The notes beneath the pieces were generated by a model. That model searched no databases. It saw nothing but the letters and a program-made list of their open reading frames with translations, and had not been told where the DNA came from. A DNA stretch of 64,000 nucleotides from Pseudomarimonas salicorniae (GTDB lineage Bacteria; Pseudomonadota; Gammaproteobacteria; Xanthomonadales; Xanthomonadaceae), in contig NZ_JALNMH010000001.1 in the NCBI RefSeq assembly GCF_023156535.1, positions 124,001 to 188,000 of the forward strand, read 5' to 3'. Shown in pieces: positions 1-64,000 of this stretch. Made by a program: the position numbers and the translations under genes. Position 1 is the first letter of the stretch, and the number at the start of each line of letters is the position of its first letter.

Positions 1-117
1 CAAGCATAGCCCGGAAGCGGCCGCTGCAGACGCCCGCGCCGGCTGGCGATTCAGCCGCCCACGCCACGTTCCGCCGGCTCGGGCGACAATGCACATCCAG
101 TTGCAAGAGGACGCCTC

Positions 118-2877
118 ATGCCCCGCCTGGTCCTGATCGATGGCTCCAGCTACCTGTACCGCGCCTTCCACGCCCTGCCCCCGCTCTCCAATGCGCAGGG
201 CGAGCCGACCGGCGCGCTGTTCGGCGTGGTCAACATGCTGCGCACCACGCGCAAGGAGCAGCCCGACTTCGCCGCCTTCGTGATGGATGCATCGGGTCCG
301 ACCTTCCGCGACGAGCTCTATGCCGAGTACAAGGCGCAGCGACCGCCGATGCCCGATGACCTGCGGGCGCAGATCGATCCGCTGATGAAGATCGTCGAGG
401 CGCTGGGCTTTCCGATCCTGCGCGTCGGCGGAGTCGAGGCCGATGATGTGATCGGCACCCTGGCGCTGGCCGCTGCCGGCGAGGGCATCGAGGTCGACAT
501 CTCGACCTCGGACAAGGATTTCGCCCAGCTGGTGCGGCCCGGGGTGCGCCTGGTCAACACCATGAGCGGCAGCGTGATGGACAGCGAGGCCAAGGTGGTC
601 GACAAGTTCGGCGTGAAGCCGGAGCAGATCGTCGACTACCTCGCCCTGATGGGCGATACCGTGGACAACGTGCCCGGGGTCGAGAAATGCGGACCGAAAA
701 CCGCAGCCAAGTGGCTGGGCCAGTACGGCGATCTCGACAGCGTCATCGCCCACGCCGCGGACATCGGCGGGAAGATCGGCGAGAACCTGCGCGCGGCGCT
801 CGACCGGCTGCCGTTGAACCGGCAGCTGGTCACCATCAAGACCGATGTCGAACTGGACTGCGGGCCAACCGACCTCGACCTGCGCGAGCGCGATGAAGCA
901 GCCCTGCGCGAGCTCTACACCCGCTACGGGTTCACCCAGGCCCTCCGCGAGCTGGACGGAGGCAACGGCGCCGCGACGATCGCCGAGACCGAGCCGGGGA
1001 AAGCCCGCGGCCGCGGCCAGGTCAGCGGCGCGGCGCCTGCCGACGCCCCGGACGCCGCGCTCGCCAAGCCCGGCGAGTACGAGACCGTGCTGGCGATGGA
1101 ACAGCTGGCGCAGTGGATCGACCGCATCCGCAAGGCCGGCTGTTTCGCGTTCGATTGCGAGACCGACTCGCTGGACCCGATGCGCGCCGAGCTGGTCGGG
1201 CTGAGTCTTGCCGTCGAACCGGGCAAGGCCGCCTACGTGCCGGTTGCGCACGCCTTCCCCGGCGCGCCCGAGCAGCTGAAGAAGGAGGCCGTTCTGGACG
1301 CGCTCCGCTCGGTGCTGGAGGACCCGGAGATCGGCAAGATCGGCCAGCACGGCAAGTACGACCTGCATGTGCTGCGTCGCTGCGGCGTCGAGGTGCAGGG
1401 CTATCGCGAGGACACCCTCCTGGAGAGCTTCGTCTGGCACAGCGCCGGCCTGCGCCACGACATGGACTCGCTGGCCCAGCGCTACCTCGGCTACGCCACC
1501 ATCAAGTACGAGGAGGTCTGCGGCAAGGGCGCCAAGCAGATCAGCTTTGCCGACGTCGAGCTGGAGCGCGCGACCGCCTATGCCGCCGAGGATGCCGACA
1601 TCACCCTGCGCCTCCACCGGGTGCTGTCGGACAAGCTGGCATCCGAACCGGCGCTGGAGAAGGTCTACCGCGAGATCGAGATGCCGCTGGTGCCGGTGTT
1701 GGCGCGGATCGAGGCCAACGGCGTGCGCATCGACGCCGACGAGCTGCGCCGGCAGAGCCAGGCGCTGGGCAAGCGCATGGGCGAGATCCAGAAGCAGTCC
1801 TTCGAGATCGCCGGGCGCAATTTCAATCTCGACTCACCCAAGCAGCTGCAGGCCCTGCTGTTCGACGAGCTCGGCCTGCCCGCCGTGGTCAAGACGCCCA
1901 AGGGCCAGCCGAGCACCAACGAGGAGGCGCTGGAGGCGATCGCCGACCAGCACGAGCTGCCGCGCCTGATCCTCGAGCACCGCGGCCTGCACAAGCTGCG
2001 CAGCACCTATACCGAGAAGCTGCCGGAGATGATCAATCCGGACACCGGCCGGGTGCACACCAGCTACCACCAGGGCGGCGCCGCCACCGGCCGCCTGTCG
2101 TCCACCGACCCCAACCTGCAGAACATCCCGATCCGCACCGAGGACGGCCGGCGTATCCGCACCGCCTTCGTCGCCCCCGAGGGACGGCGCATCGTGGCCT
2201 GCGACTACTCGCAGATCGAGCTGCGGATCATGGCCCACCTCTCCGAGGACCCCGGCCTGCTGTCCGCCTTCGAGAGCGGCCAGGACATTCACCGGGCCAC
2301 CGCTGCCGAGGTCTTCGGCGTGCCGCTGGAGCAGGTCGACGGCAACCAGCGCCGCGCGGCCAAGGCGATAAACTTCGGTCTGATGTACGGCATGGGCGCC
2401 TTCGGGCTGGCCCGCCAGCTGGGCATCTCCCGCGGCGAGGCGCAGGACTACATCGCGCTGTACTTCGCCCGCTATCCCGGCGTGCAGCGCTACATGGAGA
2501 CGGTCCGCCAGCAGGCCCGCGACAAGGGCTATGTCGAGACCGTGTTCGGCCGCCGGCTGCACCTGCAGGAGATCCACTCGCGCAACCAGGGCCAGCGCGC
2601 CGGCGCCGAGCGCGCTGCGATCAACGCCCCGATGCAGGGTACCGCCGCCGACATCATCAAGCGCGCCATGTGCAGCGTCGACGCCTGGCTCGCCGACCAC
2701 CGCGGGCAGGCGCTGATGATCATGCAGGTGCACGATGAGCTGGTCTTCGAGGTCGACGCCGACTTCGTCGACCCGCTGCTCGACGCGGTCAAGGCACGCA
2801 TGCAGGAGGCGGCGAAACTGCGTGTTCCGCTGGTGGTCGATGCCGGGGTCGGGGCGAACTGGGACGAGGCCCACTGA
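118..2877 (+). CDS. polA: DNA polymerase I
   Basis: Full-length DNA polymerase I (919 aa), which fills gaps, removes RNA primers and repairs DNA in the cytoplasm. Three domains follow in order: an N-terminal 5'-3' exonuclease (about 1-290), a 3'-5' proofreading exonuclease (about 320-510) that keeps its acidic DxE at D346/E348, and the polymerase domain. Polymerase motif A (DYSQIELR, D696), the O-helix RRAAK lysine (K749) and motif C (HDE, D873/E874) are all intact, so all three activities are expected. The ATG follows an AAGAGGA ribosome-binding site. The M48 protease gene converges on it from the other strand about 40 bases downstream. Length is typical of the family. Confidence 0.98.
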   Translation: MPRLVLIDGSSYLYRAFHALPPLSNAQGEPTGALFGVVNMLRTTRKEQPDFAAFVMDASGPTFRDELYAEYKAQRPPMPDDLRAQIDPLMKIVEALGFPILRVGGVEADDVIGTLALAAAGEGIEVDISTSDKDFAQLVRPGVRLVNTMSGSVMDSEAKVVDKFGVKPEQIVDYLALMGDTVDNVPGVEKCGPKTAAKWLGQYGDLDSVIAHAADIGGKIGENLRAALDRLPLNRQLVTIKTDVELDCGPTDLDLRERDEAALRELYTRYGFTQALRELDGGNGAATIAETEPGKARGRGQVSGAAPADAPDAALAKPGEYETVLAMEQLAQWIDRIRKAGCFAFDCETDSLDPMRAELVGLSLAVEPGKAAYVPVAHAFPGAPEQLKKEAVLDALRSVLEDPEIGKIGQHGKYDLHVLRRCGVEVQGYREDTLLESFVWHSAGLRHDMDSLAQRYLGYATIKYEEVCGKGAKQISFADVELERATAYAAEDADITLRLHRVLSDKLASEPALEKVYREIEMPLVPVLARIEANGVRIDADELRRQSQALGKRMGEIQKQSFEIAGRNFNLDSPKQLQALLFDELGLPAVVKTPKGQPSTNEEALEAIADQHELPRLILEHRGLHKLRSTYTEKLPEMINPDTGRVHTSYHQGGAATGRLSSTDPNLQNIPIRTEDGRRIRTAFVAPEGRRIVACDYSQIELRIMAHLSEDPGLLSAFESGQDIHRATAAEVFGVPLEQVDGNQRRAAKAINFGLMYGMGAFGLARQLGISRGEAQDYIALYFARYPGVQRYMETVRQQARDKGYVETVFGRRLHLQEIHSRNQGQRAGAERAAINAPMQGTAADIIKRAMCSVDAWLADHRGQALMIMQVHDELVFEVDADFVDPLLDAVKARMQEAAKLRVPLVVDAGVGANWDEAH

Positions 2878-2917
2878 GGCCTGGAAACGGGAAGGCCGCG
2901 CCCGGACCGGTTCCGGT

Positions 2918-4897
2918 CTAGTGGCGGTCGGCCTGGTGGCGCGGCCGTGCCCGCTGCTCCACCACCGGCGGCAGCGGGCAATGCAGGCAGGCGCAGACGG
3001 CGCGTATCAGCTCGGACTCGTCGACGCTGATACGACCATCGTGGCTGATCGCCACCACCATGCCCTCGATCAGCAGCTGCTTGCCGTGCGGGTCGAGCCG
3101 GTCAAGTTCGGCCAGCGCCTTGTCCATCGCCGGAATCCACTGCCGCGGCGGCGCGAACTCGAAGCGCTCGCTGGGCAGCACGGCCAGCAGGCCGGCGATG
3201 TAGGCCCGCCGCATGGGCTCGGGGTCGTCGTAGCCGTAGCTGACCAGCACCGCGAACAGGTCCGACAGTGCAGGCTTGCAGTCGGCCAGCTTGCGCTTCC
3301 CGGCGGCGCGATAGCGGGCCGGCTCCAGAGCCTCGACCACCTGGGTCTGCAGCATCTTCGACAGGCAGTAGTCGAACAGGCTGACCTTGCCGTCGATGTG
3401 GACCAGGCGCTGGGCACACTTGACCAGATCCATCAGCGCCTCCCGCGACTGCCGGCGCAGGGCGGGAAAGGTCAGCGCCGCCATCGGCAGGCGCAGGCTG
3501 GGGTGCAGGGACTCGCAGTGCGGCAGGTACTCGCTGACCCGGTCCGCGGCGTCCTCGTCGAGCACCACCGCAACTTCCGCCAGCTGCCGGGCGCGAATCG
3601 CGCGGTCGCGATCGAGCAGCAGGGCCAGCAGCACTGCGGCCGCGCGCTGCGCGTCGCGGGCAGCATCGGTCAGCGCCTCCGGCATCAGCCGGTGCAGACC
3701 CGAGGCGCGACGGGTGTCGTCGCCGATCGGCTGGGCGATGCGCGCGGCGGTGGTTCCGGGCACCGGCCGCAGTTGGCTGTCGGCCTTGGGCAGCACGTTG
3801 ACCGCTCCGATCGATGCATCCCCGGCAAGGCCCAGGGTCACGTCCTCGTCCAGGCCTGAAGGCGGCTGCGCATCCCAGCGCTGGCTCAGCTCGGCCAGCC
3901 GGCTGTCGTTGAAGGCCGGATCAAGCACGCGTATGCGCTCGACCAGCGGCGGGTGCGTGGCGAACCAGGAGGAGTAGCCGCGCCACTCGCCGAACAGCAT
4001 GTGGCTGACCTCCTCGGCGTGCGCGTTCTGCAGGCCCGAGCCTTCGGCCAGACCGGCGATCTTCTTCAGCGCCCCGGCGAGCCCGGCGCTCTGCCGGGTG
4101 AACTGCACCGCGCTGGCATCGGCCAGCACCTCACGCGAGCGGGCGATGCCCGCCTTGATCAGTCGGGCGAAGAACACGCCGACCGCGCCGACCACCAGCA
4201 GGCCCAGCCCGCCCACCACCAGCGGCGCGGCGTTTCGTGAGTTGCCGCGGCCGACGTGGAGCAGCTGGCGTCCCAGCACACCGATCACCACGATGCCGAA
4301 CAGCAGCCCGAGCAGGCGCATGTTAAGACGCATGTCGCCATTGAGGATATGGCTGAACTCGTGGGCCACCACGCCCTGAAGCTCGTCGCGATTGAGCTTC
4401 TCCAGCGCGCCGCGGGTGACCGCCACCGCCGCGTCGCTGGGCGAATAGCCGGCCGCAAAGGCATTGATCGCCGGCTCCTTGTCGAGCACGAAGATGGCCG
4501 GCACCGGCAGACAGGCGGCGATGGCCAGCTCCTCGACCACGTTGCGCAGTCGACGGTCGTGCGGATCCATGCAGTCGGCCTGCACCTCCCGCCCCCCGAG
4601 CAGCCGGGCGACCTCGGCACCGCCGCGGCGCAGCGAGCGACTGCGATACCAGGACGCAGCGAGAATCAGCAGGAGAACGGCAACCGCCACACCAAGAAGC
4701 ACCTCGCCCTGCCCTGCCAGCCAGCCCGCGGCGCCGCCCGCCGCGAGCACGCCATCGCGGTCCATCAGGGCAAGGCAGAGGAGGACCACCGCCGAAACGG
4801 CCGCCACCACCGCCACGATGGCGGCGGCGAACAGCATGACCAGCCTGCGCGTGGCGCGACGCGCACTTTCCTGGCGCTGGAAGAAATTGCCGGTCAT
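2918..4897 (-). CDS. M48 family membrane metallopeptidase
   Basis: Membrane-bound zinc peptidase of 659 aa. Two N-terminal transmembrane segments lie at about residues 20-45 and 60-82. The zinc motif HEFSH is at 179-183, with a downstream acidic ligand region (REVLADAS). Further hydrophobic segments follow, then a long C-terminal helical domain of about 300 aa that HtpX-type M48 proteins lack. The chosen ATG (4897) lies just after the lemA stop, with a gap of about 10 bases, so the two are co-transcribed. A longer in-frame start at 4948 would overlap lemA and is less likely. Pairing of LemA with an M48 peptidase is a recurrent bacterial arrangement. Substrates are unknown; envelope quality control is an inference. 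Confidence 0.9.
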   Translation of the reverse strand: MTGNFFQRQESARRATRRLVMLFAAAIVAVVAAVSAVVLLCLALMDRDGVLAAGGAAGWLAGQGEVLLGVAVAVLLLILAASWYRSRSLRRGGAEVARLLGGREVQADCMDPHDRRLRNVVEELAIAACLPVPAIFVLDKEPAINAFAAGYSPSDAAVAVTRGALEKLNRDELQGVVAHEFSHILNGDMRLNMRLLGLLFGIVVIGVLGRQLLHVGRGNSRNAAPLVVGGLGLLVVGAVGVFFARLIKAGIARSREVLADASAVQFTRQSAGLAGALKKIAGLAEGSGLQNAHAEEVSHMLFGEWRGYSSWFATHPPLVERIRVLDPAFNDSRLAELSQRWDAQPPSGLDEDVTLGLAGDASIGAVNVLPKADSQLRPVPGTTAARIAQPIGDDTRRASGLHRLMPEALTDAARDAQRAAAVLLALLLDRDRAIRARQLAEVAVVLDEDAADRVSEYLPHCESLHPSLRLPMAALTFPALRRQSREALMDLVKCAQRLVHIDGKVSLFDYCLSKMLQTQVVEALEPARYRAAGKRKLADCKPALSDLFAVLVSYGYDDPEPMRRAYIAGLLAVLPSERFEFAPPRQWIPAMDKALAELDRLDPHGKQLLIEGMVVAISHDGRISVDESELIRAVCACLHCPLPPVVEQRARPRHQADRH

Positions 4898-4907
4898 GCC
4901 GGGGCGA

Positions 4908-5504
4908 TCAGCCGAAGGACACCCTCGGTGCCTCGCGCTTGTGCGCATCGGCGATGGCGATTTCCAGCGGCGCCGCCATGGGGAAGCCGAAGCCGCCCGC
5001 GAACAGGTTCGCCGGGAAGGTCTCGCGCCGGTTGTTGTAGGTCATCACCTGGTCGTTATAGGCCTGACGGGCGAAGGCCACCTTGTTCTCGGTCGAGGTC
5101 AGCTCCTCGTTGAGCTGCATCATCGTGGTGTTGGCCTTGAGGTCCGGATAGGCCTCGGACAGCGCGAACAGCTTGCCCAGGGTCTGGGTCAGCGCATTCT
5201 CGGCGCCTGCCAGCTGCTGCATCGCCTGCGCCTCGCCAGCATGGCCCTTGGCCGCGTCGCTGGCCTGCATGGCCGCGTTGCGGGCGCGGATCACCGCCTC
5301 CAGCGTGTCCTTCTCGTGGCTGAGGTAGGCCTTGGCGGTTTCCACCAGATTGGGAATCAGATCGTGACGACGGTGCAGCTGGACGTCGATCTGCGCGTAG
5401 GCATTGCGGAATCCGTTGCGTGCCCGGATCAGCCCGTTGTAGAGGCCAACCAGCCACAGGCCGATCCCGACAAGCAGGACAACGATGATGATCAGTCCAG
5501 TCAT
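4908..5504 (-). CDS. lemA: LemA family protein
   Basis: LemA-family protein of 198 aa. It has one N-terminal transmembrane helix (about residues 3-22, LIIIVVLLVGIGLWLVGLYN) followed by the conserved helical region with YAQIDVQLHRRHDLIPNLV. The second in-frame ATG (5504) was chosen because AAGGGGG sits 8 bases before it; the upstream ATG at 5519 has no such site. LemA proteins are membrane-anchored helical bundles with the bulk of the protein outside the cytoplasm, and their exact role is unresolved. It is the first gene of a two-gene unit with the M48 peptidase. Confidence 0.93.
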   Translation of the reverse strand: MTGLIIIVVLLVGIGLWLVGLYNGLIRARNGFRNAYAQIDVQLHRRHDLIPNLVETAKAYLSHEKDTLEAVIRARNAAMQASDAAKGHAGEAQAMQQLAGAENALTQTLGKLFALSEAYPDLKANTTMMQLNEELTSTENKVAFARQAYNDQVMTYNNRRETFPANLFAGGFGFPMAAPLEIAIADAHKREAPRVSFG

Positions 5505-5621
5505 GACAGCCCCCTTCATGCTGATGGAACAAAGCTAACAGCGTTTGGCGGCACCCGGTAGGGTGAACGCCCTGCACGGCAGCGCAACGCGGTGGCGGGC
5601 TTGCCGGTTTAGAATCTTCGC

Positions 5622-6875
5622 ATGCCCGACCGCCGCCTTCCCTCCGTACCGCTTGATGCACCCAGACGCCTTCGCGCCCGGCTCGTGACGCTTGCGCTGG
5701 TCCTGATCTCCCCCTGGGCCGTTTCGGCCGAACCCGTCGCCGCCCCCGGAAGCAGCGCCCCGAAGGACCTCGCTCCCCTCGTGCGCTACGCCGATGGGCT
5801 CGCGCAGTCGGTGGTCACGCGGGGCAAGGTGGTCGGCATGGCGGTGGCCATCATTCACGAAGATCGCGTGCTGCTGCAGCGCGGCTACGGCGTCGTCGAG
5901 GCCGGCAAGAGCGAACAGGTCAGCGCCGAGACGGTATTCCGGCTGGCCTCGCTGTCCAAGGCCTTCGCCGGCACGCTGGCCGGCCTCCTGGTTGACGAGG
6001 GCGCACTGCGCTGGGAGTCGAGGGTGGTCGATCCGTTTCCCTCCTTCGCCCTGAATCGCGCCGGCGCGGCCCAGCGGGTCACGCTGCGCGACATCCTCAG
6101 CCATCGGATGGGCCTGCCCTTCCACACCTACGACCGTGATCTCGAGGCCGACGAGCCCTACCCCCTTCTCGCTGCGAAGCTCGCCGAAGCCCCGGCCACC
6201 TGCGACCCCGGCGATTGCTACGGCTACCAGAACATCGCCTTCAGCCTGGTCTCGGACCTGGTCTTCGCGGCCACCGGTGACTTCTTCACCCACCAGGTCG
6301 AACGGCGCATCTTCCATCCGCTCGAGATGTACTCCAGCACGTACGGACGCGATGCGCTGGAGGCGAGCGAGAGCTGGGCGCGTCCCCACGTCCGCGGGCG
6401 GCGCGGCTGGGTGTCGGTGCGCCCGAAAGAGAACTACTACCGCGTGCCGCCCGCCGCCGGCGTCAATGCCAGCGTCGCGGACATGGCGCGCTGGATGATC
6501 GCCCACACGGGAGGCCGACCCGATGTGCTCCACCCCGACCTGCTCGCCGACCTCCACGCGCCTCAGGTCAAGACGCCGAACGAGCTGCGCCGTCATGGCT
6601 GGCGCGGCGCCCGGGTGCGCGATGCGGACTACGCCACCGGCTGGCGCGTGTTCGACTACGCCGGGCGCACCCTGGTATTCCATGCCGGCGCGGTGCAGGG
6701 CTATCGCGCCATGCTCGGCATGTTTCCCGGCTCGCGCTTCGGCATCGTGGTGCTCTGGAACTGTGAGTCGTCCGCGCCCTCCGGCCTGATGCCGGCCGTG
6801 CTTGATCGCTACCTCGGCCTGCCGAGCCGCGACTGGACGGGCCTCGAGAAGGCGCCGAAGCAGCGCGAGCGCTAG
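5622..6875 (+). CDS. Secreted serine hydrolase, beta-lactamase/PBP-like (class C fold)
   Basis: Secreted serine hydrolase (417 aa) of the beta-lactamase/esterase superfamily. The N-terminus has a basic stretch, then a hydrophobic core ending in VSA, a typical Sec signal peptide (about 1-36). All three active-site motifs are visible: SLSK (S110/K113), the YQN tyrosine motif (Y202-N204) and HAG (H354-G356) in place of KTG, as is common in class C-like esterases and D-aminopeptidases. The substrate cannot be told from sequence; it could act on peptidoglycan peptides, esters or beta-lactams. The gene stands alone. Its TAG stop is part of a CTAG that marks the left end of a degenerate MITE. Confidence 0.88.
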   Translation: MPDRRLPSVPLDAPRRLRARLVTLALVLISPWAVSAEPVAAPGSSAPKDLAPLVRYADGLAQSVVTRGKVVGMAVAIIHEDRVLLQRGYGVVEAGKSEQVSAETVFRLASLSKAFAGTLAGLLVDEGALRWESRVVDPFPSFALNRAGAAQRVTLRDILSHRMGLPFHTYDRDLEADEPYPLLAAKLAEAPATCDPGDCYGYQNIAFSLVSDLVFAATGDFFTHQVERRIFHPLEMYSSTYGRDALEASESWARPHVRGRRGWVSVRPKENYYRVPPAAGVNASVADMARWMIAHTGGRPDVLHPDLLADLHAPQVKTPNELRRHGWRGARVRDADYATGWRVFDYAGRTLVFHAGAVQGYRAMLGMFPGSRFGIVVLWNCESSAPSGLMPAVLDRYLGLPSRDWTGLEKAPKQRER

Positions 6876-7093
6876 GCCGCCTCTCCACAAGTCCTGCACC
6901 CCGCGTTGCCGCAGCGCGCGCGCCCGGGCAACCGCGGCGGTGCCACGTGCGGGCAGGTCGAAGGCGGCCGCCGGCGCGCACGTCGAAGCAATCGGGGCAG
7001 GATGGTGCAGCCATGCAGCCATATCGCGTCCCGCGTCCTGATCGACGCCACAACCCGGCACGGTGCGGAACGCCGGACCGGCCGGGAGTCTTC
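6876..7093. repeat. Degenerate MITE-like element, copy 2
   Basis: About 218 bases. The left end (CCTCTCCACAAGTCC, then CCCCGCGTTGCCGC) matches the left end of the element between gcvH and gcvT. The inner GGTGCCACGT and GTGCAGCCAT blocks and the right end (CGCCGGAC..GGAGTCTTC) can also be aligned with that copy. It begins directly after a CTAG that contains the TAG stop of the serine hydrolase; CTAG fits the YTAR target of IS5-type transposases. There is no coding capacity. It is more diverged than copy 1, so it is probably an older insertion. Confidence 0.6.
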
Positions 7094-7116
7094 GCAGGCC
7101 TGCCCTGAAACGGCAA

Positions 7117-7136
7117 CGCCGCGGAAGACCGCGGCG
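7117..7136 (-). terminator. Candidate terminator hairpin of the H1-like gene
   Basis: Perfect 8-bp stem CGCCGCGG/CCGCGGCG with a 4-base loop, 74 bases after the stop of the H1-like gene. On the minus strand it is followed by TTGCCGTTT, only a weak T tract, so intrinsic termination is possible but not certain. The rest of the gap up to 7209 shows no feature I recognise. Confidence 0.45.
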
Positions 7137-7209
7137 CTGGGTGAAGGGAAGACCGCCATTCCCCGCCCGGGCGACGGGGAAGGGGCGGCAGGCAACGAGA
7201 CGCTTCCGC

Positions 7210-7767
7210 TTAGAGCGGAGACGCCATCGGAGCCGGCGCGGCGGGAGCCGCTTCGGGCTTGGCTGCCTTCTTGCGTGCAGCCTTCTTCGGAGCCTTCTTG
7301 GCAGCCTTCTTCGGAGCCGCCTTCTTGGCCGCGGGCTTCTTGGCAGCAGCCTTCTTCTTCGGAGCGGCCTTCTTGGTCGCCTTCTTGGCGACCTTCTTCA
7401 CCGCCTTCTTGGCAGCGGCCTTCTTGGCGCCACCTTTCTTGGCTGCGACCTTCTTCGTCGCACCCTTCTTGGCAGCACCCTTCTTGGCAGCGGCCTTCTT
7501 GGTCGCCTTCTTCGCCGACTTCTTCACCGCCTTCTTGGCGGCGGTCTTCTTGGCGGCAGCCTTCTTCACTACCTTCTTGGTTGCCTTCTTGGCGGCAGTC
7601 TTCTTCGCTGCAGCCTTCTTGGCTACCTTCTTGGTTGCCTTCTTGGCCGCGGTCTTCTTGGCAGCGACCTTCTTCGGCGCGGCCTTCTTGGCGGCGCTCT
7701 TCTTCGCTACCTTCTTTGCCGCCTTCTTGGCGGCCGGTTTCTTCGCACTTGCTTTCTTGGTGGCCAT
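7210..7767 (-). CDS. Lysine/alanine-rich histone H1-like DNA-binding protein
   Basis: Protein of 185 aa composed almost entirely of Lys/Ala repeats ([12 protein letters not shown], with occasional Val, Gly, Pro, Ser) and ending in a short Ala/Pro-rich acidic-neutral tail ([15 protein letters not shown]). Such tails resemble the C-terminal domain of eukaryotic H1 and are found in bacterial H1-like nucleoid proteins, where they bind DNA non-specifically. The ATG at 7767 is preceded by GAGGG. The low-complexity coding DNA (GCCTTCTTGGC units on the plus strand) keeps many alternative frames open; only this frame gives a recognisable protein. Repeat number probably varies between strains. Transcription is predicted from a strong promoter about 255 bases upstream. 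Confidence 0.85.
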
Positions 7768-7830
7768 AACGCCCTCGCTCTTCGTCAGTGGGACTTGCTG
7801 GTGCCCGGTGCGGCGGGGAGGCCGCATACG

Positions 7831-7865
7831 AAGACGCCCGCAGTTCCCTTCACTGCGGGCGTCTT
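7831..7865 (-). other. Hairpin in the leader of the H1-like gene
   Basis: Perfect 14-bp inverted repeat (AAGACGCCCGCAGT / ACTGCGGGCGTCTT) with a 7-base loop, 64 bases before the ATG of the H1-like gene. No T tract follows on either strand, so it is not a canonical terminator. It would form a very stable structure in the predicted 5' leader and may affect mRNA stability or translation. Confidence 0.5.
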
Positions 7866-8029
7866 GCGTCTGGTGGCGAAGACCGGCTGCCGGAACCGCT
7901 GGCAGAAATCGGAGGAGAAAAAGCCGCTCTCTTCGATGTCGAAGGGGATCGCGTCCGAAAAACCGCGTTTGCCGTAGAGCTTGCTTCGTTCTCTATTCAC
8001 CGCTCTTCGCAGTCAGGTCTGCTGGGCGA

Positions 8030-8079
8030 AAGCTAATCACGTGAAATTCCACTGTCAACAAGTCAAGTCATTTTTTTTT
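8030..8079 (-). promoter_or_regulatory. Strong sigma70-type promoter with A-tract for the H1-like gene
   Basis: On the minus strand TTGACA (8053-8058) and TAGCTT (8030-8035) are separated by exactly 17 bases. A run of nine A (8071-8079 as T on plus) lies at about -48 to -56, where an UP element would sit. The surrounding 8030-8160 is clearly AT-richer than the rest of the window. The transcript start would be near 8023, giving a leader of about 255 bases. The remaining gap (8080-8330) contains an inverted repeat CCGGAAC/GTTCCGG (8191-8197, 8215-8221) and nothing else I can name. Confidence 0.6.
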
Positions 8080-8330
8080 CAGGCTTCGCGACCGATGTTC
8101 TTGCCGCCCCGGAAAACGCACCGGAATTACATAACATACAGATACACTTGGATTCTTCGCAAGCCGCGATTTTCCTTGCTGCCAGAGTTTCCGGAACGAT
8201 CTACATGCTAAGTGGTTCCGGGACGGCCGGCCGAACAGGCACACCGAACACAGTCGCGCGGAATGGCGCAGCGCAACAGCCTCGACGCGCGGATTTGCGC
8301 GGAAGTGCGCGGACCTTTCGGCGTCGGCAC

Positions 8331-8360
8331 AAAGAAAAACCGCGGCCGAGGCCGCGGTTT
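8331..8360 (-). terminator. Rho-independent terminator of gcvH
   Basis: On the minus strand AAACCGCGGCC and GGCCGCGGTTT form an 11-bp stem, followed by TTCTTT. It lies 28 bases after the gcvH stop, a textbook intrinsic terminator. Confidence 0.88.
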
Positions 8361-8387
8361 CCGGAGAGCACCGCGCTGCTCGACCGA

Positions 8388-8777
8388 CTACTCGTCCTCG
8401 ATCTGCTCGGCGTACTCGTCCGGACCGAGGAGCTCGTCGAGCTGGGAGGCGTCGTCGGCCTGGATCACGCAGATCCATCCGTCGCCGAAGGCATCCGAGT
8501 TGATCGTCTCGGGCGCATCGGTCAGCGCGTCGTTGACCGCGACCACCTTGCCGGAGACCGGGGCGTAAACGTCGGACGCCGCCTTGACCGATTCGACGAC
8601 GGCGACGCCGTTGCCGGCCTCGACCTGGTCTCCGACATCGGGCAACTCGACGTAAACCAGGTCGCCCAGCGCGTTCTGCGCATGGTCGGAAATGCCGACG
8701 GTCACCCGCCCGCCGTCTTCGAGGCGTGCCCACTCGTGCGACTTCAGGAATTTCAGATCACCGGGGATTTCTTTCAT
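8388..8777 (-). CDS. gcvH: Glycine cleavage system H protein
   Basis: Lipoyl carrier protein of the glycine cleavage complex (129 aa), which shuttles the aminomethyl group between the P, T and L proteins. The lipoyl-attachment lysine is K65 in [14 protein letters not shown], the family signature. The C-terminus is acidic and slightly extended ([16 protein letters not shown]). The ATG at 8777 gives the canonical [16 protein letters not shown] start; longer upstream frames run into the repeat element. It lies downstream of gcvT on the same strand, but 337 bases containing a MITE now separate them. gcvP is not in the window. Confidence 0.97.
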
Positions 8778-8846
8778 GACGCGCTCACTGGCTGGGAAGG
8801 GAACGGCTGGCGATTGTATACGAGCAGGGTGCCTGGGCCGCGCGGC

Positions 8847-9118
8847 TTGAGGAGCCTCTGAATAAGTCCAGTGCCCCGCGTTGCCGCGGTGTGCGTTCGC
8901 ACCAAGGCGGACGCCGCAGGGCGTGGTGGTGCCACGTTCAAGGTGGCCAACGCAGGTGCGGGCGCACACCGTGGCAACCCTCCGGGCCGGGATTGTGCAG
9001 CCATCCGGCTGTGTTGCGCGTCTTGGCCGTGGCACCACCACGCCCTGCGCCGCGCGCCTTGCTGGCCGGCTGCACAACCTCCGGCGCGGGGCGCTGGACT
9101 TGTTCAGAGTCTCCTTAA
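8847..9118. mobile_element. MITE-like element (copy 1) between gcvT and gcvH
   Basis: Non-coding element of about 264 bases. Its ends are inverted repeats of about 30 bases with few mismatches: left GGAGCCTCTGAATAAGTCC (from 8851), right end complementary (to 9114, GGAGACTCTGAACAAGTCC on the minus strand), both continuing into a GCCCCGCG block. Flanks TTGA (8847-8850) and TTAA (9115-9118) look like a 4-base target duplication of the YTAR type used by IS5-group elements. Inside, a perfect 21-base inverted repeat (8916-8936 with 9028-9048, GTGGTGGTGCCACG core) and a GTGCAGCC/GGCTGCAC pair give a long cruciform. No open frame is convincing. The right target base set includes the gcvT TAA stop. 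Confidence 0.75.
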
Positions 9119-10200
9119 AGCCCCTCGGCCGCCTTGCCTTCGCGGACGAAGGGCGGCTTGAAGACGCGCAGCGGAACCTCACGGCCACGGATGTCGACAC
9201 GCAGGTCAGCCACTTCGCCGGCGGGGACGCGAACGAAGGCAATCGATTTCGAGGCCGTGGGCGAGAAGGTACCGGACAGCACCTCGCCCTCCCCGGTACT
9301 GCACAGCACCCGCTGGCCGTGTCGGAGCACGCCCTTGTCGTCCATCACCGCGCCGATCATCTGGGTCGGCACCCCCGCGGCGCGCTGCGCCTCCAATGCC
9401 GGTCGACCGATGAAGTTGCGCTCGCCGTCGAGCGCGACCGTCCAGGCCAGACCGGCCTCGAACGGGGTCACGCGGTCGTCCATGTCCTGACCATACAGAT
9501 TCATGCCTGCCTCCAGGCGCAGGGTGTCGCGCGCACCCAGTCCCGCCGGCCGCACCCCGGCATCCACGAGGCGCTGCCACCATTCCGCGGCGACCTGCTC
9601 GGGCAGGGTGATCTCGAAGCCGTCCTCGCCGGTGTAACCCGTGCGGGCCACGAACAGCTCCCCGCACGAGACCGCGGCGAAGCGCGGCAGGGCCAGCACT
9701 GCCTCGCGCCCGGCGGCATCCAGAAGACCGGCGAAACGCTCGCGTGCCCGCGGACCCTGCACCGCGATCATCGCCAGTTCGGGGCGCTCGCGCACCTCGA
9801 TGCCGAACGGCGGCGCCTGGGTCTCGATCCAGGCGAGGTCCTTGTCGCGGGTGGCCGCATTGACCACGAGCCGGAAGTCGTCCTCATCACGGAAATAGAC
9901 GATGAGGTCGTCTACCACGCCGCCGGCGGTGTTCAGCATGCAGGTATACAGGGCACGACCCGGCTTCTTCAGCTTGTCCACGTTATTGGCCAACAGGTAG
10001 CGCAGGAAGTCCCGGCAGCGCGCGCCCGACAGGTCGACGACGGTCATGTGGGAGACGTCGAACATGCCGGCATCCCGGCGCACGGCATGGTGCTCCTCGA
10101 TCTGGGATCCGTAGTGGATAGGCATGTCCCAGCCGCCGAAGTCGACCATCTTCGCGCCGAGGGCGCGGTGGGCATCGTTGAGGATCGTCTTGCGGGTCAT
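9115..10200 (-). CDS. gcvT: Aminomethyltransferase (glycine cleavage T protein)
   Basis: T protein of the glycine cleavage system (361 aa). It takes the aminomethyl group from lipoyl-GcvH and transfers the one-carbon unit to tetrahydrofolate, releasing ammonia. The N-terminal [16 protein letters not shown] and [12 protein letters not shown], the central [14 protein letters not shown] with the conserved Asp, and [11 protein letters not shown] are all typical of GcvT. The ATG at 10200 follows a GGGAG site; upstream codons are not conserved in type. The stop TAA lies inside the target duplication of the adjacent MITE, so the C-terminus (AAEGL) ends exactly at the insertion. No glycine riboswitch is seen upstream; a possible -10 (CATAAT on the minus strand) lies about 40 bases before the start. 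Confidence 0.97.
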
Positions 10201-10513
10201 GCGCGGCTCCCATTGAATCTCGAGGCGCGCATTATGCGGGGCCGCGCAGCAACCGGCGAGGACCGTCCTGGCCTGGCCGGCGCTCGACGGCGCGCCCTCC
10301 GGACGGTGGATACACCGGCGGTGTCGCGGTTGGGCCGCCGGCCCGGCCCGGTGGAGCGGCTGGCGGTGACGGCGGCCGCAGGCCATACACAGTCCCTTTG
10401 ACCCGCAGCTTCATATGGCGACTGGGTTTCAGCCGACCGCGCAGCCGGGTCCACCACTGGAATTGCGGTTAAAAAGCTGTGAAGCTAAGCGGGTCCATTG
10501 GGGAGATCCGCTC
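10201..10513. other. Divergent intergenic region gcvT / FadL-like gene
   Basis: 313 bases between divergently transcribed genes. Only weak signals are present: a CATAAT-like -10 towards gcvT (about 10232-10238) and a TTAAAAAG-rich patch (10468-10476) upstream of the outer-membrane protein gene. I looked for the paired aptamers of a glycine riboswitch and did not see them. Confidence 0.4.
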
Positions 10514-11833
10514 ATGAAAGCACGTTCGTTGTCGACGGCCGTTGCACTCGGCCTGCTCGTGGCCAGCACCGGCGCCTCCGCCCTCGCTCCGACCGAGGCC
10601 ACGGCGCTGGTGCCCTTCAACTTCTCGAATCCCGGCGCGCGCAGCCTCGGCATGGGTGGCGCCTTCCTCGGCGCGTCCGATGACGCCACGGCCGCCCTGG
10701 TCAACCCGGCGGGTCTGACCCGGCTCGGACTCGAGCAGCAGTTCTCGGTCGAGTACCGCAACTACAACCGTGAAGTGCCCTACGCCCAGGAGGGCTTCAT
10801 CACCACCAACCCGTACGACAACAGCAATGTGCTGTACCGGGACAGCTCGGCGGACGATGACGAGATCTCCTACCTGTCCTGGGTGCTGCCGCGCGACAAC
10901 TGGGCCTTCGCCCTCTACCGTCACCAGATGGTGAACTTCAACGGTGGACACAGCTCCTCCGCCATTCCGTTCCAGGGCGACCCGCAGGGCACCTTCATTC
11001 GCGCGGTGACCAGCCGCACGGATCTCGAGGTGGTCACCTACGGTGCCAGCTTTGCCTGGAACGCCACCGAGACCATCTCGGTCGGTGCCGGCATCAACTG
11101 GAACGACTTCGAGATGACCTCGTCGCTCGACCGCTTCGACACCGACGGATCCCTGCGCGTGGCGCAGCGCCAGCGCGGCGACGACGACGACATCGGCTAC
11201 AACGTCGGCCTCCTGTTCCGCGGCAGCGACAACGTCAGCTTCGGTATCTCATACCGCAGTGCGCCGGAGTTCCGCTACGCCTACACCTCGGACTTCATCG
11301 ATTTCGACGGCACCACGATTCGGACGGCCGACGCCACGACGCCGTTCAAGTCGCCCGACGTGTTCGGCATCGGCGTCAGCTGGCGGGCCACCGACGCCCT
11401 GGTCATCAACCTGGACGTCAACCGCGTCGGCTACTCGAACATCACCGAAGACATCGACGATCCGTTCTTCACCACGCCGGACACCGTGCAGTTCAGCGAT
11501 CCGCAGCTGCTGCGCTCGATCCGCATCAAGGACAGCATCGAGCCGCGGCTCGGCGTCGAATACGCCTTCGCCACGGCCAACCCGACCTTCATCCGCGGTG
11601 GTATCTGGCGCGAGAAGCGCCACACGCTTGAGTTCGATGCCGACCCGGAGGGCCTGAACTTCAGCAGCCCCAACGAAGCGCTGGCCTTCGCCACCCTGTT
11701 CGCCGCGGGCGACGACGAGACCCACGTCTCCCTGGGCTTCGGCATGCTGTTCGAAAGCATGCAGATCGACTTCGCCTACGACCGCTCCGATCGCCTGGAC
11801 ACCCTCTCGGTGTCGGGTGTCTATCGCTTCTGA
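10514..11833 (+). CDS. Outer-membrane protein transport protein, OmpP1/FadL family
   Basis: Outer-membrane beta-barrel of the FadL/TodX/OmpP1 family (439 aa), used for uptake of long-chain fatty acids or other hydrophobic compounds. An N-terminal signal peptide (about 1-22, ending GASALA) is followed by the family N-terminal signature ARSLGMGGAFLGASDDATA and NPAGLTRLG, the hatch region. Many amphipathic beta-strand segments follow and the chain ends in VYRF, with the terminal aromatic residue expected of barrel proteins. The ATG was chosen for the GGGGAGA site 9 bases upstream; a longer frame to 10415 has no signal peptide. It is monocistronic with its own terminator. The substrate is not deducible. 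Confidence 0.88.
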   Translation: MKARSLSTAVALGLLVASTGASALAPTEATALVPFNFSNPGARSLGMGGAFLGASDDATAALVNPAGLTRLGLEQQFSVEYRNYNREVPYAQEGFITTNPYDNSNVLYRDSSADDDEISYLSWVLPRDNWAFALYRHQMVNFNGGHSSSAIPFQGDPQGTFIRAVTSRTDLEVVTYGASFAWNATETISVGAGINWNDFEMTSSLDRFDTDGSLRVAQRQRGDDDDIGYNVGLLFRGSDNVSFGISYRSAPEFRYAYTSDFIDFDGTTIRTADATTPFKSPDVFGIGVSWRATDALVINLDVNRVGYSNITEDIDDPFFTTPDTVQFSDPQLLRSIRIKDSIEPRLGVEYAFATANPTFIRGGIWREKRHTLEFDADPEGLNFSSPNEALAFATLFAAGDDETHVSLGFGMLFESMQIDFAYDRSDRLDTLSVSGVYRF

Positions 11834-11854
11834 TCCTGCAGGGCAGAGTCACGG

Positions 11855-11886
11855 AAAAGGCGCGCCCCGGCGCGCCTTTTCTTTTC
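11855..11886 (+). terminator. Rho-independent terminator of the FadL-like gene
   Basis: Perfect 12-bp stem AAAAGGCGCGCC / GGCGCGCCTTTT followed by CTTTT, 22 bases after the stop codon. Confidence 0.9.
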
Positions 11887-11905
11887 CGGGGACGAACAGG
11901 GCTGA

Positions 11906-12272
11906 GCGCGAAGCAGACGTAACGCAAAACCCGCATGTAGCCAGCTTGCTGGCGATCGGCGCCCTGAATAGGACGATCGCCTGCAAGCTGGCCCCTGCAT
12001 GCAACGGTGCTGCAAGGCCCTTTGCGCCGCAGATCAGACCTTGCCGCAGTCAGATTGTGGGAGCGCCCTTGGGTGCGACCGCCGCGCTACGGATTCACTA
12101 CAGACCCCGGCAAGAGTGGATCTCCGCGGTCGCGTCCAAGGGCACTCCCACAGTCGGGTTTCGCTGGGCGTCAGCGAAGCTCCATAGGGTGCGTCTTCGA
12201 CGCACCGATACGGGCGTTCGGACGGTACGCCCGGTGCGGCCAGCCGCACCCTATGAATGTCTGCTTCGCGGC
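11906..12272. repeat. Composite hairpin repeat, copy R1
   Basis: About 366-base non-coding element bounded by inverted CGCGAAGCAGAC ends (11907-11918 and 12259-12270). It holds three nested inverted repeats in order. Module A is the TGTAGCCAGCTTGCTGGCGATC type (11935-12000). Module B is TGTGGGAGCGCCCTTGGG...CCAAGGGCACTCCCACA (12056-12152). Module C is CATAGGGTGCG...CCGCACCCTATG (12183-12255). The same order and spacing recur at 42919-43294, and module A alone at 58131-58262. The remainder of the 609-base gap up to 12420 holds only a short direct repeat of TTCCAGTGCGGCC. Confidence 0.8.
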
Positions 12273-12420
12273 CGTTTCTCGCCTCGGGGTTCTGGCCATG
12301 CTGGTCTGGTGCCAGTTCCAGTGCGGCCTTCCAGTGCGGCCAGCCACTGGCCGAGCATGTTCCTACGGGCGCTGGCTCCGAAGGCACCGATGAGCGTCGA
12401 CCTCCGACGCGGGCAGGGCC

Positions 12421-12437
12421 GCGGGCGCGGCGCCCGC
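12421..12437 (-). terminator. Possible terminator hairpin after the kinase operon
   Basis: GCGGGCG/CGCCCGC stem with a 3-base loop immediately after the stop of the last gene of the minus-strand kinase unit. There is no T tract, so it is only a candidate. Confidence 0.3.
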
Positions 12438-12442
12438 GATCG

Positions 12443-13351
12443 CTAGCGCGTCTGCTGCCAGAAGCGGCGGAAGCGCGGCGAGAACAGCACCTCGTCGGGC
12501 TGCAGGCCGGACTCTGCGGCTCGGGCCGCGCGGACTTCCTGCCGGGCGTTGTCGAGACCACCGGCCTCGGCCTGGCCGGCCTGCTCGGCCAGCACGAAGG
12601 CCGCTGCGGCGCGGAACAGATGCAGCTGGGCGCGGCTACGCGGGTCGCTGGCGCTGCCGGCATTGGTCCGCAGCAGCTCGGTGTAGTTCCCGGCCAGCCA
12701 GGATTCCACCGCACTGCGCAGCACCGCCGGGGCCGGGCTGGCGGTCGGCCTGCTGGGCGCGGCCTGGGCGGGCCGCGCGGGAGCCGGCGCCGGCTCGCTG
12801 CGCGTAGCGGTCGCCGTAGTGGAACTGCGGGTGCTGGTCTGCGGCGGCGGCGTGGTCGGCGTCGTGCGGGCCACCGATGGACTCGGTTTCGGGGTCGCGG
12901 CTGGTGTCGCAGCCGGCGGCTCGTTGCGTGCCACGCTCGGCGTCGAGGGCGCCGGCTGTGCGGGCGCCGCCGGCTTGGCCTGGGCCAGGCGAGTCTGGCA
13001 GGCACCGACGCCGCGCTGGTGCTCGGTGCGCTCTTCGTCAAGCCGTGCCAGCACGCTGACCGTGGGCGCGTGCGACCAGTAGCGCATGGCCGTCTCGCAG
13101 TCGCCGCGCCGGTAGGCGGCAAGGCCGGCGTAGTAGTGCGGCACGTAGGGCCGGTAGACCACGCCCTGGAAGCGACGCCTCGCCTCGGGATTGGCGTCCT
13201 CTCGGATGGCGGCGGCGAAACGCCGCTCCGCCTCGGCCCAGTCCTCCTGCTTCACCGCTTGCAGGCCGCGGTCGTACTCCCGGATCCAGCTGGCGTCGGC
13301 GCTGCCCGCGGCAAACAGCAGGCCCAGCACAAGCGCGGGGCTAATTCGCAT
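12443..13351 (-). CDS. Secreted TPR-like protein of unknown function, kinase partner
   Basis: 302-aa protein with an N-terminal Sec signal peptide (about 1-20, cleavage near ADA). A short TPR-like helical segment follows (about 25-115; YDRGLQAVKQEDWAEAERRF resembles a repeat). Then comes a low-complexity Pro/Ala/Thr-rich linker (about 125-205) and a C-terminal helical domain (about 210-302) that also looks TPR-like. The start overlaps the end of the large kinase gene by 11 bases, so translation is probably coupled. I do not recognise a family. A periplasmic accessory role for the kinase, whose C-terminal domain should also be periplasmic, is inference from gene order and topology. Confidence 0.75.
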   Translation of the reverse strand: MRISPALVLGLLFAAGSADASWIREYDRGLQAVKQEDWAEAERRFAAAIREDANPEARRRFQGVVYRPYVPHYYAGLAAYRRGDCETAMRYWSHAPTVSVLARLDEERTEHQRGVGACQTRLAQAKPAAPAQPAPSTPSVARNEPPAATPAATPKPSPSVARTTPTTPPPQTSTRSSTTATATRSEPAPAPARPAQAAPSRPTASPAPAVLRSAVESWLAGNYTELLRTNAGSASDPRSRAQLHLFRAAAAFVLAEQAGQAEAGGLDNARQEVRAARAAESGLQPDEVLFSPRFRRFWQQTR

Positions 13352-16300
13352 AGCCCACCCGCTTCAGATAGTCCTCGGCACTGAGATTGCGGAACCCGGC
13401 GCTGACCTGCTGGCTCTGTTTGGCCCGCACGCTGGCCACCTGCACCACCGGGCGCGATTCGCTGGGATGGCGGAAGGTCACCCGATAGGTGCCTTCGGGC
13501 ACGGTCAGGCGAAGCGGCGTGGCGCGGTCGCTACCAAGGTCCACCGCCTGGCCGCTGCCCTGCTCGACCACCGACTCGACGTTGGCCCAGGGCGTGGCGT
13601 TGAGGATCAGCGTGCCGCTGAGCGCGGCCAGGCGCTCACGCTCGGCCGCGACCAGCGCCTTGCTGCGGTCGGCCAGCGCGCTGCGCAACAGCTCGGCCTC
13701 GGCGGACTTTTCGCCGAACTGGCCAGCGACCTCGGTGATCACCGGACCCAGCGCATCGATGTCCCGCTGCGAACGGGCGGCCTCGATCACCAGGTTCACC
13801 CCGCGCAGGAATTGGTCGCGGAAGGCCAGAACTTCGCTGTCGCGCGGATCGAGGGCAAGCAGCTCCTTGATGGCGAAGCTGATGGCTCTGGCGCTATCGG
13901 GATCGAGCTTGCGCTTCGACCACTCGGCGCGCAGGTCGGCCAGCAGCTCTTCGCGCTTGGCTGCCTGCTTCTCGGCGTCGCGGCGCGCACTGATCCGCGA
14001 GGCCAGCAGGGCGATCTGGGCGTCGTTCTTGTAGATGGCCTGCGCCTGCTTGAGAAGCTCGAGGGCCTCGGCGGACTTGCCCTCGTCCGCCATCGCCTGG
14101 GCCGACTCGCGGCTGAGCTTGGGCAGGTCACCGAGCAGCTGGCTGGCGATCCGGTTGTCGCGATCCTGCTGCAGTACCTCCCGCAGCAGGTCGTAGGCGT
14201 TGTTCCTGCTCGGCGGGAAATAGACCCGGCCGGCGATGGCGTCGCGGGCCGCCGCCAGACTGCGCGAGATTGCCGCCTGTCGCTCACCGACCCGCTGCTC
14301 GAGCGCCTGCCGCGCACTGGCCGCGGCGCTGTCCTTGGGATCGGCCTTGAGCGCCTGGTCATAGCGGCTGAGTGCCAGGCTGAAGTCACCAGCCTGCTCG
14401 GCGCTGCGCGCGGACTTCACCAGCGAATCCGCCGCCTGCGCCTGCAGGGCGAGCGCATCGGCCTGGCGCGGATCGATCTCGAATATGCGCTGCAGGGTCT
14501 CGAGGGTGTTGTCGCCGGCCGGTTCGGCGATACGGCCGGCGGCGAGCTGCCGCTTGGCCAGGCTCAGCAGGGAGTCGATGCGCGCCTTCATCTGCTGCGC
14601 CCGGGCGGCCTGCTCGAGCTGCGTGTTCAGGGCCAGCCAGGCGCTTTCGCCGCCAATGAAGGGCGCCGCCTGGGTCAGAGTGGCCTGCGCTTCGTCGAGC
14701 TTTCCCGCAGCCAGCGACTGCTCGGCGGGACGCAGCGCCTGGGCGACGAGGGCCTGCATGGCCTGCTTGGCCGGAGAGGAGTTGGGATCGATCTCCAGCG
14801 CCCGGCGCAGGGCGGCAAGCGCGGTGTCCTTGCCCTCGCCGTAGAGGCGGCCCGCCCGCTGTGCCTCCGCGGCCGTCGCGATCCACTGGGCGACCTCGGC
14901 CTCCAGCTCGGCGGAGCGCTTGGCCTGGCTGATGCGCTCGGCGAGGGCGGTGCTGTCGGCATTCTCCGGAAGCACGGCGAGCGACTCCTGTACCCGACGC
15001 TCGGCCTCGTCGAACTGCCCCGCCTGAAGCGCCGTCTGGGCCTGCTCGCGAAGCAGGCTGGCGATGCGCGCAAGACGCTCTTCCGCCGGGCCATAGCGCT
15101 CGACGCTGCGCGCGGTAACCTGATTGATCTGCTGCAGCCGCTCGAAGGCGTTGTCGCCCAGCGGCGAGATCAGCTTGCCCTCGGCGATCAGCTTGTCGAC
15201 CGCGTCGAGATCGCGACGGATGATCATCTCCATCGCCGGATCGAGCTGCTGGCCGGCGTCGTCGCCGCCACCGAACAGGGCCCAGCCGATACCGAGCGCC
15301 AGAACCAGCGCACCGGCCGCCGCGGCGGGGATCAGCCAGGGCGGCCGCCCGCCCTCGCCTGCTTCCTCGCGGTCGCCGAGCCGCACGCCGGGCCCGCTGC
15401 CGGTGGGACGCTTCTTTGGCGGGGCCGGCGCGGCCCGATGCTGTCCGCTGCTGCGCGGCTGCGGAGAAATGCCCGAGCCGGTGTGGATCTGGCTCTCGGA
15501 GAAACCCAGTGCGCGGAGCTGCTCGGAGGCGCTCTGGTTGGGATCGATATGCAGCTTCTGCAGCAGCGACTCGCTGCCGGTGAGCAGCCGCTTGAGCTCG
15601 GTGACGAAGATCTTGAGGTCGGGATAGCGCTGCTCGCGATCCTTGGCCAGCATGCGATCCATCAGCGGCTGGAAGAAGGCGAACTGCGGCGGCAGCGGCG
15701 GCGGCGGCGTATTGAGGTGGGCGAGGACCACCTGGATCGGTGTCGAGCCCTCGAAGGGCGCACTGCCGGTCAGCATCTCGAAGAACAGCACGCCGAGGGC
15801 GTACTGGTCGGAGCGCCCGTCGAGTTCGCTGCCGGTCGCCTGCTCGGGGCTCATGTATGTCGGCGTGCCGATCATCATCCCGGTCTGGGTCAACCGGGTC
15901 GCGCCCTCGCTCTTCTGCGCCTTGGCGATGCCGAAGTCGGTGAGCACCGGCGTCACCGCGTCGCGGAACATGATGTTCGACGGCTTCAGGTCGCGGTGGA
16001 CGATGTTGTTGTCGTGGGCGTACTGCAGGGCGCCGGCGATCTGCACAACGACCGAGATCGCCTCGGCCAGGGTCAGGCCCTCGCGCATGCGGTCCGAGAG
16101 CATGCCGCCCTCGAGGAACTCCATCGCGATGTAATTGATCGACTCGTTCTGGACGATGTCGTAGACGCCGACGATGTTCGGATGCGGCAGCCGCGCCATG
16201 GTGCGGCCTTCCATCAGGAAGCGCTTCTCGACGTTCTCGTCGGTCAGGCCGCGGCGCATGATCTTGATCGCGACCTTGCGTTCGAGCGATCGCTGCACGG

Positions 16301-16382
16301 CCAGGAACACCGTCGCCATGCCCCCCGCGCCCAGCTCGCGGACCAGCTCGTAGCCTGGTATTTCGAATGCCGGTGAGGACAT
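13341..16382 (-). CDS. Membrane serine/threonine protein kinase with large periplasmic repeat domain
   Basis: Hanks-type kinase (1013 aa). The kinase domain is about 10-268, with glycine loop GAGGMATV, catalytic lysine K40 (VAIK), HRDLKPSN (D131) and DFG (D149), so it should be active. A Pro/Gly-rich juxtamembrane linker leads to one transmembrane helix (about 349-370, LIPAAAAGALVLALGIGWALF). The C-terminal part of about 640 aa is alpha-helical with tetratricopeptide-like repeats (LALDPRDSEVLAF, LEIDPNSSPAKQAM and similar). A terminal beta-rich PEGA-like stretch (about 920-1000) ends it. The kinase faces the cytoplasm and the repeats the periplasm, a sensor layout. It is divergent from an ECF sigma/anti-sigma/PDZ operon about 130 bases away and overlaps a secreted partner gene downstream. 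Confidence 0.9.
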   Translation of the reverse strand: MSSPAFEIPGYELVRELGAGGMATVFLAVQRSLERKVAIKIMRRGLTDENVEKRFLMEGRTMARLPHPNIVGVYDIVQNESINYIAMEFLEGGMLSDRMREGLTLAEAISVVVQIAGALQYAHDNNIVHRDLKPSNIMFRDAVTPVLTDFGIAKAQKSEGATRLTQTGMMIGTPTYMSPEQATGSELDGRSDQYALGVLFFEMLTGSAPFEGSTPIQVVLAHLNTPPPPLPPQFAFFQPLMDRMLAKDREQRYPDLKIFVTELKRLLTGSESLLQKLHIDPNQSASEQLRALGFSESQIHTGSGISPQPRSSGQHRAAPAPPKKRPTGSGPGVRLGDREEAGEGGRPPWLIPAAAAGALVLALGIGWALFGGGDDAGQQLDPAMEMIIRRDLDAVDKLIAEGKLISPLGDNAFERLQQINQVTARSVERYGPAEERLARIASLLREQAQTALQAGQFDEAERRVQESLAVLPENADSTALAERISQAKRSAELEAEVAQWIATAAEAQRAGRLYGEGKDTALAALRRALEIDPNSSPAKQAMQALVAQALRPAEQSLAAGKLDEAQATLTQAAPFIGGESAWLALNTQLEQAARAQQMKARIDSLLSLAKRQLAAGRIAEPAGDNTLETLQRIFEIDPRQADALALQAQAADSLVKSARSAEQAGDFSLALSRYDQALKADPKDSAAASARQALEQRVGERQAAISRSLAAARDAIAGRVYFPPSRNNAYDLLREVLQQDRDNRIASQLLGDLPKLSRESAQAMADEGKSAEALELLKQAQAIYKNDAQIALLASRISARRDAEKQAAKREELLADLRAEWSKRKLDPDSARAISFAIKELLALDPRDSEVLAFRDQFLRGVNLVIEAARSQRDIDALGPVITEVAGQFGEKSAEAELLRSALADRSKALVAAERERLAALSGTLILNATPWANVESVVEQGSGQAVDLGSDRATPLRLTVPEGTYRVTFRHPSESRPVVQVASVRAKQSQQVSAGFRNLSAEDYLKRVGYAN

Positions 16383-16511
16383 GGAGGGGTCCGCGGGTAT
16401 CGCCTCAGATCATAGCATCGGGGGAAGCGGCCCCGGCCACACCTTACGTGCTGGAAGGGCCGGCCGGATGCGCCCTGCGACCTTTTGCCGGCCAGGCGCA
16501 TCCTAGTCAAC

Positions 16512-17084
16512 GTGAGCCACCCGACTGCCTTCGCCATCGAGCTTCCCGACCTGCTGGTCGCCCGCGCCCGCCGCGGCGACGTTCAGGCCTTCGAGGAGCT
16601 GTACCGGACCTTTGCCAGGCCGGTGCATGCCCTGGCCTGGCGGCTGCTGCAGGACGCCGACGAAGCCGCCGACGTGCTCCACGACGTGATGCTCAAGGTG
16701 CATCACGGGCTGCCGGGGTTCCGCGGCGAGGCCCCGATCTGGGCATGGATCCGGCAGATCGCCAGCAACGAGGCGCTGATGCGACTTCGTCGGCGCTCGC
16801 GGCTGGAGTATCTGCCCGGGGACGAACTGCCCGAGCCCGAGGACGATGGGACCCACTGGCCACTGCAGGCGGCCGAGCAGGCTCTGCTGGGCGAGGCACT
16901 GGCCCAGCTGCCCGCGGTCACCCGCGCAGTGATCTGGCTGTACCACGGCGAGGGCCTGACCCACGAGGAGATCGGCAGCGCCATGGGCCGCAGCCGCAGC
17001 TTCTCGAAATCGCAGCTGATGCGAGGTGTAAACCGGCTGCGCCAGATGCTGCGCATCGACAAGGAGGAACCCAGTCATGCCTGA
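16512..17084 (+). CDS. ECF-type RNA polymerase sigma factor
   Basis: Sigma-70 family, ECF subgroup (about 190 aa). Region 2 (about 15-85) contains the typical FEELYRTFARPVHALAWRLL and the DADEAADVLHDVMLKVHHGL stretch. Region 4 (about 125-180) has LAQLPAVTRAVIWLYHGEGLTHEEIGSAMG, a helix-turn-helix. No ATG lies near the start; GTG at 16512 gives MSHPTAFAIELP, and TTG at 16485 is an alternative, so the first 9 residues are uncertain. The last codons overlap the next gene by 8 bases. Its activity is probably controlled by the product of that gene. Confidence 0.88.
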   Translation: MSHPTAFAIELPDLLVARARRGDVQAFEELYRTFARPVHALAWRLLQDADEAADVLHDVMLKVHHGLPGFRGEAPIWAWIRQIASNEALMRLRRRSRLEYLPGDELPEPEDDGTHWPLQAAEQALLGEALAQLPAVTRAVIWLYHGEGLTHEEIGSAMGRSRSFSKSQLMRGVNRLRQMLRIDKEEPSHA

Positions 17085-17607
17085 ACCGACCCGACTGCTG
17101 GGCGAGGCGCTGCGCGACCTGCCGACGCCTCCGCCGCCCGAGGACGGCTGGCAGCGCCTGCACGCCGCCCTGCCAGAAGCACGGCCGCACCGCCGCCATC
17201 ACTGGCTGGCCGCCGCAGCCGTTCTTCTGGCCGCGGCGCTGGGCAGCCTGCTGCTGCCGGCGCCGCCGCCGTCTGTGGTCACCGGCGGGCCGCCGCCGAC
17301 CGAAGGCGATACCACCCCGGCCAGCCTCGCGGCCCTGCGTGCCGAATCGGCGCGTTGGGAGGGGCTGCTGGCCGGACTCGCTACCCCCGTGGACAGCGCC
17401 GCCAGCGCGGTGGTCGAAGGCGCGATCAACGATCGCATCGCGCTGATCGACCTGCTGCTCGGCGACGCCGCTGCCGACTCCGCGCGCCATGCGCTGTGGA
17501 GCGAGCGCGTGCTGCTGCTGCGTGACCTCTACCGGCTGCGTCAGGAGCCGGCCCCGCGCCTCGCCGGCGCCGATCGCCACAGCACCGCCGCCTACCGGAT
17601 GCTCTGA
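17077..17607 (+). CDS. Putative membrane anti-sigma factor
   Basis: 176-aa protein with a Pro-rich N-terminal cytosolic part (about 1-40), one transmembrane helix (about 42-60, WLAAAAVLLAAALGSLLLP) and a helical C-terminal part that should be periplasmic. Position and topology are those of an anti-sigma factor: it overlaps the ECF sigma gene and has a short N-terminal domain with a single membrane span. I do not see a zinc-binding HxxxCxxC motif, so it is not a ZAS-type anti-sigma. The assignment is by context only. Confidence 0.7.
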   Translation: MPEPTRLLGEALRDLPTPPPPEDGWQRLHAALPEARPHRRHHWLAAAAVLLAAALGSLLLPAPPPSVVTGGPPPTEGDTTPASLAALRAESARWEGLLAGLATPVDSAASAVVEGAINDRIALIDLLLGDAAADSARHALWSERVLLLRDLYRLRQEPAPRLAGADRHSTAAYRML

Positions 17608-17642
17608 GGCGCCAGGGCGCCCTGCTTAACCAGGAGATCAAC

Positions 17643-18851
17643 ATGACTACCCGACCCACCCGACCGACCCTGCTGAGCCTGGCGCTGGCCGGCCTGCTTG
17701 CTTCGCCCGCCGTGTCCGCCCAGTCGGCCGGCCCTGATGCCGCCCGCGCCGAGCGCGAGAGCCGACGCGCCGAGGCCGCCGCCGAGCGCGATGCGCATCG
17801 CGCCATTCACGCCGCCGATCGGGAACGGGCCGCCACCGATCGCGAACGCGCCCGGGCCGAGCTGCAGGCCTCGCAGCGCGAGCTAGCCGAGGTCGCGGCG
17901 CGGGTGGCGCGGCTAAGTGCGCAGGCGGCCGGCGAGGACATGCGACGGGCACTGCGCGAGGGGGCCCTGACCCGCCCGGTGATCGGCGTTGTGCTGGAGC
18001 CGGACGATGGCCCCGGCATCGCGATTGCCGCGGTCTCCCCGCGCAGCCCTGCCCGGGAGGCGGGACTGCGGGCGGGCGACCGGCTGGTTGCGGTCGACGG
18101 CACCGTGCTCGCGGGCAGCTCCCCCGAGGCCCGCCTGGAGCAGGCCACCGAGCTGCTGCGCAGCAAGCAGGCCGGTCATCCGGTGGACCTGGAGGTCGAG
18201 CGCGGAGGCGCCCGCCTCCGGATGGCGGTCAGCCCGCGCGCCCTGCCCGTCCTCGCCGCCCTGCCCACCGAAGGCGAGCTCAGTGAGCAGCTGGCCCGGG
18301 AGCTGACTCGCGCCGCCCTGCCCATGGCGCGTTTCCATATCGGTGACCATGGCCCACTGGCGCTCTGCCCCGAGGGCGAGGAGTGCCTGGCCGGGGCGCT
18401 GCTGGAAAGCGGGCGCTGGAACGGCCTGCGCCTGTTTCCGCTGAACGCCGAGCTGGGCCGCTACTTCAACAGCGAGCGTGGCGTGCTGGTGCTGGAATCG
18501 GGCAAGGGCCATCCGCTGCGACCGGGCGACGTGCTGCTTTCGGTCGAAGGCCAGCCGGTGGACTCTCCGGCAGAGGCAATGCGCCGTCTGCGCGGCGGCG
18601 AGGGTGACAGCCGCTCGCTGCGCCTGCGGCGCGGCGGACGCGAAGAGGCATTGCAGATCGATGCCCTCCAGCTCGACCTGCTGCCGCCACTGCCGCCGAT
18701 CGCCCCGCTGCCGCCCATGCCTCCGCTGCCCCCGCCTCCGCCGGCGGCGGGGGAGGACGCCGCCGGACCGGCACCGGCCGCGCCGCCCGCAGCGCCGGCC
18801 GGCGCCGCGGCAAAGGCCCCGAGCGTGCTGGGCAGGGTGCTCTCCCGCTAA
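17643..18851 (+). CDS. Secreted protein with two PDZ domains
   Basis: 402-aa secreted protein. A signal peptide (about 1-26, ending VSAQ) is followed by an Arg/Glu/Ala-rich coiled coil (about 30-100, with ERESRRAEAAAERDAHR). A first PDZ domain (about 110-200) contains GVVLEPDDGPGIAIAAV and AGLRAGDRLVAVDG. A divergent second PDZ-like domain (about 275-345) contains GHPLRPGDVLLSVEGQPVD. A proline-rich run and Pro/Ala tail complete it. No protease catalytic triad is present. It is the third gene of the sigma/anti-sigma operon, 35 bases downstream with a CCAGGAG site, so it may be the periplasmic sensor or effector of that circuit (inference). Confidence 0.8.
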   Translation: MTTRPTRPTLLSLALAGLLASPAVSAQSAGPDAARAERESRRAEAAAERDAHRAIHAADRERAATDRERARAELQASQRELAEVAARVARLSAQAAGEDMRRALREGALTRPVIGVVLEPDDGPGIAIAAVSPRSPAREAGLRAGDRLVAVDGTVLAGSSPEARLEQATELLRSKQAGHPVDLEVERGGARLRMAVSPRALPVLAALPTEGELSEQLARELTRAALPMARFHIGDHGPLALCPEGEECLAGALLESGRWNGLRLFPLNAELGRYFNSERGVLVLESGKGHPLRPGDVLLSVEGQPVDSPAEAMRRLRGGEGDSRSLRLRRGGREEALQIDALQLDLLPPLPPIAPLPPMPPLPPPPPAAGEDAAGPAPAAPPAAPAGAAAKAPSVLGRVLSR

Positions 18852-18952
18852 CTAGCTCGGAGCGATGCACTCCGGGCGCCGGGCATGGCGCGCCGGACGC
18901 CTCGGGTTAGGATGGGCGCGCGCTGCCTCCGGCGCCCAACCCACATCACGGC

Positions 18953-20797
18953 ATGGAAAAGCTGTTGTTGCTCGCGCTCCTGCTGGGAGCGCTGGTCCTG
19001 TTCGCATCGGAGAAGGTGCGCGCCGACCTCGTCGCGCTGGGGCTGCTGCTGGCCCTGATGCTGACCGGCATCGTCAATACCACGGAAGGCTTCTCGGGTT
19101 TTGCCAGTCCGGCGGTGATCACCGTGGTCTGCATGTTCATCCTCTCCGGCGGCCTGGTGCGCACCGGCGTGGCCGACGAGATGGCCGGCTGGGTGATTGC
19201 CAGCGGCGTGCGCGGCACGCTGGGGCTGACCGCCATCGTCATGCTGCTGGTCGGCACCATGTCGAGCTTCATGAACAATATCGCCGCGGTCACCATCCTG
19301 ATGCCGACGATCTTCGCGATCGCGCAGCGCACCGGGGTGCCGGTGACCAAACTGCTGATCCCGCTGTCCTTCGGATCGCTGCTGGGTGGCCTGTCGACCC
19401 TGGTCGGCACGCCGCCCAACCTGCTCGCCTCGGAGGCACTGATGCGGGCGGGCTATCAGCCTTTCAGGATGTTCGATTTCCTGCCCACCGGGCTCGCCGT
19501 GTTCCTCTGCGGCTTCATCTATTTCCTGGTCATCGGATCGCGACTGGTACCGGTGCGCACGCCAGCCGGGAACCCGGACGACTCGGCCGGCATGCGCCAC
19601 TACGTCACCGAGGCCATCGTTCCACGCGGCTCGGCGCTGGTCGGCCGCTCGCAGGAGCAGGCCCGGCTGCGCGAGACCCTGGGCGTCGCCGTGCTGCGCA
19701 TCCATCGTCAGTACGACGCCACACGCAACGAATCTCCGACTGACCGCCCCTGGCTGCGCTATGGCCGTTATGGCCGTGATGAAGGCGACGGCAGCTACTC
19801 CTTCCTGCCCTGGCCCGAGGCTGTCTTCCTCGAGGGCGACCACCTGCAGCTGGAGGGCGATCCCTCTGCCCTGCTGCAGAAGCAGGGGCGCGGCCTGCTG
19901 GAGATCCCCGAGGCCGAGGGGCAGCGGGACGAACGCCAGCTGATCGGCGAGGTGGCGCTGTCTCCGGGCTCGCGCTCGCTTGGGATCAGCGTGGCCGAAG
20001 CCGACTTCCCGGCGCGCTACGGCGTTACCGTGCTCGGCCTGCGGCGCAATGGTCGGCAGGAGGACGAGCGGATCAACCAGCTGCGTCTGGAGACCGGCGA
20101 TGTGCTGCTGGTTCGCGGGCCATCCAGCGCGCTGGCCGAGCTGGGCCACAATCCCGACTTCCTCGTCGTCAACCGGCTGGACCGCAGCCCGCGCGACCAC
20201 CGCCGGCGCTGGGCGGCGATCGCCATCATGGCCGCCACCGTGCTGGCCGCCGCCAGCGGCGTCGTGCATATCTCGGTGGCCGCGCTGGCCGGCGTGCTGG
20301 CCATGGTCGGCAGCGGCTGCATGCCGATGCGCGACATGTACGCCCAGGTCGACTGGCGCGTGATCTTCATGATCGCCGCCCTGATGCCGCTGTCGGTGGC
20401 GATGGACGCCGAACATACCGGCGCCGCGCAGTGGATCGCCGAAGCGCTGGTCTCGCTGGCCGGCAGTGGCAGCGCCTACATCGCGATGCTGATGGTGATC
20501 GCCTTGACCATCGCCCTGACCCAGGTGATGTCCAATGCCGCCTGCGTGGTGCTGGTCGCACCGATCGCGATCCAGATGGCCGAAGGCCTCGGCGTGGCGC
20601 CGCAGGGCTTCGCCATGGCGGTGGCAATCGCCGCCTCGACCGCCTTCATCACCCCGGTCGGCCACCAGGCCAACATGCTGGTGTATGGCGTCGGAAACTA
20701 CCGGTTCAATGATTTCGTCAAGGTCGGCGGTCCGCTCAGCCTGCTGGTCCTGATCACCACCCTGCTGGTGGTGCCGTGGGTGTGGCCGATGCGCTGA
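18953..20797 (+). CDS. SLC13-family permease with central TrkA-C (RCK_C) domains
   Basis: 614-aa inner-membrane transporter of the SLC13/DASS (CitT-like) group. The N-terminal half (about 1-200) and C-terminal half (about 415-614) each carry several hydrophobic helices. The duplicated SNA motif is partly visible in MSSFMNNIAAVTILMP and TQVMSNAACVVLVAP. Between them lies a soluble region (about 205-410) with two TrkA-C-type domains, common in bacterial members annotated as sulfate or di-/tricarboxylate Na+ symporters. The ATG gives a leucine-rich first helix. The 3' end overlaps a hypothetical minus-strand frame by about 44 bases. The substrate is not predictable from sequence. Confidence 0.9.
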   Translation: MEKLLLLALLLGALVLFASEKVRADLVALGLLLALMLTGIVNTTEGFSGFASPAVITVVCMFILSGGLVRTGVADEMAGWVIASGVRGTLGLTAIVMLLVGTMSSFMNNIAAVTILMPTIFAIAQRTGVPVTKLLIPLSFGSLLGGLSTLVGTPPNLLASEALMRAGYQPFRMFDFLPTGLAVFLCGFIYFLVIGSRLVPVRTPAGNPDDSAGMRHYVTEAIVPRGSALVGRSQEQARLRETLGVAVLRIHRQYDATRNESPTDRPWLRYGRYGRDEGDGSYSFLPWPEAVFLEGDHLQLEGDPSALLQKQGRGLLEIPEAEGQRDERQLIGEVALSPGSRSLGISVAEADFPARYGVTVLGLRRNGRQEDERINQLRLETGDVLLVRGPSSALAELGHNPDFLVVNRLDRSPRDHRRRWAAIAIMAATVLAAASGVVHISVAALAGVLAMVGSGCMPMRDMYAQVDWRVIFMIAALMPLSVAMDAEHTGAAQWIAEALVSLAGSGSAYIAMLMVIALTIALTQVMSNAACVVLVAPIAIQMAEGLGVAPQGFAMAVAIAASTAFITPVGHQANMLVYGVGNYRFNDFVKVGGPLSLLVLITTLLVVPWVWPMR

Positions 20798-21212
20798 GCC
20801 CGGGTGACGCGGCCCCGCTCAGCCAGCGCCGCGTCCAGCCGCAACGAGGCTCGCTTTCGCGGACCTCGGGCAGCGATCCGCGCCCGGCGCGGAAGCTGAG
20901 CAGCCGGCGGCCAACGGCCTCCCGCCGCGGTGCGGTCTGCATCGGAGCAAGTCCGGCGCACAGCACTTCCCAGGCCAGCCAGTCGGTCTCCGGCACTGCA
21001 TACAGCTCCACCGGAACCCCATGACGAGTGACCAGGCGCAGCCTGTCGCCGACATGCTCGACGCCATCGACCAGCAGCGCCGCGAGGATCTGCAGCGGCG
21101 CCGAGTCGTCGCCGCCACTGATACCCAGCGGGCCGCAGGCGCACAGGGCGCTGAGCCGGCAGCCGCCTGTCGCGACCGCCAGCGGGTATCCGGGGAGCCG
21201 AACCGCCGACAT
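20754..21212 (-). CDS. Hypothetical protein downstream of hemP
   Basis: Possible 152-aa protein starting MSAVRLPGYPLAVATGG. The middle part (VEHVGDRLRLVTRHGVPVELYAV) looks like real protein, but the C-terminal 40 residues are low-complexity and overlap the end of the permease gene on the other strand. It starts 14 bases after the hemP stop on the same strand, without a clear ribosome-binding site. Like hemP it begins MSAVR, which may reflect a duplicated start region. No family recognised; the gap between the permease and hemP otherwise holds no better candidate. Confidence 0.42.
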   Translation of the reverse strand: MSAVRLPGYPLAVATGGCRLSALCACGPLGISGGDDSAPLQILAALLVDGVEHVGDRLRLVTRHGVPVELYAVPETDWLAWEVLCAGLAPMQTAPRREAVGRRLLSFRAGRGSLPEVRESEPRCGWTRRWLSGAASPGLSASATPTAPPAGW

Positions 21213-21226
21213 GACCGAGGGAGGAT

Positions 21227-21415
21227 CTACTTGGTCAGGATCAGCTTGTCGTTGCGCGTATGGCGCAGGCGATAGACCTGCTCGCCATGGCGGATGACCA
21301 CCTCGCGCTGGCCCTGCAGCAGCTGGCTGCTGGACAGCTCCGGCTCGGCGGCGGGCAGGCGCGTCATGGGGCGGGCCAAGGACAGGATCGGCTGGGCGGT
21401 GCGGACGGCGGACAT
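21227..21415 (-). CDS. hemP: Hemin uptake protein HemP
   Basis: 62-aa protein of the HemP family. The conserved C-terminal core SSQLLQGQREVVIRHGEQV followed by YRLRHTRNDKLILTK is the family signature. HemP/HmuP proteins are small regulators or accessory factors for expression of haem receptors. The ATG at 21415 has a GAGGAGG site and directly follows a Fur-box-like palindrome, so iron repression is expected. No TonB-dependent haem receptor or haem ABC transporter gene is adjacent. Confidence 0.9.
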   Translation of the reverse strand: MSAVRTAQPILSLARPMTRLPAAEPELSSSQLLQGQREVVIRHGEQVYRLRHTRNDKLILTK

Positions 21416-21432
21416 GGCAACCTCCTCGGTGT

Positions 21433-21451
21433 AATACGAACGATTCGCATT
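21433..21451 (-). promoter_or_regulatory. Putative Fur box upstream of hemP
   Basis: AATGCGAATCGTTCGTATT on the minus strand is a 19-base imperfect palindrome (AATGCGAAT / GTTCGTATT, 7 of 9 positions complementary) matching the AT-rich GNNAAT-type Fur operator. It lies 17 bases before the hemP ribosome-binding region. Confidence 0.7.
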
Positions 21452-21509
21452 TAACACCGGCCGGATGCCAAGCGCAACCGCCCGTCGGAGCGGGCATTCT
21501 CCGCCGCGG

Positions 21510-22484
21510 CTAGCCTCGATCCAGCGACTGCAGTCGCTCGAATCCCTCGTCGCCAAGGCTCTCGCAGAGGCTCAGGGCGTGGAGGTTGTGCTCCAGCTGA
21601 GCCACGGTGCGCGCACCGAGGATCACGCTGCTGACCTGCGGATGCTTCAGGCACCAGGCGATGGCCAGCTGGGCCGGCGACTCGCCGATCTGCGCGGCGA
21701 GCTCGACGAAGCGCCGGACCTGGGCCTCGCGGGCGTCGCGATCGTCGCCGTAGACCACCCGCTGCAGCCAGGCGAACTCGGGGTCGCCCAGCCGGGTGTG
21801 CTCGGGCGTGCCCTCGAGATACTTCCCGCTGAGCAGGCCCGATGCCAGCGGCGAGAAAGTGGTCAGGCCGATGCCGTACTCCGCGTACAGGCCGGCGTAC
21901 TCCAGCTCGACGCGCCGGCGGTGGAGCAGGTTGTACTGCGGCTGCTCGACGCTCGGCCCGACCAGGCCCTGCTTGCGGGCCAGCCGGCAGGCGCTCTCGA
22001 TCAGCTCGGCCGGCCACTCCGAGGTCCCCCAGTACAGCACCTTGCCCTGGCGGATCAGCGCGTCCATGGTCAGCACGATCTCCTCGACCGGCACGTCGGG
22101 ATCCGGCCGATGGCAGAAATAGAGGTCGAGGTAGTCGACCCGCAGCCGCCGCAGCGCGCCCTCGCAGGCGTCGATCAGATGCTTGCGCGACAGGCCTCGC
22201 TGGGTCGGGCGCGGTTCCTCGGCGCTGCCGAAGAACACCTTGCTCGACACGCAGAATCCGTCCCTTGGCAGGCGCAGGTCGGCGATGACATCCCCCATGA
22301 TCCGCTCCGACTCCCCGCGGGCATAGCTCTCGGCGTTGTCGAAGAAGTTCACCCCTTCGTCCCAGGCGCGGGCGACCAGCTCGCGCGCCTCGCCGCGCCC
22401 GAGCTGGCTGCCGAAAGTGACCCAGGAGCCCAGCGACAGGGCGGACAGCTTGAGTCCGCTGCGGCCCATCCGACGGTATTGCAT
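21510..22484 (-). CDS. Aldo/keto reductase (Kv-beta-like group)
   Basis: NAD(P)H-dependent aldo/keto reductase (324 aa) with a TIM-barrel fold. The catalytic tetrad is visible as D49, Y54 (FFDNAESY), K82 (SSKVFFG) and H125 (LYFCHRPD). The N-terminal MQYRRMGRSGLKLSALSLGS and the QPQYNLLHRRRVE and SPLASGLLSGKY motifs place it near potassium-channel beta-subunit-like AKRs and YghZ-type reductases. The C-terminal SSVILGARTVAQLEHNL binds the cofactor. Substrates are probably small reactive aldehydes or ketones. It is divergent from the riboswitch-controlled manganese exporter. Confidence 0.92.
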   Translation of the reverse strand: MQYRRMGRSGLKLSALSLGSWVTFGSQLGRGEARELVARAWDEGVNFFDNAESYARGESERIMGDVIADLRLPRDGFCVSSKVFFGSAEEPRPTQRGLSRKHLIDACEGALRRLRVDYLDLYFCHRPDPDVPVEEIVLTMDALIRQGKVLYWGTSEWPAELIESACRLARKQGLVGPSVEQPQYNLLHRRRVELEYAGLYAEYGIGLTTFSPLASGLLSGKYLEGTPEHTRLGDPEFAWLQRVVYGDDRDAREAQVRRFVELAAQIGESPAQLAIAWCLKHPQVSSVILGARTVAQLEHNLHALSLCESLGDEGFERLQSLDRG

Positions 22485-22557
22485 GGTTTCGTCCCGACTA
22501 CGGTGAGGAGGCCGACGAGTCTAGCGGCTGGCGCGTTTTGCTAGACTCACGCCGCTT

Positions 22558-22668
22558 CCAACGGGGAGTAGACCCGCCTGCCACGGCAGGCGCGCACGGG
22601 TCGACACGCTGGGCCTGCAGGCCCCGGCACGTGCGGTCGCGATGGCGATGGACGAGACCGCTGGCAGC
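22558..22668 (+). promoter_or_regulatory. Manganese riboswitch, yybP-ykoY type
   Basis: The leader of the GDT1-family gene holds the conserved pieces of the yybP-ykoY aptamer in order. GGGGAGTAG lies at 22563-22571. A short stem (GCCTGC/GCAGGC) follows, then GTCGACACGCTGGGCC, close to the consensus GUCAACAYACUGGCC. Next is a self-complementary GGGCCTGCAGGCCC arm, and GACGAGACC lies near the 3' end. This class binds Mn2+ and switches expression of manganese exporters on. The gene downstream belongs to a family known to carry it. About 60 bases remain between the aptamer and the ATG for the expression platform. Exact boundaries are approximate. Confidence 0.78.
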
Positions 22669-22731
22669 CTGTCGCGCCCGGCCGGGTGGTGGCAGGTTGT
22701 CCGCGCCCTGCCCACCCGGCCGTCGTCCTGG

Positions 22732-23310
22732 ATGTCGCCCTTGGAAGCCTTCCTCGTCTCCACCCTGGCCGTTGCCGTTGCCGAGATCGGCGACAAGACC
22801 CAGCTCCTGGCTTTGTTGCTCGCCGCACGCTACCGGCGCTTCTGGCCGCTGGCCGCCGGCATCCTTGTGGCCACCGTGCTGAACCATGCCGCCGCGGGCT
22901 GGCTCGGCCACTGGCTGGCCGGCCTGGTTCCCGAAGCGGTCCTGCGCTGGTGCCTGGCGGCGAGCCTGCTGGCCGTGGCCGTGTGGACGCTCAGGCCCGA
23001 CGCCGCCCCCGATAGCGATGAGCTGCCCTCGGGTCGCAGCGCCTTCTTTGCCACCACGCTGGCCTTCTTCCTGGCCGAGATGGGCGACAAGACCCAGATC
23101 GCCACCGTCCTGCTCGCCGCCCGCTTCGATGCCCTGTTCGCGGTGGTCATCGGCACCACGTTTGGCATGCTGCTCGCCAACCTGCCGGTGGTCTGGCTCG
23201 GCCAGCGCTTCGCCGCGCGCCTTCCGCTGCGCGCGGCGCGGCTCGCCGCAGCGGGCCTGTTCGCCCTGCTCGCCCTGTGGATCGTGCTTGAGCACGCAAC
23301 GATTGGTTAG
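22732..23310 (+). CDS. GDT1/TMEM165 (UPF0016) family manganese exporter
   Basis: 192-aa inner-membrane protein with two homologous three-helix halves. Each has the family signature E-x-G-D-K-T: AEIGDKTQ (E18) and AEMGDKTQ (E116). Both face the cation path in this family. Bacterial members export Mn2+ and are commonly preceded by the yybP-ykoY riboswitch, as here. The ATG at 22732 gives the normal MSPLEAF start; the longer frame to 22642 would run through the riboswitch and is rejected. It protects against manganese excess (family knowledge plus context). Confidence 0.92.
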   Translation: MSPLEAFLVSTLAVAVAEIGDKTQLLALLLAARYRRFWPLAAGILVATVLNHAAAGWLGHWLAGLVPEAVLRWCLAASLLAVAVWTLRPDAAPDSDELPSGRSAFFATTLAFFLAEMGDKTQIATVLLAARFDALFAVVIGTTFGMLLANLPVVWLGQRFAARLPLRAARLAAAGLFALLALWIVLEHATIG

Positions 23311-23339
23311 CATCGGGCCCTGTCGAAGGAATCCCCTGC

Positions 23340-24347
23340 ATGAACAAGCCCGCGTTGATCACCCTGTCCCTGCTTGCGGCCGCCACGCTGCTGGCCTGCG
23401 GATGGTGGATCGGCCAGCAGCAGTTGCCGGCTGCCGCCGCGGTCGACTCGGGCATCGAGCGCGCCGCGCCCGGCGGCGAGGCACAGCGCCCCGATGACAT
23501 CGCCCTCGACGCCGGCATCGAGACGCTTGCCGGCGCCGAGGCCGAGGCGTCGTCCGCTGACCGGCCCGCGCCGGAACCCCTGCCGCCCCTTGACGCGCCG
23601 GTGGACAGCGTTTTCGACGCACTGGCCGGGCGCGCCGGCCGCGGCGACGCCCGAGCCGCCTGTCGCCTCGCCATGGAGCTGCAGCGCTGCCGCATGGCCG
23701 GCTTCATGGGACGCGGCTCGGGCCGTCTGGAGAGCATGGCGGCCCGCGAGGAGGACCCCGGCCGCCGTGAATCGATGATCAACGAGCTGGCGCGTATGGA
23801 GTCGGAGCAGTCGCGCAGTGAACGTATATGTTCAGGCCTCGACAGCAGCCAGCTGGACCAGGCCTTCGCCTTCCAGCAGCAGGCCGCACGATCGATGCCC
23901 GAGCTGCGCACCTGGGCGGCGACCCAGCCGGCGCTCGACTTCATGAACTTCGTCAACGAGCTGGACGCCTGGCAGCAGTACCGCAGCACCGCCCTGCCCT
24001 GGCTCGAGGCCGCCGCTGCCCAGGGCGACCTCGCCGCGATCGCCGCGCTGGCCCGGGTCCACAGCCCGCGCGAACCGCGGCGCCTGGGCTTTCCACCGAT
24101 CTCGCAGCCTGACGACGAACGCTTTCTGCTGTATGCCGGCCTGCTCGAGCGAAGCGGGATCAGCTTCGGACCGATGCAGGAGGGCCTGGCTCGCGTGCGC
24201 AACGAGCTTGAGCCGGCCCGACTGGCGCGCATCCAGGACGAAACCGACCGCATCGCCAGCCGCCTGCCGCCAGCACCACCGGGACCGGGCCCCGGCCTGA
24301 GCCGGATCTGGAGCGGCGGCAGCCCCGACCCGGCCAGCTGCGAATGA
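23340..24347 (+). CDS. Hypothetical secreted or membrane-anchored protein
   Basis: 335 aa. The N-terminal hydrophobic segment (about 7-20, LITLSLLAAATLLACGWWIG) resembles a signal anchor, or a lipoprotein signal with LLAC at 17-20. An acidic, Ala/Glu-rich region follows (about 35-100). The C-terminal part (about 100-335) is helical and includes short Sel1/TPR-like stretches (AGRGDARAACRLAMELQRC, AAAAQGDLAAIAALARVHSP). I do not recognise a defined family. Its last 4 bases overlap the next small gene (ATGA), so the two are co-transcribed. Confidence 0.7.
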   Translation: MNKPALITLSLLAAATLLACGWWIGQQQLPAAAAVDSGIERAAPGGEAQRPDDIALDAGIETLAGAEAEASSADRPAPEPLPPLDAPVDSVFDALAGRAGRGDARAACRLAMELQRCRMAGFMGRGSGRLESMAAREEDPGRRESMINELARMESEQSRSERICSGLDSSQLDQAFAFQQQAARSMPELRTWAATQPALDFMNFVNELDAWQQYRSTALPWLEAAAAQGDLAAIAALARVHSPREPRRLGFPPISQPDDERFLLYAGLLERSGISFGPMQEGLARVRNELEPARLARIQDETDRIASRLPPAPPGPGPGLSRIWSGGSPDPASCE

Positions 24348-24553
24348 GCGAGTCCGGCCCCGATCGCCCGCGCCCCGCCCCGGGAAAGTCCCGCGACCCG
24401 CTGCTCTACGCCGCACCGGCCCTGATCCTCGCCGCCCTGCTCGTGCTGGGGCTGATCGCCTGGCTGGCAAGTCCGGAGGACAGTCCGTCTGGCGACAATC
24501 CCGCGCCCGCCGAAACCGGACCCGGGGACGCCGGGACCGGGAAATCCCCATAG
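24344..24553 (+). CDS. Small single-span membrane protein
   Basis: 69-aa hypothetical protein with one clear transmembrane helix (about 22-42, LLYAAPALILAALLVLGLIA) between charged and Gly/Pro-rich flanks. It is coupled to the preceding gene by an ATGA overlap. Function unknown. Confidence 0.55.
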   Translation: MSESGPDRPRPAPGKSRDPLLYAAPALILAALLVLGLIAWLASPEDSPSGDNPAPAETGPGDAGTGKSP

Positions 24554-24662
24554 CCGGCAGAGCCAGCGCCGCTAGGCGCCACGCGCCCCCGCCGGTACCA
24601 TCCCCGCACCATTTCGCCATCCCCGGCCCGCGCCGCGGCTGGCCTCGCTCACCGGGGCTTCG

Positions 24663-25946
24663 ATGTCTGCCATTCTTTTCGGCCTGTTCGGCCTTGCCTG
24701 CCTGCTGGGGATCACCTGGCTGTTCTCGCGCAATCGCGCGGCCATCGACTGGAAGCTGGTCGCCACCGGCCTCGGACTGCAGCTGCTGTTCGCCCTCTTC
24801 GTGCTGCTCACGCCCTGGGGCGCGATGCTGTTCGGCGCGCTGAGCCAGGGCTTCGTCACCGTGCTCGGCTTCACCGCCCAGGGTTCGCAGTTCATCTTTG
24901 GCGACTTCGCCCGGGTCGACAAGTTCGGTTTCGTGGTGGCTTTCCAGGTCCTGCCGACGATCATCTTCTTCGCTTCGCTGATGTCGGTGCTCTACCACCT
25001 CGGCATCATGCAGGCCGTGGTCAAGGGCATGGCCTGGGTCATCACCAAGGTGATGCGCGTCTCCGGCGCCGAAACCCTCTCGGTCTGCGCCAATGCCTTC
25101 ATCGGCCAGACCGAGGCGCCGCTGGTGGTCAAGCCCTACGTGTCGAAGATGACCCCGTCCGAGCTGCTGACCCTGATGGTCGGCGGCATGGCGACCATCG
25201 CCGGCGGCGTGCTCGGCGCCTACGTGTTGATGCTCGGCGGCAGCGATCCGGTCGAACAGGCCGAGTTCGCCAAGCACCTGATCACCGCCTCGATCATGGC
25301 CGCGCCGGCGACGCTGGTGATTGCCAAGATGCTGGTGCCGGAAACCGGCACCCCGTTGACCATGGGCGAGGTGCGCATCGAGGTCGAGAAGACCACGGTG
25401 AACGTGATCGATGCCGCGGCCGCCGGCGCCGCCGACGGCCTGCGCCTGGCGCTGAACGTCGGCGCCATGCTGCTCGCCTTCATCGCCCTGATCGCCCTGC
25501 TCAACGCGCCGCTGACCTGGTTCGGCGAGGTTACCGGCCTTGCCGCCTGGCTCGGCCGGCCGACCGACCTCGCCGGCCTGCTCGGCCTGCTGCTGGCCCC
25601 GGTCGCCTGGATCATCGGCGTGCCCTGGGCCGATGCGCCGACCGTCGGCGGCCTGATCGGCACCAAGGTCGTGCTCAACGAGTTCGTCGCCTATCTGTCG
25701 CTCGGCGACATCGTGCAAGGCAAGGTCGAGGGCGTGCAGCTGTCCGAGCAGTCGGTGCTGATCGCCACCTACGCGCTATGTGGCTTCGCCAACTTCAGTT
25801 CGATCGCCATCCAGCTCGGCGGCATCGGCGGGCTGGCGCCGGAACGCCGCTCCGACCTCGCCCGCTTCGGCCTGCTGGCGGTGTTCGGCGGCTCGGTCGC
25901 CACCCTGATGACCGCCACGATCGCCGGCGTCATCACCCAGCTGTAG
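24663..25946 (+). CDS. nupC: Concentrative nucleoside transporter (NupC/CNT family)
   Basis: 427-aa inner-membrane transporter for nucleosides, driven by H+ or Na+. Hydrophobic helices run through the protein. The family motifs [32 protein letters not shown] and the C-terminal [19 protein letters not shown] are present and cover the nucleoside- and cation-binding regions. Length is normal for CNTs. It is followed by a PfkB-family kinase 119 bases downstream, which fits nucleoside uptake and salvage. A weak hairpin separates them. Confidence 0.95.
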
Positions 25947-25956
25947 AGCAGGACAA

Positions 25957-25980
25957 GCGCCCGCCGCTTGACGCGGGCGT
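25957..25980 (+). terminator. Weak terminator-like hairpin after nupC
   Basis: GCGCCCGC/GCGGGCGT arms (7 of 8 paired) with an 8-base loop, followed by TCTCC. It lies 11 bases after the nupC stop and may attenuate rather than fully terminate. Confidence 0.4.
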
Positions 25981-26064
25981 TCTCCGCCGCCACAACACGG
26001 CATACCGGAAGGCCGCCGTCGCCGGCGACCCTCTGCCCTGCCCCATGCTTCGAGGTCTGCTCCG

Positions 26065-27057
26065 ATGGCCGCGCGGAAAAAGAAATCGGCTGCCTGCGAC
26101 GTGGTCGTCGTCGGCAGCTACAACCAGGACATGGTCTGGCAGGCAGCGCGCCTGCCGGCGCCGGGCGAGACCCGGATGGGAAGGTTCTCAAGCGGCCCCG
26201 GCGGCAAGGGCTTCAACCAGGCGGTCGCCGCGGCACGGCAGGGCGCCCGCACCGCCTTCATCGCCGCCCGCGGCAACGATGCCCTGGGTGAGCGCGCGGC
26301 GGACACCGCCAGGGCCGAAGGCATCGACGCCCGCTGGCAGCAGGTCGCCGGCGAGGCCACCGGGACGGCAGCGATCTGGCTCGACGCCGCCGGGCAGAAC
26401 TCGATCGTGGTGGCGCCGGGGGCGAACTCGCTGCTGGCGCCGGCCCACGTACTGGCCCAGCGCGAGACCATCGCCAGCGCCCGCGTGCTGCTGACCCAGC
26501 ACGAGGTGCATCCGGTGGCGAGCCTGCGCGCCCTGCAGCTGGCCGGCGAACTGGGCCTGCTGCGCATCCACAACCCCGCCCCGCAGCAGGACGGCGCGGC
26601 CTATCGCGCCCTGCTCGCCGAGTGCGAGCTGCTGACCCCGAACGAGAGCGAGTTCGCCGCCCTGGTCCGTGCCCACGGCGCCGAGGTCGAGGCCTCGGCC
26701 ATCGCCAGCCTCGCCGATGAAGACCTGCACACGCTCTGCCGCCTGCTGCCCGTGCCCAGCGTGGTGCTGACGTTGGGCGCCGCAGGGGCTTTCGTCTCCC
26801 ACGCCGATCCGACGCGCTTCCACGACGTCGCTGCGGCCTACCGGGTCCCCGGGCAGTCCGCCCACGTGGTCGACACCACCGGGGCCGGCGACTGCTTCAA
26901 CGGTGCGCTGGCAGCATCGCTGGCTTGCGCGGTGGACTTGGCGCTGGCCACCCATGTCGCGCAGGCGACCCGCTGCGCGGCCTGCTCGGTCGAATCCCAC
27001 GGCGCCGCCGCATCGATGCCCACGAGGGAGCAGGTGGGTCGACGCTTTCCAGGCTGA
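26065..27057 (+). CDS. rbsK: PfkB-family carbohydrate kinase, ribokinase type
   Basis: 330-aa sugar kinase. The N-terminal PfkB signature [18 protein letters not shown] and the C-terminal [18 protein letters not shown] with catalytic base D276 are both intact. The [21 protein letters not shown] start is typical of ribokinases. It phosphorylates a pentose, probably ribose, using ATP. A short basic N-terminal extension (AARKKKSAA) precedes the domain. Placement after a nucleoside transporter suggests use of ribose released from nucleosides, but other pentoses are possible. Confidence 0.9.
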
Positions 27058-27224
27058 CGCCGTCCCGTCCCCGGGCTGCCAATGTGAACCGAATCCCGGC
27101 GTGGCTCTTGCGATTCGCCGCGCCGACCCCGATCTTCTCCGGCGGAGAACGACCATCAGTCCTTCACCCCGCCTGCACGGCGTATCCCGAGTCTAGTCCC
27201 AAACGATTTCCAGGAGTTCCATCC

Positions 27225-28109
27225 ATGCGTCGCATCGGCCTTTTCCTGTTGACCAACCTCGCGGTGATCCTGGTACTCGGGGTCGTGCTGCGCCTGCTCG
27301 GCGTCGACCGGGTGCTGGACGAATCGGGCAGCGGGCTCAACTACACCAACCTGCTGATCTTCGCCGCGGTGTTCGGCTTCGGTGGCTCGTTCATCTCGCT
27401 GGCCATGTCGAAGTGGATGGCCAAGCGCTCGACCGGCGCCGAGGTGATCACCCAGCCGCGCAACGAGACCGAGCGCTGGCTGCTGGCCACCGTGCAGCGT
27501 CAGGCCGAGAAGCTCGGCATCAAGATGCCGGAGGTGGCGATCTTCCACAGCCCGGATCCGAACGCCTTCGCCACCGGCATGACCAAGAACAGCTCGCTGG
27601 TCGCGGTCAGCACCGGCCTGCTGCAGCACATGAACGCCGACGAGGTCGAGGCGGTGCTCGGCCACGAGATGGCCCACGTCGCCAACGGCGACATGGTGAC
27701 CCTGGCCCTGGTGCAGGGCGTGGTGAACACCTTCGTCATCTTCGTCGCCCGCATCGTCGGCCACACCGTCGACCGTGTGGTATTCAAGAACGAGGAGGGT
27801 CACGGCATCGCCTATTTCGTGACCTCGATCCTCGCCGAGATCGTGCTCGGCATCCTCGCCACGATGATCGTCGCCTGGGTCAGCCGCCAGCGCGAGTTCC
27901 GTGCCGATGCCGGCGGCGCCGCTCTGGCCGGCCGGATGAAGATGATCGCAGCGCTGGAGCGCCTGCGTGCCGCCCACCCACAGCCGCTGCCTGGCGAGAT
28001 GGCCGCCTTCGGCATCTCCGGCATCCGCATGGACGGCATCAAGAAGCTGTTCTCGACCCATCCGCCGCTGGAGCAGCGCATCGAGGCGCTGAAGAGCCAG
28101 ACCCACTAA
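27225..28109 (+). CDS. htpX: Membrane zinc protease HtpX
   Basis: 294-aa M48B endopeptidase of the inner membrane that degrades damaged membrane proteins. Two N-terminal helices (about 4-24 and 37-56), the zinc site HEMAH (147-151) with [10 protein letters not shown] supplying the third ligand, and two further helices (about 160-180 and 195-215) match HtpX. The ATG at 27225 has a CAGGAG site. It has its own terminator. It is a separate M48 gene from the larger one at 2918-4897. Confidence 0.96.
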
Positions 28110-28131
28110 GTCGGTTGTTTCTCATCTCCGC

Positions 28132-28163
28132 ACGAACGCCGCCTTCAGGGCGGCGTTCGTGTT
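28132..28163 (+). terminator. Rho-independent terminator of htpX
   Basis: 12-bp perfect stem ACGAACGCCGCC / GGCGGCGTTCGT with a 5-base loop and a trailing GTTTG, 22 bases after the htpX stop. Confidence 0.8.
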
Positions 28164-28403
28164 TGGGCGCCTGAAGACTCGGCGCAACGCGCCAGCCATT
28201 GAGTGCGCTTTTTCAGGAAAGCACTCGGGCGACCTCCGCGGCGCGGCGGACCGTTGCGTCCAGTCCCCTGCCGGAAATCCAGCCATCTTCGCTGGTCTCG
28301 ATTGAGCAGATAGCCGCCAACCGCGAGGCTACGCCGATCGGCGGCTGGAGATTTCGCTGCCCGAATCCCCTTGACCAGAGCAGGCATGGGAAGGGGAAGA
28401 TCC

Positions 28404-31106
28404 GTGAGCAAGCCGAAGACCTTTGCAAATCGACTATCCGACTGGGTCACGCGCCTCGCGTTCATGAGCCTGATCCTCGCGCCCGGGGCGCAGGCGCAGA
28501 TTCTCGAATTCAAGTCGTCCATCAGTCAGCTCACCCGGCTGGCTGGCCTTAGCCATGGAGCCTGGAGCCCCGGCGGCCAGCACCTCTACGTCGTGGCCGA
28601 CCAGGACGACACGCTGGTGCAGTTCATTCCTTCAGCAGATGGCAGCCTGGCCTTCGGCCAGGTCCTGCGCGATGGCGTCGCCGGCGTGGACGGCCTGGAG
28701 GGCGCCGCCGCCGTGGCGATCAGTCCCGGCGGCGAGCACGTCTACGTGGCGAGCGGCGAGGAGGACGCACTGGCGGCGTTCGCCCGCGACGGCGCCTCGG
28801 GCGAGCTGACGCCCGTCGAGGTCCTGCGCGATGGCATCGACGGCATCGACGGCCTGCTGGGCGCCCGCTTCCTGCTGGTCAGCCCCGATGGCGCGCACGT
28901 CTACGTCGCTGGCCGCGACGACGACGCCATCGCGGTGTTCTCCCGCAACGCCACCACCGGTGCGCTCAGCTTCGTCGAGGCCTTCCGCCGCCCGGCAGAC
29001 CTCGGCTCGCCGGTGCAGGTGGCGATCAGTCCGGATGGCGCGACGCTGTATGCCGTCGGCACGTCCACCAGCAGCCTCGCCGTGCTCGAACGTGACGCCG
29101 GCACCGGCGCATTGAGCTTCCTGCAGAAATTCGAAGCCTACCTGTTCGGCACCCAGGATCCCGATGAAATCGCCGGCATGCTCAATCCGACCGCGGTGCT
29201 GGTGAGCGGCGACGGCGGCCAGGTCTACATCGCATCGCCGATCGACGACACGGTCCTGCGCTTCGACCGCGACGCGGCGACCGGCATGTTGACCTATGCG
29301 GACATCATCGAGGATGGGACGGGCGGCGTCACCGGCCTGAATGGCGCAACCTACCTGTCGCTCAGCCCGGACGGCGCCCACCTCTATGTGGCGGCGCGCA
29401 TCGATGATGCGGTCACCACGCTGGGCCGCGATGCGGGCACCGGCGCATTGAGCTTTCTGGCCACCCAGAACGGTGGCGTGGCCGGGCTCGACTTCGTCGA
29501 GACGGTGCTGGCCAGCCCCGACGGCGCGCTGGTCCACGGCATCAGCGGGCGCGACCGCAGCCTGGTCGCCTTCAGCCGCGACGGCGCAAGCGGCCTGCTG
29601 ACCTATTCCGCCATTCGCGAGGAGCCGCCGACGGACGTGGCCGGCCTCGACCAGATCCGCTCTGTGGCGGTGGACGCCGGCGGAACGCGGATCTATACCG
29701 CGGGCTCGCGTGACAACGCCCTGGGCGTGTTCGCTCTGGACCCGGGGGAGCAGACACTTCGGTTCGTCGAAGCACAGCGCAACGGCGTTGACGGCGTGCG
29801 GGGCCTGACCTCGGTGAACGACGTCGTGGTCTCGCCGGACCGGCGCCATGTCTACGCGGTGTCGCCGGTGGAGCATGTCATCGCGACCTTCAACGTGATC
29901 GGAATCGACGGCGAGCTGCAGTTCGACAGAACCACCTCGGCCCCCGGCATGGGCGGGGCCAGCGCACTGGCCATGAGTGCCGACGGCCGGCACCTCTACG
30001 TGGCCGGCCGCTCCGACGATGCATTGGTGGTGTTCCGGCGGCATGAGCCCAGCGGGCATCTGCGTCGCCTGGAGACCCATGTCAATGGCGAGAATGGGCT
30101 TGCCGGCCTGGTCAGCCCGGACACGATGGCGATCAGTCCCGACGGAACCCTGCTGCTGGTCGCCGCGGCCTTCAGCAGCCAGCCCGTGGCGTTCAGTCGC
30201 GACCCGCAGACAGGGCGCCTGCTGCATGAGCCGGTGAGCATGGCCAAGGGGTTCGGGTCGGCGGCACGGCGCATCGTTTTCTCGCCGGATGGCCTGCACG
30301 TCCTGATCGCCACCGAGTCGCCCCAGCGGCTGCTGGTGCTGCGCATCGACTTTTCCACGGGCGCCCTGGTTCTCACTGAGGTGCAGCGGCTGGAGGACAC
30401 CGGCACCGGCTTCAGCATCAGCGAGGACGGCACCACGGTCACGGTCACCGACGCCGACACCGCCAGCGTGCAGGTCTTCTCCCGGGACCCGGGCAGCGGG
30501 CTGCTCTCGCTGGTGGATACGGCCACCCACGGCCAGGCGGGCGTCAGCGGGGTGTCGGACCCGGCGCCGGTCGAGGATCCGCCGGACTCGCTCGCCCACG
30601 TGATCGTCGGCGACCGCGACGGCTCGCTGGCCCTGTTTGCCACCGCGGCGGCGCCGGTGCCGGGGGCGATCGACGTTCGGATCGACAAATATCTAAGCGA
30701 AGCGGGGGGCGGAGCTTCCGGAGGCGTTGCCGGCTTCGACATCCATGTCTACAACAAGCGAAACGACTCATCGGCCTCGGTGTTTCTCGAGGATCTTCTG
30801 CCGGCCGGTGCCCTTGGCGGCACCTGGCTCGTGCTGGATCAGAATCGATCCAGCCTCAGCACGGAGGACCGTGGCGAGGGCGACCTGCGTTTGGGCTTCC
30901 AGCTCGACCCACGCGGCAGCGGTCCACAGGGGCTGGCATTCGTGCACATCCTCTACGTGATCCAGGTTCCGCCGGGCCTCCGATACTTCAACCGCGCCAC
31001 GGCCACCGCCGAGGGTGACATCAACCCCAAGGACAATATCGCCGGGCATAACAACCTGCCATGGCCGCTCCTGGCGGACGGGTTTGAAGACTTTCTCGAC
31101 GACTGA
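28404..31106 (+). CDS. Secreted double beta-propeller protein with C-terminal ADGFED tag
   Basis: 900-aa secreted protein, start taken as GTG 28404 because AAGGGGAAGA precedes it and a signal peptide follows (about 1-32, ending GAQAQ). At least 13 repeats of about 55 aa with the pattern SPDGxHLYVAxxxDDAxxxFxRD run from about residue 45 to 740, the YVTN/lactonase-type propeller unit. Fourteen blades would make two seven-bladed propellers. A DUF11-like domain follows (about 760-885; DIHVYNKRNDSSASVFLEDL). The chain ends in WPLLADGFEDFLDD. The next gene, also secreted and propeller-like, ends LFADGFEDR. No lactonase active site is evident. Probably an extracellular binding or surface protein. 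Confidence 0.85.
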   Translation: MSKPKTFANRLSDWVTRLAFMSLILAPGAQAQILEFKSSISQLTRLAGLSHGAWSPGGQHLYVVADQDDTLVQFIPSADGSLAFGQVLRDGVAGVDGLEGAAAVAISPGGEHVYVASGEEDALAAFARDGASGELTPVEVLRDGIDGIDGLLGARFLLVSPDGAHVYVAGRDDDAIAVFSRNATTGALSFVEAFRRPADLGSPVQVAISPDGATLYAVGTSTSSLAVLERDAGTGALSFLQKFEAYLFGTQDPDEIAGMLNPTAVLVSGDGGQVYIASPIDDTVLRFDRDAATGMLTYADIIEDGTGGVTGLNGATYLSLSPDGAHLYVAARIDDAVTTLGRDAGTGALSFLATQNGGVAGLDFVETVLASPDGALVHGISGRDRSLVAFSRDGASGLLTYSAIREEPPTDVAGLDQIRSVAVDAGGTRIYTAGSRDNALGVFALDPGEQTLRFVEAQRNGVDGVRGLTSVNDVVVSPDRRHVYAVSPVEHVIATFNVIGIDGELQFDRTTSAPGMGGASALAMSADGRHLYVAGRSDDALVVFRRHEPSGHLRRLETHVNGENGLAGLVSPDTMAISPDGTLLLVAAAFSSQPVAFSRDPQTGRLLHEPVSMAKGFGSAARRIVFSPDGLHVLIATESPQRLLVLRIDFSTGALVLTEVQRLEDTGTGFSISEDGTTVTVTDADTASVQVFSRDPGSGLLSLVDTATHGQAGVSGVSDPAPVEDPPDSLAHVIVGDRDGSLALFATAAAPVPGAIDVRIDKYLSEAGGGASGGVAGFDIHVYNKRNDSSASVFLEDLLPAGALGGTWLVLDQNRSSLSTEDRGEGDLRLGFQLDPRGSGPQGLAFVHILYVIQVPPGLRYFNRATATAEGDINPKDNIAGHNNLPWPLLADGFEDFLDD

Positions 31107-31154
31107 GTGCTCGCTCGATGCGGCAGGCAGGCAACCCAGCCTGAAGGAGACCCG

Positions 31155-33266
31155 ATGAATGATCATGGCTACGCGGGGCATGCGCCGAGTCGCTCATGCT
31201 GGCTGGGCGGCGTGCTTTGCGCAGCGCTGGCAGGCGTAGCGGAGGCCCAGCCCGTACCCATCGGCGACCAGTTCCAGCTCAACAGCCGGATCGCCGGCTT
31301 CCAGTCCAACCCGAGCACGGTGGCGGTGCGCGACGGCTTCCTCACCGTCTGGAGCAGCGCCGACGACGGCCAGTCACTGATCGTCCTGCAGCAACAGGAC
31401 TTCGGCGGCCGACCTGTTGGCGCAGAGGTGCAGGTCAATGAGCTCACCCAGGGCGCGCGAGGCTTCCCCGACGCAGCGGCGAGCGCACTGGTGGGCTCGG
31501 CGGTGGTGGTCTGGGCCGGGGATGGGCGTTGCTGCGAGGAGGGCTTCCAGGACGGCTCCCTGCAGGCGATCCACGCCCGCCGCATGTTCGTCGACGGCAC
31601 TCCGGTAGGACCGGTGTTCGAGGTCAACCAGATCGGCGCCAACCAGCAGCAGCGCCCCGCCGTGGCGATGGACGGCAGCGGTGGCTTCTTCGTGGTCTGG
31701 GAGTCGTTCGGCAACAGCGTGCTGAACCCGTTTCCCGACAAGGGCTGGGCGATCCGGGGCCGGCGCTACCGTCTCGATGGGGTGCCGCGACCGGCCGACC
31801 TGATCAAGGATGAGGCCAAGGGCGTCAGCGAGCCCGGGGATGAGTTCGAGGTGAACACGTTCACCACGGGCGCCCAGCAGCGACCGGCCGTCGCCAGCAA
31901 CTTCTTCGGCACCACCCTGGTCGCCTGGCAAAGCGAAGGCTCACCGGGAAATGATGACCAGGGCCTCAGCATCCAGGCCCGCTGTTTCGGCAGCACCGGC
32001 AGCCCCGGGGTGCAGTTCCAGGTCAATACGACGATTGCCGGCGCGCAGTCGCGACCCGCGGTGGTCTTCGGTCGGTCACGGGCGGTGGTGGCGTGGGAGA
32101 GCCTCGAGCCGTCCGCGACCAGCACGCAGAGCATGATCCGCGCCCAGGTCCTCGACTCGAGCTGCAGCCCGGTGGGCAGCGAGATCGAGGTCAATACGAG
32201 CATCGGCCTGTTCCCCGGCAACCCGCGGGTGGCCATTGATCTCGCCGACAACTTCGTGGTCATCTGGGAGGACGCGTTCGCCAACCCGGACAGCTCCGAG
32301 ATCCTCGCCCAGAGCTTCGACCGCGACGGGCACCGCATCGGAGGGGAGATCCGCGTCAACCAGGCGCTCGGCTTCACCAGCACCGTGCCGACCGTAGGCG
32401 TCTCTCCGCAGGGGCTGCTGTTCGCAGTCTGGGAGAGCGATGGATCGCTGCACGGCGATGACGACCGCACCAGCATCCAGGGCCGCAGCCTGCAGCCGAT
32501 CCTGGAGGACACCATGGACCGTCCCCCCGATGCCTTCGACCTGGTCGGCAACCTGATCTGGGTCGACGAGAACCAGGACGGCCTGCGCGATGCAGGAGAG
32601 CCGCTGTATCCGCTCCGGGGCCTGGTGGAACTGCGGGATCAGACCGGCGCGGTAGTCGACGTCACCTTCTACACCCCCTGGGCCGCCGGATATGCGTTCA
32701 CCGGGGTACCGTCGGGAAATTACCGGCTGTTCTTCCGGATCGCCCCCGATGCCCTGACGGTCAAGGACCAGGGCATGGACGACGAACTCGACAGCGATGC
32801 CGCCCCCGGCACCTATCTCACCGACCTGTTCGCCCACGTGGCCGGCACGGTGGACGTCAGCCGCGATGCAGGCGTGGTCTCGGCACGAGGCCCGGCCATC
32901 GGCAACTTCGTCTGGGAGGATCTCGACGAGGACGGCATCCAGGACGGCGGCGAGCCCGGTGTCGGGAACGTGGAGGTGCGGCTGTTCACCTCCAGCGGGG
33001 CGCTGGCCGGCGAGACCGTGACCACCGACCAGGGATTCTACGAATTCCTCGATCCCGAGCAGGGCGAGTACTACATCGAGATGCGCCTGCCGCCGGGCTA
33101 CGCGGCAACCCGGCTCGATCAGGGCCTCGACGATGGCAAGGACAGCGACCTCGACCCGGTCTCTCTGCGCACCGCGGCATTCCTCTACTTCCAGGGCACT
33201 GTCGACGACACCCGAGACGCCGGCCTCGTGCCGCCATTGTTCGCCGACGGGTTCGAGGACCGCTGA
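31155..33266 (+). CDS. Secreted propeller-like protein with two SdrD B-like domains and ADGFED tag
   Basis: 703-aa secreted protein with an AAGGAG site before the ATG and a signal peptide (about 1-31, ending AEAQ). The N-terminal half holds seven repeats of about 60 aa with the pattern F-x-V-N-(15)-P-A-V and a VVWES strand, consistent with one seven-bladed propeller. Two SdrD B-like (CNA-B/SD-repeat) domains follow at about 462-575 (GNLIWVDENQDGLRDAGEP) and 580-695 (GNFVWEDLDEDGIQDGGEP), with Ca2+-binding-type acidic loops. The C-terminus is PPLFADGFEDR. It lies 48 bases after the previous gene, so the pair is likely an operon. Cell-surface or extracellular adhesion role inferred. Confidence 0.85.
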   Translation: MNDHGYAGHAPSRSCWLGGVLCAALAGVAEAQPVPIGDQFQLNSRIAGFQSNPSTVAVRDGFLTVWSSADDGQSLIVLQQQDFGGRPVGAEVQVNELTQGARGFPDAAASALVGSAVVVWAGDGRCCEEGFQDGSLQAIHARRMFVDGTPVGPVFEVNQIGANQQQRPAVAMDGSGGFFVVWESFGNSVLNPFPDKGWAIRGRRYRLDGVPRPADLIKDEAKGVSEPGDEFEVNTFTTGAQQRPAVASNFFGTTLVAWQSEGSPGNDDQGLSIQARCFGSTGSPGVQFQVNTTIAGAQSRPAVVFGRSRAVVAWESLEPSATSTQSMIRAQVLDSSCSPVGSEIEVNTSIGLFPGNPRVAIDLADNFVVIWEDAFANPDSSEILAQSFDRDGHRIGGEIRVNQALGFTSTVPTVGVSPQGLLFAVWESDGSLHGDDDRTSIQGRSLQPILEDTMDRPPDAFDLVGNLIWVDENQDGLRDAGEPLYPLRGLVELRDQTGAVVDVTFYTPWAAGYAFTGVPSGNYRLFFRIAPDALTVKDQGMDDELDSDAAPGTYLTDLFAHVAGTVDVSRDAGVVSARGPAIGNFVWEDLDEDGIQDGGEPGVGNVEVRLFTSSGALAGETVTTDQGFYEFLDPEQGEYYIEMRLPPGYAATRLDQGLDDGKDSDLDPVSLRTAAFLYFQGTVDDTRDAGLVPPLFADGFEDR

Positions 33267-33269
33267 GCG

Positions 33270-36152
33270 TCAGTCCGTTCCGGAACCCTCCAGCGTCGAC
33301 AAACGCTGGCGAGTACTCCGCGTCTGCGGGTGCTCCGCCCCCTGCCGCAAGGTTCGCTTCTGCAGCGCGTACTTGAACATGTCCCTCGCCTCAGCCAACT
33401 GTCCGCGTAAAGCGAGGATCTCGGCGACCGCCTCGACGGCCGCCAGCGTTCCGGAATGGTCCTCGCCCTGTGTGCGGGTCCTGATCGCCAGCACCTCGCG
33501 CGCGATCGCCTCGGCCTCATCGAGCCGCCCCTGACCCGCCAGGGCTTCCGCGAGGTTCGAACGAACTGCCAGCGTCTGGGCTGCCTCCGGCCCCGACAAC
33601 CTGATGCGCGGAGCGAGGGCGTCCCGGGCCCATGACTCAGCCTCGGCGAAAGCCCCGGTTTTGGAAAGCAGCCCGCTCAGCTGGTTTCGCGCTACCAGCG
33701 TGTTATGGTGCTCCGAGCCATGCACCGCAGTGCGCCGCTGAACCAGGTCGCGCACCATGCCGAGCGCCTCAGCATACCGCTGCTGCTGTTCCAGCACGTG
33801 GGCCAGGTGACCGATGCCCACAAGGGTCACCGGATGGTCCGGACCGAGAACGCGCGAACGCGCCTCGACGACCTCACGCAGCATCTTCTCAGCCGTCCCG
33901 GCGTCGCCCTGCCTGAGCAGGTCCATCGCCAGGTTGGCCTTGGTCACCAGCGTATCCGGCGCCTCCATCCCCTGGGTTCGCTCGAGGATGGCCAGCGCGC
34001 GGCGGTTCAGCTCGGTGGACTCCTCGTAGCGGGCAAGGCGCCCGAGCACCCAGGCCAGGTTGATCATCGACACCACGGTCTTGCGATGGGTCTCTCCCAG
34101 CACGCGAATCCGCCTTTCGAGCAGGTCGCGGTCCATCTCCGCGGCCTCCTCGTAACGACCCGTTTCGCCAAGCTGGAAAGCCAGGTTGCTGAGTGCGTGC
34201 AGGGTCTCCGGGTGGTCGGATCCGAAATGCCGGCTGCGTCGCTCGACGGCTTCACGCGCCAGGGCCAGGGCCTCATCGCGTCGGTCGAGCGCGAACAGGG
34301 TTTCGCCCAGCTGGTTCATTGCGTGGAGGGTGGCGTCGTGGTCGTCGCCGAGGAGTCGCCGGCGTCGCTCGAGTGCATCAGCCAGAAGCGCCGCGGCCTC
34401 CTCGCGTTCGCCCGATTTCGCCAGGGCTTCGGCAAGACCCACCGCGTAGTCGATGGTGGGGACGGCCTCCTCGCCCAGCCGGGCAATGGCGTGCCGATGT
34501 GCGCGGCGCTGCAGGGCGACAGCGTCGGCGTAGCGCCCCTGCTCATTGTGGATGCGCCCCAGCAGGTGGACGGCGGCGAGCGTCGGCAGACCGGCATCGC
34601 CGTGCAGCGCCTCGCGTCGGGCCAGGTTTCGCTCGGCGAATTCCGCGGCGCGATCGAAGAGGCCGAGTGCAAGATAGGTGGCGGCATAGGTTCGTAGAAG
34701 GTCGGCCTGGATGCGGGGCTGGTCAGAGAGCGAGTCGATTCGTGGCTCGAAGCGCTCCAGCAATCCCACCACCGTGAGATCCTTTCCCTCGCGCTCCGGC
34801 GCCGGCGCGCTGAGGAATTCGTTCAGCAGCATCAGCGTCTGCTGCGCTCGCTGCGCCTCGTCGCGGGCATGCATGAAACCGACTGACGTGCCGACCAGTC
34901 CGACGATGAGGCTCAGGATGAGCAGCGCCGTCACCGCCACGCCGACGCGGTGCCGGGCCACGAATCTCGACATGCGATAGCCCGCGCTGGGCGGTCGGGC
35001 CTCGACGGGCTGGTGCGCCAACGCCCGCTGCAGGTCGGCGGCCAGCGCAGAGGGCGACTCGTAGCGCCGCTCGCGGTCCTTCTCGAGCGTCTTGAGAAGA
35101 ATCCAGTCAAGATCGCCGCGCAGGGCCCGGACCAGGGCCTGCATCGAGGTCTGCCGCTTGCCCGCCAGTTCCTCGGACAGGCCGGCCGCACGCAGGCTGG
35201 GACGCGGCGGATCGGTCTCGGCAATCTGCCGGAGCATCGGCAGCAGCGGTCCACCCTCCCCCGCAAAGGGCGTGGTGCCGACCAGCAGTTCGTAGAGCAG
35301 CACGCCGAGGCTGTAGACATCGGCCCGGGTGTCGATGTCCAGGGTTGCGCTCGGGTCGATCTGCTCGGGACTCATGTACATCGGCGAGCCGATCAGGCCG
35401 CCCTCGGTCTTCAGCGTCTGCTCGTTGACCCGCAGATCGGCCGCGCGTGCGATGCCGAAGTCGATGATCTTGGGGATCGCGCGGCCATCCTGCTCGGTGA
35501 CCAGCACGTTGGCGGGCTTGATGTCCCGATGGATCACGCCCTTCTGGTGCGCGTGCTGCAAGGCAGCACACAAGGTCGTGAAGAGTTCGATGCGTGCGCG
35601 CAGGGTCAGTCTACGGCGGTCGCAGTAGTCGGTGATCGGCTCCCCGTCGATCCGCTCCATCACCAGATAGGGGTCGCCGCTTTCGGTGGCGCCGGCATCG
35701 AGAATCTGGGCAATACCCGGGTGCTGCAGCAGTGCCAGCACCTGACGTTCGGCTTCGAACCTGCGGACAAAGCTGGCGTCGATGTGATCGCTGCGGATCA
35801 GCTTCAGTGCCACGTGCCGGCGTACCGGTTCGAGCTGCTCGGCCAGGTACACGGTGCCGAAGCCACCCTCGCCAAGCGGCTCGATCAGCCGGTAGCGGTC
35901 GATCACCGCAGGATGGCCTGTCGTTTCACCGCTGCGCCCCACCGGCGCACCCAGCGCCATCACGCTGCCGCTGACCGGACGTTCAAGAAAGCCCGCCTCC
36001 TGTGCGAGTTCGGCCGCGGCCAGCAGGCGGAACACGCGTTCCTTCATCGCTGAGTCGGCACCGGTCTCCCGTTCGACGTAGCCGCGTCGCGCATCGTCGG
36101 GCAGCGCCAGAGCCGCCTGGTAGATCCGGAGCAGTTCGCGGTCCTCGCTCAT
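33270..36152 (-). CDS. Serine/threonine protein kinase with C-terminal TPR array
   Basis: 960-aa Hanks-type kinase. A short N-terminal helical region (1-85) precedes the kinase domain (about 87-365), which carries GEGGFGTV, K117 (VALK), HRDIKPAN (D210) and DFG (D231), all intact. One transmembrane helix follows at about 404-425 (VAVTALLILSLIVGLVGTSV). The extracytoplasmic part of about 530 aa consists of consecutive tetratricopeptide repeats of the 42-residue TPR_12 type (for example HPETLHALSNLAFQLGETGR). Its start overlaps the ECF sigma gene by 4 bases (ATGA). It converges on the tagged propeller genes with only 3 bases between stops. Kinase-sigma pairs of this type exist in Xanthomonas, where the kinase activates the sigma factor. 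Confidence 0.93.
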   Translation of the reverse strand: MSEDRELLRIYQAALALPDDARRGYVERETGADSAMKERVFRLLAAAELAQEAGFLERPVSGSVMALGAPVGRSGETTGHPAVIDRYRLIEPLGEGGFGTVYLAEQLEPVRRHVALKLIRSDHIDASFVRRFEAERQVLALLQHPGIAQILDAGATESGDPYLVMERIDGEPITDYCDRRRLTLRARIELFTTLCAALQHAHQKGVIHRDIKPANVLVTEQDGRAIPKIIDFGIARAADLRVNEQTLKTEGGLIGSPMYMSPEQIDPSATLDIDTRADVYSLGVLLYELLVGTTPFAGEGGPLLPMLRQIAETDPPRPSLRAAGLSEELAGKRQTSMQALVRALRGDLDWILLKTLEKDRERRYESPSALAADLQRALAHQPVEARPPSAGYRMSRFVARHRVGVAVTALLILSLIVGLVGTSVGFMHARDEAQRAQQTLMLLNEFLSAPAPEREGKDLTVVGLLERFEPRIDSLSDQPRIQADLLRTYAATYLALGLFDRAAEFAERNLARREALHGDAGLPTLAAVHLLGRIHNEQGRYADAVALQRRAHRHAIARLGEEAVPTIDYAVGLAEALAKSGEREEAAALLADALERRRRLLGDDHDATLHAMNQLGETLFALDRRDEALALAREAVERRSRHFGSDHPETLHALSNLAFQLGETGRYEEAAEMDRDLLERRIRVLGETHRKTVVSMINLAWVLGRLARYEESTELNRRALAILERTQGMEAPDTLVTKANLAMDLLRQGDAGTAEKMLREVVEARSRVLGPDHPVTLVGIGHLAHVLEQQQRYAEALGMVRDLVQRRTAVHGSEHHNTLVARNQLSGLLSKTGAFAEAESWARDALAPRIRLSGPEAAQTLAVRSNLAEALAGQGRLDEAEAIAREVLAIRTRTQGEDHSGTLAAVEAVAEILALRGQLAEARDMFKYALQKRTLRQGAEHPQTRSTRQRLSTLEGSGTD

Positions 36153-36715
36153 GGTCCTTCGATCGCCTGAAAGAGCCAGCCACGCGCTGCCTTGATCTCG
36201 GCATGTATCGTCGCCGGGGACAGTTCGGTCACCGCGCAGATCTCGTCGATGCTGAGCCCGCCGAAGAAGCGCATGACGATGATGTCGGACTTGCGTGCAT
36301 CAATCGCCGCAAGCCGGCTCAGTGCCTGGTCGAGGGCCACCAGCTCGGAGTCACGGGGCTGGTGTGCGACATGGCTCAGGCTCACCCGCAAGAGGTCGCC
36401 ACCGCGCTTTTGCGAAAGACGCTGTCGCGCCTGGGCGACCAGCAGATGCCGCATGACGGTCGAAGCGTAGGAGAAGAAATGCCGGCGGTCGGGCCAGTCC
36501 GGCACCTGGCCGCTGAACATCTGCAGGTAGGCCTCGTGGACCAGCTCCGTGGTCTGCATTGCGGGAACGGGGCCTTCGCCGCGCATGTGTCGGCTGGCGA
36601 GCTCCTTGAGCTGCCCATACACCAGGGCCATCAGCCGGCTGCGCGCAGCAGCGTCTCCCTGCCGCGATCTGCCTAGCAACTCGGTCACCGCGTTCGGCTT
36701 GAAATCCTCAGGCAT
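36149..36715 (-). CDS. ECF sigma factor of the kinase-associated type
   Basis: 188-aa ECF-like sigma factor. It has region 2 (about 8-90; ELLGRSRQGDAAARSRLMAL and RHFFSYASTVMRHLLVAQAR) and region 4 (about 125-180; LDQALSRLAAIDARKSDIIV and SIDEICAVTELSPATIHAEI). The RHFFSYASTVMRHLLV and GGDLLRVSL stretches resemble the subgroup TIGR02999/ECF43 that occurs next to Ser/Thr kinases. No anti-sigma gene is adjacent, which fits control by phosphorylation. The ATG at 36715 gives the normal start; the upstream extension to 36874 is low-complexity. Confidence 0.88.
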   Translation of the reverse strand: MPEDFKPNAVTELLGRSRQGDAAARSRLMALVYGQLKELASRHMRGEGPVPAMQTTELVHEAYLQMFSGQVPDWPDRRHFFSYASTVMRHLLVAQARQRLSQKRGGDLLRVSLSHVAHQPRDSELVALDQALSRLAAIDARKSDIIVMRFFGGLSIDEICAVTELSPATIHAEIKAARGWLFQAIEGP

Positions 36716-37046
36716 GCCCGCGCGCCTGTTCGACGGCGCGGCCGGTCCCGCGCGCACGTATGGCGCGAAGCTACGTCGTTCCGTGGGGGGGTGCAACAGC
36801 ACCGCGCAAAGCCAGCGATCCCGAACCAACCGTCGGAACGGGCATCGGTCGCATTGCGCGCATCGCGGCAGCAAGCAGCCCCGCCGGGCTCAGCGCTCAA
36901 GCTTGCACGGCCTATCGGACACCGAAACTGGCTGTGCGCTCTTGGTCTGCCGCCCCGTTGGCCGCCATCGAGGCGGGGCGCTGCCCAAGCGCTGGAGCAA
37001 TGGATCTATCGATTTGCGAGAGGCGCCGCGGGGCCAGGTCCACCTC
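36716..37046. other. Intergenic region, no gene recognised
   Basis: 331 bases between the ECF sigma start and the end of the GlxA-type regulator, both on the minus strand. It must hold the promoter of the sigma-kinase operon, but I see no clear -35/-10, repeat or small gene. Confidence 0.4.
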
Positions 37047-38072
37047 TCAGGACTCGGGCACATCGGCACGACCCGCAGCCGTCGGCCTGTCATGGGTGGC
37101 GCGCTGACGGTACTCAGCCGGTGACATGCCGTAGTGCCGCTGAAAGGTGCGGCGCAGGGTTTCCACCGAGGCGAAGCCCAGCTGCTGGGCGATCCGGGCC
37201 AGTGGCAGGTCGGTTTCTGCCAGTCGGCGGGCCACCGCCTCGCAGCGCAGCTGCTCGACCAGACGCGAGGGCGGCAGGCCCAGCTCTTCGGTGAAGCGTC
37301 GCGTGAAGTTGCGCGGACTCATCGCCGCGCGCTCGGCCAATACGGGCACCGACAGGTCCTGGTCGAGATGATCGCTCAGCCACTGGACCACCTGGCGCAG
37401 GCGCTGGTCGCTGACCGCCTGGGTGGCGAGGGTGCGACTGATCTGCGCCTGGTTGCCCGGCCGCTTGACGAAGACCACCAGCTGGCGTGCCACTTCGAGG
37501 GCGGTGGCCAGGCCGTGGTCCTGCTCGACCAGGGACAGGGCGAGGTCGATGCCCGCGGTGACGCCGGCCGAGGTGTAGAGGTTCTGGGCCGAGCGCACGA
37601 ACAGCGCGTCACGATCGATCCGCGCCCCACGCGCCACCCGGCGCAGCGAATCGAAGTGCGCCCAGTGGGTGGTGGCCGGGCGCTCGTCGAGCAAGCCGGC
37701 CCGCGCCAGCACCAGGGCACCGGTGCAGATGCTGGCCAGCCGGGTGCCGGCGCGATGGGCCTGCTGCAGCAGGGCAAGCAGGTCGCTGTCGCGCGAGGCC
37801 GCCTCCCAGCCGATGCCGCCGGCCACCAGCAAGGTGTCGGCGCTGCGTGCCCAGTTCCAGTCTCCGACCGCCACCAGGCTGAGCCCGGAGGAGGTGCGAA
37901 CCGGCGCCGCGCCGCGGCTGGCGATGGCCACCTCGTAACACAGACCGCGCTTTGCGCCGGTGTCGCGCAGCACGCGAGCGGCGCGTCCGAAGACCTCCAA
38001 GGGCCCGGTGATGTCGAGCACCTGGGCATCGTCGAAGGCAAGGCACACGACCCGGTGAACAGACACTTCCAT
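37047..38072 (-). CDS. GlxA-type transcriptional regulator (DJ-1/PfpI plus AraC HTH)
   Basis: 341-aa regulator. The N-terminal DJ-1/PfpI-like domain (about 5-190) has the ASICTGALVLARAGLLDERPA elbow with a cysteine in the usual nucleophile position, and TTHW. The C-terminal AraC-type DNA-binding domain (about 220-325) has two helix-turn-helix units (VPVLAERAAMSPRNFTRRF and LARIAQQLGFASVETLRRTF). Members regulate amine, amino-acid or carnitine catabolism in other bacteria. The start at 38072 gives MEVSVHRVVCLAFDDAQVLD, normal for the family. It is divergent from the FtsX-like permease, about 140 bases away. The ligand is unknown. Confidence 0.92.
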   Translation of the reverse strand: MEVSVHRVVCLAFDDAQVLDITGPLEVFGRAARVLRDTGAKRGLCYEVAIASRGAAPVRTSSGLSLVAVGDWNWARSADTLLVAGGIGWEAASRDSDLLALLQQAHRAGTRLASICTGALVLARAGLLDERPATTHWAHFDSLRRVARGARIDRDALFVRSAQNLYTSAGVTAGIDLALSLVEQDHGLATALEVARQLVVFVKRPGNQAQISRTLATQAVSDQRLRQVVQWLSDHLDQDLSVPVLAERAAMSPRNFTRRFTEELGLPPSRLVEQLRCEAVARRLAETDLPLARIAQQLGFASVETLRRTFQRHYGMSPAEYRQRATHDRPTAAGRADVPES

Positions 38073-38212
38073 CGCCCCCCTACTTCCGGCACCCGCCGCC
38101 GCGGACAAGCTTGCCTCGGATCGCGCCAAGGCACCCCTGAGCACCGCGCCGGGCGCACTGCGGCTGCCAATAATCGGTGGCATCCGTGACCCCACGCAAG
38201 CCGCCGACCGCC

Positions 38213-40657
38213 ATGTTCGAGGATATCCGCTTCGCCCTGCGCAGCCTGCGCCGGGCCCCCGGCTCCACCCTTGCCATCGTGCTGATCCTCGGCCTCGGGA
38301 TCGGGCTCAACACCGCCGTGTTCAGCCTTTACGACGGCATCGTGGTTCGCGCGCTCGACTACACCCACAGCGAGCGCCTGGTCTTCCTGCAGCAGTACGC
38401 CGAGGACGACGCCGGTCAGGCATTCGGCTTCTCGCCGATCGAGCGCGCCGACTACGCAGACCTGCCCGGGCTCGACGCGCTGGAAGAGTTCCACACCATG
38501 TCCTTCACCGTGCTCGGCCTCGACGAGCCAGTGCGCGTGCAGACCGGGGTGGTCTCGGCCTCGTTCTTCCAGACCCTCGGCGTGCAGGCCCAGCACGGTC
38601 GCCTGTTCCGCGAAGGAGAGGACGCCTACGAGGCGGCGCCGACGGTGCTGCTCAGCCACGAGTTCTGGCGCCGCCAACTGGGGGCCGACCCGGCCGCGGT
38701 GGGCCGAACGCTGACCATGAACGACCGCGCCCACGAGGTGATCGGCGTGCTGCCGCCGATGGTCCAGCTGCCCAATGCCAACGATCTGTACATCACCCTC
38801 GCCCATTGCCCGACCCGTTCCAATCCCGACAACTACGGCCGTCGCGACTTCCGTCTGCTGCAGCTGGTCGGGCGGACCGCCGTCGGCGTCGATGCCGAAA
38901 CGGTCGCCACGCAGCTCGCCACCCGCGCCGCCGCGCTGCGCACCAGCCATCCGGGCGACTACCCCGGCGAGCGGCCACCGCGTGTGGAGGCCCAGCCGCT
39001 CAAGCAGGTCTTCGCCGCGCGTTTCACCGATACCGGACAGCTGCTGCTGGGCATCGCCGCCCTGGTGCTGGCCGCGGCTCTGGCCAATGTCGCCAACCTG
39101 ACCCTGTCGCGCCTGGCCCGTCGCAGCGCCGAGCTGGGCGTGCGCGGCGCGCTCGGCGCCAGCCGGCTGCGCCTTGCGCGGATGCTGCTGGTCGAACACC
39201 TGCTGCTCGGCCTTGCCGGAGGCCTCGCCGGCTGTCTGCTGGCTTCGCTGGCGGTGGGCTGGATGCGTGATCACGCGCTGGACTTCACTCCGCTCGCCGC
39301 CGACGTCGGTCTCGACTGGCGTGTGCTGGGCTTTGCGCTCGGCCTGTCGCTGGTGGTCGGCTGCCTGGTCGGCCTGCTGCCCGCCCTGGGCTCGGGTCGC
39401 CTCAAGCGTCCGCTGCTCGCCGGCAGCTCGGCGCGCGGCAGCAGCGAGGCGCTGCCCGCGCGGCGCCTGCGCGCCGGGCTGATCGTCGCCCAGCTGGCGA
39501 TCTCCCTCGTGGTCGCCACCGCCGCTTCGCTGATGCTGCGCAGCCTGGCCGCCCTGCACGCCGAGTCGCCGGGTTTCCGCATCGACCAGGTGGTCAGCGC
39601 GCGGGTCGAGATGAATACCGCCAGCTATCGCGAACTGCCGCGGCGCATCGCCTTCGTTGATGGTCTGCGCCAGCGCCTGGCCGCCGCGCCCGGGATACAG
39701 GCGGTCTCGGTCTCTCTGGCCCTGCCGATGCAGGCTTCCGGCGCCTTCATGGAAACCGCTGTCAGCCTGCCGGGCCGCGGTGACCTCGACCCTGCCCAGC
39801 TGCCAGCGGCCGATTTCCGCATCGTCGGCGAGGGCTATTTCGACACCCTCGCCATTCCGCTGCGCAGCGGCCGCGCGTTCACCGCCGCCGATGATCTGGC
39901 CGGACGACCGGTGGCCCTGGTAAACGAGTCAATGGCCCGCGCCTACTGGGGCGATCGCGACCCCACCGGGCACAGCCTGCTGCCTGCGATGAATATGTCC
40001 GGCTTCACCGAGCTGGCCGGCTTCGAGGTGCTTGGCGTGGTCGGTGACGTGCGCCAGTACGGACTGCGCGACAGCGAGGGGCCGGCCTTCTACGTGCCCT
40101 ACCGTCAGGCACCGATGCGCCAGGTCCGGGTCACCGTGCGCGGGCCCGGCGGCGAGGCGGCCCTGAAGCGGTCGCTGCATGAGGCCGTGCGCGCCGAGGA
40201 TCCGAACCTGCCGGTCGACCAGCTGCTGACTCTTGGCGAGGTCCGCGACGCCGACCTCGCACCGACCCGGCTGGTCGGCTGGCTGCTTGGCTGGTTCGCC
40301 GCCCTGGTGATCGGCGTTTCTGCGGTGGGCCTGGCCGGCCTGGTCTCCTTCGACGTCGAGCAGCGCCTGCGCGAATTCGCCATCCGCATGGCGCTGGGCG
40401 CCGGCGTGCCGGGCCTGCGCCGTCGCCTGCTCGGCCAGGCGCTACGCCTGGTCGCCCTCGGCGTCGGCATCGGCGCGGTCGGCGCCTGGCTGGTCGGACT
40501 GCGCCTCGAGTCGCGGCTGTTCGGCGTCGGCAGCGCCGACCCGCCGAGCTTTCTCGCCGCCGCCGGCGTCCTGCTGGCCTCCGCCGTGATCGCCAGCCTG
40601 CTGCCGACCCGAAGGCTGCGGGCGCTGAGCCCGAGCAGCGTCCTCAACGACGCCTGA
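38213..40657 (+). CDS. Orphan ABC-type permease (duplicated MacB/FtsX, ADOP type)
   Basis: 814-aa membrane protein with two MacB-like periplasmic domains and two FtsX-type membrane domains. Helices are visible at about 20-42, 285-310, 335-360, 380-405 and 430-450, and again near 690-715, 745-765 and 785-805. The N-terminal MFEDIRFALRSLRRAPGSTLA is the hallmark of the ADOP duplicated orphan permeases. No ATP-binding subunit gene is adjacent. An in-frame GTG at 38177 would add 12 residues; the ATG fits the family start. It is followed after 10 bases by a small haem protein. The exported molecule is unknown. Confidence 0.88.
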   Translation: MFEDIRFALRSLRRAPGSTLAIVLILGLGIGLNTAVFSLYDGIVVRALDYTHSERLVFLQQYAEDDAGQAFGFSPIERADYADLPGLDALEEFHTMSFTVLGLDEPVRVQTGVVSASFFQTLGVQAQHGRLFREGEDAYEAAPTVLLSHEFWRRQLGADPAAVGRTLTMNDRAHEVIGVLPPMVQLPNANDLYITLAHCPTRSNPDNYGRRDFRLLQLVGRTAVGVDAETVATQLATRAAALRTSHPGDYPGERPPRVEAQPLKQVFAARFTDTGQLLLGIAALVLAAALANVANLTLSRLARRSAELGVRGALGASRLRLARMLLVEHLLLGLAGGLAGCLLASLAVGWMRDHALDFTPLAADVGLDWRVLGFALGLSLVVGCLVGLLPALGSGRLKRPLLAGSSARGSSEALPARRLRAGLIVAQLAISLVVATAASLMLRSLAALHAESPGFRIDQVVSARVEMNTASYRELPRRIAFVDGLRQRLAAAPGIQAVSVSLALPMQASGAFMETAVSLPGRGDLDPAQLPAADFRIVGEGYFDTLAIPLRSGRAFTAADDLAGRPVALVNESMARAYWGDRDPTGHSLLPAMNMSGFTELAGFEVLGVVGDVRQYGLRDSEGPAFYVPYRQAPMRQVRVTVRGPGGEAALKRSLHEAVRAEDPNLPVDQLLTLGEVRDADLAPTRLVGWLLGWFAALVIGVSAVGLAGLVSFDVEQRLREFAIRMALGAGVPGLRRRLLGQALRLVALGVGIGAVGAWLVGLRLESRLFGVGSADPPSFLAAAGVLLASAVIASLLPTRRLRALSPSSVLNDA

Positions 40658-40667
40658 GGCAACCGCC

Positions 40668-41159
40668 GTGATCCCGAATCATCCCGCCCGCCTGGCCCTG
40701 CTCGGCCTGCTCGCCCTCCCCTCCTGCGCCGCCGAGGAGGCCCGGTTGGCGTGGCCCGGCGACACCGACAGCTGGCCGGTCGTCGGGCTGACCCATGCCC
40801 TCCAGTACGAGGCCGGCGGGCAGACCACCTTCAACCTGGTGCGGATGGACCCGGCGGCCCACGCCCGCTACCTGCAGACCGGACGCTTCCCCATCGGCAG
40901 CATGCTGGAGCTGGAAATCCGCCGCTCGCGCGATGACGCCGAACCGGCGCGCAGCGGCCGCTTTGCCGGCGAGGTGCTGAGCCGCTCGCTGCACGTCAAG
41001 GACGAGCGCGCCGGCCCCGGCAGCTGGACCTTCTACAGCCGCAGCGGCGGGACGGGTATCCCTCTGCCGCGCAGCGCCGAGTGCTACGGCTGCCACGCCA
41101 CCCACGCCGCGCACGACCAGGTCTTCACCCAGTTCTATCCGGGGCTGGGGCGCCGCTAG
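40668..41159 (+). CDS. Cytochrome P460-like c-type haem protein
   Basis: 163-aa exported protein. The N-terminus has a hydrophobic signal that ends LPSCAAEEA, so it may be a lipoprotein. A single haem c site CYGCH (C139, C142, H143) is followed by ATHAAHDQVFTQFYP, the C-terminal signature of the cytochrome P460 family. Family members oxidise hydroxylamine or bind NO, but the role of short stand-alone versions is unclear. The start is GTG, 10 bases after the permease stop, so the two are probably co-transcribed. Confidence 0.8.
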   Translation: MIPNHPARLALLGLLALPSCAAEEARLAWPGDTDSWPVVGLTHALQYEAGGQTTFNLVRMDPAAHARYLQTGRFPIGSMLELEIRRSRDDAEPARSGRFAGEVLSRSLHVKDERAGPGSWTFYSRSGGTGIPLPRSAECYGCHATHAAHDQVFTQFYPGLGRR

Positions 41160-41239
41160 GTGCCTGCCGGCACAGTCACCGGCCATTTCGCCGGGTCCGG
41201 CATGCTCTACCCTGTCGGCAACGCCGACAGGAATCGCGC

Positions 41240-42037
41240 ATGGCCCTGCTGCAGATCGACCGCCACGACGCCTTCGCCGTGGTCCGTCTCAACCGCCCGG
41301 AAAAGCGCAACGCGCTCAGCTTCGACCTGCTGCGCGCGCTGCGTCGGACAGCCCGCGAGCTGGCTGCGGATCGCGTCCTACGTGGCGTGGTCCTGTGCGG
41401 TGCCGGCCCGGCCTTCTGCGCCGGCATCGATCTCGGTGAACTGGGCAATCCGCGCAACCGCCTGTTCGCCTTCTGGGAACTGATCCGCCCCGGGCGCAGC
41501 CTGTTCCAGCAGGCGATGCTGGTCTGGCGCGAACTTCCGGTTCCGGTCATCGCCGCGCTGCGCGGGCCCTGCTTCGGCGCCGGTCTGCAGCTGGCCCTGG
41601 CCGCTGATCTGCGGGTAGCGGCGCCGGACGCGCAGCTGTCTGTGATGGAGGCGCGATGGGGCCTGGTCCCGGACATGGGGCTCAGCACGACCTTGCGTGG
41701 TCTGGTGCGGGCCGACGTGGCCCGCGAGCTGACCTTCAGCGCGCGCCAGGTACCGGCCGCAGAGGCGCAGGAACTGGGCCTGGTCAGCCGACTGGCCGAG
41801 GATCCCGAACGCGCCGCGCTCGAGTGGCTGGCCAGCTTCGCCGAGCGCTCCCCCGACGCGCTGCTCGCCGCCAAGCGCGTGCTCGACGCCAGCCTGGGGC
41901 GAAGCCCTGCACGCGCACTGGCGGCGGAGAAGCGCTGGCAGCTCAAGCTGCTGCTGGGCCGCAATCGCGCACTGGCCGTGCGCCGCGAGCGCGGCGCCGG
42001 CGACGCTGACTACGCGCCGCGCCAGTTCGGCCCCTGA
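41240..42037 (+). CDS. Crotonase-superfamily protein (enoyl-CoA hydratase/isomerase-like)
   Basis: 265-aa CoA-binding crotonase. RPEKRNALS and AGPAFCAGIDLGEL form the CoA/oxyanion region, and GPCFGAGLQLALAADLRVA the second signature. The Glu that classical hydratases carry in GGGCE is Q117 here, while E137 (VMEARWGL) is kept and D145 (VPDMG) lies where dienoyl-CoA isomerases have an Asp. A plain hydratase is therefore doubtful; an isomerase or another crotonase reaction is more likely. The gene stands alone, without other beta-oxidation genes nearby. Confidence 0.85.
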   Translation: MALLQIDRHDAFAVVRLNRPEKRNALSFDLLRALRRTARELAADRVLRGVVLCGAGPAFCAGIDLGELGNPRNRLFAFWELIRPGRSLFQQAMLVWRELPVPVIAALRGPCFGAGLQLALAADLRVAAPDAQLSVMEARWGLVPDMGLSTTLRGLVRADVARELTFSARQVPAAEAQELGLVSRLAEDPERAALEWLASFAERSPDALLAAKRVLDASLGRSPARALAAEKRWQLKLLLGRNRALAVRRERGAGDADYAPRQFGP

Positions 42038-42108
42038 GCCTTCGCAGGCTACGAGACAAGCGCAGGCATACTCGGGCAGCCCCGAACGCCCCGCCCGGAG
42101 CCCATCCC

Positions 42109-42894
42109 ATGTCGCTGAAGGATCGCCAGCCCCTGCTCATGCGCCGCGTCGACGAGCCGGAGTGGCGACGCTGCGGTCGCCGGGTCTTTCTGGATGCCGC
42201 TGCGGACGAGCTCGCCGGGCGTCAGGTCTATCGCTATGCCTCGCTGGCCGAGACCCTTCTGTGGCTGCGCCAGGGGCGCAGCGGCTTTGCCCGGCCGGCC
42301 ACCTGGCCGGACCGCTACGAACGCTTCGTCGCCGAACGGCTGTGGACGCCGGAGGGACCACTGGCCCGGGTCGGCGCCTGGCTGAAGTGCCTGAGCTTCG
42401 AGTTCGGCTCGGAAGCCCTGTGGCGGACCTATGCCGGCCATGGCGGCGTGCTGCGCATCGGCCTGCGCCTGCGCGACCTGGTGGCCGAGCTCAACCGGCT
42501 CGCACTGCCGCGCGGTGCGCGGGTGATGGTCGGGCGCTGCCGCTACCTTGACGAACGCGACCTGCACCGGGCCCTGGAACGACTGAGCGCCCGCCTGCAG
42601 GCCGGCGAGGATCCGCTGCCGGTGGCCATGCAGGCCCTGCTGCTCAAGCGCTCGGGCTTTGCCTGGGAGAACGAGCTGCGCATTGCCGTGCTCTGCCCGG
42701 ATAGCGAGGATCCGCCAACGGTAATGCCGGTCGAGGGCCTGCGACCCGACCGCCTGCAGAGCGTGGAGATCGACCCCTACCTGCCGGCCTGGCAGGCCGC
42801 CGAATGGCAGGCCGCGCTGGCCTCGCTCGGCGATTGGCCGGGCCGCATCCGCCAGTCCGGCTTCGACGCCGAACCAGCCGCCGCGCGGCGCTGA
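42109..42894 (+). CDS. DUF2971-like hypothetical protein
   Basis: 261-aa protein. The pattern VYRYASL...FARPATWPDRYE, then CLSFEFGSEALWRTYAGHGG and VLRIGL is the arrangement seen in DUF2971 proteins (Y-x-Y-x-S, F-x-x-P, CFS...W-x-x-Y-x-x-x-x-G-v-x-I). The C-terminal FAWENELRIAVL fits the usual K-x-x-x-F-x-x-E-x-E-x-R element. No activity is established for this domain; some members occur in defence or mobile contexts, but I see no such neighbours here. Confidence 0.72.
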   Translation: MSLKDRQPLLMRRVDEPEWRRCGRRVFLDAAADELAGRQVYRYASLAETLLWLRQGRSGFARPATWPDRYERFVAERLWTPEGPLARVGAWLKCLSFEFGSEALWRTYAGHGGVLRIGLRLRDLVAELNRLALPRGARVMVGRCRYLDERDLHRALERLSARLQAGEDPLPVAMQALLLKRSGFAWENELRIAVLCPDSEDPPTVMPVEGLRPDRLQSVEIDPYLPAWQAAEWQAALASLGDWPGRIRQSGFDAEPAAARR

Positions 42895-42918
42895 GGGTAG
42901 CGCGGCGCAACGGGCAAT

Positions 42919-43294
42919 GCGGGCGCGAAGAAGACCCTCCGCAATACCCGAATGTAGGAGCCAGCTTGCTGGCGATCATCCCATCCAGGGCGCCTATCGC
43001 CAGCAAGCTGGCTCACATGCAACGGCGTTGCCGGGTCCGGTTTACGCCGCAAAGCAGACCTTGCCGCAGTCAAATTGTGGGAGTGCCCTTGGGCGCGACC
43101 GCGGCCCATCGGATTTACCACAGACCGAGGTCGGAGCGGATCTCCGCGGTCGCGCCCAAGGGCGCTCCCACAGTCGGGCTTCGTCGGGCGTCGGCGAAGC
43201 CTCATGGGGTGTGCCTTGGCGCACCGATACGGGCGTTCGGACGGTATGCCCGGTGCGGCAAGCCGCACCCTATGAACGTCTTCTTCGCGCCCGC
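42919..43294. repeat. Composite hairpin repeat, copy R2
   Basis: 376-base non-coding element with perfect 17-base inverted ends, GCGGGCGCGAAGAAGAC (42919-42935; complement 43278-43294). Inside are the same three nested hairpins as copy R1. Module A is TGTAGGAGCCAGCTTGCTGG with its complement (42953-43017). Module B is TGTGGGAGTGCCCTTGGGC with its complement (43076-43172). Module C ends GCCGCACCCTATG (43203-43274). Linkers such as CAGACCTTGCCGCAGTCA and GATACGGGCGTTCGGACGGT are also nearly identical to R1. It fills the 438-base gap between two convergent genes. Confidence 0.85.
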
Positions 43295-43332
43295 ACCGGC
43301 CGTTGCCCTTCAACCCTGCCCGCAGCAGCCCG

Positions 43333-44004
43333 CTACCAGTCCTGCTCGGCCAGCCGCCGGGCGCTTTCGGGGTCGGCGGGACGGGCCTCGATGCCGCCGA
43401 CGTCGCCCACCAGGATGTGGAACCGCGTGCCGTCGACCAGGGGCAGATAGGCGCTGCTGCCGTAGTCGGCGGCGAAGATCGGCAGCTGGCTGGCGAAACG
43501 GCGCTTGAGCCGCCAGGCATCCCAGGCGCTGTCGTCGGCAAGCGCGTGCACGCTGCGCTCGGCGCTGCGTTCGGCCTCGATATCCGAATAGCGGCCAGAG
43601 AGCCGGTCCGGCTGGTAGAGCCGTGGCGCACCGAGCAGGGCGGCGGGCAGCTTCCAGCGCAGCAGGCGGACGTCGAATTGCCATTGATCACCGCGCAGCG
43701 CATAGGTCGTCGGCACCTCGGCCGGGAGGCTAAGCGTCACTTCGAAGTGCTGGGGGCCGATCTCGCGCACCGCCAGCTCGGCGATGAGGCTGCCGGCCCG
43801 CCACGGCCGGTAGTGATGCACGGCCGCGGCCAGCAGAATCGCGAGCAAGGCGACTGCCATCAGCATCGACGCCATGCCGCGGCGCAGGACACGGAGACCG
43901 CGCCCGCGCGCAGGGGCGGCGGGTGCCGCCGCTGGCGGCCAGCTCCAGATGGCGAGCATGCCGGCGGCGAGGGCCAAGAGGGCGAGCAGGGTGGCGGCGG
44001 ACAT
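43333..44004 (-). CDS. Hypothetical membrane protein
   Basis: 223 aa. Two N-terminal transmembrane helices (about 4-22 and 46-66) flank a short basic loop, followed by a soluble domain (about 75-223) with beta-rich stretches (IGPQHFEVTLSLPAEVPTTY, WQFDVRLLRWKLPAALL). It resembles proteins loosely annotated as multidrug-efflux-related in xanthomonads, but nothing in it supports transport. Function unknown. No partner gene. Confidence 0.72.
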   Translation of the reverse strand: MSAATLLALLALAAGMLAIWSWPPAAAPAAPARGRGLRVLRRGMASMLMAVALLAILLAAAVHHYRPWRAGSLIAELAVREIGPQHFEVTLSLPAEVPTTYALRGDQWQFDVRLLRWKLPAALLGAPRLYQPDRLSGRYSDIEAERSAERSVHALADDSAWDAWRLKRRFASQLPIFAADYGSSAYLPLVDGTRFHILVGDVGGIEARPADPESARRLAEQDW

Positions 44005-44212
44005 CGATCCGATCGAGGGGGGCCCGTCCGCAGACTACACGCAGCCGGACCATCGACGCAGTGAGCAGGGGCGGTGCCGTCCGGTCAGCGGCGCGTGGGC
44101 ATCAAGAGAGGAGGGAGAGCCGCCTGCGCACCGCCGGTCGGCGGTGTTCGAGGGCCGGTTGCGGCGACCGGCCACGCCCTGCATCGGATCGGCGCGCCTT
44201 GCGGCGGCCGGC

Positions 44213-44383
44213 TCAGGCAGCGTCGCTGTAGACCACGATCTCTTCGATCTCGCCCCATTCGTCGTCATCCACCACCTGGTGGCGGACGACGGCCTGCGGG
44301 GCCTGATCCTCACCCTCGGATGGCGGATAGCCATCCATGCGGGTGTCCTCGATCTCGGGCTGGGTCGGGTCGACCAAGTGCAT
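44213..44383 (-). CDS. Small acidic hypothetical protein
   Basis: 56-aa open frame from ATG 44383, MHLVDPTQPEIEDTRMDGYP... to ...EIEEIVVYSDAA. It is rich in Asp/Glu, unlike random high-GC frames. AGGAGG lies one base before the ATG, which is close, so the internal ATG (residue 16) could be used instead. It is too short for most gene finders. No family recognised. Confidence 0.5.
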   Translation of the reverse strand: MHLVDPTQPEIEDTRMDGYPPSEGEDQAPQAVVRHQVVDDDEWGEIEEIVVYSDAA

Positions 44384-44523
44384 CCCTCCTGATCTGCGGG
44401 ATGGCCATGGAGCAGGTCAACGCCTGCCCGGAAGGCCGCGGGCAGTATGCACCGAGGCGGTGCATGTCGTGAAGGAAACGTGCCTCGCGGCGACGAGCGG
44501 CGCCGCGTCGGGGTCGACCGGTC

Positions 44524-44838
44524 TCAGCTGGCCGGTTGGCTGACCAGCCAGTCGCGGGCGGCGTTGGAGTCGTTGGCGATGCGCTGGGCGTCATCGGCGC
44601 CGTCGCCATTGGCCTGGCGCAGCTTCATCGTCACCTCGTCGCCGTAGCGGGCCTTGAGCGGGGCGACGCAGGCCTCGCGCATGGCGCGGGCCAGATCCTC
44701 GGATTCCAGGCGGGCGGCGCGCGCGAAGTCGCTGGGCCGGCCACGGACGTTGAGATAGAGCTCGTCGGCGGCGTGCGCTTCGGCCAGGTTCTCGGGCGCA
44801 GCCGGCGTGGACAGGTGCACGAGGAAGTAGGTCGACAT
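44524..44838 (-). CDS. Hypothetical cytosolic protein
   Basis: 104-aa soluble protein (MSTYFLVHLSTPAAPENLAEAH...). It has no signal peptide or membrane span and a mixed alpha/beta composition, with a helical C-terminus (DSNAARDWLVSQPAS). A weak GGGAA-type site precedes the ATG. It lies downstream of the MscS-like channel gene start region but in a separate unit. I do not recognise the family. Confidence 0.6.
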   Translation of the reverse strand: MSTYFLVHLSTPAAPENLAEAHAADELYLNVRGRPSDFARAARLESEDLARAMREACVAPLKARYGDEVTMKLRQANGDGADDAQRIANDSNAARDWLVSQPAS

Positions 44839-44915
44839 GGTGTTCCCCTCTTCGTCTGGACTGGAAGTATGCCGCAGAGCGCCCTGCCCGCGCTGTCCGG
44901 GAAAACACCCGCGTT

Positions 44916-46451
44916 TCAGTCGAGCCCGAAGAAGCTGCGGATCCGGCTTCTGATCGCCTCCTGCGCCGAGACCGGACGGCGCTCGCCCGGGGCTCCGGCC
45001 TCAGCGCGGCTGTCGAGCTCGCTGCTGCGCCGCGAGATGATCCGGGACAGCTCCTCCGCCAGGTCCGGCCGCGCATTGAGTATCCGCTGCAGCGCGCCCT
45101 TCTCCAGGCGATAGCACAGCACGTCGCTGCGCGCGGTGACCGTCGCTCGACGCGGCTCGCCGGTCATCAGACCCATCTCGCCGACGACGCTGCCCGACTT
45201 CAGGGTCACCACGTGCTGGCGCCGGCCGTGGGCCTCGGTCCAGACGTCGGCCTCGCCATCGACCAGCAGATAGAGGAAGTGCGCCACGGCGCCCTGCCGG
45301 GTGATGGTGTCTCCATGCACGAAGGGGCTTTCGATAAGCGCGTCGGCGACCTCCTCGCGCTCTTCGTCCGAGAGCACCGAGAACAGCTCGATCTCGCCCA
45401 GCGCGCGCAGCCGACGGGCCTGGTCGTCGGCGCGCTGGGCGGCCCGGCGGGCATCGTTTTCCTTGATCACCAGCCGCTCCTCGCGGACCACGGCCAGTGC
45501 TATGCGATGGCGAGCAAGGGCCGCCAGCGCGTGCATGCGCACCTCGGAGTCGGTGGGGTCGTCGGGGCGCGGATCCTCGATCCAGTAGCGCAGGGCCCAG
45601 CGGGCGAACCCGTGCCCCACCTCCATCAGCACCGCGCTGGGCGCTGGATCGGGCACCACATTGGGAATGTCCGCCCCGCGCACGGCATCCTCAAGCACCT
45701 TCTGCACCTGGGTGGGGGAGGCGCCGATTTCGATGTTGAACCAGACCCAGCGTCGCCAGCGGATCCGCTGATCGCGGCGTGACCCGATCACGGTGAACAG
45801 GTTCTTGACCAGCCAACCGTTGGGAATGATCACCGTCTCGCGGTTGCGCGTCTCCACCGCGGTATGTCGCCAGCGGACATCCACGACCTGTCCGGCGACG
45901 TCGCCGAAGCGCACCCAGTCGCCCACCTTGACGGAGTCGTCGAGCTGCAGGACGACGCCACCGAGGACATTGCCGAGGGTGTCCTGCATCGAGAACGCGA
46001 GCACCGCCGTGATCACCGCGGAGGTGGTCAGCAGGCTGGCCAGGTCGACGCCGATGCCGTGCAGCCAGAACAGCAGCCAGGCGACGCCCAGCGCGGTGGT
46101 TACCAGATCTTCGACGATCCGCGGCAACTCGAAGCCGAGCCGTGGCAGGAAAACCCTGAACACCCAGTTTCCGCCAAGTCGGATCAGGGCGGCGCCGATG
46201 CCGAACAAGGCCGCACCCGAGCACAGCGAGGCGGCCCGGTCGAAGCCGGCGCGATCGAGCAGCGCGGCCAGACCGTCGATCAGGACGAAGAGGATGACCA
46301 GGACCAGCACGTTGCGGATGCCCGCGCGGTCGGGCGGTTTCAGCGCAAGCAGGCCAAGGCCGAGGGCGAGGGCGATGGCCGCCCCCACCAGAACCTCCTC
46401 TTGCCACAGCCAGCCTGCCACGTGCGCCCCGCCTGCCTGGTCCGCCCCCAT
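44916..46451 (-). CDS. MscS-family mechanosensitive channel with C-terminal cyclic-nucleotide-binding domain
   Basis: 511-aa inner-membrane channel. Four to five N-terminal helices (about 18-38, 45-65, 72-95, 112-135 and 140-165) lead into the MscS pore and beta domain (about 145-215), with LLTTSAVITAVLAFSMQDTL and GDWVRFGDVAGQVVDVRWRH. The mixed alpha/beta domain extends to about 330. A cyclic-nucleotide-binding domain follows (about 355-475; FSVLSDEEREEVADALIES, GSVVGEMGLMTGEPRRATV), where the GEMGL...RRATV element corresponds to the phosphate-binding cassette. Such channels are thought to couple osmotic release to nucleotide binding. The last 40 residues form a charged tail. Confidence 0.92.
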   Translation of the reverse strand: MGADQAGGAHVAGWLWQEEVLVGAAIALALGLGLLALKPPDRAGIRNVLVLVILFVLIDGLAALLDRAGFDRAASLCSGAALFGIGAALIRLGGNWVFRVFLPRLGFELPRIVEDLVTTALGVAWLLFWLHGIGVDLASLLTTSAVITAVLAFSMQDTLGNVLGGVVLQLDDSVKVGDWVRFGDVAGQVVDVRWRHTAVETRNRETVIIPNGWLVKNLFTVIGSRRDQRIRWRRWVWFNIEIGASPTQVQKVLEDAVRGADIPNVVPDPAPSAVLMEVGHGFARWALRYWIEDPRPDDPTDSEVRMHALAALARHRIALAVVREERLVIKENDARRAAQRADDQARRLRALGEIELFSVLSDEEREEVADALIESPFVHGDTITRQGAVAHFLYLLVDGEADVWTEAHGRRQHVVTLKSGSVVGEMGLMTGEPRRATVTARSDVLCYRLEKGALQRILNARPDLAEELSRIISRRSSELDSRAEAGAPGERRPVSAQEAIRSRIRSFFGLD

Positions 46452-46490
46452 GATCGGCGAGCCGGGGCGCTTTGCCTATGGCCGGAAGGC

Positions 46491-47270
46491 CTACCAGGGC
46501 ACGTCGCGTCCGTCCCAGGCGACGAAACGCCCACTGTCCTCGGGCCCAAGAGACTCGATGATGCCGAGCAGCTGGCGCGCCGCGCGTTCCGGGGTGAACA
46601 GCCTGTCCGCCGGCACGCCCCCCTGGAAAGGCGCCGACAGCGGGGTGTCGACGGTACCGGGATGCAGCATGACCACACACAGGCCGCGCGCGCTGCGCCG
46701 CAGCTCGATCGCGGCGGTCTTCAGCAGCTGGTTCTGCGCTGCCTTGGCGGCGCGGTAGCTGTACCAGCCGCCCAGGCGATTGTCGGAGATCGAACCGACC
46801 CGGGCGCTCAGCGAGGCGAAATGCGCCTGGCCAGCGGTCTTCAGCCGTGGCAGCAGGGCACGCAGCAGCAGAACCGGGGCGAACGCGTTCAGCGCGAAGC
46901 TGCGCGCCAGCGCCGTGGCGTCGAGCTGGGCCAGTGACTTTTCCGGGTTCATGTCGGCGTCGTGGAGCAACCCCGCACAGTGGAACACCAGGTCGAGCCG
47001 GCCGGCGTCATCGTCGATGGATGCGGGCAGATCATCGATGGCCGCGGCCTCGGAAAGGTCGACGTCGCGGCGCAGCAGCCGTCCGGGGTGGGCGGACTCC
47101 AGTGCGTCGAGCGCGGCGCAGCCGGAGGCCCTGCGAGAGACTGCCAGCACCCGGCCGGCCGGCCGAGATTCGAGCAGCTGGGTGACCGCGGCGAGACCGA
47201 TGCCGCTGCTGGCTCCGGTGACCAGCGCAAGTGACCCCGTGGGCGGGCAAGTTCCTGACCTGGCGGCCAT
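46491..47270 (-). CDS. Short-chain dehydrogenase/reductase
   Basis: SDR enzyme of about 259 aa. The NAD(P)-binding TGASSGIG motif is near the N-terminus, CAG (NNAG equivalent) and SLSARVGSISDN carry the catalytic Ser region, and YSYRAAKAA supplies the Tyr-xxx-Lys pair. The overall shape (LVTGASSGIGLAA...ALNAFAPVLLLRAL...VVMLHPGTVDTPLSAPF) is that of the C-factor/CsgA-like SDR group. ATG 47270 is preferred over 47276 because GAGG lies at the right distance. Substrate unknown; it stands next to the channel gene on the same strand. Confidence 0.88.
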   Translation of the reverse strand: MAARSGTCPPTGSLALVTGASSGIGLAAVTQLLESRPAGRVLAVSRRASGCAALDALESAHPGRLLRRDVDLSEAAAIDDLPASIDDDAGRLDLVFHCAGLLHDADMNPEKSLAQLDATALARSFALNAFAPVLLLRALLPRLKTAGQAHFASLSARVGSISDNRLGGWYSYRAAKAAQNQLLKTAAIELRRSARGLCVVMLHPGTVDTPLSAPFQGGVPADRLFTPERAARQLLGIIESLGPEDSGRFVAWDGRDVPW

Positions 47271-47340
47271 CGGCATCCTCGACGGTGGGCATGTCGGGAG
47301 GATGCCCGTGCGAGCGTCGGCGCTGCGTATGGGCGGCCGG

Positions 47341-47369
47341 AAGAAAAGCGCCGGCCATTCGGCCGGCGC
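47341..47369 (-). terminator. Rho-independent terminator of ydcH
   Basis: On the minus strand GCGCCGGCC/GGCCGGCGC (9 bp, 4-base loop) is followed by TTTTCTT. It lies about 50 bases after the ydcH stop. A second GC hairpin (CGCCGGG/CCCGGCG, about 47381-47399) lies between. Confidence 0.85.
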
Positions 47370-47420
47370 GGATCATCGGAACGCCGGGGCTTGCCCGGCG
47401 CATGCTGCGTAGCCGCGTGC

Positions 47421-47645
47421 TCAGTGCACCGCGTTGCGCTCCTCGAACATGCGGGTCAGCCGGTCCTTGGCGAACAGCTTCTCCTTCTTCATCCGTGCCA
47501 GGGTCGTGTCGTCCAGGGGCAGCACCCCGAGTTCGGCATCCAGCACCTGCTTGTCGAGCTCCTGGTGTCGCCGGAACAGCTGGCGGAACTCGGTATCGTT
47601 CTTCATCAGGGCCTCGACCTCGGTTTGCGGATGGGCTTCGAACAT
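47421..47645 (-). CDS. YdcH family protein (DUF465)
   Basis: 74-aa helical hairpin protein of the DUF465/YdcH family. The FRQLFRRHQELDKQVLDAEL helix and the LARMKKEKLFAKDRLTRMFE helix are the family's conserved core. A strong GAGGAGGAAACGCG site precedes the ATG. Function is unknown in all members; they are small, abundant cytosolic proteins. Confidence 0.92.
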   Translation of the reverse strand: MFEAHPQTEVEALMKNDTEFRQLFRRHQELDKQVLDAELGVLPLDDTTLARMKKEKLFAKDRLTRMFEERNAVH

Positions 47646-47963
47646 CGCGTTTCCTCCTCAGGCAGAAACGCAAACGCCCCGCGCGAGAAGCTCGCGCGGG
47701 GCGTTTGCAGAGTGATCATCAAGCATGTGGCAGGCGGGGACCGGTTCGCGCTCCGACCCCGCCTCAGCCAGTGAGGCGGCGGACTCGGCGCTGTCGCAGT
47801 CATGCTTCATCGGCCTGCTTCCTTCGGACCGCACCCTCAGCGGCGCGGTGAATCCACCCTACGCCGCTGCCCGGCCGCCCGCAACCACCGTCCGTCGACT
47901 TGGCTGGCTACCGGCGAGACCTGTCGTCGGTGAGATTAAACTCTTTCAGTTCAATACGTTGCG
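47646..47963. other. Upstream region of ydcH with an 18-bp hairpin
   Basis: 318 bases between the OmpA-family gene and ydcH, both on the minus strand. A perfect 18-bp stem with a 3-base loop (47670-47687 / 47691-47708, AAACGCCCCGCGCGAG core) lies 25 bases before the ydcH start. The T-rich tail on the minus strand is weak (GTTTGCGTTTCT). It could end the upstream transcript or attenuate ydcH. An AT-rich patch (47936-47960) may hold a promoter. A 50-codon frame (47658-47810) runs through the hairpin and is not convincing. Confidence 0.55.
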
Positions 47964-48917
47964 CTATCGTCCGCGATTGATGACGATCTCCACGCGGCGG
48001 TTCCGGGAGCGCCCCTCCGCCGTGTCGTTGTCAGCCACGGGCTGGTCCTTGCCGCGACCCACCGCGGTCAGCCGGCCGGGGTCGACGCCTTCCTCGATCA
48101 GGGCGTCGCGGACCGCTTCCGCGCGGCGCTGGGAAAGGGCCTGGTTGAGGTTGGCGCTGCCACGATTGTCGGTGTGCCCCTCGATCAGAACCGGCGAGGC
48201 GCCAGCCGACTGCACGAAGTCGATCACCCGGGACAGGTTGGCCCGGGCCTCCGGGCGCAAATCGGCCTGCCCCGAGGCGAAGGCGTCGCCGGAGAGGGTC
48301 ATCACCTCGCCACGGGCGTCGCGGCGCGAGGTCATCGACTCCAGCTGGATGCGCAGGCTGTCGGCCGCTGCTCCGGCCAGTTCCGCTTCGCGCTTGGCCA
48401 GTTCGGCTTCGGCCGCCTGGGCCTCGGCGAGGCGACGGGCGGCCTCGGCCTCGGCCGAGGACAGCTCGCTTTCGGCCCGGGCGGCGCGCGCCTCGTCCAT
48501 CGCGCGAGCGGCCTCTTCGGCACGCGCCAGGCTCTGCAGCCGAAGCTTCTCGGCCTCGATCCGGTTGCGCTCGGCATCGCGGCGGGTGGCTTCGAGCAGG
48601 ATGCGGTCGCGCTCACGCTCCAGCTGGGCCAGCTGCTGCTGGGCCAGCTCGGCCTGCGCGGCCACCCGGGCGATTTCCAGGCGCCGCTCGGCCAGATAGA
48701 GCTGGGCCGGACGATCGCGCTTCTCCGCCGCGCGCAGGGCGGCCACCGCCTGGCGCGCCTTGAGCCGCTCGGCCGGGGCCAGGCTGCCGAGCGAGGCGTC
48801 GCTCTCCAGCGCCGACAGCGAAGCCTCGAGGCGTTCGACCTCGAGATCGCGCTGCGGGGTACTGGCGCAGGCGGCAAGGCAGGCGATCAGGGCCAGCAGG
48901 ATCAGGGTGCGGCTCAT
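47964..48917 (-). CDS. OmpA-family lipoprotein with coiled coil
   Basis: 317-aa lipoprotein: signal LILLALIACLAAC with lipobox cysteine C17. A long Ala/Glu/Arg-rich coiled coil (about 60-195) is followed by an OmpA-like peptidoglycan-binding domain (about 200-315) with LIEGHTDNRGSANLNQALSQ and RRAEAVRDALIEEGV. It should anchor in the outer membrane and bind peptidoglycan. Its ATG overlaps the stop of the upstream DUF4398 gene (ATGA), so the pair forms a small envelope operon. Confidence 0.92.
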   Translation of the reverse strand: MSRTLILLALIACLAACASTPQRDLEVERLEASLSALESDASLGSLAPAERLKARQAVAALRAAEKRDRPAQLYLAERRLEIARVAAQAELAQQQLAQLERERDRILLEATRRDAERNRIEAEKLRLQSLARAEEAARAMDEARAARAESELSSAEAEAARRLAEAQAAEAELAKREAELAGAAADSLRIQLESMTSRRDARGEVMTLSGDAFASGQADLRPEARANLSRVIDFVQSAGASPVLIEGHTDNRGSANLNQALSQRRAEAVRDALIEEGVDPGRLTAVGRGKDQPVADNDTAEGRSRNRRVEIVINRGR

Positions 48918-49294
48918 CGGCGTTTCTCCTCACCCAGCAGGTCGCGGCGGAGCTGGGTGTTCTCCTCGCTTCGCCTTTGGACCTCCCTGCGCGCCTGGGC
49001 GGCGCGGCTCTTGGCCAGGGCCAGCTCGGCGTCCGCCGCGGCCTGGGCCGCGGCATCCCGGGCCCGGTCGTACTGGCGGGCCTCGATCGCGGCCTGGGCG
49101 ACGGCCAGCTTGTCACGGGCAAAGCCCAGCTCGACCGGTGCGAAGTCGGCGGCCTTGGCCTGCCGGGCGTCGTTCAACGCTGCCTCCGCAGCCGCCAGTT
49201 CCGCCGTGGGCGGCGGCGTGCTGGCGCAGGCCGCAAGCAGGATCACGGCGGCGATGGGCCCGCCCGCGTGGAACAATTTCCCTTTGCCTGTCAT
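48914..49294 (-). CDS. DUF4398 lipoprotein
   Basis: 126-aa protein with a signal sequence and lipobox LLAACAS (Cys near residue 23). A helical, Ala-rich DUF4398 domain (about 30-105; AEAALNDARQAKAADFAPVE and ARDKLAVAQAAIEARQYDRA) and an Arg/Glu-rich tail follow. DUF4398 proteins often precede an OmpA-family gene, as here, with a 4-base overlap. The function is unknown but must be in the outer envelope. Confidence 0.88.
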   Translation of the reverse strand: MTGKGKLFHAGGPIAAVILLAACASTPPPTAELAAAEAALNDARQAKAADFAPVELGFARDKLAVAQAAIEARQYDRARDAAAQAAADAELALAKSRAAQARREVQRRSEENTQLRRDLLGEEKRR

Positions 49295-49407
49295 ATGATT
49301 CCCGACGACACCGGCGAGATGGTGTGCTGGGCTATTGTGGAAAGCCGGCGCCTGGCTTGCAACGCCCGGGCCCGCCCACCATCCAGGGGGACGACGGAGC
49401 GACTGCT

Positions 49408-50508
49408 ATGGATATCGGCTATTTCCTCAAATTGATGACCGAGAAGAACGCCTCGGACATGTTCCTGACCACCGGCGCGCCGGTGAACATCAAGGTCGAG
49501 GGCAAGCTCTATCCCCTGGGCAATACCGGCCTGCCGGCAGGCATGGTGAAGAAGATCGCCTACTCGCTGATGGACGAGGGCCAGGTTCCGCACTTCGAGC
49601 GCGAGCTGGAGTTGAACATGGCGATCTCGGTGCGCGAGGCCGGACGCTTCCGCGTCAACGTGTTCAAGCAGCGCGGCGAGGTCGGCATGGTGATCCGCGC
49701 GATCAAGAGCGAGATCCCGACTCTCGACCAGCTCAAGCTGCCCCCGGTGCTGAAGCAGATCATCATGGAGCAGCGCGGTCTGGTGCTGGTGGTCGGCTCC
49801 ACCGGCTCGGGCAAGTCGACCACGCTGGCGGCGATGATCGACCATCGCAACAGCAATTCGACCGGCCATATCCTCACCATCGAGGATCCGATCGAGTTCC
49901 TGCACAAGCACAAGAAGGCGATCGTCAACCAGCGTGAGGTGGGACTCGACACCCATGGCTTCCACAACGCGCTGAAGAACGCCATGCGCGAGGCCCCCGA
50001 CGTGATCCTGATCGGCGAGATCCTCGACCAGGTCACCATGGAAGCGGCCATCGCCTTCGCCGAGACCGGCCACCTGTGCCTGGCCACCCTGCACTCGAAC
50101 AACGCCGACCAGACCCTGGAGCGCATCCTCAACTTCTTCCCCGAGTCCGCGCACAAGAACATCCTGATGAACCTGTCGCTGAACCTGAAGGCAGTGATCT
50201 CGCAGCGCCTGGTCATCGGCAAGGACGGCAAGCGACTGCCGGCCACCGAGGTGCTGATCAACACGCCGATGATCCGCGACCTGATCCGCCGCGGCGAGGT
50301 GCACGAGGTCAAGGAAGCGATGGACAAGTCGCTGGAGGAAGGCATGCAGACCTTCGACCAGTCGCTCTACCGGCTGTACAAGGAAGGCAAGTGCGAGCTG
50401 GAGGAAGTGCTGCGCAAGGCCGACTCGCGCGACGGCCTGTCGCTCAAGATCCGCCTCTCCGAAGGCTCGACCGACGAGCACGACCCCTACGCCGAGGTCT
50501 TCCGCTGA
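49408..50508 (+). CDS. pilU: Type IV pilus retraction ATPase PilU
   Basis: 366-aa cytoplasmic ATPase of the PilT/VirB11 family, an accessory retraction motor with PilT. Walker A GSTGSGKST (K136), the Asp box ILTIEDPIEF, a Walker B region DVILIGEI and the His box ATLHSNNADQTLERILNFF are present. The segment usually GE(M/I)RDxET reads GEILDQVTM, so the Arg and Glu are replaced; I recall a similar GEILD form in Xanthomonas PilU. The ATG gives the canonical MDIGYFLKLMTEKNASDMF. pilT is not in the window; in relatives it lies directly upstream, whereas here the lipoprotein pair is upstream. Confidence 0.95.
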   Translation: MDIGYFLKLMTEKNASDMFLTTGAPVNIKVEGKLYPLGNTGLPAGMVKKIAYSLMDEGQVPHFERELELNMAISVREAGRFRVNVFKQRGEVGMVIRAIKSEIPTLDQLKLPPVLKQIIMEQRGLVLVVGSTGSGKSTTLAAMIDHRNSNSTGHILTIEDPIEFLHKHKKAIVNQREVGLDTHGFHNALKNAMREAPDVILIGEILDQVTMEAAIAFAETGHLCLATLHSNNADQTLERILNFFPESAHKNILMNLSLNLKAVISQRLVIGKDGKRLPATEVLINTPMIRDLIRRGEVHEVKEAMDKSLEEGMQTFDQSLYRLYKEGKCELEEVLRKADSRDGLSLKIRLSEGSTDEHDPYAEVFR

Positions 50509-50616
50509 CACCCTCCCGGCGGCGGGCTTGCCCGGCGCCCCTTGCCAGCGCTCCGCCACGGCATGGGCCGGGCACCGCGCAGCAGGCCGAGCGCTACGGC
50601 GGACTAACGACGCCTT

Positions 50617-50836
50617 CTAGTGTCCTGTCCCGGAAGTACGTTGTTGAAGTCGCGACGCGGATGCGTCGTCGAGGCAAGGCGCGAGAAGGAGGCATAGCAG
50701 CGCTATGGCGACGCCGACCGAGCGCAGCGAAGGCGTAGCGGGCAAAGCCCGCGCTGCTGCGCAGCGGCCGAACAACGCAGCATCGGCGGCGCAGACCGAG
50801 CGAGTTCTGCGATGTATTTCCGGGACAGGACACTAG
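50617..50836. mobile_element. MITE-like element with TGTCCTGTCCCGGAA termini
   Basis: 220-base non-coding element. The 23-base ends are inverted with one mismatch: CTAGTGTCCTGTCCCGGAA at the left (50617) and its complement at the right (50814-50836). CTAG at each end could be a YTAR target duplication, or TA alone. The interior is GC-rich with a GCGCGAGAAGGAGGCATAGC stretch and several short palindromes (AGCGGGCAAAGCCCGCGCTG), no gene. It lies 24 bases downstream of the maiA stop. The 108 bases between pilU and the element hold nothing recognisable. Confidence 0.75.
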
Positions 50837-50859
50837 CGGCTTCCGGACGCCAGGCTTGC

Positions 50860-51549
50860 TCAGGCCGGGGCCGTTACGGGCGGTGCGTCGGGCTGGTTCT
50901 CCGGCCGGGCCAGGTCGAACTCGGGCATCTCGAGGCAGCGACGGTCGATCCGCTCGATGGTCGGGTACTCCGACATGTCGACGCCGAACCGACGGGCGTT
51001 GTACACCTGCGGGATCAGGCAGCAGTCCGCCATGCTGGGCAGGTCGCCCTCGCAGAACTCGCCGGTAGAGGGATTGTCGGCGAGCAGGCTCTCCACCGCC
51101 GCGAAGCCGAGCTGGATCCAGCGCCGCACCCAAGCCTCACGCTCGGGCTGCGGCACGTTCCAACCGTTCTCGAAGAACTGCAGGATGCGCAGGTTGTTCA
51201 ACGGATGGATGTCGCAGGCGACCATCTGCGAAATCGCGCGCACCCGAGCGCGATCACGGGCGGTGGCCGGCATGATCGGCTGGTCCGGAAAGGTCTCTTC
51301 GAGGTATTCGAGGATGGCCAGCGACTGCCGGATGACCCGTTGACCGTGCTTGAGCGTGGGAACGAGTTCCTGCGGGTTGAGCGCCTGGTAGGCCTCTCCA
51401 TGCTGTTCGCCACCATCGCGGAGCAGGTGCACCGCGGCGATCTCGTGCGGCAGGCGCTTGAGCTGCAGCCCGATGCGGACCCGGTAGGCGGCGCTTGATC
51501 GCCAATAGCTGTAAAGCGTGAGCGTGCCGTTCAAAGCAACGCCTCCCAT
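50860..51549 (-). CDS. maiA: Maleylacetoacetate isomerase
   Basis: 229-aa zeta-class glutathione S-transferase. It isomerises maleylacetoacetate to fumarylacetoacetate with glutathione as cofactor. The N-terminal thioredoxin fold has YSYWRSSAAYRVRIGL with the catalytic SSxxxR-type motif, NPQELVPTL and the QSLAILEYLEE glutathione-binding element. The C-terminal helical domain has IHPLNNLRIL and the typical GDLPSMADCCLIPQVYNARRFGVD. The start has a GGGGA site. Last gene of the tyrosine-degradation operon, 57 bases after fahA. Confidence 0.96.
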   Translation of the reverse strand: MGGVALNGTLTLYSYWRSSAAYRVRIGLQLKRLPHEIAAVHLLRDGGEQHGEAYQALNPQELVPTLKHGQRVIRQSLAILEYLEETFPDQPIMPATARDRARVRAISQMVACDIHPLNNLRILQFFENGWNVPQPEREAWVRRWIQLGFAAVESLLADNPSTGEFCEGDLPSMADCCLIPQVYNARRFGVDMSEYPTIERIDRRCLEMPEFDLARPENQPDAPPVTAPA

Positions 51550-51606
51550 GGATTCCCCGCCTTGCAGCCTACGCTCCGCCTACCGGAGTGTGAAGCAGTC
51601 TGCTCC

Positions 51607-52608
51607 CTAGGCTGTGTAGCGTTTCACAGTTTGTTCAATCGCTCCGAACAGGGATTTTCCTTCCGCGTCGAGCATTTCGATGCGTACTTTGTCGCCGAAC
51701 TTGAGGAACGGAGTCACCGGCTTGCCGGTCTCGAGGGTCTCGACCGTGCGCTTCTCGGCAAAGCACGAGGCGCCCAGCGAAGTGTCCTGATTGGCGACCG
51801 TGCCCGAGCCGACCAGGGTGCCGGCCGACAGCGGCCGTGTCCTGGCGGCGTGCGCGACCAGCTGGGCAAAGTTGAACTGCATGTCCACGCCGGCTTCGGG
51901 CGCGCCGAACCAGGCATCATTGATATGCGTCAGCAGCGGACGGTGCAGCTTGCAGTCCTTCCAGGCCTCGCCCAGCTCGTCGGGGGTGACGAAGACCGGC
52001 GACAGCGCCGACCGAGGCTTGCTCTGCAGGAAGCCGAAGCCCTTGGCCAGCTCACCCGGAATCAGCGCGCGCAGCGAGACGTCGTTGACCAGGCCGATGA
52101 GCTGGATGTGCCCGGCGGCCGCCTCCGGCGACACGCCCATCGGCACATCGTCGGTCACCACCAGCACCTCGGCCTCGAGGTCGATGCCGAATTCCTCCGA
52201 GCCCACCAGGACCGGATCGCGCGGGCCGTAGAAGCCGGCGCTGGTCGCCTGGTACATCAGCGGGTCGGTGTAGAAGCTGTCCGGCACCTCGGCGCCACGG
52301 GCGCGGCGGACGCGCTCGACGTGCGGCAGATAGGCCGAACCATCGACGAACTCGAAGGCGCGCGGCAGCGGTGCCGCCAGCTGGGCAAAGTCGACCGCGA
52401 ACACCGGCTCGCCATTGATCGTCTCCGCCGGGCTGCCATTGAGCAGCTCGGACACCTGGTTCAGGCGCGGCGCGGTCGATTCCCAGTCTTCCAGCGCGCG
52501 CTGCAGGGTCGGGGCGATGTCCGGTACGCGCACCGCCCGGGCGAGGTCACGCGAGGCGACGATCAGCGTGCCGTCGCGGCCGCCTTCCTTGAGGGATCCG
52601 AGTTTCAT
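51607..52608 (-). CDS. fahA: Fumarylacetoacetate hydrolase family protein
   Basis: 333-aa FAH-fold hydrolase that cleaves fumarylacetoacetate to fumarate and acetoacetate, the last step of tyrosine breakdown. The metal-binding region DLEAEVLVVTDDVP, the active-site loop around YQATSAGFYGPRDPV and SGTVANQD are visible. It is of the shorter bacterial type rather than the 420-aa eukaryotic type. The ATG is followed by MKLGSLKEGGRDGTLIVASR, normal for this group. It sits between hmgA and maiA on the same strand, supporting the role. Confidence 0.93.
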   Translation of the reverse strand: MKLGSLKEGGRDGTLIVASRDLARAVRVPDIAPTLQRALEDWESTAPRLNQVSELLNGSPAETINGEPVFAVDFAQLAAPLPRAFEFVDGSAYLPHVERVRRARGAEVPDSFYTDPLMYQATSAGFYGPRDPVLVGSEEFGIDLEAEVLVVTDDVPMGVSPEAAAGHIQLIGLVNDVSLRALIPGELAKGFGFLQSKPRSALSPVFVTPDELGEAWKDCKLHRPLLTHINDAWFGAPEAGVDMQFNFAQLVAHAARTRPLSAGTLVGSGTVANQDTSLGASCFAEKRTVETLETGKPVTPFLKFGDKVRIEMLDAEGKSLFGAIEQTVKRYTA

Positions 52609-52792
52609 GCGGTCAGTCCTTGTGGGGTTCTGGCGAATTGGGGGAGCGTAGGGCCGGGCTTGGCCCGCCGTCGAGAATGCCGGGTCGGCCGCAGAGCAGT
52701 CCGATCAATGCCTGCGCGCTGTGCCGCGATCACCGCTGCTGCGTCCGCGTTCCACGCCTGCGGCGGGCATCGGGCAGCGCGCGAGTCCCGAC

Positions 52793-54124
52793 CTACGGCT
52801 TGCTCGGGTCGAAATGCTTCTTCAGGCCCTGCCAGCACTGCTGGTAGTCACCCTGCCTGTGGCCGGCCTGGAGCGCCTGGGCACTGGGGCAGAGCAGCCA
52901 GCGGCTCTCGAACATGAAGGCCATGGTATCGGTGATGAAGTCCGGCTTGCCGGTATCCGCCGCGCTGGCCTTCTCGAAGGTCGAGGCGTCCGGACCGTGG
53001 CCGCTCATGCAGTTGTGCAGTGACGCTCCGCCGGGCACGAAACCGCCCTGCTTGGCGTCGTAGGCGCCGTGGACCAGGCCCATGAACTCGCTGGCTACGT
53101 TGCGGTGGAACCAGGGCGGGCGGAAGGTGTCCTGCATGACCAGGATGCGCGGCGGGAAGATCACGAAATCGATATTGGCCCAGCCGGCGCTGTCGCTGGG
53201 CGAGGTCAGCACGGTGAAGATCGACGGGTCGGGGTGGTCGAAGCTGATCGAACCGATTGTGTTGAAGCGCCGCAGGTCGTAGGCGTAGGGCGCGTGGGAG
53301 CCATGCCAGGCCACCACGTCCAGCGGCGAGTGGCCGATCGAGGCCCGCCAGAGCGCGCCATCCAGCTTCTGAATCAGGTGGAATTCGCCCTCGACGTCCT
53401 CGTAGGCCGCCTCCGGCGTGCGGAAGTCGCGCGGATTGGCGAGCCCATTGGAGCCGATCGGGCCCAGCTCGGGCAGGCGGAGCGCGGCGCCGAAGTTCTC
53501 GCACAGATAACCCCGCGCCTGGCCATCCGGCAGTTCGACGCGGAAGCGCAGGCCGCGCGGAATCACCGCGATCTCCTGCGGCTCGACCTGCAGTACGCCG
53601 AGCTCGGTGGCGATGCGCAGCCGACCCTGCTGCGGCACGACCAGCATCTCGGCATCGGCGTTGGCGAAGAAGCGTCCATGCATGTCACGGTTGGCGGCAT
53701 ACAGGTGGATGCCCAGCCCCGACTGAGCCCGCGCCGTGCCGGCGCCGGCCATGGTGTACAGGCCATCGACAAAGTCGCGCGCCTCGGCCGGCAGGGGCAG
53801 CGGGTCCCAGCGCAGCTGGTCCGGGCTCACCGGAGTCTCGCCGAAGCGATTGTGGAAGGCCTCGTGCGGCAGCGGCTCGAACGGTCCGTGCATCGAACCG
53901 GGGCGTATCCGGTACATCCAGCTGCGCCGGTTGCCGTGGCGTGGCGCGGTGAACGCGCTGCCCGAGATCTGCTCGGCGTACAGGCCATAGGGGCAGCGCT
54001 GCGGCGAATTGCGCCCTTCCGGCAGCGCACCCGGCAGGGCCTCGCTGGCGAACTCCTGACCGAATCCGACCTGATACCGGAGCGTCTCGTCTGACTGCGT
54101 GCGGGGCTTGAGTTGGGCGTTCAT
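52793..54124 (-). CDS. hmgA: Homogentisate 1,2-dioxygenase
   Basis: 443-aa cupin-fold Fe(II) dioxygenase. It opens the ring of homogentisate to maleylacetoacetate. Typical segments are [41 protein letters not shown], the metal-site region [20 protein letters not shown], and [20 protein letters not shown]. The first seven residues (MNAQLKP) are the same as those of the next gene upstream, hppD. It is the second gene of the operon; a GGGAGAGGGG hairpin lies between it and hppD. Confidence 0.97.
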
Positions 54125-54147
54125 GGGCCTTCGCCTTGTTTGGATCG

Positions 54148-54170
54148 CCCCTCTCCCACCGGGAGAGGGG
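54148..54170. other. Hairpin between hppD and hmgA
   Basis: CCCCTCTCCC/GGGAGAGGGG, a 10-bp perfect stem with a 3-base loop, in the 64-base gap. With no T tract, it may reduce or stabilise the downstream message rather than terminate it. The sequence is of a type that is dispersed in many GC-rich proteobacteria. Confidence 0.6.
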
Positions 54171-54188
54171 TGTGTCGACGCGTGTGCC

Positions 54189-55286
54189 TCAGAGCACCCC
54201 GCGGCGCATCTGGTCGCGCTCGATGCTCTCGAACAGGGCCTGGAAGTTGCCCTCGCCGAAGCCTTCGTTGCCCTTGCGCTGGATGATCTCGAAGAAGATC
54301 GGACCGATCGCGTTCTGGGTGAAGATCTGCAGCAGCAGGCGCTTCTTGGTCTCGGGATCGGCGTCGATCAGGATGCGGTTCTTCTGCAGGCGCGGCAGGT
54401 CCTCGCCATGGCCGGGGATGCGCTCATCGACCACCTCGAAGTAGGTGTCCGGCGTGTGCAGGAACTCGACGCCCTGCTCGCGCATCTTCTCGATCGTCGC
54501 GTAGATGTCGTCGGTAAAGCAGGCGATGTGCTGGATGCCCTCGCCCTTGTACTCGCGCAGGTACTCGTTGATCTGCGACTTCTCGTCCGAACTCTCGTTG
54601 AGCGGGATGCGGACCATGCCGTCGGGCGCGGTCATCGCCTTCGACACCAGGCCGGTCTTGGCCCCCTTGATGTCGAAGTAGCGGATCTCGCGGAAGTTGA
54701 ACAAGCGCTCGTAGTAGTCGGCCCACTTGCCCATGTTCCCCGGGAACAGGTTGTGGGTCAGGTGGTCGATGAAGGTCAGGCCGAAGCCGGTCGGCTTCAT
54801 CTCGGCGCCCGGCAGCCACTCGTAGTCGGGGTCGTGGATGGTGCCCTTCTCGTCATAGCGGTCGACGATGTAGAGCATGCAGTCGCCGATTCCCTTGATC
54901 ACCGGCGCGGCCACCGCCTTGCTCAGCTCGTCCTCGGCCTCGAACGCCTCGGCGCCGTTCTTCAGCGCCTGCACACGCGCCCACTCGGCGAGCTTGTTGA
55001 CCCGGATGGCGAAGCCGCAGGCGCTGGGGCCGTGCTCGGCCGCGAAGCGCGCGGCGAAGCTGTCCGGATCCTCGTTGATCAGGAAGGTGCAGTCGCCCTG
55101 GCGGTAGGTCGTGATCTTGCGGGTCTTGTGCCTGGCCACCGGGGTGAATCCCAGCATGCGGAAATACTGGTGCAGCTTTTCCGGCTCCGGCGAGGCAAAC
55201 TCGACGAATTCGAAGCCGTCGATGCCCATCGGGTTCTCGTGGCTGACTGCGGCGGCGCCGGCGTGCGGCTTGAGCTGGGCGTTCAT
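54189..55286 (-). CDS. hppD: 4-Hydroxyphenylpyruvate dioxygenase
   Basis: 365-aa Fe(II)-dependent dioxygenase of the vicinal-oxygen-chelate fold. It converts 4-hydroxyphenylpyruvate to homogentisate. The C-terminal half has the iron-site elements [22 protein letters not shown] and [21 protein letters not shown], the highly conserved C-terminal signature. The ATG at 55286 follows a GGGAGAAG site. It is the first gene of the hppD-hmgA-fahA-maiA operon, behind a good sigma70 promoter and divergent from a MarR regulator 99 bases away. Confidence 0.97.
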
Positions 55287-55343
55287 GGCTTCTCCCGATG
55301 AGTCGGTGGCGTGCGGGCGCATCGCCATGATGCGCCGTCCTCC

Positions 55344-55372
55344 ACTATAGTTTCTGTGGCAACCATTGACAA
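55344..55372 (-). promoter_or_regulatory. Sigma70 promoter of the tyrosine-degradation operon
   Basis: On the minus strand TTGTCA (55367-55372) and TATAGT (55344-55349) are separated by 17 bases, close to consensus. The start point would be near 55337, giving a leader of about 50 bases. The spacer contains GGTTGC..GAAACT, a poor inverted repeat that could be part of the operator for the divergent MarR regulator; this part is inference. Confidence 0.72.
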
Positions 55373-55385
55373 GCAGGCCCAACGG

Positions 55386-55844
55386 ATGAGCGAACAGACC
55401 CACCCGGTGCTCGACCTCGAACACTTCCTGCCCTATCGGCTCTCGGTGCTCAGCAACCGGATCAGCGCCGACATCGCCGCCTTCTACCGCGACCGCTTCG
55501 GGCTGTCGGTGACCGAATGGCGGGCGATGGCGGTGCTCGGCCGCTATCCCGGCGCCTCGGGCATGGACATCACCGAGCGCACGGCCATGGACAAGGTGGC
55601 GGTGAGCCGCGCGGTCAATGCGCTGCTGGACCGCGGGCTCGTCCTGCGCGAGTTCGACAGGGCCGACCGGCGGCGCTCGATCCTGACCCTTTCCGAGCAG
55701 GGCCAGGCGGTGTACGACGAGATCGCCCCGCTGGCCCTGAAGCTCGAGGCCTCGCTGCTCGCCTCGCTCGATGAGGCCGAGCGCAACCAGCTCTGGCAGC
55801 TTCTGGACAAGCTCGACGCCGCCGAGCTGCGCGCACACGGCTGA
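55386..55844 (+). CDS. MarR-family transcriptional regulator
   Basis: 152-aa winged-helix regulator. The DNA-binding part (about 45-110; LSVTEWRAMAVLGRYPGASG, DKVAVSRAVNALLDRGLVLR and the wing EFDRADRRRSILTLSEQG) is typical. The N- and C-terminal helices should form the dimer. The ATG at 55386 is the first after the shared promoter region. Divergence from hppD suggests that it represses or activates tyrosine degradation in response to an intermediate, as known for HmgR/HpdR-type regulators (context, not proof). Confidence 0.9.
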   Translation: MSEQTHPVLDLEHFLPYRLSVLSNRISADIAAFYRDRFGLSVTEWRAMAVLGRYPGASGMDITERTAMDKVAVSRAVNALLDRGLVLREFDRADRRRSILTLSEQGQAVYDEIAPLALKLEASLLASLDEAERNQLWQLLDKLDAAELRAHG

Positions 55845-55960
55845 CGCGGGCAGGGTTCGCTTCGCCGCAGTGCAGCTTGACCGCGGACTTCGGGACGGGG
55901 ACCCTCGGCGACCCGCCGGGTCGCGACCCGGTCTTCCCGATCGCATCTCAAGGACTGCCC

Positions 55961-58075
55961 GTGACTGCACCCCAGCGCTCCCTGCTCGCCGCCGCCATCG
56001 TTTTCTCGCTCGGGCTTGCCGCCTGCTCCAAGGCCCCCGAACAGCCCGCCGAGCCGGTGGCGAGCGCGCCGCAGACCCCCGCGCCGCTGGCGATCGACTT
56101 CAGCAAGGTGCCGGAGCCGATCAGCTTCTCGGCCGCCGACATCGACCCCGCCATCGCCGCCTGCGAGCGCTTCGGCGACCATGTGAACAGCAAGTGGCTG
56201 GCAGCCAATCCGATTCCCGGTGACCGCACCACCTGGGGCGCCTTCCCGGCACTCGGCGAGCGCTCGCTGGCCGTGCAGCACGAGATCGCCAAGGCCGCCG
56301 CGGCCGACAGCACCGCGGCCGAGGGCAGCATCCGGCGCAAGGTCGGCAACTTCTTCTCCGCGGGCATGGATACCGCGGCCATCGAGGCCGCCGGCATCAG
56401 CCCGATCCAGGCCGACCTCGACGCGATTTCCGAGCTCGCCGACGGAGCAGGCGTCGCGGCCTACCTGCGTGACCGCTACGCCAGCGGCGAGGGCATGCTC
56501 TTCTCGTTCTATGGCAGCGCCGACGTCAAGAACTCGGAGATGAACATCGCCTACGCCGGTCAGGGCGGCCTGTCCCTGCCGGAGCGCGCCTACTATCTGG
56601 AAGATCGCGAGGACTACGTCAAGGCGCGCGCCGCCTTCCTCGAGCACGTGGCGAAGCTGTTGCAGCTGGCCGGTGCCGACGAGGCCACCGCCAAGGCCAG
56701 CGCGCAGACCGTGCTCGACTTCGAGACCCGCCTGGCCCGCGCCTCGCTCGACCGCCTCTCGCTGCGCGACCCGGCCAACCGCTACAACCCGGTTGACCTG
56801 GCCAGCGCCGATGCGATGACCCCGAACTTCCCCTGGACCGCGTTCTTCGATGCGCTGCAGGTGCAGCGCCCCGAGATGTTCTCGCTGGCGATGACCGACT
56901 TCTTCAAGGAGGTCGACAAGATGCTGGTCGACCTGCCGGTCGAGGACTGGAAGACCTGGCTGCGCTTCAAGACCATCGACGAGGCCGCGCCCTTCCTCAG
57001 CAGCGCCTTCGAGCAGCAGAACTTCGACTTCTACCGCAAGACGCTGGCCGGACAGAAGGAGCAGCAGGAGCGCTGGAAGCGCGTGCTGGGCTCCCTCAAT
57101 CGCTCGATGGGCGAAGCGCTTGGCCAGCTCTACGTCGAAGTGGCCTTCCCGCCCGAATCCAAGGCCAAGATGGAAGTCCTGGTCGGCAACCTCAAGGAAG
57201 CGCTCAAGGGCCGTCTCGAGAAACTCGAGTGGATGGGCGAGGAAACCCGGGCCAAGGCGCTCGAGAAGTGGGCCGCCTTCACCCCGAAGATCGGCTACCC
57301 GGACAAGTGGCGCGAGTGGGACGGCCTGGTGGTCAGCGGCGACAGCTACCTCGACAACGTGCGCGCCGCGGCCGGCTTCAACTACCGCTACAACCTCGAC
57401 AAGATCGGCAAGCCGGTGGACAGGACCGAATGGGGCATGAGCCCGCAGACGGTCAACGCCTACTACCGCGCCACCGCCAACGAGATCGTCTTCCCGGCCG
57501 CCATCCTGCAGCCGCCGTTCTTCGATCCGAACGCGGATGACGCGCTCAACTACGGCGGCATCGGCGCGGTGATCGGCCACGAAATGCTGCACGGCTACGA
57601 CGACCAGGGCAGCAAGTTCGACGCCGCCGGCAACATGATCAACTGGTGGACCGACGAGGACCGCAAGCGCTTCGAGGCCAGCGCTGCCAAGCTGGCCGAC
57701 CAGTACAGCGCCTACGAGGCGCTGCCGGGCATGTTCGTCAACGGCAAGCTGGGCCTGGGCGAGAACATCGCCGACCTCGGCGGCGTCACCGTCGCGCTGG
57801 ATGCGCTGCAGCGCGCCCAAGGCGAGAACTTCACCGACCCGATGGTCGACGGCCTGACGCAGACCCAGCGCTTCTTCATGAACTGGGCCACGGTGTGGCG
57901 GATCAACTACACCGAGGAGCAGATGAAGGTGCAGCTGACCGTCGGCCCGCACTCGCCCGGCGCCTTCCGCGCCATTGGCCCGGCGCAGAACCTGCCCGCC
58001 TTCGCCGAGGCCTTCGCCTGCAAAGCAGGCGACCCGATGGTGCGCTCCGAACAGGACCGCGTCGTCATCTGGTAA
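55961..58075 (+). CDS. M13-family (neprilysin-like) metallopeptidase lipoprotein
   Basis: 704-aa zinc endopeptidase of the PepO/neprilysin family. GTG 55961 has an AAGGA site and gives a lipoprotein signal with LGLAAC (Cys about 22). The N-terminal M13 domain is about 55-440 and the peptidase domain about 500-704. VNAYYRATANEIVFPAAILQ, the zinc motif HEMLH (540-544) with GYDDQGSKFD, and GENIADLGG supplying the third ligand are intact. It should act on oligopeptides in the periplasm or at the outer membrane. Starts further upstream lack a signal sequence. It is followed by a 12-bp hairpin. Confidence 0.95.
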   Translation: MTAPQRSLLAAAIVFSLGLAACSKAPEQPAEPVASAPQTPAPLAIDFSKVPEPISFSAADIDPAIAACERFGDHVNSKWLAANPIPGDRTTWGAFPALGERSLAVQHEIAKAAAADSTAAEGSIRRKVGNFFSAGMDTAAIEAAGISPIQADLDAISELADGAGVAAYLRDRYASGEGMLFSFYGSADVKNSEMNIAYAGQGGLSLPERAYYLEDREDYVKARAAFLEHVAKLLQLAGADEATAKASAQTVLDFETRLARASLDRLSLRDPANRYNPVDLASADAMTPNFPWTAFFDALQVQRPEMFSLAMTDFFKEVDKMLVDLPVEDWKTWLRFKTIDEAAPFLSSAFEQQNFDFYRKTLAGQKEQQERWKRVLGSLNRSMGEALGQLYVEVAFPPESKAKMEVLVGNLKEALKGRLEKLEWMGEETRAKALEKWAAFTPKIGYPDKWREWDGLVVSGDSYLDNVRAAAGFNYRYNLDKIGKPVDRTEWGMSPQTVNAYYRATANEIVFPAAILQPPFFDPNADDALNYGGIGAVIGHEMLHGYDDQGSKFDAAGNMINWWTDEDRKRFEASAAKLADQYSAYEALPGMFVNGKLGLGENIADLGGVTVALDALQRAQGENFTDPMVDGLTQTQRFFMNWATVWRINYTEEQMKVQLTVGPHSPGAFRAIGPAQNLPAFAEAFACKAGDPMVRSEQDRVVIW

Positions 58076-58083
58076 GCCCAAAG

Positions 58084-58112
58084 GCGCCGCGCGGGATCAA
58101 CCCGCGCGGCGC
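58084..58112 (+). terminator. Hairpin after the M13 peptidase gene
   Basis: 12-bp stem (58084-58095 with 58101-58112, GCCGCGCGGG/CCCGCGCGGC core) with a 5-base loop, 8 bases after the stop. It has no T tract, so it is a terminator-like structure rather than a proven intrinsic terminator. Confidence 0.5.
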
Positions 58113-58130
58113 GCGATGGGGCGGCGGGTT

Positions 58131-58262
58131 CGGGCGCGAAGTTCGCATTCGCCCCGGTCCCGCTGTAGGAGCCAACTTGCTGGCGATAGGCGCCCCGGAT
58201 GGGACGATCGCCAGCAAGCTGGCTCCTACATTCGGGCTCTGCGGAAGGTCTTCTTTGCGCCC
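58131..58262. repeat. Composite hairpin repeat, short copy R3
   Basis: 132-base copy that keeps the inverted outer ends (GGGCGCGAAG at 58132; GTCTTCTTTGCGCCC at 58248-58262) but only module A: TGTAGGAGCCAACTTGCTGG (58164-58187) and its complement (58207-58230). Modules B and C are missing, so this may be the basic form or a deletion product. It lies between convergent genes, 11 bases from the end of kynA. Confidence 0.78.
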
Positions 58263-58273
58263 TTCCCCTCCGC

Positions 58274-59128
58274 TCAGCTACCCAGCACCGTGCGCACCTC
58301 GAGCAACTCGGGGAAGAAGGTCAGTTCCAGCGCCTGCTTGAGGAAACCGACCCCGCTCGAGCCGCCGGTGCCGCGTTTGTAGCCGATGATCCGCTCGACC
58401 GTCTTCATGTGCCGGAAGCGCCACATCTGGAACGAATCCTCGATGTCGATCAGCTGCTCGCACAGGGCGTACTCGGCCCAGTGCGCTGCGGTGTCCTGGT
58501 AGATCGCGGTGAACACCGGGACCAGTCCGGCGCTGCGCTGGTGGGGCTTGCGCACGTCGCGGGCGAGCAATTCACGCGGTACCGGATGGCCGGCGCGGGC
58601 GAGGTAGCGGAGGAACTCGTCGTACAGCGAGGGCGCCTCGAAGACCTCCCGCAGCTGCGCCTGCAGGACCGGACGGTACTCGAAGACGTTCAACATCTTC
58701 TCGTTCTTGTTGCCGAGCAGGAACTCGACCGTCCGGTACTGATAGCTCTGGAAGCCCGAAGACGGCCCGAGCACATCGCGGAACTCGCCGTATTCGCTTG
58801 GCGTGAGCGTCTCCAGCACGGACCACTGCTCGAACAGCTGACGCTGCACCTGCTTGACCCGCGCCAGCACCTTCTGCACGGGACCGAGGTTGTCCTCGCG
58901 CAGGTGGACGATCGCCGCCCGCAGCTCGTGGACGATCAGCTTGAGCCACAGTTCGGCCACCTGGTGCTGGATGATGAACAGCATCTCGTCGTGGTGGGTC
59001 GGCTGCGACAGCGGCGCCTGCGCATCGAGCAGCTTGTCCAGCTGGAGATAGCCGTCGTAGGTCAGGCGGTCGCGCAGGTCGGTGGTGATCCCGTCCTCCA
59101 GATCGCGCTGGTTCTCGGAAACGCTCAT
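58274..59128 (-). CDS. kynA: Tryptophan 2,3-dioxygenase
   Basis: 284-aa haem dioxygenase that opens the indole ring of L-tryptophan to N-formylkynurenine, the first step of the kynurenine pathway. Typical elements are [54 protein letters not shown] and [20 protein letters not shown] with the axial haem histidine, followed by [11 protein letters not shown], which contacts the substrate. No other kynurenine genes (kynB, kynU) are in the window. It lies near the tyrosine operon but in a separate unit. Confidence 0.97.
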
Positions 59129-59230
59129 CGGCAGGTCAAGCCCGTGTGAAGGGCCACCGATGGTACCGGATGACCGGGGCTCGACCGGAAACTGACGGCG
59201 CCCGACATCCCGGTGAAACATGAACGGTTC

Positions 59231-59236
59231 TATAAT
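59231..59236 (+). promoter_or_regulatory. Consensus -10 element upstream of the secreted nuclease
   Basis: TATAAT, 58 bases before the ATG of the nuclease gene. No good -35 lies 16-18 bases upstream, so an activator or an alternative factor may be needed. Confidence 0.5.
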
Positions 59237-59294
59237 GCGCGCCCGTCCGCGCCGGGGACCGCGCGGAGCCGAACCACTCCGGGGATTCCATACC

Positions 59295-62200
59295 ATGTTC
59301 AAGCTTCGTTCGCGTCGGGCCGCGGCCCGTGCGGCCCTGTGCCTGTTTGTGCTCATCTTCTGCTGTGGCCAGGCCGCGGCGGCCGGGCGCCTGGTCATCA
59401 GCCAGGTGTACGGCGGAGGCGGCAACAGCGGGGCCACCTTCACCCACGACTTCGTCGAGCTGTTCAACGCCGGCGATGCAGCGGTCAGCGTCGATGGCTG
59501 GAGCGTCCAGTACGCCTCCTCCAGCGGCACCAGCTGGCAGAGCACCGCGCTGTCGGGCAGCGTGCTGCCGGGGCAGTACTACCTGGTGCAGCAGGCGCGC
59601 GGCAGCGGCGGCAGTGTCGCCCTGCCCGATCCGGATGCCAGCGGCTCGATCGCCATGTCGGCGAGCTCGGGCAAGGTGGCCCTGGTGGCCGCGACGGCCG
59701 CGCTGAGCGGCGCCTGTCCGCTCGCCGATGCGGTCGACTTCGTCGGCTTCGGCAGCGCCAACTGCTTCGCCGGCAGCGCCGCAGCCCCGGGCCTTGGCAA
59801 CACCACCGCGGCCCTGCGTGGCGAGGCGGGTTGCCTGCTCGGTGGCGACAACGCCGCCGACTTCAGCCGCGGGACCCCGGCGCCGCGCAACAGCGCCGCC
59901 GCGCTGGCGCCCTGCGCCGGCGGCCCGGGCGCCGCCCAGCTGTCCATCTCCGACCTCAGCCTGGCCGAAGGCAACAGCGGCATCACCCCGTTCGGCTTCG
60001 AGATCAGCCTCGGAGAGCCGGCAGCCAATGACGTGGTGTTCGACGTGGTCACCCTCGACGGCAGCGCCAGCGCGGCCGAGGGCGACTACGTGCCGGTCAG
60101 CCTCATTGCGGCGCGCATCCCGGCCGGCGAGACCCGCTACCGGCTCGTGGTCGAGGTCCTGGGCGATACCGCCTTCGAGGCCGACGAGACCTTCGTGGTG
60201 CGCCTGATCAACGTCGTCGGCGCGCAGACGCTGCGCGGCGAGGCACTCGGCACCATCCAGAACGACGACCCGCAGCCGCTGCCGCTGCTGCCGATCCCGG
60301 TGATCCAGGGCGCCGGCATCGGCGACTCGCCGTGGCTCGGCCAGCGCGTGGCCGTCGAGGGCGTGATCACCGCGCGCCGCGGCAATGGCTACTTCATCCA
60401 GAGCGCGGTGGATGACGGCGACCCCACCACCGCGGAAGGCCTGTTCGTGTTCACCGGCAGCGCGCTGCCGGCCGAGGCCGAGGTGGGCACGCGTGCCCGG
60501 GTTGAGGGCGAGGTCAGCCAGTTCCGCTTCAGCCCGCATGGCTATGCGGTCACCCAGCTGAGCCGTTCGCAGCTGATCGTACAGGCGACGCGGCAGCCGC
60601 TGCCGGCCTCGGTGGAACTCACGGCTGCGGATCTGAGTCCGACGGCGCCGATCTCGCGTCTGGGCCGCTACCAGAGCATGCGCGTGCACCTTCCGCAGGC
60701 GCAGACCATCGGCGGCAGCAACAGCTTCGGCGACTTCTTCGTCAAGCTGCCCGAGGTCGCCCGTCCCGCCCGCGAGCCGGGCATTGCCCTGCTCGATGCG
60801 GTGCCGCTGCCCGCCGAGATCACCCCGCCGCGCTTCGACATGAACCCCGAGCGCCTGCGTGTGGTCAGCGTGGTCGCCCCGGGCGACGCGCCGCTGTTCG
60901 TCGACAGCCTCGCCGACATCGCCGGCCTCGAGGGCGTGCTGTACTACGACCGCGCCGAGTTCAGCCTGCTGCTGGACGCCTCGGCGCCGGTAGCGGTCAA
61001 CGGCGGCATCGCCCCGCGCCCCGCCCCGGCCGCGCCCTTCGATGCGCTGACCATCGGCAGCTACAACATCGAGAACTTCAATGCCGCCAGCAGCAACGCC
61101 GGCCCGCGCCTTCAGAAGCTCAGCCAGGTGTTCTGCGGCTTCCTCGGCACGCCTGACATCGTCGGCCTGGTCGAGATCGCCAACCTCGAATCGGTGCAGG
61201 CCCTGGCCACCGCCATCAACGACAACCAGTACGGTCACTGCCCGGACAACCCGCGCTACCAGGCCTTCCTGCTGTCCAACGCCGGCAGCCAGCGTCTGGC
61301 GTTCCTGGTCAGCACCCGCGAAGTGCTGCCGGGCGTGCCCCGCGTGGCGGTCAACGAGGTGATCGAGGAAGGCCTCGGCGACAGCCTGGTCGCGCCCGAC
61401 GGCAGCATCAGCGGCGTGCTGTTCGACCGTCCGCCTCTGCGCCTGTCGGCCACGGTGAGCGAGGACAATGGCCAGCAGGTCGACGTCACGGTGATCGGAA
61501 ACCACCTGCTGTCCCTGCTCAACGTGGTCGACCTGTCGCCGCGCAACGACAGCTGGGGCACCGGCGGCGAGCGCTCGCGCGGCAAGCGCCTGCAGCAGGC
61601 CGTGCGCCTGGCGCAGATCGTCGATGCCCGCCAGCGGTCCAACCCGGAGGAGAAGATCGTCCTGCTCGGCGACTTCAACGCCTTCGAGTTCAACGACGGC
61701 TATGTCGACGTCATGGGCATCATCAGCGGCCGCCCGGCCGCGGCCAACGAGGTCCTGGCCTACGCGCCCTCGCCGCTCGTCACGCCGCTGTTCAACCTGG
61801 CGGCGACGGTCCCGGCCGAGGACCGCTACTCCTACGTCTTCGCCGGCAACACCCAGGCGCTGGACCACATCCTGATCAACGCCCCGCTGCAGCAGCAGAG
61901 CACCCCGCAGCTGCACTACGTGCGGGTGAACAGCGACTTCGGCTACGACAACGCGGCGGACGTTTCCATTCCGGTGCGCAGCTCCGACCACGACCCGCTG
62001 GTCGCGCACCTGCGTCTGCCCGAGTTCGCCTACGCCGATGTCGACCTGTCCGTGCGCATCGACGGGCCGCGCACGCCGCTGGTCAACGGCGCGGCCGGCG
62101 AGTTCCGCATCGCGGTCGGCAACGGCGGTGCACACCGTGCCCGCGATGCCGTGCTCTCGGTCGAGCTGACGACGCCGGCCGAGCGCGTGCAGCTGGTCGA

Positions 62201-62447
62201 CGCCGCCGGGTGGTCCTGTGCCGTACAGGCCCAGGGCGCCCTGCGCAGCACCCTCGAGTGCCTGCGCAGCTCGCCCTTCGAAGCGGGTGCCAGCGAGACG
62301 CTCATGCTGCGCGCCAGCATGCCGCGGGTGGCCCCGCAGACCTTCCTGGTGCTGCAGGGTCGAATCGACAGCAGCGGCAGCGAGCGCTCGCCGCAGGACA
62401 ACACCGATTCGTTCTCGGTACGGGTCACCGGCAAGCCGGGCGGCTGA
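59295..62447 (+). CDS. Large secreted endonuclease (ExeM/NucH type)
   Basis: 1050-aa extracellular nuclease. A signal peptide (about 1-29, ending AAAA) precedes a lamin-tail domain (about 31-190; [20 protein letters not shown]). Then come a Calx-beta domain (about 215-320), an OB-like region (about 335-455), an endonuclease/exonuclease/phosphatase domain (about 585-905; [45 protein letters not shown] and SSDHDPLV) and a C-terminal CARDB/DUF11-like domain (about 910-1050). The Mg2+ nuclease residues E, D-x-N and SDHDP are all present, so it should degrade extracellular DNA. It stands alone with its own terminator. Confidence 0.93.
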
Positions 62448-62469
62448 GCCCGGCGCCAAGGCTAGACCC

Positions 62470-62507
62470 CGACAAGGGCGCGGCTTCGGTCGCGCCCTTG
62501 TCGTTTC
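62470..62507 (+). terminator. Rho-independent terminator of the nuclease gene
   Basis: 13-bp perfect stem CGACAAGGGCGCG/CGCGCCCTTGTCG with an 8-base loop followed by TTTC, 22 bases after the stop. Confidence 0.85.
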
Positions 62508-62608
62508 AGCGGCCGCGTTGGCCCCTGGTCAACGTTGTTTGCGCAGCGCGGCTTGCCTTGTCCGGGGCGCACTGCTATCACACGGCTTCGGTTTCCCGGG
62601 AAACAGGC

Positions 62609-63682
62609 ATGAGCGTCGTCGCCACCTTCTCCATCGAGTACCAGCGCTACCTCGACCCGGAAGGACGCCTCGTCGAGGACGACCTGCCGCCCTTCGCCCG
62701 CGATGACGAGGCGCTGGTCGAGCTGTACCGCCACATGAGCTACACACGCAGTTTCGACAGCAAGGCGGTGGCCCTGCAGCGCACCGGCAAGCTCGGCACC
62801 TATGCGTCCTGCCTGGGCCACGAGGCGACCCATGTCGGCGTCGCCTCGGCGATGCAGTACGACGACGTCATGGCGGTGTCCTACCGCGAGATCGGCGCCA
62901 TGCTGCACCGCGGGGTGAAGCCGCGCGAGATCCTCATGTACTGGGGCGGCGACGAGCGCGGCAGCGACTGGTCGGGCCCCGCCCACGACTTCCCGATCTG
63001 CGTGCCGATCTCGACCCAGTGCCTTCACGCGGCGGGCTCGGCGCTGGCCTTCAAGCTGCGCGGTGAGCCGCGGGTGGCGGTGGCCTTCTGCGGTGACGGC
63101 GGCAGCTCGAAGGCCGACTTCTACGCGGCACTCAACGCCGCCGGTGCCTACCAGCTGCCGCTGGTGCTGGTGGTGGTCAACAACCAGTGGGCGATCTCGG
63201 TACCGCGCAGTGCGCAGACCGGCGCCCAGACCCTGGCCCAGAAGGGCATCGCCGGCGGCCTCGACTGCGTGCAGGTCGACGGCAACGACCTGATCGCGGT
63301 GCGCGCCGCCACCGAGTACGCCATCGCCCGCGCCCGCAACGGCCACGGCGGCAGCGTCATCGAGGCAGTCACCTACCGGCTGTCCGACCACACCACCGCC
63401 GACGACGCGCGGCGCTACCGCGACGAGGCCGAGGTCAAGGCGGCCTGGGAACAGGAGCCGATGCGCCGACTGCGCAGCTACCTCAGCGAGAAAGGCCTGT
63501 GGAGCGACAGCCAGGAGCAGGCCTGGAAGGAAACCTGCGCCAAGCGCGTCGACGAGGAGGTCAACGCCTACCTCGCCAGCGAGGCGCCGCCGCTGTCCGA
63601 CATGTTCGACTACACCTACGCCGAGCCGCCGCTGGACCTGGTCCAGCAGCGCGCCGAGCTGCTCGCCGGGAGCAAGCGCTGA
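62609..63682 (+). CDS. 2-Oxoacid dehydrogenase E1 component, alpha subunit
   Basis: 357-aa thiamine-diphosphate-dependent E1 alpha subunit of a pyruvate or branched-chain 2-oxoacid dehydrogenase complex. The ThDP motif starts GDGG (162-165) and ends VVVNN about 30 residues later. The N-terminal YRHMSYTRSFDSKAVALQRT and GKLGTYASCLGHEATHVGVA and the phosphorylation-loop equivalent YRLSDHTTADDARRYRD are typical. The last base of its stop is the first base of the next gene's ATG, so translation is coupled. Whether it uses pyruvate or branched-chain 2-oxoacids cannot be settled from this sequence. Confidence 0.93.
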   Translation: MSVVATFSIEYQRYLDPEGRLVEDDLPPFARDDEALVELYRHMSYTRSFDSKAVALQRTGKLGTYASCLGHEATHVGVASAMQYDDVMAVSYREIGAMLHRGVKPREILMYWGGDERGSDWSGPAHDFPICVPISTQCLHAAGSALAFKLRGEPRVAVAFCGDGGSSKADFYAALNAAGAYQLPLVLVVVNNQWAISVPRSAQTGAQTLAQKGIAGGLDCVQVDGNDLIAVRAATEYAIARARNGHGGSVIEAVTYRLSDHTTADDARRYRDEAEVKAAWEQEPMRRLRSYLSEKGLWSDSQEQAWKETCAKRVDEEVNAYLASEAPPLSDMFDYTYAEPPLDLVQQRAELLAGSKR

Positions 63683-64000
63683 TGGCCGCCATCACCCTGA
63701 TCGAGGCGGTGACCATGGCGCTGGCCCACGAGATGCGCCGCGACGAAAGCGTGGTGGTCATCGGCGAGGATGTCGGCGTCAACGGCGGCGTGTTCCGCGC
63801 CACCAACGGCCTGCAGAAGATCTTCGGCGACCAGCGGGTGATCGACACGCCGCTCGACGAGACGATGATCGCCGGCCTCACCGTGGGCCTCGCCGCGCAG
63901 GGCATGAAGCCGATTGCCGAGGCGCAGTTCGACGGTTTCGTCTACCCGATGCTGGACCAGATCATCTGTCACGCCGCGCGCTTCCGCACCCGCACCCGCG
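63682..64000 (+). CDS. 2-Oxoacid dehydrogenase E1 component, beta subunit (partial)
   Basis: The first 106 codons are visible; the gene runs off the window end. It starts MAAITLIEAVTMALAHEMRR. VVVIGEDVGVNGGVFRATNG, RVIDTPLDETMIAGLTVGLA and AEAQFDGFVYPMLDQIICHA are the conserved N-terminal elements of E1 beta subunits, including the ThDP-contacting Glu in DETM. It overlaps the alpha subunit gene by one base. The E2 gene is expected next. Confidence 0.95.
   Translation, partial: MAAITLIEAVTMALAHEMRRDESVVVIGEDVGVNGGVFRATNGLQKIFGDQRVIDTPLDETMIAGLTVGLAAQGMKPIAEAQFDGFVYPMLDQIICHAARFRTRTR

Follow-up and report, generated by a model that had tools for sequence, protein, structure and literature searches.

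The DNA analyzed here, referred to as the window, is a 64,000-nt stretch of the Pseudomarimonas salicorniae genome. It carries two neighboring genes on the forward strand for putatively exported proteins, Proteins 1 and 2, and on the opposite strand the genes for a protein kinase and an ECF sigma factor (Table 1). The ORF of Protein 1 ended in ...WPLLADGFEDFLDD and that of Protein 2 in ...PPLFADGFEDR.

Table 1. Coordinates of the two tagged genes, their tags and the adjoining regulatory genes
Feature	Position	Strand	Remark
Tagged exported Protein 1: lactonase-type beta-propeller	28371..31106	+	true start probably GTG ~28404
C-terminal tag of Protein 1: LLADGFEDFLDD	31068..31103	+	core motif variant L-A-D-G-F-E
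Tagged exported Protein 2: SdrD_B domains	31107..33266	+	true start probably ATG ~31155
C-terminal tag of Protein 2: LFADGFEDR	33237..33263	+	
Ser/Thr protein kinase with TPR repeats	33270..36152	-	convergent with Protein 2
ECF sigma factor	36149..36874	-	TIGR02999, 175.9 bits, cut-off 126.15

The first-pass annotation, made from the sequence alone, had claimed that the two neighbors share a C-terminal ADGFED tag and that both are secreted propeller proteins. The shared tag held, as the ends LLADGFEDFLDD and LFADGFEDR were both confirmed. The propeller assignment held only for Protein 1, which matched the lactonase-type beta-propeller family of Pfam (PF10282, 7e-66). Protein 2 was no recognized propeller: SdrD_B domains (PF17210, 2.6e-48) lay downstream of an N-terminal part that had no Pfam match. 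As for secretion, signal peptides were seen by eye in both proteins, given the internal starts in Table 1, and our heuristic rule confirmed that of Protein 1 only. Protein 2 failed because its n-region has no net positive charge. No CTERM-type NCBIfam model matched either protein at E values up to 10. An AlphaFold2 prediction of positions 32544-33263, made without an alignment, had a mean pLDDT of 37; it is meaningless and gives the tag no structural support.

The whole P. salicorniae genome (G000; 4.54 Mb in 32 contigs) was searched for codons specifying the motif. ADGFED was matched only at the two sites in the window, and its reversed control gave none. DGFE gave 60 matches (7 for the reversed pattern) and F..GF[D/E] gave 75 (16 for the reversed pattern). 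A chance origin of the motif was rejected on these controls. The synonymous codons differed from copy to copy. Conservation is therefore at the level of the protein and not of a DNA repeat, and a DNA repeat or mobile element was rejected on the same ground.

A census of ORFs of at least 120 residues in this genome found 114 with F..GF[D/E] or DGFE. In 39 of them, including the two in the window, the motif lay within 14 residues of the stop, and these were taken as C-terminal candidates. The rule found a signal peptide in 28 of the 39, and three more were 5'-open in the sequence analyzed. The 39 probably include a few chance matches or antisense ORFs. The motif directly followed the signal peptide in five ORFs; four of these had the F, two of which were DUF1800 proteins. 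It lay elsewhere in the other 70, of which 21 also passed the loose signal-peptide rule. Signal peptides were called throughout by our own rule and not by SignalP, with a looser start range in this census. Genes were defined by the longest ORF, which in GC-rich DNA sometimes selects an antisense frame.

The form of the motif was determined from 91 C-terminal F..GFE tails, on ORFs with 150 residues or more, taken from sampled regions of four genomes (G380, G474, G375 and P. salicorniae). The consensus was the seven-residue [LIVM]-F-x-[DN]-G-F-E. The residue before F was L, I, V or M in 88 of the 91 tails, and N or D stood two residues after F in 82. The regions had been picked for holding the motif, and the N/D position was part of the patterns that chose most of them. 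The frequencies of F, D/N, G, F and E are therefore not independent; that of the residue before F, a position in no search pattern, is. The chain stopped exactly at the E of the motif in 56 tails, and no more than 14 residues followed in the rest (S directly after the E in one of the 91). No transmembrane helix or basic cluster followed the motif in any of the 91 tails.

The regions of G375 and G474 had been chosen without requiring a stop codon. Here, F..GFE was within 20 residues of the C-terminus in 49 of 58 cases, at the mature N-terminus in two, and inside the protein in seven. Mature N-terminal copies were present in four P. salicorniae proteins and at L245 and L277. The first reading had placed the tag at the extreme C-terminus. 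This held in part, since some copies of the tag began the mature protein and, less often, others lay within it.

The tag was enriched on exported proteins. In the sampled regions of the four genomes, a signal peptide was called in 60 of 91 tagged ORFs, compared with 208 of 957 untagged ones (Fisher p 1.7e-17). When F..GFE at any position was counted, the figures for ORFs with and without the motif were 21/25 and 63/276 in G380, 10/14 and 29/232 in G474, 25/44 and 62/219 in G375, and 13/23 and 66/410 in P. salicorniae.

The first-pass annotation had proposed a sorting or secretion tag, to be refuted if no other secreted protein of the genome carried it, or if it were equally frequent in cytosolic proteins. 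Neither occurred, as shown by the 28 signal peptides among the 39 C-terminal candidates and by the 60/91 against 208/957 above. The proposal was thus supported.

The proteins bearing the tag were otherwise dissimilar. An alignment of 63 of them (from G380 and G375) had a mean column identity of 6%, with F, G, F and E shared by construction. The Pfam families included subtilase (7), FG-GAP types (up to 4), beta helix (3) and M14 peptidase (2), among others. The NCBIfam search (E up to 1; the top 25 of 75 matched families viewed) gave choice-of-anchor domains Q (6), J (2), B (1) and D (1), and M36 models described as rhombosortase-dependent (7), myxosortase-dependent (4) and T9SS-dependent (3). 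The bodies of the tagged proteins thus match families that carry other sorting tags elsewhere. No CTERM model was among the 25 most-matched families.

To follow the tag in other genomes, a strict form (F-x-[DN]-G-F-E-stop) and a loose form without the stop were used. The stop element of the strict pattern, TRR, also admits TGG. Such false stops made up 2 of 33 rows in the search for variant tails described below and one was seen in the class search; none was seen among the matches inspected by eye in the 151-genome search.

The strict tag was found in 76 of 151 genomes of the order (Xanthomonadales/Lysobacterales), with up to 56 copies per genome and 0-1 in the reversed control. Eight chosen genomes each had 24-125 matches to the loose form (controls 0-3). 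Among genomes possessing the clade-A GspD described below, Pseudomarimonas arenosa had 52 loose matches (control 0), a Lysobacterales MAG 34 (control 0) and MAG KatS3mg126 eight (control 1). Rehaibacterium terrae and Alkalisalibacterium limincola, which also have this GspD, had two each (controls 1 and 0), which is background.

In 369 genomes drawn from the class, the strict form was at background level outside the order, with 30 matches against 30 for the reversed control. (The class search gave 34 matches outside the P. salicorniae genome, 30 of them outside the order; controls were counted by eye.) Twenty-nine of the 30 were examined: 28 were in ORFs of 4-63 residues, and the remaining one in a 5'-open ORF of 100. 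A wide spread through the class was rejected, because the matches equaled the control in number and were mostly in tiny ORFs. Two class-wide matches, L147 and L149, looked like possible tags. The motif strings were absent from the literature searched, and no description of the tag was found there.

The first reading had also called for a search for a co-occurring processing or export gene. A second T2SS lineage was found to co-occur with the tag. GspD was searched in 43 chosen genomes, 21 tag-bearing and 22 tag-poor. This status was set by the strict count, so the tag-poor genomes may have other forms of the tag. Two GspD copies above the cut-off were present in all 21 tag-bearing genomes, compared with at most one copy in 16 of the 22 genomes that were tag-poor. 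The tag-poor genomes with two or more were G274, G376, G393, G425, G438 and G459.

A tree of 40 GspD sequences from 24 genomes, hand-picked from the 43, contained two deep clades, A and B. (One further above-cut-off GspD each from G425 and G438 was omitted.) Clade A, which defines the system designated T2SS-A, was represented in 13 of 13 tag-bearing genomes and in one of 11 tag-poor genomes (G376), with a distant copy in G274. Clade B, the widespread T2SS, was present in tag-bearing and tag-poor genomes alike and did not discriminate; all 13 tag-bearing genomes had it alongside clade A. When descent was approximated by the clade-B tree, read by eye, the genomes lacking clade A fell in four separate places, each of them tag-poor.

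Of the same 151 genomes of the order, 82 had a clade-A GspD, with a best match of 299 bits or more. Six further genomes (f1, like G274) came next with 224-233 bits and were counted as without it. At least two strict tags were present in 57 of the 82 genomes with clade A, compared with five of the 69 without (Fisher p 5.6e-16). When family f190 was excluded, the numbers were 54 of 58 and five of 69. Within families, the contrast was sharp in f1 (2/2 with clade A against 0/23 without, p 0.003) and f2 (4/4 against 0/20, p 9e-5), and not significant in f188 (1/3 against 1/21). These are correlations within one order only, and shared ancestry inflates the p-values.

Viewed from the tags, 62 genomes had two or more strict ones, and 57 of these held a clade-A GspD, or 58 when G482 was counted by its GspE. 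T2SS-A, for its part, can exist with few strict tags. Such an asymmetry is expected of a cargo label.

In P. salicorniae, gspC, gspD and gspE of T2SS-A are on contig C28. The GspD and GspE exceeded their cut-offs (TIGR02517, 533.7 bits against 351.35; TIGR02533, 684.7 bits against 630.25). The GspC, at 91.0 bits, was below its cut-off of 101.6, as was that of L295 (84.3); in the relative L303, both GspC and GspF were above the cut-off. In several relatives, gspC-D-E(-F) was flanked by rho, trxA and rhlB on one side and by ftsE or rpoH on the other. These flanks were judged by eye, with confirmation by models in L285, L301 and L303, and the arrangement was not that of P. salicorniae. A tagged gene was found at only one of 14 clade-A loci (L297), and none was seen at the five loci of named genomes.

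The exceptions were of two kinds. Twenty-five of the 82 clade-A genomes had at most one strict tag: 21 genomes of f190, and G446, G491, G428 and G377. All 24 genomes of f190 had clade A, so that 21 of 24 in this family were exceptional. In eight genomes of genus g290, a variant pattern (F.[DN].FE plus TRR) was matched 21 times, 19 of them with true stops (control 1). In 10 of these 19, R stood in place of the G; the others had K, S, A, N, Y or Q there. The same pattern gave no match in five genomes without clade A (controls 4) or in G446 and G491 (f188, with clade A). It is possible that f190 uses a dialect of the tag, often F-x-[DN]-R-F-E. This is only suggestive. G376 belongs to f190, the family showing the variant tail.

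The second kind comprised genomes with strict tags and neither a clade-A GspD nor a clade-A GspE: G461 (four tags), G412 (six), G423 (18) and G487 (27). The assemblies of G412, G423 and G487 were 77-96% complete in 150-530 contigs; that of G461 was 98% complete in 80 contigs. The clade-A GspE was found in G482, and its missing gspD is therefore probably an assembly gap.

The neighborhoods of tagged genes were compared among the four sampled genomes. Only two families recurred in three of the four, one of them an ECF sigma factor, and a conserved gene beside the tagged genes was rejected on this basis. In P. salicorniae, six ECF genes of the TIGR02999 type were found at E 1e-10, and four ECF matches lay 0.3-3.3 kb from an F..GFE. 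Similar ECF neighbors were present in G375 and G474, and none in the sampled regions of G380.

In the window, the ECF gene adjoins the gene for a Hanks-type kinase (33270-36874), as in ECF43. We inferred from this neighbor, and not from a tree, that the sigma factor is ECF43-like, and the kinase is likely its partner. Known ECF43/Hanks kinase pairs, such as EcfK-PknS (PMC13147305), likewise have adjoining genes. EcfK-PknS, on the other hand, is needed for a type VI secretion system, whereas the link to tagged cargo here rests on position and co-distribution only. From the linkage, such sigma factor/kinase pairs would probably turn on some of the tagged genes.

The number of ECF copies was 5-35 in 20 of the 21 tag-bearing genomes and 0-3 in 18 of the 22 tag-poor ones. 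Clade-A carriers had 0-35 (23 genomes) and the others 0-8 (20 genomes). The ECF43-like copy number was correlated with the tag count (Spearman 0.74, n=43). ECF sigma factors as the primary partner of the tag were rejected, because G481 was tagged without an ECF match at E 1e-10. Since G481 has tags and T2SS-A and lacks the ECF, T2SS fits the tags better than the regulators do in this genome.

These results show that the motif exists, lies mostly at chain ends, is enriched on exported proteins and is co-distributed with T2SS-A. The T2SS is a known route across the outer membrane for folded proteins with signal peptides (PMC5449463), and the tagged proteins are mostly of this kind. We interpreted the tag as a short linear address label, read non-covalently by T2SS-A as an exposed chain end. 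The evidence leaves this reading as likely to be wrong as right, and its receptor, binding and export steps are inferred.

In the proposed mechanism, a tagged protein would be exported by Sec and lose its signal peptide, a step supported by the signal-peptide enrichment. It would then fold in the periplasm, where the tag would form a flexible tail or the new N-terminus. The tag may dock on T2SS-A from the periplasmic side, for example on GspC, the N-domains of GspD or the tip of the pseudopilus, and the protein would leave through the secretin. These last three steps are inferred. The N-terminal copies favor recognition of an exposed end over cutting or C-terminal transpeptidation. A bolder reading, somewhat less likely than not to be right, is that a T2SS subclass reads a seven-residue end at either terminus, with dozens of unrelated clients per genome and the dialect in f190.

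Among the alternatives, surface retention survives best and remains possible. The proteins would leave by T2SS (A or B) unaided, and the tag would anchor them to a co-occurring surface receptor or matrix. The domains of the cargo (SdrD_B, FG-GAP, cadherin-like, choice-of-anchor) are reminiscent of adhesins and surface proteins, use at either terminus fits a docking peptide, and T2SS-A occurs with few or no strict tags in f190, Rehaibacterium and Alkalisalibacterium. Against it, no receptor gene was found, and the receptor must also follow the distribution of T2SS-A. It remains possible that the tag acts at the surface once export is complete.

A coincidence of lifestyle is unlikely. On this view, the order had both tags and T2SS-A from early on, and the two disappeared jointly, without interacting, wherever a surface-active lifestyle was given up. 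A common lifestyle could drive both, because the ECF43-like regulators track the tags with a similar profile, and the f188 contrast was not significant. Against this stand the joint absence at four places of the clade-B tree, the contrasts in f1 and f2, and G481 with its tags and T2SS-A in the absence of the regulator.

It is very unlikely that the tag serves processing, with cleavage by a protease or sortase-like enzyme dedicated to it in the manner of PEP-, GlyGly- or MYXO-CTERM. The sharing of one tag by many proteins and its terminal position resemble those systems, but there is no helix or basic cluster, most tails (56/91) end at the E, N-terminal copies exist, and CTERM models were absent from the top 25 NCBIfam families and the window proteins. 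Exosortase-type processing was rejected on architecture; the enzyme genes themselves were not searched for. FxDGFESGDxSxW is a common opening of jelly-roll domains. A structural cap or relic of such a domain start, retained for stability, is equally improbable: one P. salicorniae protein does end in IFSDGFESGDVSAWSCN and a few tags precede further sequence, but the motif is on different folds, is followed by nothing in the 56 tails and by S in only one, and would have no reason to follow T2SS-A.

The address-label reading bears on T2SS cargo recognition, which is an open question: no signal for passage through the outer membrane has so far been identified or elucidated (PMC11981180, 2025; PMC5449463, 2017). 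The tag would have the role proposed for such signals, a shared linear tag would be new, and the question becomes directly testable. If the T2SS link fails, the tag (up to 125 matches per genome) would still define much of the surface or secreted proteome in part of the order. Even then it would belong to no known family. In the comparison with established tag families, it lacked each of the defining features that were tested. It meets the general features of a sorting tag, namely a short terminus shared by unrelated exported proteins and, with the exceptions listed, a many-to-one pairing with a machine across genomes.

Like GlyGly-CTERM (PMC3237569), the tag is a short C-terminal homology on unrelated proteins with signal peptides, and species with GlyGly-CTERM generally also possess a T2SS (PMC3237569). 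GlyGly-CTERM, however, consists of a motif, a transmembrane helix and a basic cluster, is paired with a rhomboid protease, and no T2SS subclass was found to be marked by its rhombosortase (PMC3237569). The GFE tag lacks the helix, occurs also at N-termini and follows a T2SS subclass. As with PEP-CTERM/exosortase (PMC3237569, PMC1569441), some genomes have dozens of tagged proteins and their relatives none, but the tripartite architecture is missing. The likeness to PEP-CTERM suggested by the first-pass annotation therefore failed, as no transmembrane helix or basic tail follows the motif, and a GlyGly-type tag is excluded likewise. The strictly C-terminal position that defines PEP-, GlyGly- and MYXO-CTERM is also not met.

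The suggested likeness to a T9SS tag failed as well. The T9SS C-terminal domain (Por_Secre_tail) is a C-terminal signal for crossing the outer membrane. It is a domain of some 70-80 residues (72 positions in TIGR04183, 75 in PF18962), whereas the GFE tag has seven residues, and different folds end right before it. One tagged protein, L189, did match both models (41.7 bits against a cut-off of 23, and 29.3 against 27, respectively). The match was internal, at residues 865-904 of 1696, away from the tag.

In several families (fetched stretches L285, L301, L303, L313 and L323, among others), the gspC-D-E(-F) genes of clade A, the second type II secretion (T2SS) lineage that co-occurs with the tag, had rho/trxA/rhlB and either ftsE or rpoH as neighbors, which were assigned partly by eye and partly by models. 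This recurrence of the same neighbors in several families suggested that the clade-A locus is old and has been vertically inherited.

ECF sigma factor genes of the ECF43-like type found in the window numbered 5–35 in each of 20 of the 21 tag-bearing genomes searched, and such genes lay near tagged genes in three of the four genomes sampled.

In the same assembly as the window, some tag variants contained cysteine (HCDGFEQR, HCDGFESR and YCDGFEETPC). Two DUF1800 proteins carried FGDGFE immediately after the signal peptide, which placed the tag at the mature N-terminus. Four tagged proteins of genome G375 (on L265, L266, L270 and L278) ran on for 86–94 residues beyond the motif. By eye, two of these tails were alike (calcium-repeat-like), and so were the remaining two.

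T9SS tail models matched a tagged protein of genome G380 above the cut-off, at residues 865–904, within its repeat region. This match was likely a beta-sandwich look-alike.

Outside the order, open reading frames in two genomes, G005 (L147) and G159 (L149), ended in ...VLFLNGFE or ...MLFTNGFE. Judged from sequence alone, these may be genuine tags.

Coordinates of the features (L numbers, fetched stretches)
Feature	Location	Strand
Paired genes for an ECF43-like sigma factor and a Ser/Thr kinase	window 33270-36874	-
Cysteine-variant tag site	L052 near 4406	
Cysteine-variant tag site	L057 near 14258	
Cysteine-variant tag site	L014 near 1501	
DUF1800 protein with FGDGFE	L053:1121-3079	+
DUF1800 protein with FGDGFE	L058:13821-15761	+
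Tagged G380 protein	L189:3448-8535	+
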